DNA from: Burkholderia savannae
GTDB lineage: Bacteria; Pseudomonadota; Gammaproteobacteria; Burkholderiales; Burkholderiaceae
Length of the DNA: 64,000 bases
Assembly: GCF_001524445.2 (NCBI RefSeq)
Contig: NZ_CP013418.1
Span: 2,356,001 to 2,420,000, forward strand
Direction of reading: 5' to 3'
In this document: in pieces, positions 1 to 64,000 of the stretch
Position numbering within the stretch: the stretch's first letter is position 1
Layout: each line of letters starts with the position of its first letter
Translations under genes and position numbers: made by a program
Notes under the pieces: model-generated
Told to the model about the DNA's origin: nothing
Databases searched by the model: none
The model's input: the letters and a program-made list of their open reading frames with translations, nothing else

Positions 1-114
1 GGATTCCCGACGGACGAATGCCCGATCGTCGTCGCCGCGGGCGTGCCGTTCGGGCATCCCGGCTCGACGAACCTGATGCGCATCGTCTGGCCGACCGAAA
101 TGACGCGACAATAG
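1..114 (+). CDS. pyruvate kinase, C-terminal fragment (5' end outside window)
   Basis: The frame is open from base 1 and stops at TAG 112-114, leaving 37 codons. The peptide contains IVVAAGVPFGHPGSTNLMRI, which matches the end of the pyruvate kinase C-terminal domain (a V-AG-P-G--G-TN---V pattern that helps form the allosteric pocket). Pyruvate kinase transfers phosphate from phosphoenolpyruvate to ADP. In Burkholderia a second pyruvate kinase often ends a glycerate/glyoxylate operon, and the CdaR-type regulator directly downstream fits that context, but the rest of the operon is not visible. The family call rests on a short tail only. Confidence 0.65.
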   Translation, partial: GFPTDECPIVVAAGVPFGHPGSTNLMRIVWPTEMTRQ

Positions 115-191
115 GCGTCGGGCCGGGCGCCGGCCCGCGGCCCGCCTGGCCGCCGGCTTTGCCGCCGTTCCCGCAACCCGACCTGACCGCC

Positions 192-1394
192 ATGATGATC
201 GATGCCCGGCTCGCGACTGAAATCGTCGCACGCACCGTCGAAGTGATGCCGTTCGACGTGAACGTGATGGACGCGCACGGCCTGATCCTGGCGAGCAGCG
301 ACGCGGCGCGCGTGGGCGAGATCCACGCGGGCGCGCAGCTCGCGCTGGCCCGCGCGCGCGCAGTCGAGATCGACGACGCGATGGCCGCGAACCTGAGCGG
401 CGTGCGGCCCGGCATCAATCTGCCGCTCAGCGTGCGCGGCAAGGTGTGCGGCGTGATCGGCGTCACCGGCGAGCCGGACGCGGTGCGCGGCTTCGGCGAG
501 CTGCTGCGCGTCACGGCGGAATTGATCCTCGAGCGCGAGCAGTTGACGGTCGAATTGCGCCGCAACGCGCGCCATCGGGAAGAGTTCGTTCTCCAGCTTC
601 TGAGGCGCACGGCCGCGTCCGCCGAGCTCGAAGCATGGGCCGACCGGCTCGGCATCGACGTGCGCGTCGCGCATGCGGCGATCGTGTGCCGCCTGAGCGG
701 CGTCGATGCGGACCCGGAGGCGGGCGTCGGCCAGATCGAGGCGATGCAGTCGCAGCTCGCGCACGAGTGGCCGCAGTTGCTGACCGCGAAGACGTCGTAT
801 CTGGAGCTCGTGATGTTCGATGCGATCGATGCGCGCGCGGCCCGCGACGGCGCGCTGGCGAAGCATGCCGGCAAGCGGCTCGCCGCGCTGGAGGGCACGC
901 TGCGCAAGGTCGCGACGCAGCCGTTCTCGCTCGCGCTCGGCATCGCGCTCGACGGGATCGACGGCTTCGAGCGTTCGTATCAGTGCGCGCTCGCGACGCT
1001 GCGCGTCGGCGCGGCCCGCGCGCCGCGGGAGAACACGTACTCGTACTACGAATTCGTGCTGCCCGTCTTGCTGTCGGCGCTGTCGCAAGGCTGGCAGGCG
1101 CAGCAGTTGCGCTTGCCGCTCACGCGCCTGCTTGCGCGCGAGCGGCGCTCCGGCGCGCTGCTCGACACGCTGAAGGCCTGGTACGCGAACGACGGCCACC
1201 CGAGCGCCACGGCCGAGGCGCTCGGCATTCATCGCAATACGCTCGATTACCGGCTGCAGCAGATCCGCGACGCGACGGGCCTCGATCTCGGCGCGATGGA
1301 CGATCGGCTCTGGCTGTACATCGCGCTGCAGACGACGGTGAGCCGCCGCGACGGTGATGAGGGCGGCGCAGGCGACGGACGTTCGGCGAGCTGA
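192..1394 (+). CDS. CdaR/PucR-family transcriptional regulator (sugar-diacid type)
   Basis: A 400-residue protein. Residues 1 to about 130 resemble the putative sugar-diacid recognition domain (start MMIDARLATEIV, then NVMDAHGLILASSD and LPLSVRGKVCGVIGVTG). The C-terminus is a PucR-type helix-turn-helix (SATAEALGIHRNTLDYRLQQI). E. coli CdaR activates glucarate, galactarate and glycerate genes in response to diacids or glycerate. The frame is open back to an ATG at 18, but that overlaps the upstream pyruvate kinase tail and adds a Pro/Arg-rich segment unlike the family, so the ATG at 192 (a second ATG follows at 195) is preferred. Given the upstream gene, it probably controls a glycerate/glycolate or sugar-acid operon to the left of the window. 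Confidence 0.8.
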   Translation: MMIDARLATEIVARTVEVMPFDVNVMDAHGLILASSDAARVGEIHAGAQLALARARAVEIDDAMAANLSGVRPGINLPLSVRGKVCGVIGVTGEPDAVRGFGELLRVTAELILEREQLTVELRRNARHREEFVLQLLRRTAASAELEAWADRLGIDVRVAHAAIVCRLSGVDADPEAGVGQIEAMQSQLAHEWPQLLTAKTSYLELVMFDAIDARAARDGALAKHAGKRLAALEGTLRKVATQPFSLALGIALDGIDGFERSYQCALATLRVGAARAPRENTYSYYEFVLPVLLSALSQGWQAQQLRLPLTRLLARERRSGALLDTLKAWYANDGHPSATAEALGIHRNTLDYRLQQIRDATGLDLGAMDDRLWLYIALQTTVSRRDGDEGGAGDGRSAS

Positions 1395-2421
1395 TCGGCG
1401 GCAAGCCGCACGGCATCGATCGATCCGGGGCGCACGCGGCGCGCACGTGGCCGCACCTTCGCATGCGCGTTCCGTGCGCTCACCGCGCTTCCTGCACGCT
1501 GTCGAACGGCGCGCGCAACCCCGTTGTCGTCCCATTGTCACCTAATTTCCCGCCGCGTCCGCCTTGCCCGCGTTTCCGGGCGTCTCGCGCTTACCGAACC
1601 ACCCGTTGCTCGATTTTCTGAAATATCCGTAAATGATACGGATATTTTTTTGAAATTTTCCGATTATAAATATCGTGCGCGCATGTCGTGTTTGGGAGAT
1701 ATATGTCGCCGAATTGAGCGGAATGATTTCGTGCAAATGAACGGATCGACCGATTGGTTTGGAGTCTTATGAATTTCGCGAGAAACTTCGATTTTTAACA
1801 AATACTTTCGTGCGAATCGCATTCAAACATCGCACGATTTATCGTAGACTTCGTTCCGTTCCAATCGTCAAGATTAATACGGGAACGTCGTCGCTGCAGC
1901 TCCCGGTGTTTCATCGAGACGACGAATGTTCCCTGTTTCGCTTCAATGTTGCTCGCTTGAACCGGCGCCGGCGCATCGACGGCGCCGGAGCACCGATGAT
2001 CGGCCGATTGCCCGCAGCGTCTCGCCGGTTGTCGAGCTGTAAATCGTTCTCGCGCGGCCAATGAATGGCGTCGATCATTGGCGCGCGGAAAACAATCGAT
2101 TCGTTCCGCATCTTTCATCAAAGCAATCCAGGGATTATTCCGGGAATCCGGTTCATTGGCGCGCCTGATTTGAAATGAGTCGAGCATTTCGGATCGCAGC
2201 GGCGGCCATTGTCGGAAATCGCCCGAACAATCCCGCCTTTGCCGGGAGATCGGCCGATTCGTCTCATGCAGTCGAGTGTCAATCGGCCGCCGATCCTTTC
2301 TTCGGAAAGCCGGCGGCCAGTCAGGTAGGGATTCACCCTGCAATCGTCAATCGACGCGTCCGCGCGGACACGCACGGGCGGTCGTTCATCAATTGCGCCA
2401 CAAGCATGGAGTGCCTGCACC
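1395..2421. other. 1-kb gene-free, AT-richer spacer
   Basis: No convincing gene. From about 1600 to 2170 the base composition is clearly more AT-rich than the surrounding genes. A perfect AT-rich hairpin lies at 1621-1647. The region probably holds the promoter of the A-T-TE operon starting at 2422, but I could not assign -35/-10 boxes with confidence. The composition shift next to a biosynthetic operon is compatible with horizontal acquisition. Confidence 0.6.
1621..1651 (+). terminator. AT-rich perfect hairpin with T-run (terminator-like or operator)
   Basis: Arms AAATATCCGT (1621-1630) and ACGGATATTT (1638-1647) are perfect inverted repeats around a 7-nt loop, followed by T residues to 1651. 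It lies 230 bp after the CdaR-like gene. The stem has few G-C pairs, so termination would be weak; a regulator-binding palindrome for the downstream operon is an equal alternative. Confidence 0.4.
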
Positions 2422-5229
2422 ATGACGACATCCACCCTCGATTCGCCGCGCCTTTCCGAACACGAATCGCGCGTTCCTTCGCCGCAAAACGCCGCCGACC
2501 TGCTGTTGCGCGCCGCGCGGCTGCATCCGCACACGGGCGTTCGCTTCGTTGCCGCGGAGTCCGAAGAAAATGGCACGTTCCTGACGTATCCCGAGCTGCT
2601 GGACGAGGCGCGCCGCATTCTGGGCGGCCTGCGGGCGCGCGGCTATCGCTCCGGGATGAAGGTCGCGCTGCTGCTCGAGCACGCAAACGATTTCATCCCG
2701 GCGTTCTGGGCCTGCACGCTGGGCGGATTCGTGCCGTGCCCGCTCGTGCCGATCCGCAACGATCCCGAGCGCTGGGCGAAGCACCTCGCGCACGTCGACG
2801 CGCTGCTCGACCATCCGCTTCTCGTCACCACCGAGGCGCTGAAGAACGATTTGCCGAGCGGCGCGTTCGCGGTCAACCTGAACGCGCTGCGCGCGGGGAC
2901 ACCCGACGAGTCGGTTCATGTCGCGCAGCCTGCGGACCCCGCCGTCTTCGTGCTCACGTCCGGCTCCACGGGCAATTCGAAGGCGGTCGTGCTCACGCAC
3001 GGCAACCTGCTCGCGTCGATGGCGGGCAAGAACGATCGCCAGCAGCTCACCCGCGCGGACGTCACGTTCAACTGGATTTCGTTCGATCACGTCGCCGCGC
3101 TGCTGGAAGCGCATCTGCTGCCGCTCTACGTCGGCGCGGTGCAGCTTCACGTCGAATCCGCGGCGATCCTGACCGATCCGCTCAGGTTCCTGCATCTCAT
3201 CAGCCGCTATCGCGTCACGATGACGTTCTCGCCGAACTTTCTGTTCGGGCAACTGAACGCCGCGCTCGAATCGATGGGCGACGAAGCGTTCAACGCGTTG
3301 CGCCGCAAGCTGGATCTGTCGTCGCTGCGGCATGTCGTCTCGGGCGGCGAAGCGATCGTGGTCGCGACCGGGCAGCGCTTCCTCGATCTGCTCGCGCCGT
3401 GCGGGCTCGCTCGCGATGCGCTGTGGCCGGCCTTCGGCATGACCGAGACGTGCGCCGGCTCCGTGTATTCGCGTGAGTTTCCGCAAGGCGACGCCGGCCG
3501 CGAATTCGCGTCGCTCGGCCTGCCGGTTCTCGGGCTGCAGATGCGCATCGCGGACGACCGCAACAACGTGCTGCCGGACGGCGAGACGGGCGAGTTCCAG
3601 TTGCGCGGCCCGATGATCTTCCATCGCTATCACAACAACGCCGAAGCGACGCGCACGGCGTTCACCGACGACGGCTGGTTCCGCACCGGCGATCTCGGGC
3701 GCATCGAGCGCGGCCGGCTCTCGCTCGTCGGCCGCAGCAAGGACAGCATCATCGTCAACGGCGTCAACTACTTCAGCCACGAGCTGGAAACGACGCTCGA
3801 AGAGCTGGACGGCATCAAGCGCTCGTTCGTCGCGGCATTCCCGACGCGCGGCGCGGGCGACGAATCCGAGCAGCTCGTCGTGACGTTCACGCCGTCCTTT
3901 CCGCTCGACGACGAAGACGAGCTGTATCGGCTGATCATCGCGATCCGCAACAGCACGATCCTGCTGTGGGGCTTCCGGCCCGCACTGATCCTGCCGCTGC
4001 CGGAAGACGAATTTCCGAAGACGAGCCTCGGCAAGACCCAGCGCACCATCATGCGCAAGCGTCTCGAAGCGGGCGGCTACGACGGCTACAAGGCGTGCGC
4101 CGCGGATCTCGCGAACCGGCAGATGGGCGGCTACGTCGCGCCCGAGGGCGAGACCGAGGCGGCGGTCGCCGCGATCTTCGCGCAGATGTTCCAGGTCGAG
4201 CCCGACGCGATCAGCGCGACCGCGAGCTTCTTCGATCTCGGCGGCACCTCGCTCGACATCCTCAAGCTGAAGCGGCACGTGGAGCAGCGGCTTGCCGTTG
4301 TCGATCTGCCGATCGTGACGATTCTCCAGAATCCGACCGTGCGCGCGCTGGCCGCGCGTCTCGCGCCGGGCAAGCGCGTGACGGCGGGCGAATACGACCC
4401 GGTCGTGCCGCTCCAGCTCACGGGCGCCAAGACGCCGCTCTTCTGCGTGCATCCCGGCGTCGGCGAGGTGCTCGTGTTCGTCAATCTCGCGAAATACTTC
4501 GTCAACGAGCGCCCGTTCTACGCGTTGCGCGCGCGCGGCTTCAACGAAGGCGAGACGTACTTCTCCCGCTTCGACGAGATGGTGAACGTGTACGTCGATG
4601 CGATCCGCCGGCGGCAGCCGCACGGGCCATACGCGGTGGCCGGCTATTCGTACGGCGGCGCGGTCGCGTTCGAAATCGCGAAGGTGCTCGAATCGCAGGG
4701 CGAGCGCGTGGATTTCGTCGGCAGCTTCAACCTGCCGCCGCACATCAAGTACCGGATGGACGAGCTCGACGAAGTGGAGGGCGCGGTCAACCTCGCGTTC
4801 TTCCTGTCGCTGATCGACAAGCAGCAGTCGCTCACGTTGCCGTCGCAATTGCGCGCCGCGATGCCCGAGCAGGACCCGCTCGCGTACCTGATCGACAACG
4901 CGCCGCCCGGCCGGCTCGCCGAGCTCGACCTGGATCTGCCGAAGTTCCGCGCCTGGGCGGGGCTCGCGCAATCGCTGCTGACGCTGGGGCGTTCGTACGC
5001 GCCGTCCGGCGACGTGGCGTCGATGTCGATCTTCTATGCGATTCCGCTGCGCGGCACCAAGGAAGACTGGCTGAACAAGGAGCTGCGCCGGTGGGACGAG
5101 TTCACGCGTGCGCCGAATCGCTACATCGACGTGGCGGGCGAGCACTACACGCTGATGGGGCCGGCGCACGTCGCGACGTTCCAGGCGGTGCTGCGGGCCG
5201 AGCTCGACCGCGCGCTCGGCGGCAAATGA
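2422..5229 (+). CDS. A-T-TE NRPS-like synthetase, probable aryl-pyruvate dimerising enzyme (furanone/quinone type)
   Basis: A 935-residue protein with three domains and no condensation domain. The adenylation domain spans about 25-560, with phosphate loop LTSGSTGNSKAVVLTH at 178-193. The carrier domain spans about 575-650, with FFDLGGTSLD and pantetheinyl Ser610. The thioesterase spans about 670-930, with nucleophile motif GYSYGG (Ser743) and a likely catalytic His908. This A-T-TE order and length match RalA of Ralstonia (ralfuranone) and the fungal atromentin, TdiA and GreA synthetases, which activate aryl-pyruvates and join two of them by thioesterase-driven carbon-carbon bond formation. 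The NWISFDHVAALLEAHL stretch resembles what I remember of those enzymes, but I could not align it. GGAG at 2408-2411 supports the ATG at 2422. It is first of four co-directional genes with tailoring functions. The substrate is inferred, not read from a specificity code. Confidence 0.82.
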   Translation: MTTSTLDSPRLSEHESRVPSPQNAADLLLRAARLHPHTGVRFVAAESEENGTFLTYPELLDEARRILGGLRARGYRSGMKVALLLEHANDFIPAFWACTLGGFVPCPLVPIRNDPERWAKHLAHVDALLDHPLLVTTEALKNDLPSGAFAVNLNALRAGTPDESVHVAQPADPAVFVLTSGSTGNSKAVVLTHGNLLASMAGKNDRQQLTRADVTFNWISFDHVAALLEAHLLPLYVGAVQLHVESAAILTDPLRFLHLISRYRVTMTFSPNFLFGQLNAALESMGDEAFNALRRKLDLSSLRHVVSGGEAIVVATGQRFLDLLAPCGLARDALWPAFGMTETCAGSVYSREFPQGDAGREFASLGLPVLGLQMRIADDRNNVLPDGETGEFQLRGPMIFHRYHNNAEATRTAFTDDGWFRTGDLGRIERGRLSLVGRSKDSIIVNGVNYFSHELETTLEELDGIKRSFVAAFPTRGAGDESEQLVVTFTPSFPLDDEDELYRLIIAIRNSTILLWGFRPALILPLPEDEFPKTSLGKTQRTIMRKRLEAGGYDGYKACAADLANRQMGGYVAPEGETEAAVAAIFAQMFQVEPDAISATASFFDLGGTSLDILKLKRHVEQRLAVVDLPIVTILQNPTVRALAARLAPGKRVTAGEYDPVVPLQLTGAKTPLFCVHPGVGEVLVFVNLAKYFVNERPFYALRARGFNEGETYFSRFDEMVNVYVDAIRRRQPHGPYAVAGYSYGGAVAFEIAKVLESQGERVDFVGSFNLPPHIKYRMDELDEVEGAVNLAFFLSLIDKQQSLTLPSQLRAAMPEQDPLAYLIDNAPPGRLAELDLDLPKFRAWAGLAQSLLTLGRSYAPSGDVASMSIFYAIPLRGTKEDWLNKELRRWDEFTRAPNRYIDVAGEHYTLMGPAHVATFQAVLRAELDRALGGK

Positions 5230-5268
5230 CCGGCGTCTCATGTCACGGATGACCAAGGGGAGAGGCTC

Positions 5269-6246
5269 ATGACTGTGTCAGGCAACGACAAGCGTGGCGA
5301 CGCGAAGCAGACGCGAGCGAAGCGGAAGATCTTGATCACGGGCGCGACCGGCCAGGTCGCGCGGCCCGTCGCCGAAGCGCTGGCGGCGGAGGACGAAGTA
5401 TGGGCGATCGGCCGCTTCGGCGACGCGAGCGTCGAGGACGCGTTGCGCGCGAAGGGCGTCAACACGCGGCGGTGGGACATGGAGCGCGACACGCTCGACG
5501 GCCTGCCCGACGACTTCACGCACGTGCTGCACGCCGCGGTCAGGCGCGGCGAGGACGGCGATTTCGAGAAGGCGATCGAAATCAACACGGTCGCCACCGG
5601 CCGCCTGATGACGCATTGCCGCCACGCCGAATCGTTCATCTACGTGTCGAGCGGCAGCCTGTACGCGCGGCAGGCGCTCGACCATCCGTATGCGGAGACG
5701 GACCCGCTGAACGGCGTCGCGCACTGGCTGCCCGCGTACCCGATCGTCAAGATATCGTGCGAAGGCGTCGTACGCGCGTTCTCGGCCGTGCTCGGCCTGC
5801 CGGCCGTGATCGCGCGTCTGAACGTCGCGTACGGCCCGTACGGGCACGGCGGCGTGCCGGTGCTGCTGTACCGGCAACTGCTCGCCGGCAAGCCGATTCC
5901 GGTTCCGCGCGAAGGCCAGAACTGGGCGTCGCTGATCCACACCGACGATCTCGTCCGGCAGGTGCCGCTGCTGTGGGATGCGGCGAGCTCGCCCGCACTC
6001 GTGCTGAACTGGGGCGGCGACGACGCCGTCGGCATTCAGGACTGCATGCAGTACGTCGCGGACATCACGGGCGTCGACGCGCGTTTCGAGCGCGGCGACG
6101 TGACGCGCGAAACCTATGCGTTCGACAACACGAAGCGGCGCGCGCTGATTGGCGACTGCGGCGTGCACTGGAAGGAGGGCGTGCGCCGGACGATCGAAAC
6201 GCACTTCCCCGGAGCGGTGAAGACGCACCCGGCCGTGCAGCCCTGA
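5269..6246 (+). CDS. NAD(P)-dependent epimerase/dehydratase (extended SDR)
   Basis: A 325-residue extended short-chain dehydrogenase. The Rossmann motif is GATGQVARP near residue 25. The active site has SSGSLY followed by YPIVK, the YxxxK catalytic pair, near residue 160. A strong ribosome site (aaggggagaggctc) precedes the ATG, and the gene starts 39 bp after the A-T-TE synthetase. In this operon it most likely reduces or epimerises the synthetase product (for example a keto group of a furanone or quinone), though the family also acts on nucleotide sugars. The exact reaction cannot be told from sequence. Confidence 0.78.
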
Positions 6247-6270
6247 CGCGCGACACAGGAGAAATAACCG

Positions 6271-6666
6271 ATGTCGACCAACATGCAGACCGTGCGGGCC
6301 TCGTACGAGGCTTTCCATCGCCGCGACCTGCCCGGCGTGCTCGCCGCGCTCGCGCCGGACGTGCTGTGGACCCACCCGGACGGCATGGGCCCGTACGGGC
6401 TCGGCGGAACGAAGCGGGGCCACGACGAAGTGATCGCCTTCATCAGGCACGTGCCGACGCACATCGCCGAGATGCGGCTTGCGCCGGAGGAGTTCATCGA
6501 ATCCGGCGACCGGATCGTCGTGCTCGGCACGCGCGGCGTCACCGCCGTCAACGGGCGCAGCGCGACGCTGAAGTTCGTGCACGTGTGGAAGTTCGTGAAC
6601 GGCAAGGCGGTCACGTTCGAAGATCATTTCGACACGGCGGAAATGATCAAGCTGATCACGGCTTGA
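6271..6666 (+). CDS. SnoaL/NTF2-like protein
   Basis: A 131-residue single-domain protein (QTVRASYEAFHRRDLPGVLA at the start, DHFDTAEMI near the end) with the alpha+beta cone fold typical of the SnoaL-like and ketosteroid-isomerase-like families. Members catalyse cyclisation, isomerisation or dehydration of small molecules, or simply bind ligands. It follows the SDR by 24 bp with an AGGAGAAATAACCG ribosome site, so it belongs to the same operon. A tailoring or cyclase-like role on the A-T-TE product is plausible; the reaction is not predictable. Confidence 0.72.
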   Translation: MSTNMQTVRASYEAFHRRDLPGVLAALAPDVLWTHPDGMGPYGLGGTKRGHDEVIAFIRHVPTHIAEMRLAPEEFIESGDRIVVLGTRGVTAVNGRSATLKFVHVWKFVNGKAVTFEDHFDTAEMIKLITA

Positions 6667-6781
6667 TCGTCCCGGCTCGCGCGGGCGGCGGCGCGTGCCG
6701 TCGGCCCGCGTCGGTTCGCCGCGCGGCCGCGCGAGACCAGGGCGACGAGCACATTCCCATTTCGAAACAAGGAGAAGCTTC

Positions 6782-7807
6782 ATGGCGAAAGTGGATGCGA
6801 GCCCGGCGCCGCACACCGCGATATTGCAGATGATCATCGGCAAATGGCACGCGCAGGCGCTGTACGTCGCGGCCGAGCTGGGCATTGCCGATCTGCTGGC
6901 GGAGAAGGAACGGACGGCGGCCGAGCTGGCCGCCGCGACGGACACTCATCCGGAAGCGCTATATCGCGTGCTGCGCGCACTCGGCGATCTGGGCGTTTTC
7001 GTCGAAGGGGACGGGCGGCGTTTCAGCAACAGCCCGCTCGGCGAAACGCTGCGGTGCGACGTGCCGGGCTCGATGCGCGGGTTCGCGCGCATGGCGGGCA
7101 TGGACGTGGGCTGGAAGGCGTGGGGCGGGCTGCTCTACAGCGTGAAGACCGGCCGAAGCGCGTTCGAGCACGTAGTGGGCGGGCCGGGCTTCGAATACAT
7201 CGATTCGCACCCGGAGGTCGCGCAGATCGTCAACGACGCGATGACGAGCGTCAGCGAACTCGAATCGCCGCCGGTGGCGCGCGCGTACGATTTCTCCGGA
7301 GCCCGAACGATCGTCGACGTCGGCGGCGGTCACGGCCTGCTGCTGGCGACGCTGCTCGCCGCGAATCCGCACGCAAGAGGCGTGCTCTTCGAGCTGCCGC
7401 ATGCTTGCGACGGCGCGCGGCGGCTGTTCGCGAAGCACGGGCTGACCGACAGGGTCGAGGTGGTCGCGGGCGACGCGAGCAAGTCGGTCGACGCGCAGGG
7501 CGACGTCTACGTGATGAAGCACGTCATCTGCGATTGGGACGACGAACAGGCGATCCGGATCATGACGAACTGCGCGGAAGCGATGCCGTCGGGAGGCAAG
7601 CTTCTGCTCGTGGAGGCCGTGCTCACGCCGCCCGGCGAGCCGCATTTCGCGAAGCTCCACGATCTGGAAATGCTCATCATGAGCTCGGGCGGGCATGCGC
7701 GCACGGCCGGCGACTACCGGCGGCTCTATGAGGCGGCCGGATTGTCGATGACGGCCGTTCATCCGACCGAAGGCATGCATAGCGTCATCGAGGGCGTCAA
7801 ACGGTGA
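6782..7807 (+). CDS. SAM-dependent O-methyltransferase (COMT-like)
   Basis: A 341-residue methyltransferase. The N-terminal winged-helix dimerisation domain (about 10-100; HAQALYVAAELGIADLLA) is followed by an O-methyltransferase domain with the SAM motif VDVGGGHGLLLATLL near residue 180 and MKHVICDWDDEQA near residue 245, where the catalytic His of the family lies. It is like plant COMT and actinobacterial polyketide O-methyltransferases. The ATG at 6782 is chosen because AAGGAGAAGCTT precedes it; the frame runs on upstream to 6695. It is last of the A-T-TE operon, so it probably methylates a hydroxyl of the furanone/quinone-type product. A hairpin follows 8 nt after the stop. Confidence 0.85.
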   Translation: MAKVDASPAPHTAILQMIIGKWHAQALYVAAELGIADLLAEKERTAAELAAATDTHPEALYRVLRALGDLGVFVEGDGRRFSNSPLGETLRCDVPGSMRGFARMAGMDVGWKAWGGLLYSVKTGRSAFEHVVGGPGFEYIDSHPEVAQIVNDAMTSVSELESPPVARAYDFSGARTIVDVGGGHGLLLATLLAANPHARGVLFELPHACDGARRLFAKHGLTDRVEVVAGDASKSVDAQGDVYVMKHVICDWDDEQAIRIMTNCAEAMPSGGKLLLVEAVLTPPGEPHFAKLHDLEMLIMSSGGHARTAGDYRRLYEAAGLSMTAVHPTEGMHSVIEGVKR

Positions 7808-8185
7808 CGCGGGCGGCAGGGCACGCCGATCGGCGGCGCGCCCTGCCTTGCCGCGCCGCGCCTTGCCTCGTCGCCGTGACGTCCGCCGACGAGGATTCGC
7901 GCCCGACGGCCGATGGCATGTTCACGCGCGCGCATCCGGCGCGCGGCGATCGACCGGATCGGGGCGGCGCCGCGCGCAGGCTCGGCGGCGAACGGCGATC
8001 GCCGGGCCCGACGCCGCGGACACAGCGTTCATGTCGCACCGATTGGCCGCCGCGCGCACGGAAAGGAACGGGCGGCAACGATCGATGCGCGCGCGGCGCA
8101 CGTTCGCCTTCGCGCGCGGCGCGTCGCGCGATGCATCGAAGCCGCCCGCCGCGCCGCGCGAGTTGCGCGAGTCGCGCCAATCCCG
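7808..8185. other. Spacer between convergent operons
   Basis: Very GC-rich, with no gene I can support. It contains the hairpin at 7815-7847 and separates the + strand biosynthetic operon from the 3' end of the phn transport genes on the minus strand. Confidence 0.6.
7815..7847 (+). terminator. Strong GC hairpin ending the A-T-TE operon
   Basis: GGCAGGGC (7815-7822) pairs with GCCCTGCC (7840-7847). The loop holds a further self-complementary CGCCGATCGGCG. It starts 8 nt after the methyltransferase stop. There is no clear T-run, so termination efficiency is uncertain. Confidence 0.5.
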
Positions 8186-8998
8186 TCAAGTCACCTTGCC
8201 GCGCAGATAAGCCGACAGGTGTTCGGCTCCCGTCACGAGAAAGAACGTGATGATCAGCAGCAGCGACACGGTCTGATACTGGAACAGATTCATCGCGGTC
8301 AGCAGATGAAAGCCGATGCCGCCCGCGCCGACGAAGCCGAGCACGAGCGACGAACGCAGGTTCTCGTCGAAGCGGTACAGCGCGATGCCGAGCAGCGACG
8401 GCAGCACGCCCGGCACGACGGCATGCGTGAAGACCTGCAGGCGGCTCGCGCCCGTGAGCGTCAGCGCTTCGACAGGGCCCATGTCCATGTCCTCGATGAC
8501 TTCCGAGAAAAGCCGCCCGAGCATGCCGACCGAATGCACGGCCAGCGCGAGCGCGCCCGGGAACGGGCCGAGGCCGACCGCCGTCACGAACAGCAACGCC
8601 CACACGAGATCCGGCACGACCCGCGTGACGCCGATCAGCGAGCGCGCGGCAAGGTACAGCGGCCGCGCCGGTGTGACGTTGGCGGCGGCGAGAATCGCGA
8701 GCGGAAACGCGAAGACGACGCCGCAGACGGTGCCGAACATCGCGACGTCCACCGTCTCGATCACCGCCCACAGGCTCGATTCGAGCTTGCCGAAGTCGGG
8801 CGGCATCGATCGCGACAGGATGTCGAGCATGCCGTGCACGCCGGTGACGAGATCCTGGGGGCGCGCCTCGACGACATAACAGGCCTGCGCGAACAGCGCG
8901 ACGCCGAGCAGCGCCGCGACGAACAGGGCGGCGGGCCGCGCCTCGCGCGCGCCCGGCCGCGGCGCGCAGCGCACGCTGTGGTTCATCGTATGGCTCAT
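8186..8998 (-). CDS. phnE: Phosphonate ABC transporter permease PhnE
   Basis: A 270-residue inner-membrane protein with several hydrophobic segments (AALFVAALLGVALFAQACY near residue 30, then four or five more) and the permease coupling region SEVIEDMDMGPVEALTLTGAS, followed by FDENLRSSLVLGFVGAGGIG, typical of PhnE. With PhnC and PhnD it imports phosphonates across the inner membrane. The start at 8998 overlaps the phnC stop by ATGA, so translation is coupled. It is last in the minus-strand phn operon. The frame is open far upstream, but that part is antisense to phnC. Confidence 0.92.
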   Translation of the reverse strand: MSHTMNHSVRCAPRPGAREARPAALFVAALLGVALFAQACYVVEARPQDLVTGVHGMLDILSRSMPPDFGKLESSLWAVIETVDVAMFGTVCGVVFAFPLAILAAANVTPARPLYLAARSLIGVTRVVPDLVWALLFVTAVGLGPFPGALALAVHSVGMLGRLFSEVIEDMDMGPVEALTLTGASRLQVFTHAVVPGVLPSLLGIALYRFDENLRSSLVLGFVGAGGIGFHLLTAMNLFQYQTVSLLLIITFFLVTGAEHLSAYLRGKVT

Positions 8999-9846
8999 TG
9001 CGGCTCCGATGCGTAGAGGCGGGCCACCCTCGCGGGATCGACGGACGCGGCGGCATCGTCGAACACGACCTCGCCCTGGCGCAGGCCGATCAATCGGTCC
9101 GCATAGCGTTGCGCGAGCGCCGGCTGATGCAGCACGCAGACGATAGCGATGCCGTCTTCGGACGTGAGCCGGCGCAGCAGCCGCATGACTTCCTCGGCCG
9201 CCTCGGGGTCGAGGCTCGCGAGCGGCTCGTCGGCGAGCAGCACCTGCGGCCGCTGCGCGAGCGCGCGGGCCACGGCGACGCGCTGCGCCTGACCGCCCGA
9301 CAGCGTGCTCGCGCGCTGCCGGGCGAGATGCAGCAGGCCGACTTCGTCGAGGAAAGCGCGCGACGGCTCGACCTCGGCGCGCGGCACACGGCCGAACGCG
9401 GTTTCCCACGTGCGGTAGCGGCCGAGCGCGCCGGTGCACACGTTGGCGAGCACGCTGCGGCGCTTCACGAGGTTCGCATGCTGCGAGATCAGCGCGATCG
9501 GCAGTCTCGCCACGCGCAGCGTCTCGCCGGACAGGCCGGCGAGATTGCGGCCGGCGATTTCGATCGTGCCGCTCGTCGGCCGGTTGAGGCCCGCGACGCA
9601 TTTCAGGAACGTCGACTTGCCGCAGCCGTTGCTGCCGAGGATCACGGCGAACTCGCCCGCGCGGACGGATAGATCCAGCTCGCGCAGCGCGAGATGCCCG
9701 TTCGGATAGCGCATCGACAAGCCGCGCACCGCGAGCTTCGTCTCTGCGCCGGACACGGCGCGCGGCGGCATCGCGGAAATGGGAGCGAACGACATGGGCG
9801 CGTGTCCGAGCGCATCGATGGAGGGCGTTCCGACAGGCAGGTTCAT
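8995..9846 (-). CDS. phnC: Phosphonate ABC transporter ATP-binding protein PhnC
   Basis: A 283-residue ABC ATPase with Walker A GSNGCGKST at 71-79, signature LSGGQAQRVAVARAL and Walker B VLLADEP. It energises phosphonate import through PhnE. It overlaps phnD upstream and phnE downstream by 4 bp each (ATGA), showing strong translational coupling. About 35 residues precede the ABC domain, more than in E. coli PhnC; a start at 9795 (MSFAP) would shorten this, but the ATG overlapping the phnD stop is favoured. Expression should follow the phn operon. Confidence 0.92.
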   Translation of the reverse strand: MNLPVGTPSIDALGHAPMSFAPISAMPPRAVSGAETKLAVRGLSMRYPNGHLALRELDLSVRAGEFAVILGSNGCGKSTFLKCVAGLNRPTSGTIEIAGRNLAGLSGETLRVARLPIALISQHANLVKRRSVLANVCTGALGRYRTWETAFGRVPRAEVEPSRAFLDEVGLLHLARQRASTLSGGQAQRVAVARALAQRPQVLLADEPLASLDPEAAEEVMRLLRRLTSEDGIAIVCVLHQPALAQRYADRLIGLRQGEVVFDDAAASVDPARVARLYASEPQ

Positions 9847-10742
9847 AGCTTGCTCAAGTCGATGTTCAGCATCGAAACGAGGCTGCGAATCACGTCATAC
9901 GCAGCGTCCGTCTGCGGCGCGGTACGCAGCGCCGGCCCCAGCGCCGCGGCGATGAACTTCTGCGTGCCCGGCGACAGCTCGTGGAAATCCAGATTGCTCA
10001 GTACCTCGGTCAGTCTGGCCTTGACGTTCGCCGGCAGATCGCCGCGGATCGCGATCGGATCGATCGGAATCGGTTCGGACTGCCACAGTGTCACGAACGC
10101 TGCCGGGTCGTACTGATTGCTGAGCTTCGCGCTCGCGATTTGCGAGCTGTTCAGCTCGCCTGCCTTCACCTTGCGATTGCGCAGCGCCTCGTACGACGCG
10201 GTGTGACTGCCGGCGTAGAGCGCGCGCACGTCGGCGTGCGGATCGATGCCGGCTTTCTTCAGGCCGAATGCCGGGAACAGGTGCCCGGACGTGGACGCCG
10301 GGTCCGAATACGCGAACGATTGCCCCTTGACGTCCGCGAGCGTCTTGATGCCGGAGCCGGGCCACGTGACGATCGACGCGGTGTAGGTCGCGGCCCGGCC
10401 GTCCTTGCCGGCGAACGTCGCAACCGCTTCGGCGCGCGCGATCTTGTTGGCGAGCACGTAGCCGAGCGGACCGAATTCGGCGATGTCGAGCTTGCCCGCG
10501 CGCATCGCCTCGATCTCGGCGTTGTAGTTCGTCGCGATCGACAACTGCACCGGGCAACCGGTTTTCCTGGCGATCAGGTCCGCGATCTCCTTGTACGCGG
10601 GCTGCAGCAGCGCGGTGGCTTCGTAGGGAACGACGCCGAAGCGGATCGTGCCGCCGCTCGGGCACACGGGTTCGGCATGTGTCGCGCCGACCGAGACGCA
10701 GAGCGATGCGGCGGCCGCCGCGAGGATTGTCGAGAGTTTCAA
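9843..10742 (-). CDS. phnD: Phosphonate ABC transporter periplasmic binding protein PhnD
   Basis: A 299-residue periplasmic protein. It contains IRFGVVPYEATALLQPAY, the FGPLGYVLA ligand loop and the SDPASTSGHLFPA segment, all typical of PhnD-type phosphonate binders. I choose a TTG start at 10742: it has GGAG six bases upstream and gives a clean signal peptide (about 23 residues, cleavage after THA). The more distal TTG at 10754 lies on top of that ribosome site. It is first of the transporter trio and lies 183 bp after phnM; the gap holds an octanucleotide repeat array that could influence its expression. Confidence 0.9.
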   Translation of the reverse strand: MKLSTILAAAAASLCVSVGATHAEPVCPSGGTIRFGVVPYEATALLQPAYKEIADLIARKTGCPVQLSIATNYNAEIEAMRAGKLDIAEFGPLGYVLANKIARAEAVATFAGKDGRAATYTASIVTWPGSGIKTLADVKGQSFAYSDPASTSGHLFPAFGLKKAGIDPHADVRALYAGSHTASYEALRNRKVKAGELNSSQIASAKLSNQYDPAAFVTLWQSEPIPIDPIAIRGDLPANVKARLTEVLSNLDFHELSPGTQKFIAAALGPALRTAPQTDAAYDVIRSLVSMLNIDLSKL

Positions 10743-10831
10743 TTTGCGCTCCAAAGGATGCGGTGATCAGGGGCGAGAAATCGATGAAAGTTAGGGTGAC
10801 TATCTATCCGGATTGGTTTGCCGTTCAGGCT

Positions 10832-10911
10832 GACGAACCGGCGAACCGGCGAACCGACGAACCGACGAACCGACGAACCGACAAACCGACAAACCGACAA
10901 ACCGACAAACC
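10832..10911. repeat. Octanucleotide tandem repeat, 10 units
   Basis: Ten consecutive 8-bp units: gacgaacc, ggcgaacc twice, gacgaacc three times, then gacaaacc four times. The array fills the gap between phnM and phnD inside the minus-strand phn operon. The ordered drift from ggcgaacc to gacaaacc suggests slippage. Copy number in such arrays commonly varies between strains. Confidence 0.95.
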
Positions 10912-10925
10912 GACCGACGGCCGCG

Positions 10926-12140
10926 TTACTGCGCCGTAGTCGCTTCGCCGGACCGCAGCGCGCTCGTCAATCCGCCTGCGGCGGCGCGCTGCGGATACCG
11001 CGTGGAAAATACATGGCGGCCTGCGCTCCAGGTGTTCGTCACCACCGGCCAGCGCTCTTCGAACGACACCGATACGAGATCCGCCCGCGCGCCGAGCGCG
11101 ATGCGGCCGCGATCGGCGAGGCCGCAGGCGTCTGCGGGATTGCGCGTGACGAGCGCGATCGCCGACGGCAGGTCGAGCTGCGCTTGATCGGCGGCGATGA
11201 ACGCGGCCACGACGAGCGCCGACGGCTGATAGTCCGAACACAGACAGACGGATTTGCACGCGCGGATCGCGTCGATCGCGCGCATCGAGCCGCTCTGGCT
11301 CTTGCCCCGCAGCACGTTCGGCGCGCCGAAGAGCGCCGGCAGCCCGAGCTCGGCGGCCGCGCGGGCGGTTGCTTCGTTGGTCGGGAATTCGGTCATCCGC
11401 ACGCCCAGGCGCTTCATCGCGGCGACGCGCGCGGCCGAATCGTCGTCGTGGCTCGCCGTCGGCACGCCGGTGCGCTGCGCGTGCGCGAGCAACGCCGACA
11501 TCCGTTCGTTCGCGCCTGCCTGCGACGCGAGCTTCTCGGCCGCGATCGCATGCGCCGCGCCGCGCTCGATCCGGTGATTGCCCGTCAGATAATCGATGTA
11601 CGCATCGAGCGTGCGGAACTGGCCCTGGCCCGGAGAGTGGTCCATCACCGACAGCAGGTCCACGACGCCTTCGTCGAGCAGCCGATGCAGCAACGGCGCG
11701 GCGGCCGCGTCGGTCACTTCGTAGCGGCAATGAATGCGGTTGTCGACGAGCCCGCTGCGTCGGAACGCGGCGACCGCGCGCACCAGCGCCTGCGCGGTGT
11801 CGTTGTCCCGCACGCCGGCGTCGGCGCTCGCGAACGAGATCGCGTGAAAAGGCGTGGTGATGCCCGCCGCCGCGTTGCGGCGATCGATCTGCGAGGCCGC
11901 GAAGTCGAGCGGGAACAGCACGCGCGCACGCGGCTCGGCTTCCTTTTCGATTGCGTCGCAGTGCAGATCGACGAGCCCCGGGATCAGCGTGTGCCCCGTC
12001 AGGTCCGCGTGCGCGGCGCCGCTTGCGCCGTCCGGCTCGATCGCGACAATGCGGCCATGCTCGACGAGGATCGCGCTGTCGTCGAGCACCGCGTCGGGCA
12101 GCACGACGCGCGCGCCCGTCAGATAAGTCCTGTTCGTCAT
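10926..12140 (-). CDS. phnM: PhnM, ribosyl-methylphosphonate triphosphate diphosphatase (amidohydrolase)
   Basis: A 404-residue amidohydrolase-superfamily protein with metal-binding LIPGLVDLHCDAIEKE near residue 52. In E. coli PhnM removes pyrophosphate from alpha-D-ribose-1-methylphosphonate 5-triphosphate, giving the 5-phosphate that PhnJ cleaves. It is last of phnGHIJKLM, 15 bp after phnL with a CCGGAGCC ribosome site. A second PhnM homologue lies on the other strand at 18243-19499. This copy sits in the core operon and is the likelier classical PhnM. Confidence 0.9.
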   Translation of the reverse strand: MTNRTYLTGARVVLPDAVLDDSAILVEHGRIVAIEPDGASGAAHADLTGHTLIPGLVDLHCDAIEKEAEPRARVLFPLDFAASQIDRRNAAAGITTPFHAISFASADAGVRDNDTAQALVRAVAAFRRSGLVDNRIHCRYEVTDAAAAPLLHRLLDEGVVDLLSVMDHSPGQGQFRTLDAYIDYLTGNHRIERGAAHAIAAEKLASQAGANERMSALLAHAQRTGVPTASHDDDSAARVAAMKRLGVRMTEFPTNEATARAAAELGLPALFGAPNVLRGKSQSGSMRAIDAIRACKSVCLCSDYQPSALVVAAFIAADQAQLDLPSAIALVTRNPADACGLADRGRIALGARADLVSVSFEERWPVVTNTWSAGRHVFSTRYPQRAAAGGLTSALRSGEATTAQ

Positions 12141-12155
12141 GATCGGCTCCGGTGA

Positions 12156-12962
12156 TCAGCCAGGTTGCGCGGCGTCGGCCGCGTTGCGTTGCGGCGGCTG
12201 CGACGGGGCTCGCGCGCCGGGCGAATGCGGTTGCGTTGCGGTGTCCGGCGCGTTCATGGCGAGCGTTCGCGTGCCGACTGCTTCGCGCACCGCGCGATCG
12301 TGAAAGATGCCGATCAGGCAGCGGCCGGCCGCGCACGCGTCGCGCATCAGCTCGATCACGATCGCGGCGTTCTCGGCGTCGAGCGATGCGGTCGGTTCGT
12401 CGAGCAGCAGGATCGGCTGCTCGCCGATGAAGCCTCGCGCGATGTTCACGCGTTGCTGCTCGCCGCCTGAGAACGTCGCGGGCGGCAGATGCCACAGTCG
12501 GCCGGGTAGCCGCAACCGCTCGAGCAGCGCTGCGGCGCGCGCCTCGGCCTCCGGGCGGCTCGCGCCGCGCTGAAGCAGCGGCTCGGCGACGACGTGCAGC
12601 GCGCCGATGCGCGGAATCGCGCGCAGGAACTGGCTGACGTAGCCGATCGCGATTTGCCGCGCGTGCAGCACCGCCTGCTCCGACGCGCCGACGAGCTCGA
12701 GCCACGGCGCGTTCGCCGGGGCCGTCGCGCTCGCGGGCATGCGGATGCGGATGCTGCCTTCGGTCGGCAGATAGTTGCCGTACAGGCAGCGCAGCAGCGT
12801 GCTCTTGCCGGCCCCCGAGGGCCCGGACAGGATCAGGCAGTCGCCCGCGGCCGCGTCGAGATCGACGGAATCGAGCACGGGCAGGCGCACGCCGCCCTGG
12901 TTGTGCAGCGTGAACGTCTTGCCGAGCCCGCGCACGCTGATCATCGTGGTGGTGTCTGTCAT
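12156..12962 (-). CDS. phnL: PhnL, C-P lyase complex ABC-type subunit
   Basis: A 268-residue ABC ATPase-like protein with Walker A GPSGAGKST near residue 45, signature FSGGEQQRVNIARGF and Walker B ILLLDEPTASLD. PhnK and PhnL are non-transporter ABC proteins; PhnL is needed with PhnG, H and I for the ribosyl-triphosphate transfer. The C-terminus has a low-complexity tail of about 30 residues (Pro/Gln/Ala) absent from the E. coli protein. It starts 2 bp after the phnK stop, so translation is coupled. Confidence 0.92.
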   Translation of the reverse strand: MTDTTTMISVRGLGKTFTLHNQGGVRLPVLDSVDLDAAAGDCLILSGPSGAGKSTLLRCLYGNYLPTEGSIRIRMPASATAPANAPWLELVGASEQAVLHARQIAIGYVSQFLRAIPRIGALHVVAEPLLQRGASRPEAEARAAALLERLRLPGRLWHLPPATFSGGEQQRVNIARGFIGEQPILLLDEPTASLDAENAAIVIELMRDACAAGRCLIGIFHDRAVREAVGTRTLAMNAPDTATQPHSPGARAPSQPPQRNAADAAQPG

Positions 12963-12964
12963 GG

Positions 12965-13741
12965 TCAGTTTTGCAGCATCGAGGAGACGAGCAATTGCGT
13001 GTACGGGTGTTGCGGATCGTCGAGCACCTGATCGGTGAGCCCGCTCTCGACCACCTCGCCGCCCTGCATCACGAGCGTGCGGTGCGCGAGCAGCCGCGCG
13101 ACCGCCAGATCGTGCGTGACGACGATCGCGGCGAGCCCCATTTCGTTGACGAGCTGGCGCAGCAGATCGAGCAGGCGGGCCTGCACGGAGACGTCGAGCG
13201 ACGCCGTCGGCTCGTCCATGAAAACGAGGCGCGGGCGCGTGACCAGATTGCGCGCGATCTGCAGCCGCTGTTGCATGCCGCCCGAGAAGGTCGTCGGCGC
13301 GTCGTCGAGGCGGCCGACGTCGATTTCCATCTTGTCGAGCCATTGCGTGGCCGTCGCGCGCAGCTCGCCGTAATGGCGCTGCCCGATCGACATCAGGCGC
13401 TCCGCGATGTTGCCGCCCGCGCTGACCTGCATGCGCAGGCCGTCCCGCGCGTGCTGCCGGACGAAGCCCCAGTCGGTGCGCGCGAGCAGCCGCATGCGCG
13501 CGCCGGCGAGCGCCGCGAGATCGACGAGCCCCTGGCCCGGCAGATCGTAGTGAACGGAGCCGGACTGCGGCGCGATTTGCGCGGACAGCGCGTCGAGCAG
13601 CGTGGTCTTGCCCGAGCCGGATTCGCCGACGATGCAGAGCACTTCGCCCGGATGGAGCTCGAAGCTCACGTCGCGAAAGCCGTGAACGCCGTCCCAGGTC
13701 TTGGTCAGGCCGCGCACGGACAACAACGGGCGGGCGTTCAT
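12965..13741 (-). CDS. phnK: PhnK, C-P lyase complex ABC-type subunit
   Basis: A 258-residue ABC protein with Walker A GESGSGKTT near residue 40, signature FSGGMQQRLQIARNL and Walker B LVFMDEPTASLD. PhnK docks on the PhnGHIJ core as a dimer. The ATG at 13741 overlaps the phnJ stop (ATGA); the open frame upstream of it is antisense-free but lies within phnJ, so it is not used. It is part of the coupled phnGHIJKLM string. Confidence 0.93.
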   Translation of the reverse strand: MNARPLLSVRGLTKTWDGVHGFRDVSFELHPGEVLCIVGESGSGKTTLLDALSAQIAPQSGSVHYDLPGQGLVDLAALAGARMRLLARTDWGFVRQHARDGLRMQVSAGGNIAERLMSIGQRHYGELRATATQWLDKMEIDVGRLDDAPTTFSGGMQQRLQIARNLVTRPRLVFMDEPTASLDVSVQARLLDLLRQLVNEMGLAAIVVTHDLAVARLLAHRTLVMQGGEVVESGLTDQVLDDPQHPYTQLLVSSMLQN

Positions 13742-14625
13742 GCGGCGTCCTCCTTGGCTTGCTTCGCTTGCTGCGACACGGTTCGCTCCGCGCAATATTC
13801 GCTATCCGAACAAACGAACTCGCGCGTGCCCTGATCGTCGACGATGATCTCGTCGAGGTAGCTCTTGTCCGAGCCGCAGATCGCGCAGCGCTGTTCCCAT
13901 TTCTCGACCGTGAACGGATGGTCATCGAAGTCGAGGCTCTTGACCGGCGTGTACGGCGGCACCGCGTACACGCGCTTCTCGCGCCCGGCGCCGAACAGCA
14001 TCAGCGCCGGATTGCGGTCGAGTTTCGGGTTGTCGAACTTCGGGATCGGCGACGGACGCATCATGTAGCGTCCGTTGACGACCACCGGGTAGTCGTATGT
14101 CGTCGCGATGTGGCCGTATCGCGCGATGTCCTCGTAGAGCTGAACGTGCATCGCGCCGTATTCGGCGAGCGCGTGCATCGTCCGGGTTTCCTTCTCGCTC
14201 GATTCGAGCCAGCGCAGCGGCTCCGGAATCGGCACCTGGAACACGAGGATCTGGCCTTCGGCGAGCGGCGTTTCCGGCACGCGGTGGCGCGTCTGGACGA
14301 TGGTGGCGTCGCGCGTGCGCTCGGTCGTCGCGACGCCGGCGACCCGGCCGAAGAAGCGGCGGATGTTGACCGCGTTGGTCGTGTCGTCGGAGCCCTGGTC
14401 GATCACCTTGAGCACGTCGTCTTCGCCGATGATCGATGCGCTCACCTGAATGCCGCCCGTGCCCCAGCCGTAGGGCAACGGCATCTCCCGGCTGCCGAAC
14501 GGCACCTGATAGCCGGGGATCGCGACCGCCTTCAGCAGCGCGCGGCGCAGCATGCGCTTCGTCGCTTCGTCGAGGTAGCCGAAGTTGTAGTGCGGATCGC
14601 GTTCGACTTGCATGTCTGTCGTCAT
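13738..14625 (-). CDS. phnJ: PhnJ, carbon-phosphorus lyase (radical SAM)
   Basis: A 295-residue catalytic subunit. It carries the PhnJ cysteine motif exactly: CAIC, 21 residues, then CSDSEYC (CX2CX21CX5C). These cysteines hold the 4Fe-4S cluster and the catalytic thiyl. It converts 5-phospho-ribose-1-methylphosphonate to the 1,2-cyclic phosphate and releases the alkane, for example methane from methylphosphonate. The N-terminus reads NFGYLDEATKRMLRRALLKA, as in the family. The ATG at 14625 overlaps the phnI stop (ATGA). All expected catalytic residues are present, so the enzyme should be active. Confidence 0.96.
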   Translation of the reverse strand: MTTDMQVERDPHYNFGYLDEATKRMLRRALLKAVAIPGYQVPFGSREMPLPYGWGTGGIQVSASIIGEDDVLKVIDQGSDDTTNAVNIRRFFGRVAGVATTERTRDATIVQTRHRVPETPLAEGQILVFQVPIPEPLRWLESSEKETRTMHALAEYGAMHVQLYEDIARYGHIATTYDYPVVVNGRYMMRPSPIPKFDNPKLDRNPALMLFGAGREKRVYAVPPYTPVKSLDFDDHPFTVEKWEQRCAICGSDKSYLDEIIVDDQGTREFVCSDSEYCAERTVSQQAKQAKEDAA

Positions 14626-15908
14626 GCCGATACTCCGTGAGGCGTCATCGCATCGGCGTCGGCGTTCGCGCTTGCGTTCGCGTCTTGCGCCTCGCGTGTT
14701 TTGCTCACGTCGCTCACGTCGCGCACTTCGCGTATCTCGTCGGCGCGCGGCGCGCACTCGGCCGAGCCGCCCGCGGCCGCGGCCGCGGCGTCTTCGTGCG
14801 CGCGTTGCGCGTTCAGCCGCCGCAGCAATTCGAGCTGCGCCTGGAAGTCGACGTGATGCGGCAGCTTCAGATGCTGCACGAAGCCCGACGCTTCGACGTT
14901 GTCGCTGTGGTAAAGAACGAATTCCTCGTCGTTAGCGGGCGACTCCGCGCTTTCGCCGAGCTCGACGGCGCGCATCGCGCGATCGACGAGCGCCATCGCC
15001 ATCGCCTTGCGCTCGCTGTAGCCGAACGCGAGCCCGTATCCGCGCGTGAAGCATGGCGCGTGCGCAGCGTTGCCGCCGAAGTCGTTCACCATCTGGCACT
15101 CGGTGATGTCGATCTCGCCGACGGTGACCGTGAAGCCGAGCTCCGGCAGCTCCATTTCGACTTCGACGCTGCCGAAGCGGATCTCCGCGACGAACGGGTG
15201 CGTATTGCCGTAGCCGCGCTGGGTCGAATAGCCCATCGACAGCAGGAAGCCTTCGTCGGCGCGCGCGAGGTTCTGCAGGCGGGCCGCGCGATCGGCCGGG
15301 AGCTGCATGGCCTCGCGCGTCAAATCGACGGGAGCGGGGTCGCCCGGCGCGGGCGCGTCGCGTTCGATCAGGCCGTCGCGTTCGAGCAGCGCCGCGATGC
15401 CGGGCATGTGTCCGCACATCTGCGCGGGCATCGACGCGCGCTCCGCGCATGCTTCGCCATCCGAAGCGATGCAGCCGGGATGCGTGGCGGCCGGATCGCG
15501 CGCGGCTTCGAGCGAGAAGTCCAGAAGCCGCTGCGTGTAGTCGTAGGTCGGCCCAAGCAGTTGGCCGCCCGGCACGTCCTTGAACGTCGACGAGATCCGA
15601 CGCGAAACCGCCATGCGGCCCGTGTCGATGGGCTCCGCGTACGCGAAGCGCGGCAGCGTGGTCCGGTACGCGCGCAGCAGGAAGATCGCCTCGATCAGAT
15701 CGCCCGCCGCCTGCTTGATCGCGAGCGCGGCGAGACGGCGATCGTAGAGCGACCCTTCCGCCATCACGCGCGACACCGCGAGCGGCATCTGCGCGACGAT
15801 CTGCCCGATCGTCAGCTCCGGAATCGACGGATCGCCGCGCCGGTATTCTTCGAGCATCCGGTACGACTGCAAGATGGCTTTTTCGCCGCCCTTGACCGCT
15901 ACGTACAT
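14622..15908 (-). CDS. phnI: PhnI, C-P lyase core subunit (nucleosidase)
   Basis: A 428-residue protein starting MYVAVKGGEKAILQSYRMLE, diagnostic of PhnI. With PhnG, H and L it couples ATP to a phosphonate, displacing adenine; PhnI alone is a purine nucleosidase. The E. coli protein has about 354 residues. The extra length here is mainly a C-terminal Ala/Asp-rich tail of about 55 residues after the conserved end (LLRRLNAQRAHED). It starts 1 bp after the phnH stop. Confidence 0.95.
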   Translation of the reverse strand: MYVAVKGGEKAILQSYRMLEEYRRGDPSIPELTIGQIVAQMPLAVSRVMAEGSLYDRRLAALAIKQAAGDLIEAIFLLRAYRTTLPRFAYAEPIDTGRMAVSRRISSTFKDVPGGQLLGPTYDYTQRLLDFSLEAARDPAATHPGCIASDGEACAERASMPAQMCGHMPGIAALLERDGLIERDAPAPGDPAPVDLTREAMQLPADRAARLQNLARADEGFLLSMGYSTQRGYGNTHPFVAEIRFGSVEVEMELPELGFTVTVGEIDITECQMVNDFGGNAAHAPCFTRGYGLAFGYSERKAMAMALVDRAMRAVELGESAESPANDEEFVLYHSDNVEASGFVQHLKLPHHVDFQAQLELLRRLNAQRAHEDAAAAAAGGSAECAPRADEIREVRDVSDVSKTREAQDANASANADADAMTPHGVSA

Positions 15909-15909
15909 G

Positions 15910-16554
15910 TCAGTTCTCCACGACGATGGTGCGCGGCAGGCCGCAAAGCGCGTTGCCGCAGACGAGGAAGACGTCGACGCCGAGCGGAAACCGCTCGTGG
16001 TTGACGCGCCATTGCGCCCAGAAGCCGTCGGGCAGCCCCGCGACGGCCAGCGCCTGCTCGTCGAGGATGCCGGGGCCGCGCAGCGTCACCGCGTCGCCTT
16101 CGCCGAGCGCGGTCACTTCGATCAACAGCGTCGTCGAGCGGTCCGGGTAGGCCGGGTCGCCTTGCGCGCAATCCGCGAGCTTCGGCATCGCGCATGCGGC
16201 CGGCACCGCGGCGAACGTCGCGTGCGCGGGCGCCTTTGCAAACGTGCATGCGTTGTGAAAGCGCAGGAAGCGGTGAATCTCGTCGTCGGCCTCGGCGGGC
16301 AGCCACAGCGGCGCGTCCGCGTCGGCGAGCGTGAGCAACAGCGCCGTCATCGCGGGCGAGAGCCCTTCGGGGACGCCGCACGCGTGCTCGGCGCCGAGTG
16401 AACGGATGCGTCCCGGATGGGCGAGCGCGGCGAGCGCGGCGCGGAACGTCGATTGCGCGCCGCGCACCGGATCGGCGAATGCGGGCAGCAGGCCCGGCGA
16501 TGCGGGGCGCGGCATCACGGCGGCGACGGCGGCGGTGTCGGTATCGAGCGTCAT
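15910..16554 (-). CDS. phnH: PhnH, C-P lyase core subunit
   Basis: A 214-residue protein with FADPVRGAQSTFRAALAALAHPGRI near the start and LPDGFWAQWRVNHERFPLGVDVF near the end, both hallmarks of PhnH. PhnH is a PLP-fold relative without PLP and sits at the ends of the PhnGHIJ complex. It is separated by a single base from phnG and from phnI, consistent with coupled translation and fixed complex stoichiometry. Confidence 0.94.
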   Translation of the reverse strand: MTLDTDTAAVAAVMPRPASPGLLPAFADPVRGAQSTFRAALAALAHPGRIRSLGAEHACGVPEGLSPAMTALLLTLADADAPLWLPAEADDEIHRFLRFHNACTFAKAPAHATFAAVPAACAMPKLADCAQGDPAYPDRSTTLLIEVTALGEGDAVTLRGPGILDEQALAVAGLPDGFWAQWRVNHERFPLGVDVFLVCGNALCGLPRTIVVEN

Positions 16555-16555
16555 G

Positions 16556-17062
16556 TCATTCGTCTCCGCGCGACAGCGTGAAGAAATCGACGCGCGTGCG
16601 GCTCACGTCCGCCGCATGCCGGGCGCGCCGCGCGGCGCGCGATGCGGCGAGCGGCGCGACCACGCTTTCCCGGACGCGCGCATGCCACGCCGGCGACTGC
16701 ATCAGCGCGTCGACGAGCGCCGCCTGCTCGGCGTGCCGCGCGCTGCGCCCTTGCACGTAGGCGATGCCGACCACGCCCTCCGGGAGAGACAGCGCGCACC
16801 GCGTGACCGTCATTTCGCCGAGATTGAAGCGCGCGCCGGTGCCGCCGGCGCGCCCCTGAACCATCGTCATGCCGATTTCCGGCGACCGAACCCAGCGATA
16901 GGCCGGCAGCTCGGCGCTGTCCGCGAGCGCGCGCATCGCGCGATCCAGCTCGTCCGATTCGGCGAGCGCGAGCACGCGCAGCCAGTCGGCGCGCAGCCGC
17001 TCGTCGGGTTTCGGGGCGGGGCGAATGTCGGGAGCGTTTCGCATTGCTTTCGGATTCTCCAT
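16556..17062 (-). CDS. phnG: PhnG, C-P lyase core subunit
   Basis: A PhnG homologue with YRWVRSPEIGMTMVQGRAGG, ARFNLGEMTVTRCALSL, YVQGRSARHAEQAALVDALM and the C-terminal SRTRVDFFTLSRGDE, all matching the family. It works with PhnH, I and L in forming the ribosyl-phosphonate triphosphate. The start is uncertain: ATG 17062 (MENPKAMRN) gives 168 residues and ATG 17044 (MRNAPD) gives 162; GGAG lies 12 bases before the latter. It is first gene of the minus-strand phn operon, with its promoter in 17063-17363 next to the PhnF-like palindrome. Confidence 0.92.
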   Translation of the reverse strand: MENPKAMRNAPDIRPAPKPDERLRADWLRVLALAESDELDRAMRALADSAELPAYRWVRSPEIGMTMVQGRAGGTGARFNLGEMTVTRCALSLPEGVVGIAYVQGRSARHAEQAALVDALMQSPAWHARVRESVVAPLAASRAARRARHAADVSRTRVDFFTLSRGDE

Positions 17063-17173
17063 GGTGCGTCGAGGTGTTCCCATGTTTGCCCGCAGCGCGC
17101 GGCCGCCGCCGTGACGGCTCGCCGGCGGATCGCCGCGCATCGGCATGCGACACCCGGCCGAAATCGTAGAAAA

Positions 17174-17197
17174 TGTCTATACCAACTGGTTTAGACA
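17174..17197. promoter_or_regulatory. PhnF-type operator palindrome between phnG and phnF
   Basis: A 24-bp near-perfect palindrome with outer arms TGTCTA (17174-17179) and TAGACA (17192-17197) and inner ACCA/TGGT, 10 of 12 positions symmetric. The half-site TGGTnTAGACA resembles the GntR-family PhnF box as I recall it from mycobacteria (TGGTATAGACCA). It lies 112 bp upstream of phnG and 167 bp upstream of phnF, well placed to repress both divergent operons. Confidence 0.8.
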
Positions 17198-17363
17198 AGT
17201 TGATTGGCGACCATTGCAGCAAAGTGCGGTGAAGGTTTCGTGACGGCCGCCGATGTGATCGAAAATGTTCGCCGTGTCGGGGAGGCGAGGCTTGCTCGCG
17301 TGGAATTGCATAGAATCGTTCGATCCGATATCGTCCCGAAGAACTTCCGACTCAAGAGTGCTC

Positions 17364-18080
17364 ATGGAACGCCGTTCAGGTATCGCAGTATGGCGACAGA
17401 TAGGTGAATCGCTGGCAGAGGAAATCCGGACCAATCGCTACATGCCGGGCACGTTACTGCCGTCCGTGTCGGATCTGGCCGCGCGTTACGACGTGAACCG
17501 CCACACGATCATGCGCGCGATCGCGGAACTCCAGCAGCACGGGCTCGTGCGCGTGGAGCGCGGCCGCGGCACTTTCGTCGAGTCGAGCATGCTTCAGTAT
17601 CCGATCGGCAAACGCACGCGCTTCACCGAAACGCTGCGCCGGCAGGGCGTGCTGGGGTACGTGACGCTCGTCCAGTCCGACGTGATCAAGGACGCGGACA
17701 TCGCGCGCCATCTGAAGCTGCCCCGCACGGCGAAGCTTTTGCACATTCGCGTGCTCGGCAAGGCCGAGAAAACGACGATCAGCCTTTCCGACAACTACTT
17801 CGAACAGAAGCGCTTCCCGGATTTCGCGGATATCCTGCGCGAGACGCATTCGATCTCCGCGGCGTACGCGCGCTACGGGATTGACGACTACGTCCGGCAA
17901 TGGTCGAAGGTCACGGCGCATCTGCCGGAGCCGGACGTCGCGCGGCTGCTGGAGCAGTCGCGGCTGCGGCCGATTCTGCAAGTCGAGGCGCTGAATACGG
18001 ACCTGAAGGGCGCGCCGCTGCAGTACACGCTGGGAAGCTTCGTCGGCGACGGCGTGGAGCTGCTGATCGGCGAGGAATGA
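17364..18080 (+). CDS. phnF: PhnF, GntR-family regulator of phosphonate genes
   Basis: A 238-residue HutC/FarR-subfamily GntR protein. The N-terminal winged helix (about 10-75) reads VWRQIGESLAEEIRTNRYMPGTLLPSVSDLAARYDVNRHTIMRAIAEL. The C-terminal UTRA ligand domain starts near residue 95. The ATG at 17364 (MERRSGIAVW) begins exactly at the family start; the frame is open to 17265 but that part is not conserved-looking. It heads the plus-strand accessory phn operon, divergent from phnG, and probably represses both until a phosphonate intermediate or phosphate shortage relieves it. Confidence 0.9.
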   Translation: MERRSGIAVWRQIGESLAEEIRTNRYMPGTLLPSVSDLAARYDVNRHTIMRAIAELQQHGLVRVERGRGTFVESSMLQYPIGKRTRFTETLRRQGVLGYVTLVQSDVIKDADIARHLKLPRTAKLLHIRVLGKAEKTTISLSDNYFEQKRFPDFADILRETHSISAAYARYGIDDYVRQWSKVTAHLPEPDVARLLEQSRLRPILQVEALNTDLKGAPLQYTLGSFVGDGVELLIGEE

Positions 18081-18153
18081 GCGGCGAGCGCGCGAACGGA
18101 TATGGCGTGCTCGTGCGCGGCGGATGGGTATCGAGTTCGGTGATTCGATAGGT

Positions 18154-18177
18154 TATCTAGACTGGCCTATCTAGACA
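18154..18177. promoter_or_regulatory. Second PhnF-like site (tandem TATCTAGAC)
   Basis: TATCTAGAC occurs twice, at 18154-18162 and 18168-18176, with TGG between them; the second copy ends in TAGACA as in the site at 17174-17197. It lies between phnF and the second phnM, 66 bp before the latter's start. It may be a variant operator giving the accessory genes their own PhnF control. Confidence 0.55.
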
Positions 18178-18242
18178 TCTTGGTGTCATCGTCGCCCGCT
18201 AAACTGCCCCGCATGAGTCATTTGCTCAGCGAGGTGCCGCAG

Positions 18243-19499
18243 ATGAAGGACGATTCGTTGACGACTGCAATCGCGCGCGGCGCCGACCGCACGGCATCCC
18301 GGCTGGCAGGCATCGTCGGCCGCCGGGTGCTGACGCGCTCCGGCATCGAGGCGGCGCGCATCGCCTTCGCGGGCGAACGCATCGCCGACGTGCATGCGGC
18401 GAGCCGCGACGATGCGCCGCCGTCCGCTGCCGATTTCCTGAACGCCGGCAATCTTCTGGTGCTGCCGGGCATCGTCGATCTGCACGGCGACGCGTTCGAG
18501 CGGGTCGTCATGCCGCGGCCGAACGTCAGCTTCGATTATCGCCACGCGCTCTACGATACCGACAGGCAGCTGCTCGCCAACGGCATCACGACCGAGTTCC
18601 ATGGCGTGACGCTGTCGTGGGAGGGCGGATTGCGCGGCGCGGCGTACGCGGAGCGCATGTTCGACGCGCTGGCGCGCCACCGCGACGTGCTCGGCGCGCA
18701 TCACTACGTGCACCTGCGCTTCGAAGCGCACAACGTCGCCGACGTTGCGCTCGCCTGCGAATGGATTCGCGCCGGCCGCGTGCAGTTCGTCGCGCTCAAC
18801 GATCACTTGCCCGAGATGGTCAAGCGCTTGGGCAATGCGCGCAAGCTCCAGCACTATGCGGACCGCGCGCAGTGCGACGTCGACGCATTCTGCGAGCGCG
18901 TTCGCGCCGCACAAGCGGCGGCGGATGCCGTGCCCGCGTCGGCGGCGCGGCTCGTTCGGGCCGCGCTCGACGCGGGATTGCGCGTGGCTTCGCATGACGA
19001 TCCGAATCCGGAGGTGCGCCGCCGTCATCATGCGATGGGGTGCAGCATCGGCGAATTCCCGTTGACGGTGGAGACCGCGATGACCGCGCGCGAGCTCGGC
19101 GACGCGGTGGTGTTCGGCGCGCCGAACGTGGTGCGCGGCGGCAGCCACATGAATGCACCGAGCGCCTCGGAGATGGTGAAGGCCGGGCTGTGCGACGTGC
19201 TGGCTTCGGACTACTACTATCCCGCGCCGATCGCGGCCGCGTTCGAGCTCGCGGCGCGCGGGGCGCTGCCGCTCGCGCACGCGTGGCGTCTGATCTCGTC
19301 GAATCCGGCGCGCGCGGCCGGCCTCGACGATCGCGGCGAACTCGACAGACATCTGCGCGCCGACGCGATTCTCGTCGACGACAGCGTGCCCGGCCTGCCG
19401 CGCGTGTGCGCGACGATCGTCGGCGGGCGCGTCGCGTACTCGACCGGCCAGTGGGCGATGCGTCCGGCGCGCGACGCCGTGCAGCTCGACGCGGCGTGA
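18243..19499 (+). CDS. Second PhnM-family amidohydrolase
   Basis: A 418-residue amidohydrolase with the PhnM-type metal motif VLPGIVDLHGDAFERVVMPRP near residue 80, HDDPNPEVRRRHHAMG and a conserved ASDYYYPAP segment, so it belongs to the PhnM family. The ATG at 18243 is chosen for GAGGT seven bases upstream; ATG 18213 is an alternative. It is paralogous to the PhnM at 10926-12140 and is followed by a DUF1045 gene and phnN. It may replace or supplement PhnM, or act on a different ribosyl-phosphonate ester. Confidence 0.85.
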   Translation: MKDDSLTTAIARGADRTASRLAGIVGRRVLTRSGIEAARIAFAGERIADVHAASRDDAPPSAADFLNAGNLLVLPGIVDLHGDAFERVVMPRPNVSFDYRHALYDTDRQLLANGITTEFHGVTLSWEGGLRGAAYAERMFDALARHRDVLGAHHYVHLRFEAHNVADVALACEWIRAGRVQFVALNDHLPEMVKRLGNARKLQHYADRAQCDVDAFCERVRAAQAAADAVPASAARLVRAALDAGLRVASHDDPNPEVRRRHHAMGCSIGEFPLTVETAMTARELGDAVVFGAPNVVRGGSHMNAPSASEMVKAGLCDVLASDYYYPAPIAAAFELAARGALPLAHAWRLISSNPARAAGLDDRGELDRHLRADAILVDDSVPGLPRVCATIVGGRVAYSTGQWAMRPARDAVQLDAA

Positions 19500-19513
19500 C
19501 GGCGAGGCGAAGA

Positions 19514-20272
19514 ATGCCCGTGAACGATGCCCGCTATGCCGTTTATCTGACGCCGGCCGAGCCGTGGAACGCGCTCGGCAGCCGCTGGCTCGGCCGCGAT
19601 GCGTTGACCGGCGAACGAATCGAACGGAGCGCGGAGCTCGACGACGCATGTCTCGATGCGTGGACGAGCGGTCCGCGCACCTATGGTTTGCACGCGACGC
19701 TCAAGCCGCCGTTCCGGCTCGCCGCCGGCCGCTCGGCAGCCGAGCTCGACGTGGCTGTGCGCGCGCTCGCCGCGCGCATGCGGCCCTTCGCGCTTTCGTT
19801 GGAATGGCGGCCGTTGCGCGGCTTTCTCGCATGGCGCCCCGCCGATGAGTCCGTCGAGCGCGGGCCGCTGCAGGCGCTCGCGGACGCGTGCGTGCGCGAA
19901 CTCGACGGCTTTCGCGCGCCGCAGCCCGCGACGGATGTCGAGCGCCGGCGCGCCGCGGGCCTCACGCCGCGCGAGGAAGCGCACCTCGTTCGCTGGGGAT
20001 ATCCGTACGTGTTCGACACGTTCGCGTTCCACATCACACTGACGAATCAACTGGATACGGCGTCGGCGGACGCCGCGACGAACGCGTTCGCGCGGCTCGC
20101 CGCGCGTCACGGGTGCGCCGCCGCGCTCGATGCCGTATCGATGAACGTGCGCGACGTGTCGATTTTCGTGCAGCCCGCGCCCGACCGGCCGTTCGTCGTC
20201 GCGCGCCATTACGGCTTCGACGGTTCGACGCGCGACGGCGCGGGCGCGGCGGCTCTGAAGGATCATCGATGA
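19514..20272 (+). CDS. DUF1045 phosphonate-operon protein (2H phosphoesterase fold)
   Basis: A 252-residue protein of the DUF1045 family, found in phn operons. It has two H-x-T motifs, YGLHATLKPPF near residue 57 and FAFHITLTNQL near residue 174, the signature of 2H phosphoesterases that open cyclic phosphates or act on phosphodiesters. No phnP (cyclic phosphodiesterase) is present in this island, so this protein is a candidate to open the ribosyl 1,2-cyclic phosphate made by PhnJ; that is inference. It starts 15 bp after the second phnM and overlaps phnN. Confidence 0.85.
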   Translation: MPVNDARYAVYLTPAEPWNALGSRWLGRDALTGERIERSAELDDACLDAWTSGPRTYGLHATLKPPFRLAAGRSAAELDVAVRALAARMRPFALSLEWRPLRGFLAWRPADESVERGPLQALADACVRELDGFRAPQPATDVERRRAAGLTPREEAHLVRWGYPYVFDTFAFHITLTNQLDTASADAATNAFARLAARHGCAAALDAVSMNVRDVSIFVQPAPDRPFVVARHYGFDGSTRDGAGAAALKDHR

Positions 20273-20907
20273 ATGCGACGCAAGTGTCGCGACCGGGCGC
20301 GCTCGTCTATCTGACGGGCGCGTCGGGCAGCGGCAAGGACAGCGTGCTCGCGTGGATCGCCGCGCGGCTGACGGCGCGCGACCGGGTCCGCATCGCGCGC
20401 CGCTACATCACGCGCGACAGCGGTGCGACCGAGGCGTCGATCGCGCTGTCCGACGCGGAATTCGCGCGCCGCGCCGAGGACGGCCGCTTCGCGATGCACT
20501 GGCGCGGCCACGGCCTGTCGTATGGCGTCGGAATCGAGATCGACGCATGGATCGCATCGGGCGACGCCGTGATCGTCAACGGCTCGAGAGCCTATCTGCC
20601 GCACGCGAGCGCGCGCTATGCGCAACTGATCGCGGTCGAGCTCGTCGTGTCGACGGATATCCTCGCCGCGCGCCTGTTGCGGCGCGGCCGGGAGGACGCG
20701 ACGCGGATCGCCGCGCGCATCGAGCGCGCGCAGCAGGCATTCGCGGTGCCCGACGGCTGCACGATGATCCGGATTCCAAACGACACGACGCTCGATGCCG
20801 CGGCGTCGGCGCTATTCGCGCTCGCACGCGCGGGCCATGCGCCCGACACGGCCGCGCGAAATGCGGCCCGGACGGCCGGCTCGACGCTTTTACCCGTTCG
20901 CGTATGA
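20269..20907 (+). CDS. phnN: PhnN, ribose 1,5-bisphosphate phosphokinase
   Basis: A 212-residue P-loop kinase of guanylate-kinase type with Walker A LTGASGSGKDS near residue 20 and the AMHWRGHGLSYGVGIEID region typical of PhnN. It phosphorylates ribose 1,5-bisphosphate to PRPP, returning the sugar from the C-P lyase pathway to central metabolism. The ATG at 20269 overlaps the DUF1045 stop, and its own stop overlaps the next ATG, so the accessory genes are translationally coupled. Confidence 0.92.
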   Translation: MNATQVSRPGALVYLTGASGSGKDSVLAWIAARLTARDRVRIARRYITRDSGATEASIALSDAEFARRAEDGRFAMHWRGHGLSYGVGIEIDAWIASGDAVIVNGSRAYLPHASARYAQLIAVELVVSTDILAARLLRRGREDATRIAARIERAQQAFAVPDGCTMIRIPNDTTLDAAASALFALARAGHAPDTAARNAARTAGSTLLPVRV

Positions 20908-21533
20908 ACGATTCACTTCGCGCGCCGCCGAAGATCGCGGAAACCGTCGTCAGCCCGAGTGCGCGGGTGCGCGACGCGTGCATCGGGCGGCGTTGCGAAA
21001 TCCTGCACGACAGCGTCGTCGAATATGCGGCGCTCGGCGACTATTCGTACATCGGCGAACGATGCATGATCGCCGACGCCGAGATCGGCCGCTTCTGCGC
21101 GATTGCGGCGAACGTGCGCATCGGCGCGCCGAATCATCCGATGGAACGCGCGTCCCAGCATCGCTTCACCTATTGCCCTGAGTATTACTTCGACGACACC
21201 GCGCGCGATGCCGCATTCTTCGGCGAGCGGCGCACCGATCGCGTCTTGATCGGCAACGACGTGTGGATCGGCCATGGCGTGATCGTGCTGCCGGGCGTGA
21301 CGGTGGGCGACGGCGCGGTGCTGGCCGCGGGCGCGGTGGTGAGCCGCGACGTCGCGCCGTACGCCGTCGTCGGCGGCGTTCCGGCGCGGAAGATCCGCGA
21401 TCGTTTCGCGCGCGACGTCGCGCGCAGGCTGCAAGCCATCGCGTGGTGGAACTGGCCGGACGAGGTGATCCGCGAGCGGCTGGCGGATTTTCAGCACGGC
21501 GACGTCGACGCGTTCTGCGCTGCGTGGGGTTGA
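20904..21533 (+). CDS. Phosphonate-operon hexapeptide-repeat transferase
   Basis: A 209-residue left-handed beta-helix protein (VRDACIGRRCEIL, YSYIGERCMIADAEIGRFC, DVWIGHGVIVLPGVTVGDGAVLAAGAVV) with the GGVPARKI C-terminal helix start typical of acetyltransferases such as LacA or CAT-B. A subfamily of such proteins is associated with phn operons. It may acetylate aminoalkylphosphonates or a pathway intermediate, as PhnO does in E. coli, although PhnO is a GNAT enzyme. It overlaps the phnN stop and ends the operon. The substrate is unknown. Confidence 0.85.
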   Translation: MNDSLRAPPKIAETVVSPSARVRDACIGRRCEILHDSVVEYAALGDYSYIGERCMIADAEIGRFCAIAANVRIGAPNHPMERASQHRFTYCPEYYFDDTARDAAFFGERRTDRVLIGNDVWIGHGVIVLPGVTVGDGAVLAAGAVVSRDVAPYAVVGGVPARKIRDRFARDVARRLQAIAWWNWPDEVIRERLADFQHGDVDAFCAAWG

Positions 21534-21859
21534 GCGGCGCGTTCTGCGACGATCGGCGCGCATTCGCCGAACGATTCGACGAGGCCGGTTCCGACGGCGC
21601 GACCGGCAACGGCGCGAGAGCCCCGGCAGGGCGCGCCGCGACGCCCGTTCAATCCCCCGATGAATGGGCGTCGAGCTGCGACGGAGTGATCCGGCCCGGT
21701 CGGCGGGGGGCGCCGATTGCTCGCGATCATCGGTCGCCTCGATGCGCGGGAGGCAATATGCGGTGCGACCCGCGCGCATCGCGGCGCCGTCCGGCAGTGC
21801 GCATCGCATGCCGCTACGATCGACGTCGATGCGCGCGACGGCGAGAGAAAATTCGCACG
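21534..21859. other. Spacer between convergent phn accessory operon and GGDEF gene
   Basis: 326 bp of GC-rich DNA between two converging stops. I see no gene, repeat or clear terminator in it. Confidence 0.55.
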
Positions 21860-23251
21860 CTAGCGATTTGTGACCTCGGCCGCCGTCGCGGCGAGATGGG
21901 CGGGCGCGACGACGTTCCGGCCGAGCGTCTTCGCGCGATAAAGCGCGGCATCGGCGGCGGCGACGAGCGCTTGCGGCGTTTCGAACGGATTGCCGCTGCT
22001 TGCCGCATAGCCCGCGCTGACCGTCACGTAGCCGGGCTCCGTATCGGCGGCGAGGCGCAGGCGTTCGACGGCCTGCCGCGCTTGCTCCGCGATCGTCTGC
22101 GCGCCGTGTTCGTCCGTTCCGGGCAGCACGACGGCGAACTCCTCGCCTCCGTAGCGCGCGACGAAATCGGTCGGACGGTTCGCGACGCCGGACAGCGCGG
22201 CCGCGACGGCGGCGAGGCACGTGTCGCCTTGCAGATGACCGAACGTGTCGTTGTAGCGCTTGAAATGATCGACGTCGACCATCACGAGCGCGATCGGCAG
22301 ATTGTGCCGATTCGCGTGGCGAAAGGTTTTTTCGAACTGCTCGTTGAAATAGCTGCGGTTGTACACCATCGTCAGCGCATCGTGCGACGCGGTTCGCACG
22401 AGCGATGCGTGCGCGTCGAAGAGCCGACGGTACAGCACGGTCACTTCCCATATGAGCATGCAAACCAGCACGCCCGGCGTGAACATGCTGAAGAGCCGCG
22501 CGACGTACCACCCGACGCTGAAGCGCGTGGTGCTCAACAGATTCAGGCTGGTGTCGGTGAAGCAAGCGAGCAGCACGACGACGAGCCAGACGTCGAGCGT
22601 CGTTCTCATGCGGCCGATGAACAGCGCGGCCGCGATCGAGCCGAGATTGATCGCCCAGACGACGCTCGCGGCGAGATTGGCGGCGAACAACGCGTTGTCG
22701 AGCGACGGATCGAACGGCCCGGGCAGATCGGCGTACAACGCGACGACGCCGAGCGCGATGCCGGATGCGGCCGGCACGCCGATCAACGCCGCCAGCCAGC
22801 GGCCGACGTGGCGCGTGCGGTCGAGCCGGTTCGCGAGCCGGTAGCGCGTCAGCAGCGCGATCACGACGAGCAGCGGGAAGCCCGCGTGCCAGAACATCCA
22901 TATCCATGCCGCGCCGTAACGTCGCGCGCCGAGCAGGCCGGCCGGCGAGAAGACGCCCGGATACGCGAGCAGCTGGAGCGCCACCGTCGTCGCCGCGAAC
23001 GCGTACGCGCCGGCGAGCGCACCGAGGATGGGGCGACGCATGACGGTGAACTGCGCGCCGAGAAGGAACGCGGCAATGATCGAAGTGGTGAACACCGTCA
23101 ATGCGCACATCGGCAAGAACGGCGCGATCGCCGGCAGCCGCAGATTCGCGCTCGGCGCGGTGGCCGTGAGCGCGCCCAGCGTCATCAGCCCCATTGCTCC
23201 GGCCCCAAGCGTCTGCAAGCGAGACGGGCGTTGTATGAGAAAACCATCCAT
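21860..23251 (-). CDS. Membrane-anchored diguanylate cyclase (GGDEF)
   Basis: A 463-residue protein. About eight hydrophobic segments fill residues 10-270 and look like a MASE4-type membrane sensor. A GGDEF domain follows (about 300-460; SHDALTMVYNRSYF, VDVDHFKRYNDTFGH) with the active motif ARYGGEEF. An RPTD motif sits five residues before GGEEF and matches the RxxD inhibitory site, so c-di-GMP feedback is expected. It should make c-di-GMP from GTP at the inner membrane. GGAG five bases before the ATG at 23251 supports the start. It is a single-gene unit with no cyclic-di-GMP neighbour, and the signal sensed is unknown. Confidence 0.9.
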   Translation of the reverse strand: MDGFLIQRPSRLQTLGAGAMGLMTLGALTATAPSANLRLPAIAPFLPMCALTVFTTSIIAAFLLGAQFTVMRRPILGALAGAYAFAATTVALQLLAYPGVFSPAGLLGARRYGAAWIWMFWHAGFPLLVVIALLTRYRLANRLDRTRHVGRWLAALIGVPAASGIALGVVALYADLPGPFDPSLDNALFAANLAASVVWAINLGSIAAALFIGRMRTTLDVWLVVVLLACFTDTSLNLLSTTRFSVGWYVARLFSMFTPGVLVCMLIWEVTVLYRRLFDAHASLVRTASHDALTMVYNRSYFNEQFEKTFRHANRHNLPIALVMVDVDHFKRYNDTFGHLQGDTCLAAVAAALSGVANRPTDFVARYGGEEFAVVLPGTDEHGAQTIAEQARQAVERLRLAADTEPGYVTVSAGYAASSGNPFETPQALVAAADAALYRAKTLGRNVVAPAHLAATAAEVTNR

Positions 23252-23986
23252 TGGATCTCCCGAACGCGAAAGCCGGCGCGTCCATCTGGTGGACGGCGAA
23301 ACGAAGTGCGAAAAGCGGAACTGGAAGGCACCCCGTACGAATGAATTGAATGTTGACGACGCGGTCCGCCGCGACGTTGATTTACTTTAGTCCATTCGGG
23401 GTGCATCGTCATTCACGGTGGAGCCGCGCTGAAGCGGCGGGAGGGCAAGGGCATGCGATGGCTGTGCAGACACGCGCCGGTATCGCCGCCGTCGGTTCGC
23501 CGCATCGAATTTCGCGAACCGCCAGGGCCGAAAGCCGGCTTATCGCACGCGGTCGCTCGCGATGGGCCTGGTGTGATGAATCGCGTCGGGCATGCTCGTT
23601 TGAAAGTTTCGCGGCGCGCCGCGTGTCCGGCGCACGCTCGAATCCCGGCCCGGGGCGACCGATCGACGGGAATCCAAAACAATCCGGAGCGCCGACCGAG
23701 ACGCTCGCCGATATGGCTCGCCGACGCGGCGATGGCTCGACGCGCGGGTTCCGCCCCGCTGCCGGCGTCAAGGGCAGGACCCCAAAACGGCGGATGAGCG
23801 AAATCGTCTTATCATTCGTGGATTGGGCGACGTTCGATCGAGATTGAAGAGAGACGTGCGCGACGTCTCAAACGTTCATTCGGTTTTTCTAGCGATGAGA
23901 TTCGCCGTTTGCAAGCGCGGCCTCGAAGGCATGCGGAGCGCTCGCGACGGCACGTATCCGACGCAACGGCAACGAAGGAGAACGCC
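23252..23986. other. Divergent spacer, no supported gene
   Basis: 735 bp between the diverging GGDEF and flavoprotein genes. An open frame at 23350-23847 has no recognisable domain or ribosome site and resembles random high-GC sequence. Promoters for both neighbours must lie here, but no boxes stand out. Confidence 0.5.
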
Positions 23987-25366
23987 ATGACTCGACGCTT
24001 CGATGCAATCATCATCGGCACCGGTCAATCCGGCCCGCCGCTCGCCGCCCGGTTGTCCGGCGCGGGCATGAAGGTGGCGGTCGTCGAGCGGGCGCGCTTC
24101 GGCGGCACCTGCGTGAACACCGGCTGCATTCCCACGAAGACGCTGATCGCGAGCGCATACGCGGCGCATCTCGCGCGGCGCGCGGACGAATACGGCGTCG
24201 CGATAGGCGGGCCGGTCACGGTCGACATGAAGAAAGTGAAGGCGCGCAAGGATCGGATCTCCGGGCGCTCGAACCACGGTGTCGAACAATGGGTGCGCGG
24301 CCTCGAGAACGGCACGGTCTATCAGGGGCATGCCCGTTTCGAGAGCGCGCGTTCGGTGCGCGTCGGCGACGAGCTGCTGGAAGCCGGCCGGATCTTCATC
24401 AACGTCGGCGGGCGGGCGCTGATTCCGCCGATGCCCGGACTCGAGCAGGTGCCCTATTTCACCAACTCGACGATGATGGACGTGGACTTCTTGCCCGAGC
24501 ATCTGATCATCGTCGGCGGCAGCTACGTGGGGCTCGAGTTCGGTCAGATGTACCGCCGCTTCGGATCGCGCGTGACGATCGTCGAGAAAGGCGCGCGGCT
24601 GATCAGGCGCGAGGACGAGGACGTGTCGCAGGCGGTGCGGGACATTCTGGAGAGCGAAGGGATCGACGTACAGCTCGGTGCGGATTGCCTGAGCGCGCGG
24701 CGCGACGCGGGCAACGTGGTGGTCGGGCTCGATTGCGCGGCCGGCGCGCGAGAAGTGACGGGCTCGCATCTGCTGCTCGCCGTCGGGCGCGTGCCGAATA
24801 CCGACGATCTCGGGCTGGAGAAGGCCGGCGTCGAAACCGACGCGCACGGCTACGTCAACGTGAACGAGCAGTTGCGCACCAACGTGGAAGGCATCTGGGC
24901 GCTGGGCGACTGCAACGGTCGAGGCGGATTCACGCATACGTCTTACAACGACTACGAGATCGTCGCGGCCAATCTGCTCGACGACGATCCGCGCAAGGTG
25001 TCGGATCGCATCCCTGCCTATGCGATGTTCATCGATCCGCCGCTCGCCCGCGTGGGAATGACGCAGGACGAGGCGGCGCGTTCGGGGCGCCGGTTGCTGG
25101 TCGGCACGCGGCCGATGACGCGCGTCGGACGCGCGGTGGAAAAAGGCGAGAGCCTCGGTTTCATGAAAGTGATCGTCGACGCGGAGAGCCGCGCGATTCT
25201 CGGCGCGTCGATTCTCGGCGTGACGGGCGATGAAGTCGTGCATTCGCTGCTCGACGTGATGTATGCGAAAGCGCCGTACACGACGATCAGCCGCGCGATG
25301 CACATTCATCCGACCGTGTCGGAGCTGGTGCCGACGCTGCTACAGGATTTGCGTCCGCTGGCGTAG
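23987..25366 (+). CDS. FAD-dependent pyridine nucleotide-disulfide oxidoreductase (mercuric-reductase-like)
   Basis: A 459-residue class I flavin disulfide reductase. The FAD motif is GTGQSGPPLAARL at 11-23. The redox disulfide Cys42/Cys47 sits in GGTCVNTGCIPTKT. The NAD(P)H-binding Rossmann motif IIVGGSYVGLEFGQ is near residue 175, and the dimerisation domain ends in HIHPTVSE, with the catalytic His. It lacks the N-terminal metal-binding domain and C-terminal CC pair of true mercuric reductases. AAGGAG precedes the ATG at 23987. Probably a general disulfide or dihydrolipoamide-like reductase; the substrate is unknown. Confidence 0.85.
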   Translation: MTRRFDAIIIGTGQSGPPLAARLSGAGMKVAVVERARFGGTCVNTGCIPTKTLIASAYAAHLARRADEYGVAIGGPVTVDMKKVKARKDRISGRSNHGVEQWVRGLENGTVYQGHARFESARSVRVGDELLEAGRIFINVGGRALIPPMPGLEQVPYFTNSTMMDVDFLPEHLIIVGGSYVGLEFGQMYRRFGSRVTIVEKGARLIRREDEDVSQAVRDILESEGIDVQLGADCLSARRDAGNVVVGLDCAAGAREVTGSHLLLAVGRVPNTDDLGLEKAGVETDAHGYVNVNEQLRTNVEGIWALGDCNGRGGFTHTSYNDYEIVAANLLDDDPRKVSDRIPAYAMFIDPPLARVGMTQDEAARSGRRLLVGTRPMTRVGRAVEKGESLGFMKVIVDAESRAILGASILGVTGDEVVHSLLDVMYAKAPYTTISRAMHIHPTVSELVPTLLQDLRPLA

Positions 25367-25713
25367 AGAAGGGGAGGGGACGCGCGTGCGGGCGCGGCGC
25401 CGCACGCGATCGCGTAATCGGATGATCGCGCGATCTCGAGTGATCAAGCGTTCGACTGCCGTTCAACGCCGATCGCTTCGCCATTTCCGGGTGCTGAAGC
25501 GAGATGTCGCGCACGGCGCGTGCGAACGCCGCCGTTCGGAAGTCGGAACCGGATTCGGCCGGGGCGCGCATGTCCGCTGCCGCGATCGAACGACGGACGA
25601 ACCGGCGCGCGGCACGACGCGCCGCGCGAGCACGCGCCGGCGGCACGCCGGCCTCATTCAGGCATCCGTCGTACTGTCGCGCGCACCGCCGCCGCTCGCT
25701 CGGCCCGGAAGAA
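25367..25713. other. Spacer between convergent genes
   Basis: 347 bp between converging stops. Apart from the hairpin at 25383-25408 I see nothing definable. Confidence 0.5.
25383..25408 (+). terminator. GC hairpin after the flavoprotein gene
   Basis: Perfect 9-bp arms CGCGTGCGG (25383-25391) and CCGCACGCG (25400-25408) with an 8-nt loop, 16 nt after the stop. There is no T-run. Confidence 0.4.
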
Positions 25714-26661
25714 TCAATGCGAGCTCCAGCCCTTGTAGCGCTTCGCGTTGTCGCGCGTGACGAGCGTCGGTTCGAGCAGGATCATCGCACTCGCGGGCTT
25801 GTGTCCGTTCATCACCCCATAGCCGACCGACACCGCCTTCTTCGCCATCGCGAACGGGTCCTGGCTCGACGACGCCTGCACCTGCGTGTCGCTCTGGAGT
25901 GCGGTTTCGATATCGGGTGCGCCGTCCACCGACGTGATCACGATGCCGGTGCGATGCAGTTGCTTCGCGGCGAGGTCGCTGCCGATCGCCTGCGGATCGT
26001 TGATCGCGAATACGCCGTCGACTTTCGGAAAGCGCGTCAGGTAGCCCTGCATTGCGTTCATTCCGCCTTCGCGCGAGCCCTTGCCGTCCTGGTCGCTCGA
26101 CAGCAGCTTGAGGCCCGGATTCTTCGCGAGCACCGCCTTGCAGCCGTTCACGCGATCGATGACGGCCGACACTTGCGGGCCGTTCTCGATGATCACGTTG
26201 CCTTTGCCGTCGAGCTTCTTCGCGAGGTAGTCGCATGCGAGCTCGCCAGCCTTCACGTTGTTCGTCTGCACGGTCGCATCCGCGCCGGACGCCGCGACGT
26301 CGACCGCGATCACCGCGATGCCGGCCGCCTGCGCCCGGCGCACGGCGGGCTCGATCGCTTTCGGATCGGCGGCGTTCAGCAGGATCATGTCGACGTGGGC
26401 CGAGATGAAGTTGTCGATCTGCGTGAACTGCTTGTTCAGGTCGTAGTCGGCGGAGACCGCGGTGACTTTCGCGTTCGGATTGAGCTCCTTCGCCTGCGCC
26501 TGCGCGCCTTTCACGACGGTGACGAAGTACGGATTGCCGAGCGAGCCGACGGTGATGCCGATCGACTTGAGCGGCTTGTCGCCCGCGTGCGCGGCGCACG
26601 CCGCGAACGCGAGCGCGCACGCGGCGCCGGTCTGAACGAGCTTGTGTTTGATCTCCGACAT
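25714..26661 (-). CDS. Sugar ABC transporter periplasmic binding protein (RbsB-like)
   Basis: A 315-residue periplasmic binding protein of the ribose/galactose type (Peripla_BP_4). The signal peptide ends AACAAHA (about 26 residues). Domain hallmarks are IGITVGSLGNPYFVTVVKGAQ, DNFISAHVDMILLNAADP and GVFAINDPQAIGSDLAAKQL. The ATG at 26661 (MSEIKHK) is preferred to the longer frame since it gives the signal peptide. It is last of the minus-strand ROK-ATPase-permease-binding-protein operon. The sugar is not predictable; ribose, xylose or a polyol are possible. Confidence 0.88.
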   Translation of the reverse strand: MSEIKHKLVQTGAACALAFAACAAHAGDKPLKSIGITVGSLGNPYFVTVVKGAQAQAKELNPNAKVTAVSADYDLNKQFTQIDNFISAHVDMILLNAADPKAIEPAVRRAQAAGIAVIAVDVAASGADATVQTNNVKAGELACDYLAKKLDGKGNVIIENGPQVSAVIDRVNGCKAVLAKNPGLKLLSSDQDGKGSREGGMNAMQGYLTRFPKVDGVFAINDPQAIGSDLAAKQLHRTGIVITSVDGAPDIETALQSDTQVQASSSQDPFAMAKKAVSVGYGVMNGHKPASAMILLEPTLVTRDNAKRYKGWSSH

Positions 26662-26737
26662 GTCGTTGTCTCCGTATGGTCCGTGATGGAGGGCGCGCAC
26701 GAGGACCTGCGCGCGCGCCGCATGGCGTCTCGATGCG

Positions 26738-27772
26738 TCAGGTGCGGGCCGATTCGTGCTGGCGGTAGCGGTCGAGCGCGACCGCGCCGATGATCACGAG
26801 CCCCTTGATGATGTATTGCCAGATGTCGGACACGCCGAGCAGCACGAGGCCGTTCGACAGCACCGCGATGATCAGCGCGCCGATCAGCGTGCCGACGATC
26901 GAGCCGACGCCGCCGACGAAGCTCGTGCCGCCGAGGATCACCGCGGCGATCGCGTCGAGCTCGTACGACTGGCCCAGCTGCAAGCCGTTCGCCGCATAGA
27001 GCCGTGCGGCCGACATCAGCGCGCCCAGGCCGGCGAGCAGGCCCGAGCTAGCATAGACGAACAGCTCGATGCCGCGCACGTTGATGCCCGACAGCCGCGC
27101 GGCTTCCGGATTGCCGCCGACCGAGTAGATCCGCATGCCGAGCACCGTGCGGCGCAGGATGAACCACGAGATCGCGACGACGGCGAGCGCGATCACGATG
27201 AGCCACGGCACGCCGAGAATCGAGCCGTTGCCGATGAACGCGAACGGCAGTTGCGGATTGAAGATCGTCGTATCGTTGCCCATCAGGCGCGCGACGCCGC
27301 GCACGGCCGTCAGCGCACCGAGCGTGACGATGAAGGGCGGCAGGCGCAGGAACGAGATCAGCACGCCGTTGACGATGCCGAACGCGAGCCCCACGAGAAG
27401 CGCGGCGGGAATCCCGAGCCAGCCCCAGCCGGGAAGGTTCGACGCGATCAGCGACGCGACGGCGGCGGCCGCGAGCACCGAGCCGACCGACAGATCGATG
27501 CCGCCCGTTAGGATCACGAACGTCATGCCGGCGGCGAGCACGATGTTGATCGACGCCTGCTGCGTGACGATCGACAGGTTCTGCAGCGTGAAGAAGCCGT
27601 CGGTCATGAAGCCGAAGCCGACGCACAGGAGCACGAGAACGGGCAGCATGCCGGCCGTGCGCATCAGCGCCTGCATCCGCGCGCGGTGGTCGGCGGCGCG
27701 CCGCGGCGCGCGGTCCGGCGCCGCGCCGGCCGGCGCGGAGGCGATCTCGCTATGCTTCATCTGATGGGTCAT
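26738..27772 (-). CDS. Sugar ABC transporter permease (RbsC-like)
   Basis: A 344-residue inner-membrane permease of the BPD_transp_2 family with eight to ten hydrophobic segments, the FVILTGGIDLSVGS motif near residue 90 and GGTSFVGGVGSIVGTLIGA near residue 280, both typical of RbsC/XylH permeases. The start at 27772 (MTHQMKH) is chosen because the alternative TTG at 27799 is less plausible. The gene lies 42 bp after the ATPase gene and 76 bp before the binding-protein gene. It moves the sugar across the inner membrane with the adjacent ATPase. Confidence 0.9.
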   Translation of the reverse strand: MTHQMKHSEIASAPAGAAPDRAPRRAADHRARMQALMRTAGMLPVLVLLCVGFGFMTDGFFTLQNLSIVTQQASINIVLAAGMTFVILTGGIDLSVGSVLAAAAVASLIASNLPGWGWLGIPAALLVGLAFGIVNGVLISFLRLPPFIVTLGALTAVRGVARLMGNDTTIFNPQLPFAFIGNGSILGVPWLIVIALAVVAISWFILRRTVLGMRIYSVGGNPEAARLSGINVRGIELFVYASSGLLAGLGALMSAARLYAANGLQLGQSYELDAIAAVILGGTSFVGGVGSIVGTLIGALIIAVLSNGLVLLGVSDIWQYIIKGLVIIGAVALDRYRQHESART

Positions 27773-27814
27773 GGCGATAACCTGAGGGTGAGAGGACAAG
27801 GCGACGGCGGCCGC

Positions 27815-29368
27815 TCAATGCGCGGCCGCCGTTTCGGTGCGTGAGCCGGTGGCGAGCGCGATGATCGCCTCCTGCGTGATCGGCGCGCCCGTGTGTCCGC
27901 CGAGCTCGCCGGCAATCGTGCCTTCACGCATCACGAGCACGCGGTCGGCCACGCCGATGATCTCCGGCAGCTCGCTCGAGATCACGATCACGCCGACGCC
28001 TGCGCGCGCGAGATCGTTGATGATCCGGTAGATCTCCGATTTCGCGCCGATGTCGACGCCGCGCGTCGGTTCGTCGAGGATCAGCACGCGCGGCTTCGTC
28101 TCGAGCAACCGCGACAGCAGCACTTTTTGCTGGTTGCCGCCCGACAGCGCGCCGACGTTGACGTTCGCGTGCGGCACGCGAATCGACAGCGCGGCGATCG
28201 CGTCGCGCGCGCGCTGCGCGCCGCGTGCGAGATCGAGCGCGCCGAGGCGCGCGTCTCGCCCGCAGACCGAGATGTTGATGTTGTCGCGCACGCTCATGTC
28301 GAGGAAGAGGCCCTGGCGCTTGCGATCCTCGGTCAGATAGACGAGCCCGGCGTCGATCGCGTCGCGCGGCGAATGCGCGCCGAAGCGCTTGCCGTCGAGC
28401 TTCACTTCGCCGCGCACGCGCGGCTCGGCACCGAACACGAGGCGCGCGAGCTCGGTGCGGCCCGCGCCGACAAGGCCCGCGATGCCGAGCACCTCGCCCG
28501 CGTGCAGATCGAGGCTGCAGCCGCGCACGCGGCCGCCGTCCGCGACGTCGCGCACCGACAGCAGCAGATTGCCGGGATCGTACGGCGCATGCGTTTTTTT
28601 GTAGAACCCCGAAATATCGCGGCCGACCATCATGCCGACGAGCCGCTCGGCCGACAGCGAATCGCGCTCGAGCGTGCCGACGTACGCGCCGTCGCGCAGC
28701 ACCGACACGCGGTCGGAAAGCTCGTAGATCTCCGCCATCCGATGGCTGATGTAGATGATCGCGAGCCCTTCGGCGCGCAGTTGCCGAATCAGCCGGAACA
28801 GGTTCTCGGTCTCGCGCGACGACAGCGGCGTCGTCGGCTCGTCCATCACGAGAATGCGCGCCTTCGTGTGAACGGCGCGCGCGATCTCGACGAGCTGCTG
28901 CTCGGCGATCGACAGCGTGCCGACGAGCGTGTCCGGCCCGAAGTTCGCGCCGAGCCGTTCGAGCACGTCCCGGCAGCCGCGCGCCATCGCGGCGCGATCG
29001 ATCGTGCCCCAGCGGTGGTTGCCGCGGCGCAGCTCGCGCCCGACGTAGATGTTCTCCGCGACGGTCAGATTCGGTGCGAGGCACAGCTCCTGGTAGATCA
29101 CGGCGACGCCCGCATCGCGCGCGGCGAGCGGCCCGTCGACGGCGACGCGCGCGCCGTCGATCAGGATTTCGCCGCCGGGATCGGCCTGATACGCGCCCGA
29201 CAGAATCTTGATGAGCGTCGATTTGCCGGCGCCGTTTTCGCCCATCAGCGAATGAATCTCGCCCGCATGCACGGCGAGGCTCACGTCGGCAAGCGCACGC
29301 ACGGCGGGGAACGTCTTGCTGATGCCGCGCATCTCGAGCAGCGGGCGCGACGGTTCAGAACGCCGCAT
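27815..29368 (-). CDS. Sugar ABC transporter ATP-binding protein (RbsA-like, two ABC domains)
   Basis: A 517-residue tandem ABC ATPase. The first domain has Walker [10 protein letters not shown] near residue 40 and signature [14 protein letters not shown]; the second has the degenerate Walker-like GLVGAGRTE typical of RbsA/XylG and signature [15 protein letters not shown]. It powers sugar uptake through the neighbouring permease. The ATG at 29368 overlaps the end of the ROK gene by 14 bp, so regulator and transporter are coupled. The frame runs further upstream but only inside the ROK gene. Confidence 0.92.
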
Positions 29369-30605
29369 ATCTGGCCTCCTGCGATTCCACGCCGGCGCCT
29401 CGGAGGATGCCGGCGCGCGGGGAGAAGTTGAAGAACATCGGCAGCGTCGCGGCACCGATCGCGCCGGCGTCCGGGCCGAACGAGCCGCGCACCAGCGCGG
29501 GTGTGCCGCGCGCTTCCGGCGCGAGCGCCGCTAGCGCGGCGTGCAGGCGCGCGATCAGCGTGCCGATCAAACCCGCGTCGATGTCGGCGTCGAGCACGAC
29601 GACGGGTGATTCGAGCACGGCGAGCGCCGCGCGCAGCGCGGGCGCGAGCGCGTCGACGCAATCGTCGATCCATTCGTCGACGGCCTTCGCCCCGCGCGCG
29701 ATGCAAGCTTCGAGATCCGCGCGGCTCTCGACTTTTTCGCCGCAGTAGCGCAGATGCCGGACGAGCCCGTTGAGCGACGCGCGCGTGATCAGGATGTCCC
29801 ATGCGCCGCGCGGCTTCGGCACCGAAGGCAGGCGGCTCGGCGGCACCGGCATCATCGCGAAGTCGCCCGCGTTGCCGGTGACGCCGCGCAGGCAGTCGCC
29901 GTCGATCGCGATGCCGCCGCCGATCGCGGGGCCGAGGAACAGGTAGACGAAATCGTCGCGTTGCCGTCCGCAGCCGTAGAACAGCTCGGCGATCGCGGCG
30001 GCGTTGCCGTCGTTTTCGCTGAAGACGGGCAGCGCGATCGCGCGATCGAGCTCGCGCGCGAAATCGACTTCGGCCCACGCGCCGAACGCATCGGCGGGCA
30101 GGTCGATCTCGCGCAGCCAACTGCCGAGGTTGTACGGCTGCGCGACGCCGACGCCCGCGAGCCGCTCGCGCTCGTGCGGAGCAAGCAGCCGCTGCATCGC
30201 GGCGACGTCCTGCTTGACGATCTCGAGCACCGTGGCGGGCGGCGGGAGCAGCGTGTCGTGCGAGCGGCGGCCGATCACGTCGCCGGCGAAGTTGACGAGC
30301 GCCGTCTCGATGCGCATCCGGTCGAGGCGCACGCCGATCCCGAATGCGCCGCGCGGGTCGAGCCGGATCAGCGACGCGGGCTGGCCGCGCTGGCCTTCGG
30401 CGCGGCGGCCGGCGAACTCGATGAGCTTTGCTTCGGCAAGCGAAGCGATGATGCTGCCGACCGCGGTGCCCGTCAGATTGGCGAGCCGCGCGAGATCGGC
30501 CTTCGACGCGCTGCCCGCGCGCCGGAGCGCCCTCAGCAGAAGGCGCTCGTTGTAGCGGCGCACGTTGGCCGAGTTGCTGCCCTGGCCGATATGCGGACTC
30601 CTCAT
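29355..30605 (-). CDS. ROK-family transcriptional regulator (NagC/XylR type)
   Basis: A 416-residue ROK repressor. The N-terminal winged helix reads [46 protein letters not shown]. The ROK sugar-kinase-like domain has [19 protein letters not shown] and [26 protein letters not shown]. The Cys-rich zinc motif of classical ROK proteins is not evident. GGAG precedes the ATG at 30605. It heads the sugar-transport operon, and a perfect 41-bp palindrome lies 29 bp upstream of its start, so autoregulation and sugar-induced derepression are likely. Confidence 0.9.
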
Positions 30606-30633
30606 GATTTCTCCTCCGGGTTGGCACGGTTCG

Positions 30634-30674
30634 CCCGAGGTTAAATAAATCAGCTTGATTTATTTAACCTCGGG
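30634..30674. promoter_or_regulatory. Perfect 41-bp palindrome upstream of ROK operon (probable operator)
   Basis: Left arm CCCGAGGTTAAATAAATCA (30634-30652), centre GCT, and a right arm (30656-30674) that is its exact reverse complement, 19 bp each. The AT-rich core (AAATAAATCA / TGATTTATTT) in otherwise GC-rich DNA recalls ROK-type operators such as those of NagC and Mlc. It overlaps the expected promoter of the ROK-ABC operon. Confidence 0.85.
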
Positions 30675-31055
30675 ATGTCGGGCGTGTCTGCCTAGGGAAA
30701 TCCCGAGGGTTGATGCGAGGAGGTCAGGAAATGGCGGCGAGCGATGATGGTTCGCCTTCAGTCGTGCGTTCGGGCGTGGTCGAGCGATGCGCGCGAGCGC
30801 GCGTGACCGCCGAGCGAATCGGCGATGCCTTGCTCGCATGCGCGGATGGCGTGTCGCCGGTGGTGCTGCGTTTGATTGGGTATCCGAAACGAATGAGCGA
30901 GCGAGCGCGTCGAATGAAGCCGTGCATGAGACCGCGAACGCGGCGGTATAGCCCGGCCTTTCGATTCGCGCGCCGAAAGGCGCTCGGCGCGCCGGCGCGA
31001 ATGCGATCGTGCGGACTGCTGCAGGCGTTGCGTGCGTTGCGGCGCGCGATCGTTC

Positions 31056-31099
31056 GGCTGCCCGCCGATCCGGCGTGCAAGCCGGATCGGCGGGCAGCC
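31056..31099 (-). terminator. Perfect 19-bp hairpin downstream of glucoamylase operon
   Basis: Arms GGCTGCCCGCCGATCCGGC (31056-31074) and its exact complement (31081-31099) around a 6-nt loop, 41 bp after the stop of the 115-residue gene. It is extremely stable but without a T-run on either strand. It probably protects or ends the glucoamylase transcript. Confidence 0.55.
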
Positions 31100-31139
31100 C
31101 GTGCGCCGTCATGCGGCGTTCAGGCCGATCGCGTCGCCA

Positions 31140-31487
31140 TCACGGCGAAGCCGACGCCGGCGGCCGCAGTGGCTGTGCGCCCGGCACGTCGGGCGCGCCG
31201 CGCTGCGCTTCGACGGGCGCCTGTGTCGCCGCCGGGTCCGGATTCCAGCTCGTTCCGCCCGGCTTGACCTTCGGCGGCGGCAGCGCCTTCGCGAGCGGGC
31301 GGCTCGGCGGCGCGGGCGGAGGCGGCGGCGCGGGCTGCGCCCGATCGGGCGCGGCCGCCGCCGAAGCGGGCATCGCGGCGGCCGCGGCCGCCGAATTCCG
31401 ATTCGACAGCAGTCCGTAACGCCAGCCCGCCGCGGCCAAGCCCAGCAGCGCCGCCGCGGCGAGCGGCAGCCAGCTTGCGCGCGACAT
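31140..31487 (-). CDS. Small Pro/Ala-rich membrane-anchored protein of unknown function
   Basis: A 115-residue protein: an N-terminal hydrophobic segment (about 6-21, LPLAAAALLGLAAAGW) that could be a membrane anchor or uncleaved signal, then a Pro/Ala-rich tail (QPAPPPPPAPPSRP). I recognise no family. Its ATG overlaps the TGA of the glucoamylase gene by one base, so the two are co-translated. The tail looks like a periplasmic spacer, suggesting a role in glucoamylase export or cell-envelope attachment, but that is inference from position only. Confidence 0.6.
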   Translation of the reverse strand: MSRASWLPLAAAALLGLAAAGWRYGLLSNRNSAAAAAAMPASAAAAPDRAQPAPPPPPAPPSRPLAKALPPPKVKPGGTSWNPDPAATQAPVEAQRGAPDVPGAQPLRPPASASP

Positions 31488-34132
31488 CACCAGTTCACCT
31501 GATCGTTCAGCGTCAGCGTGCCGCTCGCGGGCGTCTGCAGCTGGCGATTGCCGGACCAGTTCTCCCACGTCACGCTGCCGTCGGCGTTCTTGCGGTAGTA
31601 CTTGTACTGGATCGCCTGAGCGGCCGGCATGTTGACGGTGTTGCTCCACACGGGGTAATTGGCCGGGTCGACGGGAATGCCGAGATCGGTATTCCAGTTG
31701 CCGAGCGCGGCGGCGTTGCCCGTCACGTACATTTGCTGGCCGGGCTGCGTGCCGGCGTTGACGTTGACCGACACCGACACCTGCCCGCTCTGCAGCGGCG
31801 CGACGCAGTTGTTGTAGCGCGCGCAGACGACCGACGGAATGTCGACGATGCGGCCCGCCTGGATGGACGCGAGCAGGCTGATGTACTCGCCCATCGCCCA
31901 GTTCAGCGGCGCCATCGACTTGGTCGGCTGGCCCGGCGCGTAGCCCGCGGGCGTCGTCACCGCCCAGCCGTCGGGCAGCGTCGTCGAATTCGACCACACC
32001 TGTTCCGGCAGGAAGCCTTCGGGCGTCGTCAGCTGCTTGAGCGTCGAGAAGTACGCGCTGCCCGCGTTGCCGCTGCCTTGGCGCGCGATCTCGTACATGC
32101 CGCGCTCGGCGGTGAAGATCGGCCACAGGCGGCCGGCGCCGGTGCCGTCGAAGTCGCTGCCGTCGTTGTGCTCGCCATAGCCGTCGAAGTTGTAGCGGAA
32201 CCACGCGTTGGGCGACAGCGCCGGCGCGTTCGGCAGGCTCAGCGACTGGCCGAGCACGCTGTCGTAGACCGAGATCGTGTTCACGACGGTCGGATCGGTC
32301 GCGCGCTTGACGCCCATCCGGACAAGCTCGAAGAAGCCGCCGTCGACGACGCGCCGCGCGTCGTGGCTGCCGCCGCCGTTCTTGATCGTCAGCGTTTGCG
32401 TCGCGTCCGGGCCCGCGGTGGGCGCGAAGCTCGCGCGATCGGTGCCGGTGCCCGAGCGGCCCGCCGGGTTGATGCGGATGTAGTAGCTGCCGTTGCCGAA
32501 CGAGCCCGTCGACGTGTACGTCCACGCCGCGACGTTCTCCTGCCAGTAGTCGGCCGCCGCGAGATAGCGCGCGGCGCTCGTCGTGTCGCCGTTCTGCGTC
32601 GCGATGTCGGCCGCCGTGACGAGGCCGGCGATCTCGGCCGCGATCGTCGACGGCGAGTAGCCGGAGTTCTCCTCCCAGCGCTCCTGATACGTCCACGGGC
32701 CGGTGTTGACGATGTAATCGGCGGTGAGCTTGATCTTCGACCACAACGGATTGAACACGCTCGGGCCGAGGCGCCACGCGAGGATGATCGGCATCGCCTG
32801 CTCGTCCATCTGCGTGCCTTGCCAGTACGGCCAGCCGCTCACCCACGCGTTCTGCGGGAAGCGCCCGGCGCGGCTGTAGCCCTGCGAGCAGCCGGACGCG
32901 TTGTATTCGGCGGTGCCGCAGTCGCTCGTCTGTTGCAGCGTGTTGAACAGATAGTTGACGACGCTCGTCGCGGTGGACGTGTCGCCCGCCGTCGTCAGCG
33001 CGTTCGCGAACTTGAACAGATCGCGCGGCCACACGAGGTGATAGCCGCCCGCGTTCGCATCGCCCTGCGTTTCGCCCCACGGCGTGCCGATGCCGGCGAT
33101 CATCGCGCCGTTGCTCTTGTCATGCATCGTCTTGAGCGTCATCGCGGCGAGGTAGTACGCGTCGTCCGCGGCGCCGTTCTGCGACGACAGGCCCGCCGCG
33201 TAGTTGTGCCACGCGGTGTCGTACTGCTGCTGCTCGCCGGCGAGATCGCTGCCGAGCACGGTGTTCGCGTCGCCGAGCGCCTGGTCCTGCGTGCTGCCGA
33301 AGCCGAGCACGACGTCGAACGACACGCTCGTCGCGCTCGGATCGCCGAGATCGATCCAGCCCATCTGCGCGACGTTGCCGTTGGTGGCGGACGTGAACGT
33401 CCAGTCCATCGTCTTGTCGGCGGTGCCGCCGAGCAGGTCGGTCCAGCCGTCGCTTTGCCCGACGAAGCCGTTCGACGTCATGCCCACGCCGTTGACGACT
33501 TTCCACGGACGGTTCGTCACGAGCGCCGAGTAGCGGCTGTCGTGATTCGCGACGAGCGCGTTGCCGCCGGTGCCGGACACTGTCTGGGCGGTGTTGTTGC
33601 TGCCCGCGTTGTCGAGGTACGGTTTGGACAGCATGTAGAGATTGAAGTCGCCGACCTTGTGGCCGTTGAGCGCGGTGAACGTGACGCGCTGCACGATCGC
33701 GTTGTAGTTCGGATCGGCGAAGATGATCTTGCTGATCCGCCAGTTGTGCGAACTATTGCTGGTCGTCACTTGCCAGCTCATCGTGCGCGTGTCGGTTTGC
33801 GCGGCCGAGTAGGCCTGCAGCTTTTCTTCGTCGACGAAGGTCTTGCCGCTGTCGCCGACGAGGAACTGCAAGTCGACGGACTCGGGCGTGTCGAGTACCG
33901 GGTAGTAGACCTCCGAGAGGATGCCGCGATAGCCGGTGAAGTAGACCCGCGATGCGCCGCTGACCGCCGTGCCGAGGAACGATTTGGCCGACGGGCCTCG
34001 CACGGGCGTCGCGCCGGGCGAGCCGAATGCTTCGGTGGCCGAAACGGACGCGGGTAAAGCGGCCGCGCCCGTCAGCGCAGCCAGACTGCCAACCAGCACT
34101 GCCTGTTTGAATCCGAAGTGCTTTGCCGACAT
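31487..34132 (-). CDS. Secreted glucoamylase (GH15) with C-terminal starch-binding CBM20
   Basis: An 881-residue exo-acting alpha-glucosidase releasing glucose from starch or glycogen. The signal peptide covers about 1-32. The bacterial GH15 N-domain covers about 45-320 (YFTGYRGILSEVYYPVLDTP). The catalytic (alpha/alpha)6 domain covers about 340-770, with LVWPRDLFKFANAL, ERWEENSGYSPST and FTAERGMYEIA, which should hold the two catalytic glutamates. The C-terminal CBM20 covers about 785-881 (YVTGNAAALGNWNTD, YKYYRKNADGSVTWENW). The ATG at 34132 has GGAGACG upstream; the frame runs on to 34180. It is probably exported by Sec and type II secretion. Confidence 0.92.
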   Translation of the reverse strand: MSAKHFGFKQAVLVGSLAALTGAAALPASVSATEAFGSPGATPVRGPSAKSFLGTAVSGASRVYFTGYRGILSEVYYPVLDTPESVDLQFLVGDSGKTFVDEEKLQAYSAAQTDTRTMSWQVTTSNSSHNWRISKIIFADPNYNAIVQRVTFTALNGHKVGDFNLYMLSKPYLDNAGSNNTAQTVSGTGGNALVANHDSRYSALVTNRPWKVVNGVGMTSNGFVGQSDGWTDLLGGTADKTMDWTFTSATNGNVAQMGWIDLGDPSATSVSFDVVLGFGSTQDQALGDANTVLGSDLAGEQQQYDTAWHNYAAGLSSQNGAADDAYYLAAMTLKTMHDKSNGAMIAGIGTPWGETQGDANAGGYHLVWPRDLFKFANALTTAGDTSTATSVVNYLFNTLQQTSDCGTAEYNASGCSQGYSRAGRFPQNAWVSGWPYWQGTQMDEQAMPIILAWRLGPSVFNPLWSKIKLTADYIVNTGPWTYQERWEENSGYSPSTIAAEIAGLVTAADIATQNGDTTSAARYLAAADYWQENVAAWTYTSTGSFGNGSYYIRINPAGRSGTGTDRASFAPTAGPDATQTLTIKNGGGSHDARRVVDGGFFELVRMGVKRATDPTVVNTISVYDSVLGQSLSLPNAPALSPNAWFRYNFDGYGEHNDGSDFDGTGAGRLWPIFTAERGMYEIARQGSGNAGSAYFSTLKQLTTPEGFLPEQVWSNSTTLPDGWAVTTPAGYAPGQPTKSMAPLNWAMGEYISLLASIQAGRIVDIPSVVCARYNNCVAPLQSGQVSVSVNVNAGTQPGQQMYVTGNAAALGNWNTDLGIPVDPANYPVWSNTVNMPAAQAIQYKYYRKNADGSVTWENWSGNRQLQTPASGTLTLNDQVNW

Positions 34133-34410
34133 TTTTTTCGTCTCCGTTATGGATATTTGCGGTGTCGTTCTTTGTAGCAAAACAACACGCGCTGTATCTC
34201 ACGCAGAGGCGAAAGAGTCAATATTGTCAATGTCTTGTAGTCGACTATGTACTGATACTACATCCGCTGAACTGTGCGGTAGCGCACACTGGTGGTGGCG
34301 CGACGCGCGGACGACGATCCGCGCCGGAGCATGTCGGTACTTTAGGAGGGCGGCGACGAAACCCAGGCCGACGGCAGTCCGGATTCGCCGCGCGCGCCGT
34401 GCGCTCGACG

Positions 34411-35736
34411 TCAATCGAGCGGCTTGCCCGCCTTGTCGTCCATCGAGCGTAGCGCGATCAACGTCAGCACGCCGCAGCCGATCGCGTACCACGCGGGCGC
34501 GTTCGCGTTGCCCGTCGCGGCGATCAGCCACGTGACGAAGAATTGCGCGAAGCCGCCGAAGATCGCGACGCCGACGCTGTAGACGAGCGCGCCGCCCGTC
34601 GCGCGAACCGCGCGCGGGAACAGTTCGCCGAGCATCGCGCTCATCGCGCCGACGTTGATCGCGTGCACGGCCGCGAGCGCCGCGATGATCGTCAGCAGCG
34701 AGACCGCGCCGGGCCAGCGGTTCAGCGCGACGAACGCCGGATAGATCGCGAGCATCAACGCGATGCGCGTCCACCAGACGATCCGGTTGCGTCCGTAGCG
34801 ATCCGACAGATGGCCGCCGATCGGCGTCACGATCGCGAGAATCGCGCCGGCGACGCAGCCTGCCGTCATCGACAGCCAGCCCGGCAGATGCAGCACCTGC
34901 ACGCCGTAGATCGCCATGTAGAACACGATGATGTAGTGGATCGACGTGCCGCCGATCGTGATGCCGAGGCCGGCGAGCACGGCTTTGCCGTGGTGGCGCA
35001 GCACGTCGGCGAGCGGCAGCGACGCGGCGCTTCCGTGCGCTGCGGATGCGGCGGCATGCGCCGCGGCCGGCGCTTCGTCGACTGTGCGCCGCAGCCAGTA
35101 GCCGAGCGGCACGAACAGCGTGCCGATGACGAACGGGACGCGCCATCCCCAGCTTTCGAGTTGCGCGGCGCTCAACGTCGACGTCAGCAGGACGCCCGTC
35201 AGCGCGCCGGCGAGCGCCGCGAGCCCCTGGCTCGAGAACTGGAACGATGCGTAGAAGCCGCGTTGCCCGGGCGGCGCCTGCTCGAGCAGCAGCGTGGTCG
35301 ACGCGCCGACTTCGCCGCCCGACGCGAATCCTTGCAGCAGTCGCGCGGCGACGAGCAGCAGCGGCGCGGCGACGCCGATCTGCGCAAAGGTCGGCGCGAC
35401 GGCGATCGTCGCGGTGCCGAGCGCCATGATGAGAAGCGTGGCGATCATCGCGCGCTTGCGGCCGACGCGGTCCGCGTAGATGCCGATCACGAGGCCGCCG
35501 AGCGGGCGCGTGAAGAACCCGACGCCGAAGCTCGCGACCGCGAGCATCAGTTGTCCGAACGACGAGTGAACCGGGAAGAACAGCTTGCCGATCAGGATCG
35601 CGAAGAAACTGTAGACGGTGAAGTCGTAGAATTCGAGCGCGTTGCCGACCGCGGCCGCGGCGATCAGGCGCCGCCTCTTCGCGGCGAGGCGTGCGTCGGC
35701 CGGCATGCCGGCGAAGTCGAGAGCGGTTGTTTCCAT
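34411..35736 (-). CDS. MFS metabolite:H+ symporter
   Basis: A 441-residue inner-membrane transporter of the metabolite:H+ symporter group. The start is typical (GNALEFYDFTVYSFFAILIGKLFFP), with the loop 2-3 motif GIYADRVGRKRAM and ARLLQGFASGGEVGAS in helix 4. Twelve hydrophobic segments are visible. Members carry citrate, shikimate, proline betaine or other carboxylates. It lies 40 bp after the M20 amidohydrolase gene in the same orientation, so it likely imports that enzyme's substrate, for example an N-acyl amino acid. Confidence 0.9.
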   Translation of the reverse strand: METTALDFAGMPADARLAAKRRRLIAAAAVGNALEFYDFTVYSFFAILIGKLFFPVHSSFGQLMLAVASFGVGFFTRPLGGLVIGIYADRVGRKRAMIATLLIMALGTATIAVAPTFAQIGVAAPLLLVAARLLQGFASGGEVGASTTLLLEQAPPGQRGFYASFQFSSQGLAALAGALTGVLLTSTLSAAQLESWGWRVPFVIGTLFVPLGYWLRRTVDEAPAAAHAAASAAHGSAASLPLADVLRHHGKAVLAGLGITIGGTSIHYIIVFYMAIYGVQVLHLPGWLSMTAGCVAGAILAIVTPIGGHLSDRYGRNRIVWWTRIALMLAIYPAFVALNRWPGAVSLLTIIAALAAVHAINVGAMSAMLGELFPRAVRATGGALVYSVGVAIFGGFAQFFVTWLIAATGNANAPAWYAIGCGVLTLIALRSMDDKAGKPLD

Positions 35737-35776
35737 GTGATCCCCGAGGAGCGCGAGACGGCGTGGCGAGAAGGCG

Positions 35777-36967
35777 TCAGGCAGCGAGCCAGGCTTCGGT
35801 CAATCGAACCCAGTAGCTCGCGCCGATCGCGAGAATGTCGTCGTTGAAGTCGTAGCCGGGGTTGTGCACCATGCAGCCGCCCTTGCTGCCGACGCCGTTG
35901 CCGATGAACGCATAGCAGCCGGGGCGCGCTTCGAGCATGTACGCGAAATCCTCGCTGCCCATCAGCGGCGCGGCGTCCGCCTCGATCCGCTCCGCGCCGA
36001 GCATCCTGCGCGCGACGTCGACGGCGAACGCGGTGGGCTCGGGATGATTGACGAGCACCGGATAACCATAGTCGTACTGAACGTCTGCTGCGATGCCGAA
36101 GCTTTCCGCCTGGCCCTTCACGAGCGCCTCGATGCGATGCGCGAGCCGTTCGCGGACGTCGGCGTTCAGCGCGCGCACCGACAGCTTCATCACGACCGTC
36201 TCGGGGATGACGTTGAACGTCTCGCCCGCCTGTACGCTGCCCACGGTGATCACCGCTGCCTGCTGCGCATCGATTTCGCGTGCGACGATCGTCTGCAGCG
36301 CGACCATGATGCTGCCCGCCGCCGACATCGGGTCGCGCGCGAAATGCGGCATTGCGCCGTGGCCGCCCACGCCGCGCAGCGTGATCGTCACGCGGTCGGA
36401 CGACGCCATCGCGGCGCCCGCGCGGAACGCCATGTCGCCCGCCGCGCGGCCGGGCATGTTGTGGATCGCGAAGATCGCGTCGCACGGAAAGCGCTCGAAG
36501 AGGCCCTCGTCCATCATCGCCTTCGCGCCGCCGAAGTTCTCTTCGGCGGGCTGGAAGATGAGGTTCAGCGTGCCGGAGAACCGGCGCGTCGCGGCGAGGT
36601 GGCGCGCCGCGCACAGCAGCATCGCGGTATGGCCGTCGTGCCCGCACGCATGCATTTTGTTCGCGTGGCGGCTCGCGTACGGCAGGCCCGTCGCTTCGGC
36701 GATCGGCAGCGCGTCCATGTCGGCGCGCAGGCCGAGCGTGCGCGCACCTTGTTTTTCGCGCAGCACGCCGACGACGCCCGTCTTGCCGAGCCCACGATGC
36801 ACATCGTAGCCCCAGCCGGCGAGCAGCTCGGCGACCAGGTCGCTCGTCAGCGCTTCTTCGAACGCGAGCTCGGGGTGTGCGTGGATTCGGCGGCGCACAT
36901 CGATCAGATCAGGCGCGATCGCGGCGATGCCGGGGATGACGGGATTCTTGGGTGTGTCGGAATGCAT
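35777..36967 (-). CDS. M20-family amidohydrolase (hippurate-hydrolase-like)
   Basis: A 396-residue metal-dependent hydrolase of the M20D group. It shows RRRIHAHPELAFEE, LRADMDALPI, MHACGHDGHTAML with metal ligands and FQPAEENFGGAKAMM with the general base. Relatives hydrolyse hippurate, N-acetyl amino acids or indole-3-acetyl amino acids. The ATG at 36967 follows GAGGAAACAGC; the longer frame to 37009 is disfavoured. It is first of a two-gene operon with the MFS transporter and diverges from a LysR gene that probably controls it. Confidence 0.9.
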   Translation of the reverse strand: MHSDTPKNPVIPGIAAIAPDLIDVRRRIHAHPELAFEEALTSDLVAELLAGWGYDVHRGLGKTGVVGVLREKQGARTLGLRADMDALPIAEATGLPYASRHANKMHACGHDGHTAMLLCAARHLAATRRFSGTLNLIFQPAEENFGGAKAMMDEGLFERFPCDAIFAIHNMPGRAAGDMAFRAGAAMASSDRVTITLRGVGGHGAMPHFARDPMSAAGSIMVALQTIVAREIDAQQAAVITVGSVQAGETFNVIPETVVMKLSVRALNADVRERLAHRIEALVKGQAESFGIAADVQYDYGYPVLVNHPEPTAFAVDVARRMLGAERIEADAAPLMGSEDFAYMLEARPGCYAFIGNGVGSKGGCMVHNPGYDFNDDILAIGASYWVRLTEAWLAA

Positions 36968-37148
36968 GCTGTTTCCTCGTGGGGCGTGAGTGCGCGCTTG
37001 TGCGGACATGTTGACGAAGCATATGAATTTTTTTTGCGCACCATAAGCTGATAAATTGCGTCGGTGCTCACCGCCGGTTGCCTCTAGGGAACACCCTGAT
37101 TCGCCGCGGCGCAGCCGATGAACGGCCTCTTCGAACCGCGCGTTTCAT

Positions 37149-38051
37149 ATGAAATATCACCAGTTGAAAGCGTTCGTCGCCGTCGCCGACGAGGGCAGCA
37201 TTCGCGCGGCCGCGCGCCGGCTGAACGTGTCGCCGGCCGCGTTGACGAAAGCGGTCAAGGAACTGGAGCTCGCGCTCGGCGTGTCGCTCGTCGTGCGCAC
37301 GGCGCGCGGCGTGCAGCTCACCGGGTTCGGTCAGCAGCTTCAGGTGCGCGCGCGCCTCATCGTCGCCGAGATGCAGCGGGCGCGCGACGATATCGAACAG
37401 GCGCAAGGCGCGACGACAGGCTCGGTCGCGGCCGCCATCACGCCGGCCGCCGCGGTGACGATCCTGCCCGACGCGTTTCGCGCGTTTCGTCGGCGCTTCC
37501 CGGTTGCGCGCGTGAGCATTGTCGAAGGGTTTCCCGGCGTCGCGCTGCCGAAGCTGCACGACGGGTCGCTCGATTTCGCGGTGGCAGTGGTGGTGCCGGA
37601 ACTGCTCGCGGCGGAATTCGATCACTCGGAGCTGTATGCGAGCCGGCACGTGATCGTCGCGCGCAAGGGGCATCCGCTTGCGTCGGCGACGTCGCTCGCC
37701 GATCTCGTCGATGCGGACTGGCTGATGAATCCGTCGCCCGAGAGCTCGACGCAATTGATGTTCAATTGCTTTACCGAGCACGGCTTGCCGGCGCCGATAC
37801 GCGTTGTCGAGTGCCCGAGCTATGCGATCGCGCACTGCCTTATTCAGGGCTCCGATCTGATTGCATCGATGCCCGAGCAACTGCTCGATGTCGAATGGTC
37901 GCGCGGCCACGTCGCGGTGCTGCCGATACGCGAGGTGCTTCCGGCCGTGTCCGTGCAGGTGGTGACGCGCCGCGACAGCCCGCTGACGCCGGCGGCGGCG
38001 ATGCTCGTCGATTGCATGCGCGACGCGGCGCGGCGGCATGGGTTGCGTTGA
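37149..38051 (+). CDS. LysR-family transcriptional regulator
   Basis: A 300-residue LysR protein. The N-terminal helix-turn-helix reads KAFVAVADEGSIRAAARRLNVSPAALTKAVKELELALGVSLVVRT, and the rest is the periplasmic-binding-like effector domain. It is divergent from the M20/MFS operon with a 181-bp AT-richer gap, the classical arrangement for a LysR activator of its neighbour. The inducer is probably the amide substrate or its product. Confidence 0.9.
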   Translation: MKYHQLKAFVAVADEGSIRAAARRLNVSPAALTKAVKELELALGVSLVVRTARGVQLTGFGQQLQVRARLIVAEMQRARDDIEQAQGATTGSVAAAITPAAAVTILPDAFRAFRRRFPVARVSIVEGFPGVALPKLHDGSLDFAVAVVVPELLAAEFDHSELYASRHVIVARKGHPLASATSLADLVDADWLMNPSPESSTQLMFNCFTEHGLPAPIRVVECPSYAIAHCLIQGSDLIASMPEQLLDVEWSRGHVAVLPIREVLPAVSVQVVTRRDSPLTPAAAMLVDCMRDAARRHGLR

Positions 38052-38318
38052 CGTTTGAGACGCGCGGCGAGGTTCGCCTTGGGTGTCGTGTCGATCGATG
38101 GGCGCCGTTTTGCGTCGTGCCGCTTGTTTTGCGGGCTGCGCGAACGATGCGTTCGTGGCTGATCGATCGACGTACCTGACCTATCCGCCCAGATCCATCC
38201 GGGCCTGTCACGTTTCATCGAGAACCGTCCGGACGCAACGGATGGGCGTGCAGCGTTTCTTGTCGATCGGGGCCGCTTCCGGGATCGCGGCCGCGTGCTT
38301 CGCGGCACGTGCCGCGCG

Positions 38319-39155
38319 TTACGCGAGCGTCGGATAACCGAGCGCGATCGCGTCGCGCGCGAATCGCTCGATTTCCGCGTATGCGTCGGGCGCGAGCCGC
38401 TCGAAGCCGCGCAGCCGTAACGCGCGCGCGCGCTCGGGGTCGAGCGCCGCCGCCGCATCGAGCGCGTCGCGCAGCGCGGCGACGCGTTCCCCGGCAAGCG
38501 TGCGCGACGCGATGAACGGCAGGCCCGGCGCGGACGCCGTTGTGCCGATGATTCGTACGCGACGCAGCAACGCCGGCAGCGCGTCGCGCACGTATGCGAG
38601 CGTCACGCAATCGATCGCGGCGAGATCCGCGTCGCCCGCATCGAGCGCGCGCAGCGCATCCAGATGCGAGCCGGTGCGAGCGACCGTCGAGAAGAAGCGC
38701 GCGTCGCGCGCGTGCGGCGCGACGGCGTGACGTAGCGCATTCATTCCGCTGTGCGAATCGTCTCCGTTGTACGCGGCGCGCAGGCCGCGGCATGCGGCGA
38801 GCGTCGTCGCGCCGCGCGCGTGCGCATCGGCCGATACGACGAGCATGCTTCGATAGCGTGCGCCGTCGCATCCGTCGGCGTCGAAGACGGGGGTCGCGAT
38901 CAGATGAACCGCATCGGCGACACCGAGCATCCGATACGGATAGCCGCACGTTTGCGACAGCAGCAGATCGCCGCGGCGCCACATCGGCAGCAATTCGCCG
39001 AAGGGTTCGCCGGAAGGCTCGCCGAGCAGCGCGACGCCGGCCGGGCCGCCCGCGCGCGCGAACGCGCGCAGCGCATCGCGCAGCAGCGCGCGCCACAGCG
39101 CGGCGTGCCGCGGCGTCACGTTGTACATCGGCAGTCCGGCGATCCATCGGGTCAT
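38319..39155 (-). CDS. PhnD-like phosphate/phosphonate-binding protein without signal peptide
   Basis: A 278-residue protein of the PhnD/PBP-like superfamily (GLPMYNVTPRHAALWRALL at the start, LLSQTCGYPYRMLG, YNGDDSHSGMNALR, AIDCVTLAYV). These positions match the ligand loops of phosphonate binding proteins. There is no N-terminal signal peptide or lipobox, and no permease or ATPase next to it. It may be a cytosolic binding protein or an enzyme-like derivative. It is divergent from the desaturase gene and about 17 kb from the phn island. Confidence 0.8.
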   Translation of the reverse strand: MTRWIAGLPMYNVTPRHAALWRALLRDALRAFARAGGPAGVALLGEPSGEPFGELLPMWRRGDLLLSQTCGYPYRMLGVADAVHLIATPVFDADGCDGARYRSMLVVSADAHARGATTLAACRGLRAAYNGDDSHSGMNALRHAVAPHARDARFFSTVARTGSHLDALRALDAGDADLAAIDCVTLAYVRDALPALLRRVRIIGTTASAPGLPFIASRTLAGERVAALRDALDAAAALDPERARALRLRGFERLAPDAYAEIERFARDAIALGYPTLA

Positions 39156-39436
39156 GCGGATATTCTACGGATTTCCGGGCCTCCGGCGGGCATGCGTGCG
39201 TTTGCCCGAGCCGCGAATCGCGCGCCGCCTGGCGCACGCCGGCGGCGGAACCGTTTCGCCGCTTCTTTCTCGATTTCGCCACATCGATCGCGAGCCGCGC
39301 CGCATAAGCAAATGCGAATCCATTGGTTGGTCCGGCGGCCGCGATTGGTTACGGTGCACGTTCCGCCGCGCGTCGCGCGCGACGACGTCGCCGTCTGCGC
39401 GCCTGTCGACGTTCGGCCTTAGTCACCACCAAGAAC

Positions 39437-40462
39437 ATGGCCGAATATTTCGATGTAGATCATGCGCGCGAGATCCGGGCGCTCGGCGAACGTTTCGCCG
39501 CACGCACCGAATGGCCGACCTGGCTGTTGATCTTCGTCGTCTACGGCGGCTGGCTCGGCGTGCTGCTTTGCGTGCGCGCCGGATCGCTGCCGCTCGCGGC
39601 GGCGACGCCGCTGCTGATCGCGCTGTGCGCATGGCACATGTCGTTGCAGCACGAACTGCTGCACGGCCATCCGACGCGCTCCGCGCGCGTGAACAAGCTG
39701 CTCGGCTATCCGCCGCTGGCGGTCTGGTATCCGTACACGCTGTATCGCGACACGCATCTCGAGCACCATCGCGACGAAGATCTGACGGTGCCGGGCGTCG
39801 ATCCCGAAAGCAACTACGTGCCGCGTGCGCAATGGGCGCGGCTGCCGCGATGGCGGCGTGCGCTCTTGCGCGCGCGCAAGAGCTTCGTCGGGCGGCTTGT
39901 CGTCGGGCCGCCCGCGAGCGTCGCCGCGATGGGCGCGCACACGCTGCGCGCATGGCGCGGCGGCGACTGGCGCCATGCGCCGATGTGGGCCGCGCACGTC
40001 GCGTCGGTCGCGGTGCTGCTCGCCTGGCTGCAATCGTCGATCGGCGTGCCGTGGTGGTATTACCTGCTCGCGATCACGTGGCCCGCGCAGTCGCTCGCGA
40101 TGATTCGTTCGTTGTACGAGCATCGCGCGGCCGCGCATCCGAAGGCGCGCATCGCGATCAACGAGGCGGGCCTCGCGATGCGCCTTCTGTTTCTGAACAA
40201 CAACTACCATCTCGTTCATCACGATCTGCCGAAACTGCCGTGGTATCACCTGCCGCGCGCGTACCGGATGCGGCGCGAAGCGTATGCGCGCAAATGCGGC
40301 GGCTTCGTGATTCGCGGCGGCTATTGGGAACTGTTGAAGCGCCACGCGTGGCGCGAAACCGATTCGCCCGTGCATCCGTTCGCGCAAGACGGCGAGCCGG
40401 TGCCGGCGAAACGCGGCTCGCGCGTCGCGGTGATCGACGATTGCGTTCAGATCGGCGGTTGA
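39437..40462 (+). CDS. Membrane fatty-acid desaturase family protein
   Basis: A 341-residue membrane protein with the three histidine boxes of the di-iron desaturase/hydroxylase family: HELLHGH near residue 71, HLEHHRDED near residue 106 and HLVHHD near residue 257. Hydrophobic segments at about 28-60 and 185-220 place the active site on the cytosolic side. It should introduce a double bond or hydroxyl in a lipid or carotenoid-like substrate using O2. The ATG at 39437 (MAEYFDVDHAREI) is chosen; upstream the frame is Arg-rich and unlike protein. Confidence 0.88.
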   Translation: MAEYFDVDHAREIRALGERFAARTEWPTWLLIFVVYGGWLGVLLCVRAGSLPLAAATPLLIALCAWHMSLQHELLHGHPTRSARVNKLLGYPPLAVWYPYTLYRDTHLEHHRDEDLTVPGVDPESNYVPRAQWARLPRWRRALLRARKSFVGRLVVGPPASVAAMGAHTLRAWRGGDWRHAPMWAAHVASVAVLLAWLQSSIGVPWWYYLLAITWPAQSLAMIRSLYEHRAAAHPKARIAINEAGLAMRLLFLNNNYHLVHHDLPKLPWYHLPRAYRMRREAYARKCGGFVIRGGYWELLKRHAWRETDSPVHPFAQDGEPVPAKRGSRVAVIDDCVQIGG

Positions 40463-40933
40463 CGGGGGCTTGAAGAACGGCCGCGCGATGCGCCGATGCG
40501 CCGGCCGGCGAGCGGCGATGTCGGGCATGCTGTCGCGAGGGCGCTGACGCCGATCCGCGGCGACATCGGCCGAGGTCGACAGGTATCGGCCATATCGGCC
40601 GTCTCGCCTTGCCGGACGCGGCCGATGCGTCGACGTGGGTGGCACACGCACGTTGTCCCCTTTTGCGCGGACGCGCGGCTCAATGAAGGGCGGCGGCGCG
40701 ATTCGCGTGTGCGCCGGCCGTCAGCCGATGATTCGTCCCCCCAAATTTCCTGCTTTCGCCTTTTACGCCCGCACCCGTGCGTGCCGAAAAACCGCCGCCC
40801 CGCCGCCGACGCCCCGCCGGATCACTTTGTTACATCTCTTACCGCGGCCGCCCCGAAAGGCAACAGTTGCCTTTCACCGTCCCGGTATACTCGGCGCTGC
40901 TTCAAACCCAAAACGAATCAAGACCTGTCAACT
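40463..40933. other. Promoter region of the glycine-zipper gene
   Basis: 471 bp without a supported gene. The final 150 bp is less GC-rich. It holds an inverted repeat at 40855-40875 and TATACT (40886-40891), a plausible -10 box 43 bp before the ATG; no good -35 is visible, and the repeat occupies its place. Confidence 0.5.
40855..40875. promoter_or_regulatory. Perfect inverted repeat overlapping a possible -35 region
   Basis: GAAAGGCAA (40855-40863), CAG, TTGCCTTTC (40867-40875) is a perfect 9-bp-arm palindrome. It sits just upstream of TATACT at 40886-40891, so a protein bound here would meet RNA polymerase. It is a candidate operator for the glycine-zipper gene at 40934. Confidence 0.45.
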
Positions 40934-41377
40934 ATGTCGAAGAAACTCATCCAGATCGTGGCTGTCGCGGCGCTGACCGCCGCGGCGTCGCTGCCGGCCT
41001 TCGCCGGCGACATGAACAACGCGCTCGGCGGCGCGCTCGGCGGCGTGGCCGGCGCGGCAGTCGGCGGCGCCGTGGGCGGCAGCACGGGGGCGGTGATCGG
41101 CGGCGCGGTCGGCGGCGGCGCCGGCGGCGCGGTCACGTCGAACCGCCGTGAGCGCACGGGCGCGATCATCGGCGGCGCGCTTGGCGGCGGCGCGGGCACC
41201 GCGGCCGGCAACGCGATGGGCGGCCGCTCCGGCGGCCTGGTCGGCGCGGCCGTCGGCGGCGGCGCGGGGGCCGCGCTCGGCGGCAACATCTCGCGCTCGA
41301 ACTCGTACAACGACGACTACGATCGCGGCTATCGCCGCGGCGGCAAACATCACGGCAAGCATCATCACCGTCACTGA
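40934..41377 (+). CDS. Exported glycine-zipper protein
   Basis: A 147-residue protein. The signal peptide (about 24 residues, ending PAFA) is followed by long GG-zipper repeats (GGALGGVAGAAVGGAVGG and similar to residue 122), then a basic, His-rich tail ending KHHGKHHHRH. Glycine-zipper proteins of this sort occur in the outer membrane and are often stress-linked (for example Rick_17kDa and YMGG families). The His cluster may bind metal. Transcribed alone from its own promoter region. The exact role is unknown. Confidence 0.85.
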   Translation: MSKKLIQIVAVAALTAAASLPAFAGDMNNALGGALGGVAGAAVGGAVGGSTGAVIGGAVGGGAGGAVTSNRRERTGAIIGGALGGGAGTAAGNAMGGRSGGLVGAAVGGGAGAALGGNISRSNSYNDDYDRGYRRGGKHHGKHHHRH

Positions 41378-41900
41378 TCGTCGAAGCGGGCCCGATCGGC
41401 GTGACGCGATCCGGGCTTGCTCGCCGCGCGTCGGCGGCCCGCTTCGGCGTGCATCGGTCGATCTTCGGCGGCGGCGCGCGCGAAGGCGGTGCCGGGCGGT
41501 CGGCCGCGCGATGCGGCTCGCAGCGGCGGCGCACGCCGGCCATCACGCGTTGTGAGCGCGTTGAAGCCGCATGCATCGAAGCCGACGGCGACAACCGGCC
41601 GTCGCATCCCGATCCGGATCGGCGCGCCGCGCGCTGCGAGCGCCGTCGCGATTGGCGGCGTCGCATCGGCGCTGCGTGATTCGCCGACACGGGATCATTG
41701 ACGGACCGACGATCGTCCGCGCGGCGCTTCCGGCGCGTCGCGGTCCCCATTCCGCTGCGACGTGAATGGGAAGGCGCGGCCAGCGTTCTTTCCGGTCATC
41801 ACGAAATTCCGTCAAACAATTCCGTCAAACGAAAAAGGACGATGCCGGGCTTCTTCCGCCGCCGCTTCGTCCGCGTTCGTCGATGCGCACGTCTGCCCGC
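41378..41900. other. Spacer between convergent genes
   Basis: 523 bp between converging stops. Several overlapping open frames exist but all look like GC-driven noise without ribosome sites or recognisable domains. Confidence 0.5.
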
Positions 41901-42800
41901 TCAATCGAGCGCCTTGTCGTTCGGATTCGCGAACAACTGCTTCATGTCCGCCGACAGCGGATAGTCGAGGTTCACGCCCTTCGGCGGAATCGGCCGATTG
42001 AACCATTTCACGTACAGCGCCTCGGCTTCTCCCGAGCGTTGCATCCGCGCGATCACGCGATCCGCGAGCTGCTTGAAGCCGGCATCGTCCTTGCGCAGCA
42101 TGCAGCCATACGCTTCGGACACCGGAGAATTTCCGGTGATCACGTAGTCGCCCGGATTCGCTTCCTTCGCCTTCGCCCCATACAGAAGCGGCTCGTCCAT
42201 GAAGAACGCGACGGCACGGCCGCTCTTGACGTTCAGGAACGCATCCGCGTGATCCTTCGCGCTGATGATCTGCATCGACATGCCTTTCTCCGCGTTCCAT
42301 TGCCGCAACAGCCGCTCCTCGGTCGTGCCGGCGGTCGTCGCGACGGTCTTGCCGGCGAGGTCGGGGAAGTCCTTCACGCCGGACGTCTTCTTCGCGATCA
42401 ATCGCATTCCGTATTGAAAGATGCTGTTCGAGAACGACACCTGGTTGGCCCGTTCCTTCGTGTGCGTGGTCGAGCCGCATTCCAGATCGACGGTGCCGTT
42501 CTGCACGAGAGGAATGCGGTTCTGCGACGTGATCGGAATCTCGCGCACCGTCAGGGTCGGCCGGTTCAGTTCCTTCTTGATTGCGTCGACGATCTTCAGC
42601 GCGATTTCCTGCGAGTAGCCGATCGTGTGTTGCTGCTGGTCATAGTACGAGAACGGAACGGACGATTCGCGCACGCCGAGCGTGACGACGCCCGTATCGC
42701 GAATCTTCTTCAACGTGGGGCTGGCGTCGTCCGCGTGAGCGGCGGCGGCAAGCGCGCAGCCGATGGCGATTGAGAGCAGCGGGCGGAGGGTGTTCATCAT
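41901..42800 (-). CDS. Amino-acid ABC transporter binding protein (GltI-like)
   Basis: A 299-residue periplasmic protein. The signal peptide ends AAAAHA (23 residues). The SBP_bac_3 fold has IRDTGVVTLGVRESSVPFSYYD, NGTVDLECGSTTHTKERANQVSFS and SEAYGCMLRKDD, closely resembling glutamate/aspartate binding proteins such as GltI. It should capture an acidic amino acid for an ABC importer, yet no permease or ATPase gene is adjacent, so it would need partners elsewhere. It lies 105 bp after the SDR gene on the same strand and may share a transcript. Confidence 0.88.
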   Translation of the reverse strand: MMNTLRPLLSIAIGCALAAAAHADDASPTLKKIRDTGVVTLGVRESSVPFSYYDQQQHTIGYSQEIALKIVDAIKKELNRPTLTVREIPITSQNRIPLVQNGTVDLECGSTTHTKERANQVSFSNSIFQYGMRLIAKKTSGVKDFPDLAGKTVATTAGTTEERLLRQWNAEKGMSMQIISAKDHADAFLNVKSGRAVAFFMDEPLLYGAKAKEANPGDYVITGNSPVSEAYGCMLRKDDAGFKQLADRVIARMQRSGEAEALYVKWFNRPIPPKGVNLDYPLSADMKQLFANPNDKALD

Positions 42801-42905
42801 CGAGGGCTCCTGACGGAACGGGTAGCGGGTGACAAGCCGGGTCGGGAAAGGCGAGCTCGGGAACGCGCTCGCGCGAATCGCGCGCGCCCGCGAGCCGCTT
42901 CTGCG

Positions 42906-43667
42906 TTACCCCGGATTGCGCACGTCGGCTGTCGGCGTCGTGCCGAAATCGTCGCTCAGCGCGTAATCGATCAGCTTGCGCGCGGCGTCCTCCGGCGTCG
43001 TGAGCGAGCCGCTCGACTTGAGCTGCTCGAACCGCTCGCGCGACGGAAACCGGTCGCTGCTGCTCGCGCGGATCGTCGTCTGCATGCCGGTGTCCACCAC
43101 GCCCGGCGCGACGCTGCAGATCCGCAGCGCGCGATTCGCATCCAGCGCCACCGCTCGCGCGTGATGATCGAGCGCGGCCTTGGTCGCGCAGTAGACGCTC
43201 CAGCCCGCATATGCGTTGCGCGCCGCGCCGCTCGAGATGTGCACGATGCGGCGCTCGACCGCGTGCGGCGCGATTTTCGCGATCGCGCTCGCGAGCATCA
43301 GCGGCGTCGCGACGTTCAGGGCGACTGCACGCGCGATCGCCGCGGCGTCCTGCGTGTCGAGCGGGCCGATCGGCTCGACGGTGCCCGCGTTGTTGAACAG
43401 CAGCACGCGGCTCGCGCCGGCGACGAACTCGTCGAGCGCGCCGCCGCCGAGCCACGCCTCGATGCGCGCGGGGTCCGACAGATCGAGCTCGGCCTCGACG
43501 AACCGCGCGCCCGCGTGTTCGCCGAGCGACGGATGGCGGCTGCGCGACAGGCCGAGCACTGCGAAGTCCCGCTCAAGCAGTTGCGCGGCGAGGGCGGCGC
43601 CGAGCCCGCGCGTGTGGCCGGTGACGATGGCGCGAACGGCCGGCAAAGGAGAAGAGCGAGTGACCAT
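42906..43667 (-). CDS. Short-chain dehydrogenase/reductase
   Basis: A 253-residue classical SDR with cofactor motif VTGHTRGLGAAL near residue 15, LLFNNAGTVEPIG near residue 90 and catalytic YCATK near residue 160. Resembles sepiapterin-reductase-like SDRs, which reduce small carbonyl compounds with NADPH. The ATG at 43667 (MVTRSSPLP) is preferred, since upstream codons fall in the degenerate repeat region at 43799-43872. It precedes the GltI-like gene. The substrate is unknown. Confidence 0.85.
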   Translation of the reverse strand: MVTRSSPLPAVRAIVTGHTRGLGAALAAQLLERDFAVLGLSRSRHPSLGEHAGARFVEAELDLSDPARIEAWLGGGALDEFVAGASRVLLFNNAGTVEPIGPLDTQDAAAIARAVALNVATPLMLASAIAKIAPHAVERRIVHISSGAARNAYAGWSVYCATKAALDHHARAVALDANRALRICSVAPGVVDTGMQTTIRASSSDRFPSRERFEQLKSSGSLTTPEDAARKLIDYALSDDFGTTPTADVRNPG

Positions 43668-44170
43668 GTCGATTCGGAAAATGACGAGAACAGGATGGGT
43701 GACGTGCGTATCGCGGCACGCAGCGGTGTGCGATCCGCGCGACCGGCGCGCGGTTGCCGATCGGAGCGCGTCGAGCGGCCGACCATTGCGGCCATCCCGA
43801 CGAAAACCGGACGAAAACCGGACGGAAGCGGGACGAAAACCGGACGACAACGCGACGGCAGCCGGACGAGCGACGCGCAGCGCGGCGATCGAATGAGCCG
43901 GTATCGTAACGTCGGCACCAATTTGGCGCAAACGCCGCCTCGTCGATCCGGTTTACCGCGAGATCGCTCGCCTTCGATCAAAGCGCGAGCAATGTCCAAT
44001 GAATTTCGTCACGACATGATTGCATGCTAGCCTTGATCCGGATTCGGCAATGAAATGCCGAATGCGAAACGAAAACGATTCGACGAACCGGACGATGCCG
44101 CGATGCAAGCCGTCGAATGACGGCCGGCAGTTGCCGGATTTTCCCGAGCCATCTTCGATACCTACGCCCG
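43668..44170. other. Divergent spacer with degenerate minisatellite
   Basis: 503 bp between the diverging SDR and NTF2-like genes. It contains the degenerate repeat at 43799-43872. The part from about 43900 to 44100 is less GC-rich and probably carries both promoters. Confidence 0.5.
43799..43872. repeat. Degenerate 10-12-bp tandem repeat
   Basis: Around seven imperfect units based on cggacgaaaac (variants cggacggaag, cgggacgaaaac, cggacgacaa) between two divergent genes. It could influence DNA bending or promoter spacing. Confidence 0.7.
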
Positions 44171-44536
44171 ATGGAAACGATCACGCAAGAGTTCGTCCGG
44201 CAATTCAGCCGAGAATGGATCGACGCATGGAATTCGCATGACCTCGACCGAATCCTGTCGCACTACGCCGACGATTTCGACATGTCGTCGCCGATGATCG
44301 CGCAGATCGCCGGCGAGCCCAGCGGGCGCCTGCGCGGAAAGGCAGCGGTGCGCGCGTACTGGTCGAAGGCGCTGCAGATGATTCCGGATCTGCATTTCGA
44401 ATGGATAGCGACGCTCGCCGGCGTCGACAGCATTGCGATTCATTACCGCGGCGCGAAAGGGCGGCTCGCGCTCGAGGTTTTTCACTTCGGGGCGGATCGG
44501 CGAGTCGTGAAAGCGTTCGCTCACTATGCCGGCTGA
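44171..44536 (+). CDS. NTF2/SnoaL-like protein
   Basis: A 121-residue single-domain protein (FSREWIDAWNSHDLDRILSHYADDFDMSSPM, then RLRGKAAVRAYWSKALQMIPDL), a clear SnoaL-like/NTF2 pattern. It may be an isomerase, a dehydratase or a ligand-binding protein. The ATG at 44171 (METITQEF) starts at the conserved domain; the longer frame from 44117 adds nothing family-like. It is transcribed alone, with a hairpin after the stop. Confidence 0.75.
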   Translation: METITQEFVRQFSREWIDAWNSHDLDRILSHYADDFDMSSPMIAQIAGEPSGRLRGKAAVRAYWSKALQMIPDLHFEWIATLAGVDSIAIHYRGAKGRLALEVFHFGADRRVVKAFAHYAG

Positions 44537-44947
44537 GCGGGCAGCGCAATATCGGCGCGGCTGCATTTTCTACCGCTGCCGATTCGATATTGACGACAGT
44601 TTTACCGAATGGAGCGACAGCGCATCGCTCTAGACTCCTTAACAAATTCAATTGAATGCCGGATTCGTCGGCGGGCGACGCATCGAACGAATGGCGTCGA
44701 TGCGAAATCATTCGCCGTCCGGCGGCTGACCGTCGAAACGACGACAAGCAAGCGGTGGGGCGCGATGCGCGTGCCGACACGGCTGCCCGTGCCGCGCGGC
44801 GGCGCGAAGCCGATCGCGATGCGGCGGAAGTTGCGTGGTGACCAATCAACCGAGGGCTGCGACGGTTCGTTCGTCGTACTCACCTATGTCATACCCGGCG
44901 ACCTATATTTTGTTTGTCGATGGGGCAGATCAGGGAGAGCATCACTC
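44537..44947. other. Upstream region of the beta-propeller gene
   Basis: 411 bp with the hairpin at 44541-44568. AT-rich patches at 44575-44655 and 44881-44920 may be promoter DNA. No gene is supported. Confidence 0.5.
44541..44568 (+). terminator. Probable intrinsic terminator after the NTF2-like gene
   Basis: GCAGCGC (44541-44547) pairs with GCGCGGCTGC (44555-44564) with one bulged G, followed by ATTTT. It lies 4 nt after the stop. Confidence 0.45.
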
Positions 44948-46864
44948 ATGGTCAAGAAACGACTCCGCGCCGCATGCGTCGGCACCGTCATCGGGCTCGC
45001 GGCGCACGCAACGCACGCGCAATACACGACGGACTGGCTGGCGAACACCTACGGAACCATCGCGTCGCACGTCGGCAACAACGCGCGGTCGATGTGGGTG
45101 TCGCCCGAAGGCGTCGTCTATACGGCTTCCTTCTGGGACGAGAACGAGGGCGGCGTCGCGATCTACCAGAACGGCAAGAGTCTCGGCTCGATCGGCTCGC
45201 ACGCCGAGTTCCAGGGCGGCGCGATCACGGGCAACGCGACGTCGATCTTCGCGGCGCTGCAGTACGGCACCCCGCAGGGCAGCGGATCGGTCGGGCGCTA
45301 CAACCGGACGACGCTTGCGCGCGATCTCGTGATTAACGTCAGCGTGTGGAACGCCGTGAGCCGCGCCGACGTGATCACCGGTCTCGCAACGGCGGGCACG
45401 CTGCTCTACGCAAGCGACTTCTTCGGCAATCGCGTGCGCGTCTTCACCACGGACGGCGTCTGGCAGCGCGACATCAGCATCGCGAATCCCGGCGCGCTCG
45501 CGCTCGACGATGCCGGAAACCTGTGGGTCGCGCAGAAGAACGCGGCGAAGATCGTCGAGTACGGCCCGGCCGGCGCGTTGATGAACACGATCCAGATGCC
45601 GACGGCGTCGCGGCCGTCGTCGCTGTATTACGACGCGTCGAAGCGGCAGTTGATGGTCGGCGATCAGGGCCCGGACATGAACGTCAAGCTGTACGCGATC
45701 AACGGGACGCCGAGGCAAACCGGCACGTTCGGCGTGCAGGGCGGCTACCTCGATACGACGACCGGCATCAAGGGGCAGGTCGGCGACAAGCGCTTCACGC
45801 GCGTGGTCGGCATCGGCAAGGACGCCTCCGGCACGCTGTACGTGCTCAACAATCCGTGGGGCGGCGGCTGGGATCTCGGGCGCAACGGCGCCACCGACAT
45901 TCATGCCTACGATACCTTCGGCAACGTGCGGTGGAAGCTGCAGGCATTGAACTTCGAGGCGATCGGCGCGCCGGACCCGACGACGGACGGCGCATTGTTC
46001 TACAGCGGAATGAACGTCTACGCCGGCACGGCGGGCGGCACTTTCGTCGCGAACACGGTCGATCCGTTCACGTATCCGTCCGATCCGCGCCTCGACATGA
46101 ACGATTACCAGCGCGGCCAGCACTTCGGCCAGCTCGTCGGCGTCGGCGGCAACAAGATCCTCGTCGCGTCGGGGCAGAATCCGGGGAACTTCAACTTCTA
46201 TCACTTCAACGCGGCGAGCGGCTACATCGCGATTCCCGACGCGTCGCTGCCGGGCAAGGCGTTCAACACGACGCTGCAGGTGACGGCCGGATTCTCGATC
46301 GACAACAAGGGCGACGTGTGGGCCGGCCTCAACGGAACGAACGCGATCTCGCACTATCCGCTGACGGGCTTCGACTCGAGCGGCAAGCCGACGTGGGGCG
46401 CGCCGGCGTCGATTCCGGCGCCGGCAAGCATCCAGCCGACGGCGCGCATCCTCTACATGTCCGACAGCGATACGATGATCCTCGCGCAGGGCATCGCGGG
46501 GAGCTGGGACTGGACCGCGATGAACGGGCGGATCGAGGTGTATCACGGCTGGAATGCGGGCAACGTCGCACAGCCGAATCCGGTCATCACGCTCACGAGC
46601 CCGAATCCGAAGTCGATCGCGGCGGCCGGCAAGTACCTGTTCGTCGGCTACGTGCACACCGTGCCGAACGTAGACGTGTTCGATCTCAACACGGGCCAGC
46701 TCGTCACCACGCTGATCAACTCGAACACGGGCGTGATGGACGTCGGCAACGACGTCGATTCGATGTACGGCATCAGGGCGTATCTGCGGTCGACGGGCGA
46801 ATACGTGATCACGAAGGACAACTACAACGGATCGAGCATCGTCGTCTATCGCTGGCGGCCGTGA
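44948..46864 (+). CDS. Secreted beta-propeller-like protein of unknown function
   Basis: A 638-residue exported protein. The signal peptide is about 24 residues (ends ATHA). The rest has repeated strands of the type GNLWVAQKNAAKIVEYGPAG, GTLYVLNNPW and GDVWAGLNGTNAISHYPLTG, like NHL/SMP-30-type beta-propellers, but I recognise no specific family and no enzyme motif. AGGGAG precedes the ATG at 44948. It is followed, after 295 bp, by a GH92 mannosidase lipoprotein in the same orientation, suggesting a function in binding or hydrolysing glycans or glycoproteins. Confidence 0.7.
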   Translation: MVKKRLRAACVGTVIGLAAHATHAQYTTDWLANTYGTIASHVGNNARSMWVSPEGVVYTASFWDENEGGVAIYQNGKSLGSIGSHAEFQGGAITGNATSIFAALQYGTPQGSGSVGRYNRTTLARDLVINVSVWNAVSRADVITGLATAGTLLYASDFFGNRVRVFTTDGVWQRDISIANPGALALDDAGNLWVAQKNAAKIVEYGPAGALMNTIQMPTASRPSSLYYDASKRQLMVGDQGPDMNVKLYAINGTPRQTGTFGVQGGYLDTTTGIKGQVGDKRFTRVVGIGKDASGTLYVLNNPWGGGWDLGRNGATDIHAYDTFGNVRWKLQALNFEAIGAPDPTTDGALFYSGMNVYAGTAGGTFVANTVDPFTYPSDPRLDMNDYQRGQHFGQLVGVGGNKILVASGQNPGNFNFYHFNAASGYIAIPDASLPGKAFNTTLQVTAGFSIDNKGDVWAGLNGTNAISHYPLTGFDSSGKPTWGAPASIPAPASIQPTARILYMSDSDTMILAQGIAGSWDWTAMNGRIEVYHGWNAGNVAQPNPVITLTSPNPKSIAAAGKYLFVGYVHTVPNVDVFDLNTGQLVTTLINSNTGVMDVGNDVDSMYGIRAYLRSTGEYVITKDNYNGSSIVVYRWRP

Positions 46865-47159
46865 CGGCGAGCGGCCCGCCGGATCGAAACGGACGGAAGC
46901 CGGGCGGCGTGCGATGCCGGCACGTCGCCGTCCGGCTTGCGGGCGCGGCGTCGCGCGAGCGTGCGAAGTAAAAGCGCCGTGTTGCACGATGTTTCGCATC
47001 GTTTAGTAAATCTGATAAAAACATTACATCACCCTTCATTTCATTGACGAAGAAACTTCCCGTGTCCTAGTCTTCCAGCACAGTCGAGATTCACGATTGG
47101 CCGTCGACGCGTCGTCGATCGTGCCGCTCGAAAACGAAGCACAAGAACTGGAGACAATC

Positions 47160-50051
47160 ATGAATCGATTCGTCAGGCTGGGCGTCGCGATGGCCGTTGC
47201 TTGCGCGCTCGCGGCTTGTGGAGGGGATGACGGCGGCCCCGCCGCGACGGCGTCCTCGCTGGCCGCGACGGGTGCGAACGGCGCTGCGGCAAACGCGGTG
47301 CAAACGGATGACGCCGTTCGCGCCGTCTCGCTGACCCAATACGTCGACCCGCTGATCGGCACGCTCGCGAGCAATTCGCCGAACCCGGTGCCGGCCGGGC
47401 AGGCGGGCAGCGTGGTGCCGGCGGCGGGCCTGCCGTCGGGCATGGTTCAGTGGGCGCCCGATACGAACACGACGCCCGCGCCCGCCGGCAGCAAGGAGCC
47501 GGGTTCGCCCGCCGGCTACTACTACGACCTGAACTCGATTCAGGGCTTCAGCGTCACGCACATGAGCGGCGCGGGCTGCGCGGGCAACAACGGCGAATTC
47601 CCGGTGATGCCGACCACCGACGCGACGAAGCTCGCGCCGACATTCAGCCATGCGAACGAAACCGCGAAGCCCGGCTATTACTCGGTGCTGCTCGATTCGC
47701 AGATCAAGGTCGAGCTGACGGCGACGCTGCGCACCGGCTTCGGCCGCTTCGCGTATCCCGCCGGCAAGCCCGCGATCCTCGTGCTCGACGCGACGCGCAC
47801 GAACACGAAGGCGTCGACGAGCGGCGCGATCACGCGCGTGTCGTCGAGCGCGATCTCCGGCAGCACGGTGGGCGGCGGCTTCTGCGGCAACTCGGTGCCG
47901 GTGCCCGTGTACTTCTATGCGACGTTCGACCGGCCGTTCGCGTCGACGTCGTCGATCTCGCGCGGCGTGGCGAAGCTCGCGTTCGATTCGGGCGCAACCG
48001 TGCAGATGAAGATCGGGATCTCGTACGTGAGCGTCGACAACGCGAAGGCGAATCTCGACGCCGAGAACAAGACGTGGGATTTCGACGGCGTGCGCGCGCT
48101 CGCCGATGCGGCGTGGAACGAGCGGCTAGGCGCGATCCGCGTGTCGAGCACCGATGCCGACGCGCTGAAGAAGTTCTACACCGCGTTCTATCATGCGCTG
48201 TGGGCGCCGAGCGTGTTCAGCGACGTCAACGGCCAGTACGTCGGTTTCGACAAGCAGGTGCACGCGGTTGCGAATGGCCAGGCCGCTCAGTACTCGAGCT
48301 TCTCCGGCTGGGACATCTATCGCTCGCTGATCCAGCTGAAGGCCGTGCTGTTCCCGCGCGAGACGAGCGACATGATCCAGTCGCTCGTCAACGATGCGGA
48401 CCAGTGCGGCGCGATTCCGCACTGGGTGAACGACAACGTCGAGGACGGCGTGATGCCGGGCGACGCGGGCTCGCTGATGGTGTCGAGCGCGTATGCATTC
48501 GGCGCGCGCAACTTCGACGCGCGCGGCGCGCTCGCGCACATGATCAGGATGGCGAACATTCCCGGCACCGCATGCGCGGGCGTGACGACCAACGGCGGGC
48601 GCGCGAGCTATCTGCAGACGGGCTACATCACGAGCGGCGAGTGGGGCATCGCATCGTCGACGCTCGAATACACGAGCAGCGATTTCGCGATCTCGCGCTT
48701 CGCGGGCGCGATCGGCGACACGGCGACGCAGAAGATGCTGCTCGGGCGCTCGGCGTATTGGCAGAACCTGCTGAACGCGTCGTCGAATCCGCCGCTCGTC
48801 GCCGCGCGTCAGGCGAACGGCGCGTGGATCGCCGAAACGCCGGGCAGCACCGACAATTACGTCGAGGGCAACGCGGAGCAATACACGTGGATGGTGCCGT
48901 ACGATCCCGCGGGCCTTTTCGCGCAGCTCGGCGGCAATCAGGCGGTCGTGCCGCGGCTCGACAAGTTCTTCACGGTGCTCAATGCCGGGATGAGCCTGCC
49001 GAACTTCTACATGGGCAACGAGCCGACGTTCGAAGTGCCGTGGCTGTACAACTGGGCGGGCGCGCCGTCCGGCACGCAGCGCATCGTTCAGCAGATCATG
49101 CAGACGGCGTTCAGCACGCAGCCCGACGGCCTGCCCGGCAACGACGATCTTGGCGCGGTGTCCGGCTGGTACGTGTGGGCCGCGCTCGGTCTGTATCCGC
49201 AGATTCCGGGCGTCGCGGGCTTTGCGATCGGCAGTCCGCAATTCCACGCGATCGACGTGCAGCTCGGCAGCGGCAAGACACTGAAGATTCGCGCGCCGGG
49301 CGCGCCGTCTTCGAATTACGTGCAGAGCGTCAGCGTGAACGGCCGCGCGCAAGCGAGCCCGTGGATCGCGCTCGACGCGCTCGAAGGCGGCGCGGTCATG
49401 CACTTCAAGATGGGCGACGGGCCGTCGCAATGGGGCACGGGCGAGGCGCCGCCGTCGTTCGGCGTGCCGGTTGCGCGCGACGTGGCGGACAGCTTCAACA
49501 ACCGCGGCATCAGCACGGACGGCGCGGCGAACGCCGACGGCCAGGGCGCCGATTTCGACGGCAGCCTGTTCAGTTACTCGGCGGCCGCGCTCGCCCAAGC
49601 GGGCGTGCGGCCCGGCGCGCCGTTCACGTACGGCGGGGCGAGCTTCGTGTTCGGCGGCGGCGCGTCTTCGCTCGACAACGCGGTGACGGTGGGGCAGACC
49701 GTGATGCTGCCGCCGGGCTCCGCAGGCACGAGCGTCGTCGTGCTGGGTGCGTCGAACAACGGCCCGAGCACGGGCGTCGCGCAGTTGCACTTCGCGGACG
49801 GGACGAGCGCGCAGGTCACGCTGTCGTTCGATGACTGGACGCTGAACGGCGGCAGCACGAGCGCGAGGTCGGCGATCGCCGTGACGTCCGCTTATCGCAA
49901 CGCCGGCAACGGGCAGAAAGATAACGTGAAGGCTTACGTTTTCGCGCAGAAAATCCCGCTGCCGGCCGGCAAGGTCGTGACGAGCGTCACGCTGCCGCGG
50001 CAGGTGAGCGCGGGCAAGATGCACGTGTTCGGCATCGGCGTGGCGGCTTGA
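47160..50051 (+). CDS. GH92 alpha-mannosidase lipoprotein
   Basis: A 963-residue lipoprotein. The signal ends in lipobox LAAC with Cys20, so it should be membrane-anchored. The GH92 fold begins YVDPLIGT near residue 62, typical of the family. Further hallmarks are VTHMSGAGCAG, FSGWDIYRSLIQL, YVEGNAEQYTWMVPYD and GNDDLGAVSGWYVWAALGLYP. GH92 enzymes are calcium-dependent exo-alpha-mannosidases that trim N-glycans or mannans. After about residue 770 (DVADSFNNRGIS) comes an extra beta-rich domain that may bind carbohydrate. GGAGACAATC precedes the ATG at 47160. Confidence 0.9.
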   Translation: MNRFVRLGVAMAVACALAACGGDDGGPAATASSLAATGANGAAANAVQTDDAVRAVSLTQYVDPLIGTLASNSPNPVPAGQAGSVVPAAGLPSGMVQWAPDTNTTPAPAGSKEPGSPAGYYYDLNSIQGFSVTHMSGAGCAGNNGEFPVMPTTDATKLAPTFSHANETAKPGYYSVLLDSQIKVELTATLRTGFGRFAYPAGKPAILVLDATRTNTKASTSGAITRVSSSAISGSTVGGGFCGNSVPVPVYFYATFDRPFASTSSISRGVAKLAFDSGATVQMKIGISYVSVDNAKANLDAENKTWDFDGVRALADAAWNERLGAIRVSSTDADALKKFYTAFYHALWAPSVFSDVNGQYVGFDKQVHAVANGQAAQYSSFSGWDIYRSLIQLKAVLFPRETSDMIQSLVNDADQCGAIPHWVNDNVEDGVMPGDAGSLMVSSAYAFGARNFDARGALAHMIRMANIPGTACAGVTTNGGRASYLQTGYITSGEWGIASSTLEYTSSDFAISRFAGAIGDTATQKMLLGRSAYWQNLLNASSNPPLVAARQANGAWIAETPGSTDNYVEGNAEQYTWMVPYDPAGLFAQLGGNQAVVPRLDKFFTVLNAGMSLPNFYMGNEPTFEVPWLYNWAGAPSGTQRIVQQIMQTAFSTQPDGLPGNDDLGAVSGWYVWAALGLYPQIPGVAGFAIGSPQFHAIDVQLGSGKTLKIRAPGAPSSNYVQSVSVNGRAQASPWIALDALEGGAVMHFKMGDGPSQWGTGEAPPSFGVPVARDVADSFNNRGISTDGAANADGQGADFDGSLFSYSAAALAQAGVRPGAPFTYGGASFVFGGGASSLDNAVTVGQTVMLPPGSAGTSVVVLGASNNGPSTGVAQLHFADGTSAQVTLSFDDWTLNGGSTSARSAIAVTSAYRNAGNGQKDNVKAYVFAQKIPLPAGKVVTSVTLPRQVSAGKMHVFGIGVAA

Positions 50052-50362
50052 CATAGGCGCGCGCCATGCCGATGCGTGGCACGCGCTCGATGCATTCTAG
50101 GCGGGCCGGTCGCGGCCCGTGACGTGCGGCGGCGCGTCTTCGCGGACTGCGCCGCCGCATGCCGCTTCGATGAGCGGCGAATTGTCTATTGCGCTTGGCG
50201 AAGAATCGCCACGATCAACGCGCGTTATCTCCTCATTGTTCCCTCCTGGTTTCACGATCGAATATGTCGGGCGGCAATCCGGTGCGTTGCACCGACTGAA
50301 TTTCAATGAAAGTCTCGGCGTTTTAGTTTTCCGATCGACTGATCAAATAATCTACAAAAGAT

Positions 50363-50406
50363 AATCCAATCGGGTCCGTCATAAAAACAAAACACTCGAT
50401 TGGATT
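50363..50406. promoter_or_regulatory. Inverted repeat upstream of isonitrile operon (possible operator)
   Basis: AATCCAATCG (50363-50372) and CGATTGGATT (50397-50406) are perfect 10-bp arms 24 nt apart, about 260 bp before the first gene. It may be a binding site for a dimeric regulator or an RNA stem-loop. Confidence 0.45.
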
Positions 50407-50623
50407 GCGATCTGCAAACACTTCCTCGGCGCTCGCGGAATCGTTTCATGTGACTTTCTGTTGGAAATTTCATTCCTTTGATCAATCGGCTTATCGGCGC
50501 GGATATATCGAATTATTCGCGTACTGTCCGGCTGCATTTTCAATTTAATCGTAAGAAAATTCTCCGAACAGTCATTTCGATTAATGCGTATTTATCGGGT
50601 TTAATGCGAAAAATAGAATCTGC

Positions 50624-50651
50624 CTCGCCATCAACTCATTTGATCAGCGAG
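50624..50651 (+). promoter_or_regulatory. Leader hairpin overlapping the isnA-like ribosome site
   Basis: CTCGC (50624-50628) can pair with GCGAG (50647-50651), and ATCA (50630-50633) with TGAT (50641-50644). The right arm is part of the Shine-Dalgarno GCGAGGT of the gene at 50662, so folding could hide the ribosome site. Confidence 0.35.
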
Positions 50652-50661
50652 GTCGAAATTC

Positions 50662-51720
50662 ATGAGAAACGACCGGAACCACGAGATCGCTCTGGCGATC
50701 CTGGGCGAAATTCTCGAGATTCACCGGCGGTATCCGGAATACACGACGGATTCGGACATCCGTCACGAAATCGAACAGATCCACGCGGTTCAGCTTCCCA
50801 GAATCCGGACGTTCGTCGACGCGGCGCGGCCGGTTCGCTTCGTCCTGCCGGCGTTTCCGTCGAAATCGCCGAATCCGAACAAGGTGCTGGGGCGGCTGCC
50901 GGACATGGCGGAGAAGCTCTCGCTGTCGTTCCTGAACGATCTGTGCGAGCGGATTCGTCGCTTCTACGCACCCGGCGCGACATTGACGATCTGCTCGGAC
51001 GGCCGCGTGTTCGGCGATCTGATTCGCGTCGACGATCGCGACATCACCGCGTACCAGGGCGCGCTGACGCGGATCATCGCGGATCTGCGCGCGGATCATC
51101 TGTCGACGTACAACCTCGAGAACTTCGAGGCGTTTGCGGATCGCACGTCGAATTTCGACGACATGCGGCGGCTGCTCGTCGACGAATTCGCCGACCCGAT
51201 CGATGCGATCAAGCGAAAGCTGACGGGCGAAGAGGAGGGCACGCTGCTGTATCGAGCGATCACGCGCTTCATGTTCGAGGACGGCTTCACGCCCGACTAT
51301 CGCGGCTCGAAAGCCGCGCTGCAGAAAGACTCGAAGACGCGCGCGCTCGGCGTGATCCAGCGTAGCTGGGCGTGGGGCGCGCTCCTCGCCACGCAGTTTC
51401 CGGATGCGATTCGGCTGTCGATCCATCCGCAGCCGGCCGCGAGCCCGAAGATCGGCGTCCACATGATGCCGACGCGCGACAACTGGCTGACGCCGTGGCA
51501 CGGCGTTGCCGTCGACGCCGGCGATCAGTTCGTGCTGATGAAGCGCCGCGACGTCGAGCGGCTCGGCGGCCGCGTCGTGATGCGCGACGCTCGACCGAGT
51601 CACTACGAAATCGAACGTTCGCAGATTGCCTGCGGCGACCTGCTTGCGCTTGCCGTCACGCGCGGCGAACACGCGTCGGCCGATGCCGGCGACAACCTGA
51701 TCATTTCGGAGGCCGTATGA
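50662..51720 (+). CDS. Isocyanide (isonitrile) synthase, PvcA/IsnA family
   Basis: A 352-residue member of the DIT1/PvcA family. The core reads RFVLPAFPSKSPNPNKVLG at 59-77, then LPDMAEKLSLSFLNDLC and ATLTICSDGRVFGDLI. These motifs are shared by PvcA of Pseudomonas and IsnA of Xenorhabdus. The enzyme turns the amino group of tyrosine or tryptophan into an isonitrile using ribulose-5-phosphate as carbon donor. Tyrosine is the likelier substrate here because a phenol hydroxylase follows. GAGGT nine bases before the ATG supports the start. Its stop overlaps the next ATG. First of a six-gene operon. Confidence 0.92.
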   Translation: MRNDRNHEIALAILGEILEIHRRYPEYTTDSDIRHEIEQIHAVQLPRIRTFVDAARPVRFVLPAFPSKSPNPNKVLGRLPDMAEKLSLSFLNDLCERIRRFYAPGATLTICSDGRVFGDLIRVDDRDITAYQGALTRIIADLRADHLSTYNLENFEAFADRTSNFDDMRRLLVDEFADPIDAIKRKLTGEEEGTLLYRAITRFMFEDGFTPDYRGSKAALQKDSKTRALGVIQRSWAWGALLATQFPDAIRLSIHPQPAASPKIGVHMMPTRDNWLTPWHGVAVDAGDQFVLMKRRDVERLGGRVVMRDARPSHYEIERSQIACGDLLALAVTRGEHASADAGDNLIISEAV

Positions 51721-52625
51721 GCGACTTTTTCATGCAGCGGTCGGTATCGCTCGAACCGCTCACGGGCGATGCCGGCGCGCCCTGTTCGTTCGGCGTGCTG
51801 GTGAAGCCGCGCCATGCGCACGTTCACGTCGGCGAGCTGTCGATCGAGTGGCTGCGCGCGCTGGTGCGCGGCCAGCAGCTCGTCGTGCTGCGCGGCTTCG
51901 ACAGTTTCGTCGACGCGGCAAGCATGACGCGCTATTGCGCGACGTTCGGCGAAATCATGATGTGGCCGTTCGGCGCCGTACTCGAGCTGATCGAACAGGC
52001 GAATCCCGCCGATCACGTGTTCGCGAGCAGCTACGTGCCGCTGCATTGGGACGGCATGTATCTGGAGACCGTGCCGGAATTCCAGGTGTTCCAGTGCGTG
52101 CAGGCGATCGGCGAAGCGGACGGCGGGCGCACGACGTTTTCGAGCACGACGCAGGCGCTGCGCGTCGCGACGCCCGAGATGCGCGCGCTCTGGCAGCGCG
52201 CGCACGGCCGCTATCGGCGCACGGTGGAGCTCTACAGCAACACGGTCGAGGCGCCGATCGTCGAGAAGCATCCGCGCCGCGAGTTTCCGGTCTTGCGCTT
52301 CTGCGAGCCGCCGATCGAAGGCGACAGCACGTTCATCAACCCATCGAGCTACGCGTTCGGCGGCATCGCCGAAGACGAGAAGGAGGCGCTGCTCGGCAGC
52401 CTGAAGCGCGCGCTCTACGATCCGCGCGCGCATTACGCGCATCGCTGGCAAACGGGCGACGTCGTGCTCACCGACAACTTCACGCTGCTGCACGGCCGCG
52501 AGAGCTTCACGAGCCGCACCGGCCGCCATTTGCGCCGCGTGCACATCCACGGCGATCCGCCGCTGCGCAATCCGCATCTGTCGAAGCAGCCGCAGCGCGC
52601 GGCGGCCGCCGATGCGGCAGCCTGA
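51717..52625 (+). CDS. Fe(II)/2-oxoglutarate oxygenase, PvcB/IsnB type
   Basis: A 302-residue TauD-family oxygenase. The facial triad is visible as His110-Trp-Asp112 (LHWDG) and His259 (TLLHGRESF), with Arg270 likely binding 2-oxoglutarate. PvcB and IsnB act on isonitrile amino acids, giving a vinyl isonitrile by oxidative decarboxylation or a desaturated acid. The ATG overlaps the isonitrile synthase stop by ATGA, so the pair is translationally coupled, exactly as in known isnAB/pvcAB pairs. Whether it behaves like IsnB or PvcB cannot be told by eye. Confidence 0.92.
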   Translation: MSDFFMQRSVSLEPLTGDAGAPCSFGVLVKPRHAHVHVGELSIEWLRALVRGQQLVVLRGFDSFVDAASMTRYCATFGEIMMWPFGAVLELIEQANPADHVFASSYVPLHWDGMYLETVPEFQVFQCVQAIGEADGGRTTFSSTTQALRVATPEMRALWQRAHGRYRRTVELYSNTVEAPIVEKHPRREFPVLRFCEPPIEGDSTFINPSSYAFGGIAEDEKEALLGSLKRALYDPRAHYAHRWQTGDVVLTDNFTLLHGRESFTSRTGRHLRRVHIHGDPPLRNPHLSKQPQRAAAADAAA

Positions 52626-52650
52626 CCAACTCGTCGACGGAGAGACGACC

Positions 52651-54135
52651 ATGACGTTGATGACCGGAAACGATTATCTCGACAGCCTGCGCGACGGGCG
52701 CAACGTGTATCTCGGCGGCGAACGGATCGCCGACGTCACGTCGCACCGCGCGTTTCGCAACGCGGCGCGCAGCATCGCTTCGCTGTACGACGCGCTGCAC
52801 GGCGAGCATCGCGAGCGGCTGACCGCGCCCGATCGGCACGGGCAGATCACGCACCGCTTCTTCAAGCCGAGCTATTCGGTCGACGATCTGCTGTCGGCGC
52901 AGGACGCGATCGAGCTGTGGTCGAAGATGACCTACGGCTTCATGGGCCGCACGCCCGATTACAAGGCGGCGTTCATGTCGGGGCTCGAGGCGGGCGCCGG
53001 CTATTACGGCGATTTTCGCCAGAACGCGGCCGACTGGTACAAGCGCTTCTCGGGCAGCGGCCTGTATCTGAATCACGCGATCATCAATCCGCCGCTCGAT
53101 CGCAGCAAGGCGATTCACGACATGCGCGACGTGTTCGTGCACGTCGTCGACGAGACCGATCGAGGCATCGTGGTGAGCGGCGTGAAGATGCTCGCGACCG
53201 CCGGCGCGCTGACCAACGCGACGTTCGTCGCGCCCGTCGCGTCGGCGCTGCTCGAGCCCGGCAAGGCGGACGACTTCGCCGTCGTGTTCTTCGCGCGAAT
53301 GGACAACCCGGGCCTGAGCCTGATGTGCCGGCCGTCGTACGAGGCCGCCGCGACGAGCCCGTTCGACGCGCCGCTGTCGAGCCGCTTCGACGAGAACGAC
53401 GCCGTGCTGATCTTCGATCGCGCGTTGATCCCGTGGGAAGACGTGCTCGTCTATCGCGACGTGAAGCGCGCGACCGGCTTCTACGCGGCGTCGGGCTTCG
53501 CGAATCTCTACAACTTCCAATCCGGCATCCGGCTCGCGGTGAAGCTGGAGCTGATGATCGGGCTGTTGTCGCTCGGCACGCAGGCGAACGGCACGCAGCA
53601 GTTCCGCGGGATTCAGGCGGCGCTCGGCGAGCTGATTTCGCTCCGGCATCTGCTGAAGGCGATCACGTCCGCGATGGCGCACGATCCGGATCGCACGCAG
53701 GCGGGCGTCGTCGTGCCGAAGCTCCAGTACGCGTCGGCGCTGCGCATCCAGGTGCCGCAGATCTGGAAGCGCGTGCGCGAGCTGATGGAAACCGCGCTCG
53801 GCGGCTCGCCGCTCGTCACCGTGTCAGGCGCGGCGGACTTGCTCGATCCGCAGGTGAAGGGGCTGATCGATGCGTACTACCGCGGCGCGGCGCTCGAGCC
53901 GGAGCAGCGGATCAAGCTCTTCAAGCTGATCTGGGACGCGACGGGCAGCGAGTTCGGCTCGCGTCATTCGGTCTACGAAACGCATTACTCCGGCAATTTC
54001 GACCAGATACGCCTCGACTCGCTGACGTGGGCGACCCGGTTCGGCCAGCTCGCCGATTGCGAAGCGTTCGCGCAGCGCTGCATGGACGACTACGACGCGT
54101 CGGGCTGGTCGCGCGGCCCGTGGCTGCACGACTGA
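52651..54135 (+). CDS. FADH2-dependent aromatic hydroxylase (HpaB/PvcC family)
   Basis: A 494-residue flavin monooxygenase of the 4-hydroxyphenylacetate 3-hydroxylase group. Typical segments include MTGNDYLDSLRDGRNVYLGGERIADVTSH at the N-terminus, SYEAAATSPFDAPLSSRFDENDAVLIFD in the middle and YYRGAALEPEQRIKLFKLIWD near the end. It adds an ortho hydroxyl to a phenol, giving a catechol, and needs a separate flavin reductase (HpaC), which is not encoded nearby. PvcC in the Pseudomonas pvc cluster has the same fold and position. GGAGAGACGACC precedes the ATG at 52651. Confidence 0.9.
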   Translation: MTLMTGNDYLDSLRDGRNVYLGGERIADVTSHRAFRNAARSIASLYDALHGEHRERLTAPDRHGQITHRFFKPSYSVDDLLSAQDAIELWSKMTYGFMGRTPDYKAAFMSGLEAGAGYYGDFRQNAADWYKRFSGSGLYLNHAIINPPLDRSKAIHDMRDVFVHVVDETDRGIVVSGVKMLATAGALTNATFVAPVASALLEPGKADDFAVVFFARMDNPGLSLMCRPSYEAAATSPFDAPLSSRFDENDAVLIFDRALIPWEDVLVYRDVKRATGFYAASGFANLYNFQSGIRLAVKLELMIGLLSLGTQANGTQQFRGIQAALGELISLRHLLKAITSAMAHDPDRTQAGVVVPKLQYASALRIQVPQIWKRVRELMETALGGSPLVTVSGAADLLDPQVKGLIDAYYRGAALEPEQRIKLFKLIWDATGSEFGSRHSVYETHYSGNFDQIRLDSLTWATRFGQLADCEAFAQRCMDDYDASGWSRGPWLHD

Positions 54136-54178
54136 ATCGCCCCGTCGATCCCTATCGTTTCAACTCAAAGGAGCAGCT

Positions 54179-56047
54179 ATGTGCGGTATCACTGGATGGG
54201 TCGACTTCGGCCGCGATCTGCGCAACGAAGCGCGGATCGTCGACGAGATGACCGATACGCTCGCGCGCCGCGGGCCGGACGCGCGCGGCGTGTGGCTCGA
54301 CAAGCACGTTGCGCTGGGGCACCGGCGCTTGTCGATCATCGATCTCGAGCGCGGCACGCAGCCGATGCTCAGCCCTGAGCGTGGCCCGCGCGATCTGCCG
54401 CGTGCGGCGATCTCGTATGCGGGCGAAACCTACAATTTTCGCGAGCTGCGCGCCGAGCTGGGCGCGCTCGGCCACCGGTTCGGCACGCATTGCGACACCG
54501 AGGTCGTGTTGCGCGCGTATCTCGAATGGGGCGCGGCGTTCGTCGATCGCCTCAACGGGATGTATTCGATCGCGATCTGGGACACCGCGCGCGACGAGCT
54601 GCTGCTCGTTCGCGACCGGCTCGGCGTGAAGCCGCTGTTCTACTACCCGACGGCGGACGGCGTGATCTTCGGTTCGGAGCCGAAGGCGATTCTCGCGCAT
54701 CCCGACGTGCGTGCGCGCACGTCGTCCGAAGGGCTGTGCGATGCGCTGCTGTTCCTGCGCACGCCGGGGCAGGTGCCGTTCTCCGGCATGCGCGAGCTGA
54801 AGCCCGGTCATCTGCTGCGCGTGCGGCGCGGCGGCATCGTCGAAGAGCGTTACTGGGCGCTCGAGGCGCGCCCGCACACCGACGACCTGCCGACGACGAT
54901 CGCGACGATCCGCTCGCTGCTCGACGACATCGTGTCGCGCCAGATGATCTCCGACGTGCCGCTGTGCGCGCTGCTGTCGGGCGGCGTCGATTCGAGCACC
55001 GTCGCCGCGCTCGCGCAGAAGCAGCGGCGCGCGAACGGCGGCGGCGCGTTGTCGACGTTCTGCGTCGACTTCACGGGCCACACGCGGAACTTCCAGGCCG
55101 ACCCGATTCGCCCGACCGCCGATGCGCCGTTTGCGCTCGAAGTGGCGCGACACATCGGCAGCGACCATCACACGATCGAGCTGAACCAGGATGGGCTGCT
55201 CGATCCCCAGGTGCGCGAAACGGTGCTGCGCGCGTGGGATCTGCCGTTCAACTTCGCCGATCTCGACGTGTCGCTGTATCGGCTGTTCGCGCAGGTGCGC
55301 AAGCACGCGAGCGTCGCGCTGTCGGGCGAGGCAGCCGACGAAATCTTCGGCGGCTACCTGTGGTTCTCCGATCCGGGCGCGCGTCGCGCCGAGACGTTCC
55401 CGTGGCTCAAGCTCGGCGCGCATCGCGGGCTCGATCCGCGCGCGCTGTTCCATCGATGGTTCATCGACGATCTGAAGCTCGGCGAATACGAAGCGGACCT
55501 GTACCGCGCGGCGCTCGCCGAAGTGCCGCGCCTCGACGGCGAAAACGCGGAGGACCGCCGCACGCGCGAGCTGCACTACCTGACGCTCACGCGCTGGCTG
55601 CCGGTGCTGCTCGACAAGAAGGACCGGATGGGAATGGCGAGCGGCCTCGAAGGGCGCGTGCCGTTCTGTGACCACCGGCTCGTCGAGTACGTGTTCAACA
55701 TCCCGTGGTCGATGAAAACGTTCAACGGCCAGGAGAAGGCGCTGCTGCGCGCGGCCGCCGCCGATCTGCTGCCCGAATCGGTGCTGAACCGCAAGAAGGC
55801 GGCGTATCCGTCGATTCAGGCGCCGGGCTACGACCGCGGCCTCATCGACCGCCTGAACCGGGCGATCGACGCCGGCCGCGCGCCGCTCAAGCCGTTCATC
55901 GACGCCGACGCGCTGCGCAATCTGACCGCGAGGACCGCGGCCGGAAGCCTTTCGGAATTCGAACGAATCCTGCTCGAATCGAGCAGCCGGCTCAACCACT
56001 GGCTCGATCTCTATCGGGTCGAAATCGACGGCGTGACGGCCGGTTGA
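54179..56047 (+). CDS. Glutamine-dependent asparagine-synthetase homologue (AsnB family)
   Basis: A 622-residue two-domain amidotransferase. The N-terminal class II glutaminase begins with the nucleophile Cys2 (MCGITGWVDF). The C-terminal synthase domain has the ATP PP-loop LLSGGVDSSTVAALA near residue 265. Where AsnB usually has NGE at the glutaminase oxyanion hole, this protein has AGE (residues 81-83), a change also seen in some AsnB-like proteins. It may amidate a carboxyl or couple an amine in the pathway rather than make asparagine. AAAGGAGCAGCT precedes the ATG. Confidence 0.88.
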   Translation: MCGITGWVDFGRDLRNEARIVDEMTDTLARRGPDARGVWLDKHVALGHRRLSIIDLERGTQPMLSPERGPRDLPRAAISYAGETYNFRELRAELGALGHRFGTHCDTEVVLRAYLEWGAAFVDRLNGMYSIAIWDTARDELLLVRDRLGVKPLFYYPTADGVIFGSEPKAILAHPDVRARTSSEGLCDALLFLRTPGQVPFSGMRELKPGHLLRVRRGGIVEERYWALEARPHTDDLPTTIATIRSLLDDIVSRQMISDVPLCALLSGGVDSSTVAALAQKQRRANGGGALSTFCVDFTGHTRNFQADPIRPTADAPFALEVARHIGSDHHTIELNQDGLLDPQVRETVLRAWDLPFNFADLDVSLYRLFAQVRKHASVALSGEAADEIFGGYLWFSDPGARRAETFPWLKLGAHRGLDPRALFHRWFIDDLKLGEYEADLYRAALAEVPRLDGENAEDRRTRELHYLTLTRWLPVLLDKKDRMGMASGLEGRVPFCDHRLVEYVFNIPWSMKTFNGQEKALLRAAAADLLPESVLNRKKAAYPSIQAPGYDRGLIDRLNRAIDAGRAPLKPFIDADALRNLTARTAAGSLSEFERILLESSSRLNHWLDLYRVEIDGVTAG

Positions 56048-56082
56048 GTCGTCGACGAACATTTCATTTGGAGAGCGTATCA

Positions 56083-57054
56083 ATGCAAGCAATCGAGATT
56101 CGCGAGACGGGCGGCCCGGACGTCCTCGACTACGTGACGCGCGCCGAGCGTGATCCCGGCGAGGGCGAGGTGCTCGTCGAGCTCGCCGCGGCGGGCGTGA
56201 ACTTCATCGACCTGTATCGCCGCGAGGGCCGATATCCGATGCCGCTGCCCGGCACGCCGGGCGAAGAGGGCGCGGGGCGCGTGCTGGCGGTCGGCCCGAA
56301 CGTCAAGCGGTTCAAGCCGGGCGAGCGCGTCGCATGGACGACCGTGATGGGCAGCTACGCGACGCGCGTGATCGTGCCCGAGGACAAGGCGATCGTCGTG
56401 CCGGACGGGATCGATCTGCGGACGGCCGCCGCCGCGCTCGTGCAAGGGATGACCGCGCACTATCTCGTCCACGATTCGTACCGCGCACGCGAAGGCGACG
56501 TCGTGCTCGTCCACGCGGCGGCGGGCGGCGTCGGGCTGCTTCTGACGCAGTGGCTGAAGCGGCGCGGCGCGCGGGTGATCGGCACGGTGTCGACCGAAGA
56601 GAAGGCGGCGCTTGCGCGCAGCAACGGCGCGGACGACGTGATCCTGCATCACGCGCGCGACGAACTCGCCGCCGAAGTGCGCCGGCTGACGGACGGCAAG
56701 GGCGTGCACGCGGTGTACGACGGCATCGGCGCCGCGACGTTCGACGCGAGCCTCGCGAGCCTCAGGACGCGCGGCACGCTCGTGATCTTCGGCGGCGCGA
56801 GCGGCCCTGTGCCGCCCGTCGACGTGATGCGGCTGCTGTGGGGCGGCTCGCTCACGCTGACGCGCCCGTATCTCGAGCACTTCCGCGCGACCGTCGACGA
56901 ATTCCTGTGGCGCGCGGGCGAAGTGTTCGACGGCATCCTGAACGATACGCTGAAGATCCGGATCGGCGGCACTTATCCGCTTGCCGAAGCGCGTCGCGCG
57001 CACGCGGATCTCGCGGCGCGCAAGACGACCGGCAAGCTCCTGCTCGTGCCGTGA
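56083..57054 (+). CDS. NADPH:quinone oxidoreductase (zinc-less MDR)
   Basis: A 323-residue medium-chain reductase. The N-terminal domain reads MQAIEIRETGGPDVLDYV, and the NADPH-binding motif is VHAAAGGVGLLLTQW near residue 147, as in QOR (zeta-crystallin) enzymes. Zinc-ligand cysteines are absent. It may reduce a quinone or enone produced by the HpaB-like enzyme or the dioxygenase. TTTGGAGAGCG lies before the ATG, 35 bp after the AsnB gene. Part of the isonitrile operon by spacing and direction. Confidence 0.88.
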   Translation: MQAIEIRETGGPDVLDYVTRAERDPGEGEVLVELAAAGVNFIDLYRREGRYPMPLPGTPGEEGAGRVLAVGPNVKRFKPGERVAWTTVMGSYATRVIVPEDKAIVVPDGIDLRTAAAALVQGMTAHYLVHDSYRAREGDVVLVHAAAGGVGLLLTQWLKRRGARVIGTVSTEEKAALARSNGADDVILHHARDELAAEVRRLTDGKGVHAVYDGIGAATFDASLASLRTRGTLVIFGGASGPVPPVDVMRLLWGGSLTLTRPYLEHFRATVDEFLWRAGEVFDGILNDTLKIRIGGTYPLAEARRAHADLAARKTTGKLLLVP

Positions 57055-57112
57055 CGCCGTTTCGTTTCGCCCGCTCACTCACTCATTCATTCATTGAACA
57101 GGATGCCTATCT

Positions 57113-58030
57113 ATGGGAAAGATCATCGGCGCCGGCCTGATCTCGCACGCGCCCGTCGTGATGATGTCGGAGGCGACGCGGCTTCGCGAGAACGGCGGCC
57201 GCGATTTCACGCTCGCAACGGGCCTGATGCGGTTGCGGCGCGACGTGTTCGATGCCGACGACTACGATACCGTGCTCGTCTTCGATAGCCACTGGCGAAC
57301 GACGACCGAGGCGGTCGTCACATCGCACGCGCGGCGCGAGGGCCGCTTCACGTCGGACGAGATGCCGAACGCGATCCGGCAGTTGCCTTACGATCTCGCC
57401 GGCGATCCCGAGCTCGCGCACGCGATCGCCGAACTGGCGCCGCGGCGCGCGTCGTGGATCGCCGCGGTCGACGATCCGTGTTTGCCGATTCATTACGCGA
57501 CGCTCAATCCGTGGACCTACCTCGGCCGGCCCGACAGGCGCTGGCTTTCCGTCTCCGTGTGCCAGACCGCGACCGCCGGCGATTTTCTGCGAATGGGCGA
57601 GATCGTCGCGGAAGCGATCGGGCGGCTCGAGCGCAACGTGTTGCTGGTCGCGTCGGGCGGACTGTCGCACGTGTTCTGGCCGCTCGCCGAGCTGCGCAAC
57701 CGGATGGCGGGTGCCGCATCGAACATCGTGACGCCTGCGGCGCGCGCAGCCGACGAGCGGCGGATCGCGTGGCTCGAAGAAGGGCGGCACGACCGGGTGA
57801 TCGACGCGATGCCGGAATTCCTGCGTTTCAATCCGGAAGCGAACTTCGGCCACTATCTGATGATGGCGGGCGCGATCGGCGCGCGCGCGTGCGTGGCGCG
57901 GGGGCGACGCTTCGGCGAGTACGAGAACGGGATCGGCACCGGTCACGTTCACTTGTGGTTCAGCCCGGCAGACGGCAGTTGGACGCAGACTGCGGCAACG
58001 CAGCGCGCTCGGAAAGCGGCGAGCGCATGA
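57113..58030 (+). CDS. Class III extradiol catechol dioxygenase (LigB family)
   Basis: A 305-residue dioxygenase of the LigB/HpcB/MhpB type. Candidate Fe ligands are His12 (LISHAPVV) and His60 (VFDSHW), with a further acid/base His in VASGGLSHVFW. GHYLMMAGAIGA lies near the end. It opens a catechol ring next to the two hydroxyls with O2, giving a hydroxymuconic semialdehyde that may cyclise with a nearby amine. As last gene of the isonitrile operon, it follows the catechol-forming HpaB-like step. The alternative role, breakdown of a dihydroxyphenylacetate-like compound, is less likely in this context. Confidence 0.87.
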   Translation: MGKIIGAGLISHAPVVMMSEATRLRENGGRDFTLATGLMRLRRDVFDADDYDTVLVFDSHWRTTTEAVVTSHARREGRFTSDEMPNAIRQLPYDLAGDPELAHAIAELAPRRASWIAAVDDPCLPIHYATLNPWTYLGRPDRRWLSVSVCQTATAGDFLRMGEIVAEAIGRLERNVLLVASGGLSHVFWPLAELRNRMAGAASNIVTPAARAADERRIAWLEEGRHDRVIDAMPEFLRFNPEANFGHYLMMAGAIGARACVARGRRFGEYENGIGTGHVHLWFSPADGSWTQTAATQRARKAASA

Positions 58031-58038
58031 ACGTCGCG

Positions 58039-58076
58039 GCGCGCGGGCGCGGATTCCCGGCGCCCGTGCGCGCGAA
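58039..58076 (+). terminator. GC hairpin at the end of the isonitrile operon
   Basis: The segments GGGCGC (58045-58050) and GCGCCC (58060-58065), flanked by further GC alternation, form a strong stem starting about 9 nt after the dioxygenase stop. There is no T-run. Confidence 0.4.
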
Positions 58077-58182
58077 GCGCCCGGCGCCGTGATCCTTCGA
58101 TGCGCCGACGCCACGCTAGGCGGAGATCGGTGCCTGCCGCTCGGGCGCGCGGGCACCGACCGGCCGGGCCCGCGCCTGCGCG

Positions 58183-58217
58183 CGCCCGACGCCCGACGCC
58201 CGACGCCCGACGCCCGA
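58183..58217. repeat. Heptanucleotide tandem repeat cgcccga, 5 units
   Basis: Five perfect 7-bp units followed by a diverged copy (cgcccgg), directly next to the second heptamer array at 58223. Confidence 0.95.
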
Positions 58218-58222
58218 CGCCC

Positions 58223-58299
58223 GGCAAGCGGCAAGCGGCAAGCGGCAAGCGGCAAGCGGCAAGCGGCAAGCGGCAAGCGGCAAGCGGCAAGCGGCAAGC
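58223..58299. repeat. Heptanucleotide tandem repeat ggcaagc, 11 units
   Basis: Eleven perfect 7-bp copies. Located 56 bp after the LysR stop on the minus strand and 193 bp after the dioxygenase stop. A typical variable-number repeat of pseudomallei-group genomes. Confidence 0.97.
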
Positions 58300-58354
58300 G
58301 GGCGAACATCGTCGCAAGCGCCGTGTCGCGCGAAGCGGCCGTTCGGGCTCGCCG

Positions 58355-59293
58355 TTAGACCGGAATCGCGCCCGTGTACGTCTGCTCGCCGGGCAAGCGG
58401 GCCAGATACGCCTGGACCGCGCCGAGGAACAGACGCTCGCGAACCGATGCGTGCCGCGGTGACGTGCGAAACGCATAGATGCCGCCTTTGGGCATCGTCC
58501 ATGTCGGCAGCAGCCGATGCAGACGTCCTTCCCGCAAGTCTTCGGCCACCAGATAGTCGGGAAACGCGGTGATGCCCGCGCCCGCGAGCGCCATCTGATG
58601 CGCGAGCAGCACGCTCTTCACCTTCAGGCGGCCGTTCGTCTGAATCCGGACCGAGCGGCCGCCGTTGCCGAACACCGAATAGCTGAGATTCGCGAGCCCG
58701 CCGTGCCCGATCCAGTGCGAACCGGGCAGATCGTCGGGATGCCGGGGCACCGCGTGCCTGCGCGAATACTCGGTAGATGCGACGAGCACTTGGTCGAACG
58801 CGCCGAGCATCTTCATCCGGAAACCTTTCTTCTTCGGCCACCCCGTTTCGAACGCGAGATCGATGCGTTCGCCGACCAGGTCGATTTCAGCATCGTTGCA
58901 GACGATCTCGAGCTCGATCTGCGGATGCTGGTGAATGAAGGTTGCCGCGATCGAGCTCAGATGCGCGGTGGAAAAGCCGCTCGGCGCAGCGACGCGCAGC
59001 AGGCCGGTCGATTCGTGGCGCAGGCACCGGATGCTGCCGATCACGTCGTGAAGGCCGCTCACGAACTCCTGGGAGGCCGAATACAGTTTGTTGCCGGCGT
59101 CGGTCGGCGCGATCCTGCGGGTGCTGCGCATCACGAGCTGTGTGTCGATCTCGGCTTCGAGACGACTCAGGTATTCGCTGACCAGCGACTTCGACATGCT
59201 CAAGCACTCCGCTGCCGCGGTGAAACTACCCTTCTCGACAATCGTCATGAAAACGCGCAGGTGATTCAAATTTCTTATCCCCACCTCGGACAT
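58355..59293 (-). CDS. LysR-family transcriptional regulator
   Basis: A 312-residue LysR protein with N-terminal helix-turn-helix FMTIVEKGSFTAAAECLSMSKSLVSEYLSRLEAEIDTQL and an effector domain like those of the CrgA/DsdC-type group. The ATG at 59293 (MSEVGIRN) has GAGGTGG five bases upstream; the frame runs on to 59506 without family features. It is convergent with the isonitrile operon and could control it in trans, but its divergent side faces a 1.4-kb gene-free region, so its target is uncertain. Confidence 0.9.
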   Translation of the reverse strand: MSEVGIRNLNHLRVFMTIVEKGSFTAAAECLSMSKSLVSEYLSRLEAEIDTQLVMRSTRRIAPTDAGNKLYSASQEFVSGLHDVIGSIRCLRHESTGLLRVAAPSGFSTAHLSSIAATFIHQHPQIELEIVCNDAEIDLVGERIDLAFETGWPKKKGFRMKMLGAFDQVLVASTEYSRRHAVPRHPDDLPGSHWIGHGGLANLSYSVFGNGGRSVRIQTNGRLKVKSVLLAHQMALAGAGITAFPDYLVAEDLREGRLHRLLPTWTMPKGGIYAFRTSPRHASVRERLFLGAVQAYLARLPGEQTYTGAIPV

Positions 59294-60245
59294 ATATCCC
59301 ACCTCAAGAACGGTCAAGTTTCGAAATGCCGGGCGGCGCCCGCCGTGTCGCGGACGGGGCGCCGATGTCGCGCGTGCGCTGCATCGCAATACGGCGACAT
59401 GAACCCGGCGCTGGATCTGGAAGATGGTTGTTCCGCCGCATGCGGGGCGTGTCGTCGGGGAGTATCGTGGGCGAGCGCGACGTCGGGCAGGCAAGGCGGC
59501 GCGCACGGCCGCGCGCGATCCGCGCGTCGCGAATCGCGGCTGTCGACGTGCGGGCCGGCGCCGACGGCTCGGCGCGAGTCGGGCGACCGGCGCCGCCGAC
59601 GCGGCGGCGGGCTGCGAACGTCAAGTTCGTCCTCCTTTGCATGCTCGATCCACGAAAGACGGGCCGGACGAGCCGACATTCATCGCGGCCCGTGTTCTTC
59701 ATGTGCGGCAATCGGTTCATCGGCAATGCGATGCGGCAGCAATCCGGTCCCGCGGAATCCATGCTCCCTCGCATACGCTTTACAACCATCTCCGTCAGTA
59801 TTCCATAGCCAACTTAAGACCTTAATAAAATAATGGTAAATAATTTTATATGAGACGATTGTCTCGTCGAGAGGGCGTCGATATCTCGTGCAGAGCTGCA
59901 CGTAGGCGGCGGTTGAATCCATTCATTATTTCGGCCTCATTCGATGTGTTTACGGCGCTTATGGCGCATAGCGCGCTTGCATGGATCGCACGTGAAGCCG
60001 GTGGAGGATTCGGACGTGGTTGCCGATCGAGTTCCGGGCCGGCGGAATCGGGCTGGAGCGGCATTTCGACCGGCGACGCGGCGGCCGTGCCGACGCGGGA
60101 TACCGCTACGGCGCACGGTGAGAGGCAGTGAATCCTGTCGGAAAATGCGCGAATTCGGATGGATTCGGCGGAATCGAGAATATTCGGACAAGTGCCGCAT
60201 CGTCGATTTTTATGCGATGGGGATGCCGGTATTTTGAGGAATTAA

Positions 60246-60309
60246 GTTACCTGAAGGTTACTTGTCTCGCCGATCGAATATTCAAGATGAGTTACCTTCC
60301 GGTTACTAA
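60246..60309 (+). promoter_or_regulatory. Two tandem GTTAC direct-repeat pairs
   Basis: GTTAC occurs at 60246 and 60257, and again at 60291 and 60302. Each pair is spaced exactly 11 bp, one helical turn, and the pairs are 45 bp apart. This is the layout of binding sites for OmpR/PhoB-type response regulators. No gene starts close downstream on either strand. Confidence 0.4.
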
Positions 60310-60416
60310 TAACTCGAATGCGAGATTTGCTCGATGATCTTTCGTGACGCTTATCGACGGCGATTCGGCGTAATCGCTTATTGACGGGCGCGATAAGCGG
60401 CTCGAAATGGCTGATC

Positions 60417-60465
60417 GTAGTCAGTAGTCAGTAGTCAGTAGTCAGTAGTCAGTAGTCAGTAGTCA
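60417..60465. repeat. Heptanucleotide tandem repeat gtagtca, 7 units
   Basis: Seven perfect 7-bp copies followed by two degenerate ones (to 60479). Located about 215 bp after the stop of the minus-strand hydrolase. Confidence 0.97.
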
Positions 60466-60694
60466 GCAGCTAGCAGTCAGCGGCTCGTGGCATGCGGCAC
60501 GCGGCACACAACCGCACAGCCACGGAGTTGCGCAGCCGGTGCGCGAACGTCATGGATTCGCGCGATGCCCTGCCGCACGGCGTACCCATGCGGCAAAACG
60601 GCGGCATGGCGCGCGCACGTCTCATGATGTGCTCATCCGCAACCGCAACCGCATCTGCCGGCGTTCGCGTTCGCATCCGCATCCGCGTCGACCG

Positions 60695-61534
60695 TCACGC
60701 GGACAGAAAGAACTCGCGAAGATGCCGATTGAACGCGCTCGGCCGCGCGAGATTCATGCCGTGGGACGCGCCCGCGATCGTGGCCCGCGACGCGTTCGGC
60801 ATCCATCGGCTCAGCGCGTCGACGTTCGCGTGAAAGTGAGCCGGGCTCTTCTCGCCGTCGATCAGCAGCGCCGGACACGCGACGCCGCGCGCCGTTTCCG
60901 CCGCATACGCGGGCAGCGGATCGCGCAACTGCATGGCGAGCGTATGCGCGTTGTCGGTCGCCATCGTGCGGAAGACGCGCGTGCTCTTTCGCCAGGTGCC
61001 GGGACGGCTGACCGAATCGACGAACAGCTCGAGCCCGGCGTCGGTCTCGCCTTGCGCGATCAGCGCCACCGCGCGCGATCGCAGGCGCTTCGTGTCGAGC
61101 GACGCCTTTGCGTCCTCGGCGGCCGGGCCGGCGAGCGATCCGCCGGGGTCCGCGAGCGTGAGTGAACGGACGAGCGACGGAAAGCGGGCCGCGACGTGAT
61201 ATGCGACGCAGCCGCCGCGCGAATGGCCGACGAGATGCACGGCGCCGATGTCGAGACGTTCGATGAACGCGCCGACTTGGTCGGCGTGCGTGCTCCAGCT
61301 GAACGGCGGCAGCGATGCCGCGTGCGGCGCAGGCCAATAGTGCGTGAGGCTCGGCGCGATGCAGTCGAAATGCGCGGCGAGGCCGCTCGATTGGGCATGC
61401 CAGAAACGGAAATCGCACAGCGAGCCGTGGACGAACAGCACGGCCGGGCCGTTGCCGGTTCGTACGTAGGGCATGCGGATGCCGCCGGAGATTTCCAGCG
61501 TCGTTGCGGTGTCGGGGGAGGAAAGGTGATTCAC
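60695..61534 (-). CDS. Alpha/beta hydrolase
   Basis: A 279-residue alpha/beta-fold hydrolase with oxyanion region LFVHGSLCDFRFW near residue 34, nucleophile elbow GHSRGG and final His in ASHGMN. Resembles esterases, lactonases and haloperoxidase-type hydrolases. The start is ambiguous: GTG 61534 retains the first beta strands (TTLEISGGIRMPYVRTG), while ATG 61474 (MPYVRTG) would cut into them; neither has a good ribosome site. The frame is open far upstream, but that part is Arg-rich and not protein-like. It is a lone gene; substrate unknown. Confidence 0.8.
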   Translation of the reverse strand: MNHLSSPDTATTLEISGGIRMPYVRTGNGPAVLFVHGSLCDFRFWHAQSSGLAAHFDCIAPSLTHYWPAPHAASLPPFSWSTHADQVGAFIERLDIGAVHLVGHSRGGCVAYHVAARFPSLVRSLTLADPGGSLAGPAAEDAKASLDTKRLRSRAVALIAQGETDAGLELFVDSVSRPGTWRKSTRVFRTMATDNAHTLAMQLRDPLPAYAAETARGVACPALLIDGEKSPAHFHANVDALSRWMPNASRATIAGASHGMNLARPSAFNRHLREFFLSA

Positions 61535-62535
61535 GGTCGATGTAGCGGCGCAATGTCGCACGCAATGATAAGCGCAGCGGGGCGGCCGACGCCATCGGTC
61601 GGACGCCCCGGGCGCCGCGTCGTGGCGATGCGGCGCCGGACGCCCGTCGGACCGTGGCGCGCGCGCGGAATTTTGCAGCCGAATACCGGCCGTTGTGTGG
61701 CCGCAAGGTCGAACCGAAGGCGGCGTGCCGTGCCGTTGTGTCGTCATGTCGTCGAAGACATGCCGATGATTCGTTGCGGACGACCCGTGTCGGCGAAGGC
61801 ACGGCGTTGGCCGGGGAACTGTCGGGCGGCGACGTCGCGTGACGCGGCGGTTGTCGATGCCGTGATCGACGCGCCGGCTCGCTTGGTTCGCTGCGCGCGG
61901 CGTGCGGCGCGCCACGGGCGACCTGCGTCGGCAGCGATCCGCGATTGACGAAGGCCGATGCAGATTTCCCGTGATCTGACCAAAATTGACAGACGTTTCG
62001 CGATGAATCGTCTAACTTTTACGACGGAGAGGCTATTCGACGTCCGGCCTTCTCCGATCTCAAGAAACTGCAGCAATCGGCCCATGTTGTGTTGTTGATC
62101 GACCCGTTGCCTTGCCGGGCGGCGGGTCGTCTTTTCCGATCGTTCGCATCGGAAGCCGTTGCCGCGCCCGCCGGATCGAACGGCGCGAGGATCGGAAGCG
62201 GGGCGCGGCCAGCGGATGTCGATCGGCCTTTGCTGCTTCGGCCATTCATGCCGCGGCGTCGTCGGCCGCGCGTCGTTGAAATACGATCGGAATGCGAAAT
62301 GCCCGGAACGCGCGTGTTCGCACCCGCATTCTCCGGAGCGCGTTTTCGCCGCGCGCCGCGCGACACATGAAACGCGACACGCGACACGCGTGCAAACCCC
62401 TCCCTTCGCCGCCGATCCCATTGCCTAAAATCAAGTTACGCGCGAGACGGTTCCGATCGTATTGGCGCGAAGGCGTCTGGCGGCGTCGCTCGCGCGTTCG
62501 AATCCCGACATGTTTCAATCGTAAGGTGAATCGTC
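61535..62535. other. 1-kb divergent spacer
   Basis: Between the hydrolase and GYD genes. No supported gene or repeat. GTTCGAATCCC near 62495 looks like a tRNA T-loop but no cloverleaf can be drawn. The region must carry promoters for both neighbours. Confidence 0.5.
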
Positions 62536-62829
62536 ATGGCGACTTATGTGGTTCTTGCAAACTTCACGGACCAAGGCATCCGCACGGTGAAGGACAGCCC
62601 GAAGCGGGCCGGTCAGGTGGCGGAGATGGCGAAGAGTTTCGGATGCGAAATGAAGGAGGTCTACTGGACGCTCGGCGCGTTCGATATCGTCGCGGTCGTC
62701 GAGGCGGCCGACGAGCAAAGTCTCACCACGTTCGGCTTCGCGCTCGGTTCGGCGGGCAACGTTCGCACGCAGACGCTGCGCGCGTTCACGAAGAACGAAA
62801 TCGGCGCGATCATCGGCAGATTGCCGTAA
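62536..62829 (+). CDS. GYD-domain protein
   Basis: A 97-residue protein of the GYD family (YVVLANFTDQGIRTVKDSPKRA, then YWTLGAFDIVAVVEAADEQS), a ferredoxin-like alpha/beta fold of unknown function. It starts 16 nt after GTTTCAATCGTAAGG. The next gene, a glutamine synthetase, begins 106 bp later on the same strand, and co-transcription is likely. Members are often small stand-alone proteins; role unknown. Confidence 0.8.
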   Translation: MATYVVLANFTDQGIRTVKDSPKRAGQVAEMAKSFGCEMKEVYWTLGAFDIVAVVEAADEQSLTTFGFALGSAGNVRTQTLRAFTKNEIGAIIGRLP

Positions 62830-62935
62830 CGCACGCGTCGCGCGCCGGCGTCGGCCGGTCGAGCGCGGGCTGGTCCGAACGCGGGCCGAAGGCGGATTGC
62901 AGGCAGAGGAAAGGGCTGAAGCAAGGAGAAAGCCC

Positions 62936-64000
62936 ATGTCGAATACGCAAGGCGACGCAGGATCGCCGTTCGCGGCGTCCGTCGAAGCGGGCAGCTACCG
63001 CATCGCGCGGCCGGCCGGCGTGAGCGACGTGATCGAACTAGTGCGTACGCACGGCATCCAGATCGTCGATCTCAAGTTCACCGATCTGCCGGGCCTTTGG
63101 CAGCATTTCTCGATCACGCTTCCGGAACTCCACGCGGATCTGTTCAGCGCGGGAATCGGTTTCGACGGCTCGTCGATCCGCGGCTTCCAGGAGATTCACG
63201 AATCCGACATGCTGCTGCGTCCCGATCCGACGACCGCGTTCGTCGATCCGGTATGCGAGGCGCCGACGCTGTCGATTCTTTGCGACGTGATCGATCCGGC
63301 GACGCACGGGCCGTATTCGCGCGATCCGCGCTACGTCGCGAAAAAAGCGGAAGCGCATTTGCGTGCGACGGGCGTGGCGACGGCCTGCTACGTCGGCCCG
63401 GAGCTCGAATTCTTCATTTTCGATTCGATCCGCTACGGCCAGGATCAGCACAGCGGCTACTACCACGTCGAATCGGCCGAGGGCGATTGGGCGACGGGCC
63501 GAGACGAGGGCGCTTACGGCGGCGGCAACCTCGGCTACAAGGAGCGCTACAAGGAAGGCTATTTTCCGACGCCGCCGAACGACACGCTGCAGGACATCCG
63601 CTCGGAAATCGCGCTGACGCTGCAGCGCGCGGGCGTGCAGGTCGAAGTGCATCATCACGAAGTCGCGACGGCCGGCCAGAACGAAATCGACATGCGTTTC
63701 GCGACGCTCACGCGCATGGCCGACAACGTGATGATCTACAAATACGTGTGCAAGAACGTCGCGCGCCGGCACGGCAAGGTCGCGACGTTCATGCCGAAGC
63801 CGCTGTTCGCGGACAACGCGAGCGGCATGCATTGCCATCAGAGCCTGTGGGCCGACGAACGCAATCTGTTCTACGACGCGCACGGCTGGGCGATGACGTC
63901 GCAGCTGTGCCGCTGGTACATCGGCGGACTGCTCGAGCATGCGCCGGCGCTGATGGCGTTCTGCGCGCCGACGACGAATTCGTACAAGCGCCTCGTGCCG
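62936..64000 (+). CDS. Type I glutamine synthetase paralogue (3' end outside window)
   Basis: 355 codons are visible. The beta-Grasp domain has VDLKFTDLPGLWQHFSI and GFDGSSIRGFQEIHESDMLLRPD; the catalytic domain begins with GPELEFFIFD (metal-binding Glu) and continues through VEVHHHEVATAGQNEIDMRF to NASGMHCHQSLW. It ligates ammonia to glutamate using ATP. The sequence differs clearly from the main Burkholderia GlnA as I remember it (longer N-terminus, actinobacterial-like wording), so this is probably a second GlnA. AAGGAG precedes the ATG. It reads off the window end. Confidence 0.92.
   Translation, partial: MSNTQGDAGSPFAASVEAGSYRIARPAGVSDVIELVRTHGIQIVDLKFTDLPGLWQHFSITLPELHADLFSAGIGFDGSSIRGFQEIHESDMLLRPDPTTAFVDPVCEAPTLSILCDVIDPATHGPYSRDPRYVAKKAEAHLRATGVATACYVGPELEFFIFDSIRYGQDQHSGYYHVESAEGDWATGRDEGAYGGGNLGYKERYKEGYFPTPPNDTLQDIRSEIALTLQRAGVQVEVHHHEVATAGQNEIDMRFATLTRMADNVMIYKYVCKNVARRHGKVATFMPKPLFADNASGMHCHQSLWADERNLFYDAHGWAMTSQLCRWYIGGLLEHAPALMAFCAPTTNSYKRLVP

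What the first reader, a model, noticed from the sequence alone, without database searches (positions are those of the whole stretch)
50662..58030. Six-gene isonitrile cluster: pvcABC-like core plus asparagine synthetase, quinone reductase and extradiol dioxygenase
The first three genes match the PvcA, PvcB and PvcC families in the same order as in the Pseudomonas pvc cluster. The next three are not part of that cluster as I know it. All six run in one direction with overlaps or gaps of at most 58 bp. The set implies a tyrosine-derived isonitrile that is desaturated, hydroxylated to a catechol, ring-opened and amidated or amine-coupled. I know of no described product with this set of enzymes.
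Basis: partly seen in the sequence, partly recalled or inferred. Interest (0 to 1): 0.85.

Follow-up and report, generated by a model that had tools for sequence, protein, structure and literature searches.

The report
Isonitrile operon with ring-opening genes
This soil bacterium carries a six-gene assembly line that probably turns the amino acid tyrosine into a reactive isonitrile, then opens its ring and adds an amide; the same line is kept intact in some related bacteria, but I saw no description of its product.

Summary
The six genes are real, closely packed and on one strand (50662-58030). Gene 2 has both residues reported for isocyanoacrylate-forming (PvcB-type) desaturases. Gene 6 is a LigB-type extradiol dioxygenase whose predicted fold is closest to 3,4-dihydroxyphenylacetate 2,3-dioxygenase. 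Genes 1-6 plus LysR keep the same order in all five genomes that carry a close gene 6: this one, three other Burkholderia and one Paraburkholderia. Two papers list a B. pseudomallei 'isonitrile' cluster, probably this locus, without a product in the passages I read. Against a simple 'new pvc cluster': close relatives of genes 4 and 6 share contigs in Streptomyces and other bacteria for which no close PvcA was listed, so genes 4-6 look like an older ring-opening/amidation module joined to pvcABC-like genes. Best reading: tyrosine -> isocyanoacrylate -> catechol, then amidation and ring cleavage beside the side chain. A 3-isocyano-2-pyridone is my boldest product guess. The pathway is inferred; no chemistry was shown.

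The parts
50562..50621 (+). Conserved upstream element: dyad CGAA-N7-TTCG (50565-50579), then TTTATC-17-TAGAAT (50591-50596 / 50614-50619) as a candidate weak promoter; proposed LysR site and operon promoter
   Evidence: Best ungapped match to the window per 20-bp block in G021/G038/G042/Paraburkholderia: 17/17/17/15, then 16/16/16/11, then 16/12/12/14, against a background mean of 8.9 and maximum of 14 (alignment). A 33-bp pattern from it has exactly 1 site in the own genome with up to 3 mismatches. The generic sigma-70 scan found nothing at its threshold here.
50662..51720 (+). gene 1: L-tyrosine isonitrile (isocyanide) synthase, PvcA-like
   Evidence: PF05141 275.5 bits over cut-off; PDB best PvcA 3e59, 429.6 bits; NCBIfam TyIsonSynPvcA 446.9 bits, under its cut-off of 600
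51717..52625 (+). gene 2: Fe/2-oxoglutarate desaturase of PvcB type (isocyanoacrylate-forming predicted)
   Evidence: PF02668; PvcB 3eat 412 bits against 233 for 7tcl, the vinyl-forming type; Leu and Cys at the two selectivity positions (PMC9467999 section 12)
52612..54135 (+). gene 3: FADH2-dependent aromatic hydroxylase, HpaB/PvcC-like; start may be the ATG at 52651; needs a flavin reductase from elsewhere
   Evidence: PF11794+PF03241; HpaB structures 460 bits; three flavin-reductase-family matches elsewhere in the genome; start codon not conserved in 2 of 5 loci
54179..56047 (+). gene 4: glutamine-dependent AsnB-like amidotransferase/amide synthetase
   Evidence: TIGR01536 493 bits over cut-off 267.1; N-terminal MCGITGW and SGGVDS loop in the sequence; best PDB 7ylz, named hydroxyamidotransferase, 581.6 bits
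56083..57054 (+). gene 5: NADPH quinone/enone reductase of the medium-chain (zeta-crystallin-like) family
   Evidence: PF08240, PF00107, PF13602; PRK10754 NADPH:quinone reductase 271.6 bits, under cut-off 348
57113..58030 (+). gene 6: class III (LigB-type) extradiol ring-cleaving dioxygenase, HpaD-like
58355..59293 (-). LysR-type regulator, convergent with the operon (start at the ATG before SEVGIRNLNH)
   Evidence: PF00126+PF03466; 71-92% identical orthologue at the same place and orientation in all 4 other loci

Best explanation
A single LysR-controlled operon for a tyrosine-derived isonitrile secondary metabolite. Gene 1 converts the amino group of L-tyrosine to an isonitrile; gene 2 desaturates the side chain to the isocyanoacrylate and keeps the carboxylate; gene 3 hydroxylates the ring to a catechol; gene 4 converts a carboxylate to a primary amide; gene 6 opens the catechol by extradiol cleavage next to the side chain (2,3, proximal); gene 5 reduces a conjugated C=C of the opened product. 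Genes 4 (with 5) and 6 are an older ring-opening/amidation module that was joined to pvcABC-like genes. Sequence supports the identity of each enzyme family, gene 2's reaction type, the conservation of the unit and an upstream element. The substrates, the order of genes 3-6, the role of LysR and the final product are inferred.
Confidence: 0.68

Rival explanations
1. A paerucumarin-like pathway: genes 1-3 make the catechol isocyanoacrylate, which closes to an isonitrile coumarin, while genes 4-6 only tailor, detoxify or recycle it (a shunt or self-protection branch).
For: Genes 1-3 are in pvcABC order; gene 2 is PvcB-type and keeps the carboxylate needed for a coumarin. Other Burkholderia have pvcAB with an FAD monooxygenase, closer to a pvcD arrangement as recalled. 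PMC12831694 (passages) reports paerucumarin among metabolites of another species, B. contaminans, by untargeted metabolomics.
Against: No FAD monooxygenase among the six genes or the flanking ORFs scanned; the rest of the genome was not searched for one. Genes 4-6 are present in 5 of 5 loci.
Confidence: 0.15
2. A catabolic operon for a phenylpropanoid or aromatic amine, with genes 1-2 recruited for another purpose.
For: Distant relatives of gene 6 sit in catabolic-looking clusters: with aldehyde dehydrogenase, FAA hydrolase and HpcH aldolase (L052; two neighbours of L054 also scanned), or with glutamine-synthetase-like, aldehyde dehydrogenase and FAA hydrolase genes. L053 and L055 were not scanned.
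Against: None of those downstream genes is in this operon or among the flanking ORFs scanned; isocyanide synthase and PvcB-type desaturase are biosynthetic; the catabolic relatives are only 36-57% identical.
Confidence: 0.07
3. Two adjacent functions: an isonitrile unit (1-3) and an independent module (4-6) that share a promoter but not a product.
For: Close relatives of genes 4 and 6 share contigs for which no close PvcA was listed; in the gene 4 tree the Burkholderia/Pseudomonas clade lies inside a clade made mostly of gene-6-linked sequences.
Against: Gene order is kept in 5 of 5 loci across two genera, with one upstream element; gene 3 gives the catechol that gene 6 needs; a Pseudomonas gene 4 and a PvcA share a chromosome length, and another such pair a 5,025-bp contig length.
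Confidence: 0.1

Closest known systems
pvcABCD / paerucumarin cluster of Pseudomonas aeruginosa
   Same: PvcA-, PvcB- and HpaB-family genes in the same order; PvcB-type desaturase; nearest PDB relatives are its PvcA and PvcB
   Different: No pvcD-type FAD monooxygenase in the operon; three extra genes (amidotransferase, reductase, extradiol dioxygenase) and a convergent LysR gene. The pvc gene content is recalled; gene 3 was not compared with PvcC itself.
B. pseudomallei BGC 'cluster 7 (isonitrile)', II0180/II0181; BPSS0160 'putative Isonitrile'
   Same: Very probably the same locus in a sister species: B. pseudomallei proteins 84% (gene 1) and 92% (gene 4) identical are listed; named in PMC9040570 and PMC9821509 (passages)
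   Different: Those passages name it only as isonitrile; I saw no gene-by-gene description or product there. I did not match the loci by sequence.
rhabduscin / isnAB-type vinyl isonitrile clusters
   Same: Isocyanide synthase followed by an Fe/2OG desaturase
   Different: Gene 2 here has Leu and Cys where that type has Lys/Arg and Asn/His (PMC9467999)
Cyclopentenyl isonitriles of Trichoderma (dermadin, trichoviridin; recalled, no call describes their biosynthesis)
   Same: As I recall, tyrosine-derived isonitriles for which opening and contraction of the aromatic ring has been proposed
   Different: Fungal; I saw no gene cluster for them. A ring contraction after cleavage is a further possible outcome here.
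Streptomyces plasmid clusters with isocyanide synthase + P450 + AsnB-like gene + MFS and iron ABC transporter (hazimycin-like; that name is recalled)
   Same: Isocyanide synthase two genes from an AsnB-like amidotransferase
   Different: No annotated desaturase, HpaB-type hydroxylase or extradiol dioxygenase within about 10 kb there; their AsnB is a very distant branch from gene 4 (branch 1.8)
Homoprotocatechuate (hpa) meta-cleavage pathway
   Same: HpaB-family hydroxylase and HpaD-type class III extradiol dioxygenase
   Different: None of the downstream catabolic genes in the operon; HpaB and HpaD equivalog cut-offs not reached

Membership tests
Isocyanide synthase (PvcA/IsnA/Dit1) | PF05141 match over the curated cut-off | tested here: met
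   275.5 bits, cut-off 26.4
L-tyrosine isonitrile synthase PvcA (NCBIfam equivalog NF045653) | score at or over 600 bits | tested here: not met
   446.9 bits; so tyrosine is the likely but unproven substrate
PvcB-type (isocyanoacrylate-forming) Fe/2OG desaturase | Leu at PIsnB K107 and Cys at PIsnB N188 | tested here: met
   HWDGMY-L and RF-C-EPP aligned to PIsnB K and N (rule from PMC9467999 section 12)
PvcB-type desaturase | His-Asp-His iron ligands | tested here: met
   aligned to PIsnB H101, D103, H250
pvcABCD paerucumarin cluster | FAD monooxygenase (PvcD) in the operon (gene content recalled) | tested here: not met
   None among the six genes or the flanking ORFs scanned; not filed as a pvc cluster
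HpaB/PvcC two-component hydroxylase | HpaB_N and HpaB domains | tested here: met
   Arg/Tyr in MGRTPDYKA and His in LNHAI aligned with HpaB; that these are active-site residues is recalled
HpaB equivalog (TIGR02310) | score over 885.2 | tested here: not met
   524.2 bits
Glutamine-hydrolysing AsnB-like synthetase | TIGR01536 over cut-off, N-terminal Cys, SGGVDS loop | tested here: met
   493 against 267.1 bits; sequence. The acceptor is not testable here.
Class III (LigB) extradiol dioxygenase | LigB fold with two His and one Glu metal ligands | tested here: met
   fold; H12, H60, E242 invariant in the 41 sequences aligned; assignment as ligands by alignment to 3vsg and recall
HpaD (TIGR02298) 3,4-dihydroxyphenylacetate dioxygenase | score over 315.95 | tested here: not met
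   124.6 bits
Any isonitrile pathway | product contains an isonitrile derived from tyrosine | not testable with these tools
   needs chemistry

The most novel reading that the evidence does not exclude
Genes 4 and 6 form a pyridone-building module. Gene 4 amidates the isocyanoacrylate carboxylate; gene 6 cleaves the catechol next to the side chain, so the ortho carbon becomes an aldehyde; the new amide nitrogen condenses with that aldehyde to give a 3-isocyano-2-pyridone carrying a 2-oxobutenoate arm, which gene 5 reduces. It is the nitrogen counterpart of the coumarin closure in paerucumarin, using the same cis geometry. It would also explain why genes 4 and 6 are kept together in bacteria without a close PvcA: there the module would make pyridones from other catechol acids. 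Predicted neutral masses: 218.033 (C10H6N2O4) and 220.048 (C10H8N2O4) after reduction (masses). Entirely inferred from enzyme families.
Probability: 0.18. Interest if true: 0.82.

Novelty: new variant of a known kind. Interest (0 to 1): 0.55.

Why it matters
The bacterial isonitrile pathways that I know of decorate or dimerise the aromatic ring (recalled); ring opening has, as I recall, been proposed only for Trichoderma isonitriles, and I saw no genes for it. If the reading holds, a compact operon conserved in the B. pseudomallei complex and in Paraburkholderia makes an uncharacterised, probably metal-binding metabolite, and the recurring gene 4/gene 6 pair marks a widespread ring-opening/amidation module that simple annotation files under catabolism or asparagine synthesis. 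Each step can be tested with six enzymes and tyrosine.

Tried and rejected
Rejected: chance ORFs (families, selection and synteny exclude it); gene 5 from the GTG at 55705; plain pvc/paerucumarin membership (no FAD monooxygenase in the operon); plain hpa catabolism (no downstream genes); decarboxylating (vinyl isonitrile) gene 2; gene 4 as a close relative of the isocyanide-synthase-linked AsnB of Streptomyces plasmids (very distant in the tree; the tool warned that long branches meet there). On re-check I also withdrew my statement that the 14-bp overlap of genes 2 and 3 is conserved: it has a start codon in 3 of 5 loci.

Led nowhere: two scans of viral contigs for gene 6 found no relative. 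A search of 369 sampled class-level genomes with gene 4 at E 1e-180 found, besides the window's own genome, only a 53% relative; the same 369 with PF05141 gave 4 hits, own included. 398 genomes of the family of G563 gave no gene 4 match at E 1e-230, a threshold that also excludes G563's own 53% match, and the tool notes that an empty answer shows nothing (that this family is Pseudomonadaceae is my inference from an OprF match). Plasmid searches reached no relative of gene 6 over 57.2% or of gene 4 over 53.7%, so the Streptomyces neighbourhoods of the 70-77% relatives could not be read. That those bacteria lack a close PvcA rests on a 120-row list that ends near 48% identity. Contig-length coincidences were picked by eye and show closeness only for the 10 contigs under 25 kb. 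Two further coincidences between the gene 1 list and the other lists (2,809 and 2,900 bp) come from different sources and I take them as chance. The generic promoter scan was empty. DOPA-type 4,5-cleavage is not excluded by a fold comparison.

Papers: 10 searches and the six papers opened (PMC9467999 sections; PMC9040570, PMC12831694, PMC13005658, PMC9821509, PMC7042699 by passages) showed no description of this six-gene set. Three papers that might hold one were not held: Biggins 2011 and 2014 and the Klaus 2020 review. I therefore cannot say that the product is undescribed.
Full report
What is there. Six + strand genes occupy 50662-58030 with junctions of -4, -14, +43, +35 and +58 bp if the longest frames are taken. 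Pfam gives PvcA-type isocyanide synthase, TauD-family Fe/2OG oxygenase, HpaB-family hydroxylase, AsnB-like synthetase, medium-chain quinone/enone reductase and LigB-type extradiol dioxygenase, all over the curated cut-offs. Downstream, a LysR gene runs towards the operon (58355-59293, -). In the stretch upstream of gene 1 (50055-50661) G+C falls to 50%, against 67% for the cluster.

The host. The window lies on contig 2 of a 7.43-Mb, 3-contig genome. Its PvcA is 99% identical to one named from Burkholderia sp. MSMB617WGS, then 90% B. oklahomensis, 88% B. thailandensis and B. mayonis, 84% B. pseudomallei, 75% B. singularis, and 66-73% several Paraburkholderia. The nearest named gene 6 is 87%, B. 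thailandensis; the nearest named gene 4 is 92%, B. pseudomallei. So this is a member of the B. pseudomallei complex, not necessarily B. pseudomallei itself.

Conserved unit. PF05141 occurs in 10 of 65 Burkholderia genomes, own included. Gene 6 has relatives of at least 76% identity in 5 of 398 sampled family genomes: G000, G021, G038, G042 and G368; the next best is 41%. G368's stretch is the locus of Paraburkholderia sp. BL21I4N1. All five have genes 1-6 in the same order plus LysR in the same orientation. The ATGA overlap of genes 1 and 2 is the same in all five; the gene 2/gene 3 overlap is not (start codon in 3 of 5). Of window ORFs of 90 aa or more from 36000 on, those beyond the unit match only in the close relative G021, apart from a short-chain dehydrogenase (42906-43931) that also matches near the G038 and G042 loci, and distant LysR paralogues there. 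dN/dS is at most 0.30 in the 21 comparisons made (seven genes, three loci).

Regulation. At -100 to -41 from gene 1 the DNA is conserved in three 20-bp blocks: 17, 17, 17 and 15 of 20 positions in G021, G038, G042 and the Paraburkholderia locus, then 16, 16, 16 and 11, then 16, 12, 12 and 14; the background averages 8.9 with a maximum of 14. Only the first block stands above the background maximum in all four. It holds a CGAA-N7-TTCG dyad, imperfect in the Paraburkholderia copy; TTTATC-17-TAGAAT follows. A 33-bp pattern from this stretch has one site in the whole genome. A LysR-activated promoter with a poor -35 box is my inference; the generic scan did not call it.

The evidence that changes the picture. 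In a database of 5.8 billion proteins the best named relatives of gene 4 and gene 6 outside Burkholderia and Paraburkholderia are Streptomyces (up to 77% and 72%), with Pseudomonas for gene 4 (76%) and several MAGs; some closer metagenome entries have no name (120 rows shown of each). None of these 10 lengths is in the 120-row list for gene 1, which reaches down to about 48% identity. In a 57-row tree (52 of the 120 listed gene 4 proteins, the window's own and four plasmid rows), Burkholderia and Pseudomonas gene 4 form one clade (100/100) inside a clade (100/100) of 44 rows that holds all 29 gene-6-linked rows put in; its exact place among the Streptomyces rows is weakly supported (80/93). 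So genes 4 and 6 look like an old pair joined to pvcABC-like genes. One metagenome protein joins gene 4 (to residue 547) to the end of gene 5, which suggests that gene 5 belongs to the pair. For two PvcA entries (a Pseudomonas synxantha chromosome length and a 5,025-bp contig) the lengths coincide with gene 4 entries, so Pseudomonas may have a related cluster; I could not fetch it.

More distant relatives of gene 6 (36-57%) sit in catabolic-looking neighbourhoods where I looked. Elsewhere, an isocyanide synthase is found near a different, distant AsnB in Streptomyces plasmids, so amidation in isonitrile clusters has arisen more than once, or the pair diverged long ago.

Mechanism. Supported by sequence: enzyme families, gene 2 type, gene 6 fold class, co-conservation. 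Inferred: tyrosine -> 2-isocyano-tyrosine acid -> isocyanoacrylate -> catechol -> amide and ring-opened product, then reduction by gene 5. Amidation would also stop coumarin closure and stabilise a reactive acid. My boldest reading is that the amide nitrogen closes onto the new aldehyde to form a 3-isocyano-2-pyridone (masses in the novel case); the geometry is that of coumarin closure, with nitrogen in place of oxygen. A ring contraction like that proposed for Trichoderma isonitriles (recalled) is another possible end.

What is known. Two papers name a B. pseudomallei isonitrile cluster (PMC9040570: cluster 7, II0180/II0181, lower at 37 than at 28 C and lower in the II2523 mutant; PMC9821509: BPSS0160 putative isonitrile), read as passages. 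I saw no product. The papers most likely to hold one were not available. I therefore call it a new variant of a known kind, and not a new discovery of the locus.

Noticed in passing
58183-58301: Perfect 7-bp tandem repeats between gene 6 and LysR: 5.9 copies of CGCCCGA, then 11.4 copies of CGGCAAG; looks like a variable-number locus.
   Followed up: partly
60417-60466: 7.1 perfect copies of the 7-bp repeat GTAGTCA.
   Followed up: no
L019, L020 (G059, G062): Other Burkholderia have pvcA-pvcB (about 50% identical) followed by an FAD_binding_3 aromatic hydroxylase and a small protein with no Pfam match: a different isonitrile cluster in the genus.
   Followed up: partly
L013 (G059), L012/L014 (G049): Open frames of 759 and 619 aa match PvcA and, next to it, PvcB at 26-30%: possibly a fused isocyanide synthase-desaturase, next to a second PvcA.
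   Followed up: no
L061-L063 (Streptomyces plasmids): Isocyanide synthase + P450 + AsnB-like gene + MFS + iron-type ABC transporter on linear plasmids, possibly a hazimycin-like cluster (name recalled).
   Followed up: partly
L056-L058: Gene 6 relatives (50-57%) with glutamine-synthetase-like, aldehyde dehydrogenase, FAA hydrolase and acetoacetate-decarboxylase-family genes on plasmids: perhaps gamma-glutamylated aryl-amine catabolism.
   Followed up: no
47097-50051: Glycosyl hydrolase family 92 protein just upstream of the operon; part of it is shared with G021 only.
   Followed up: no
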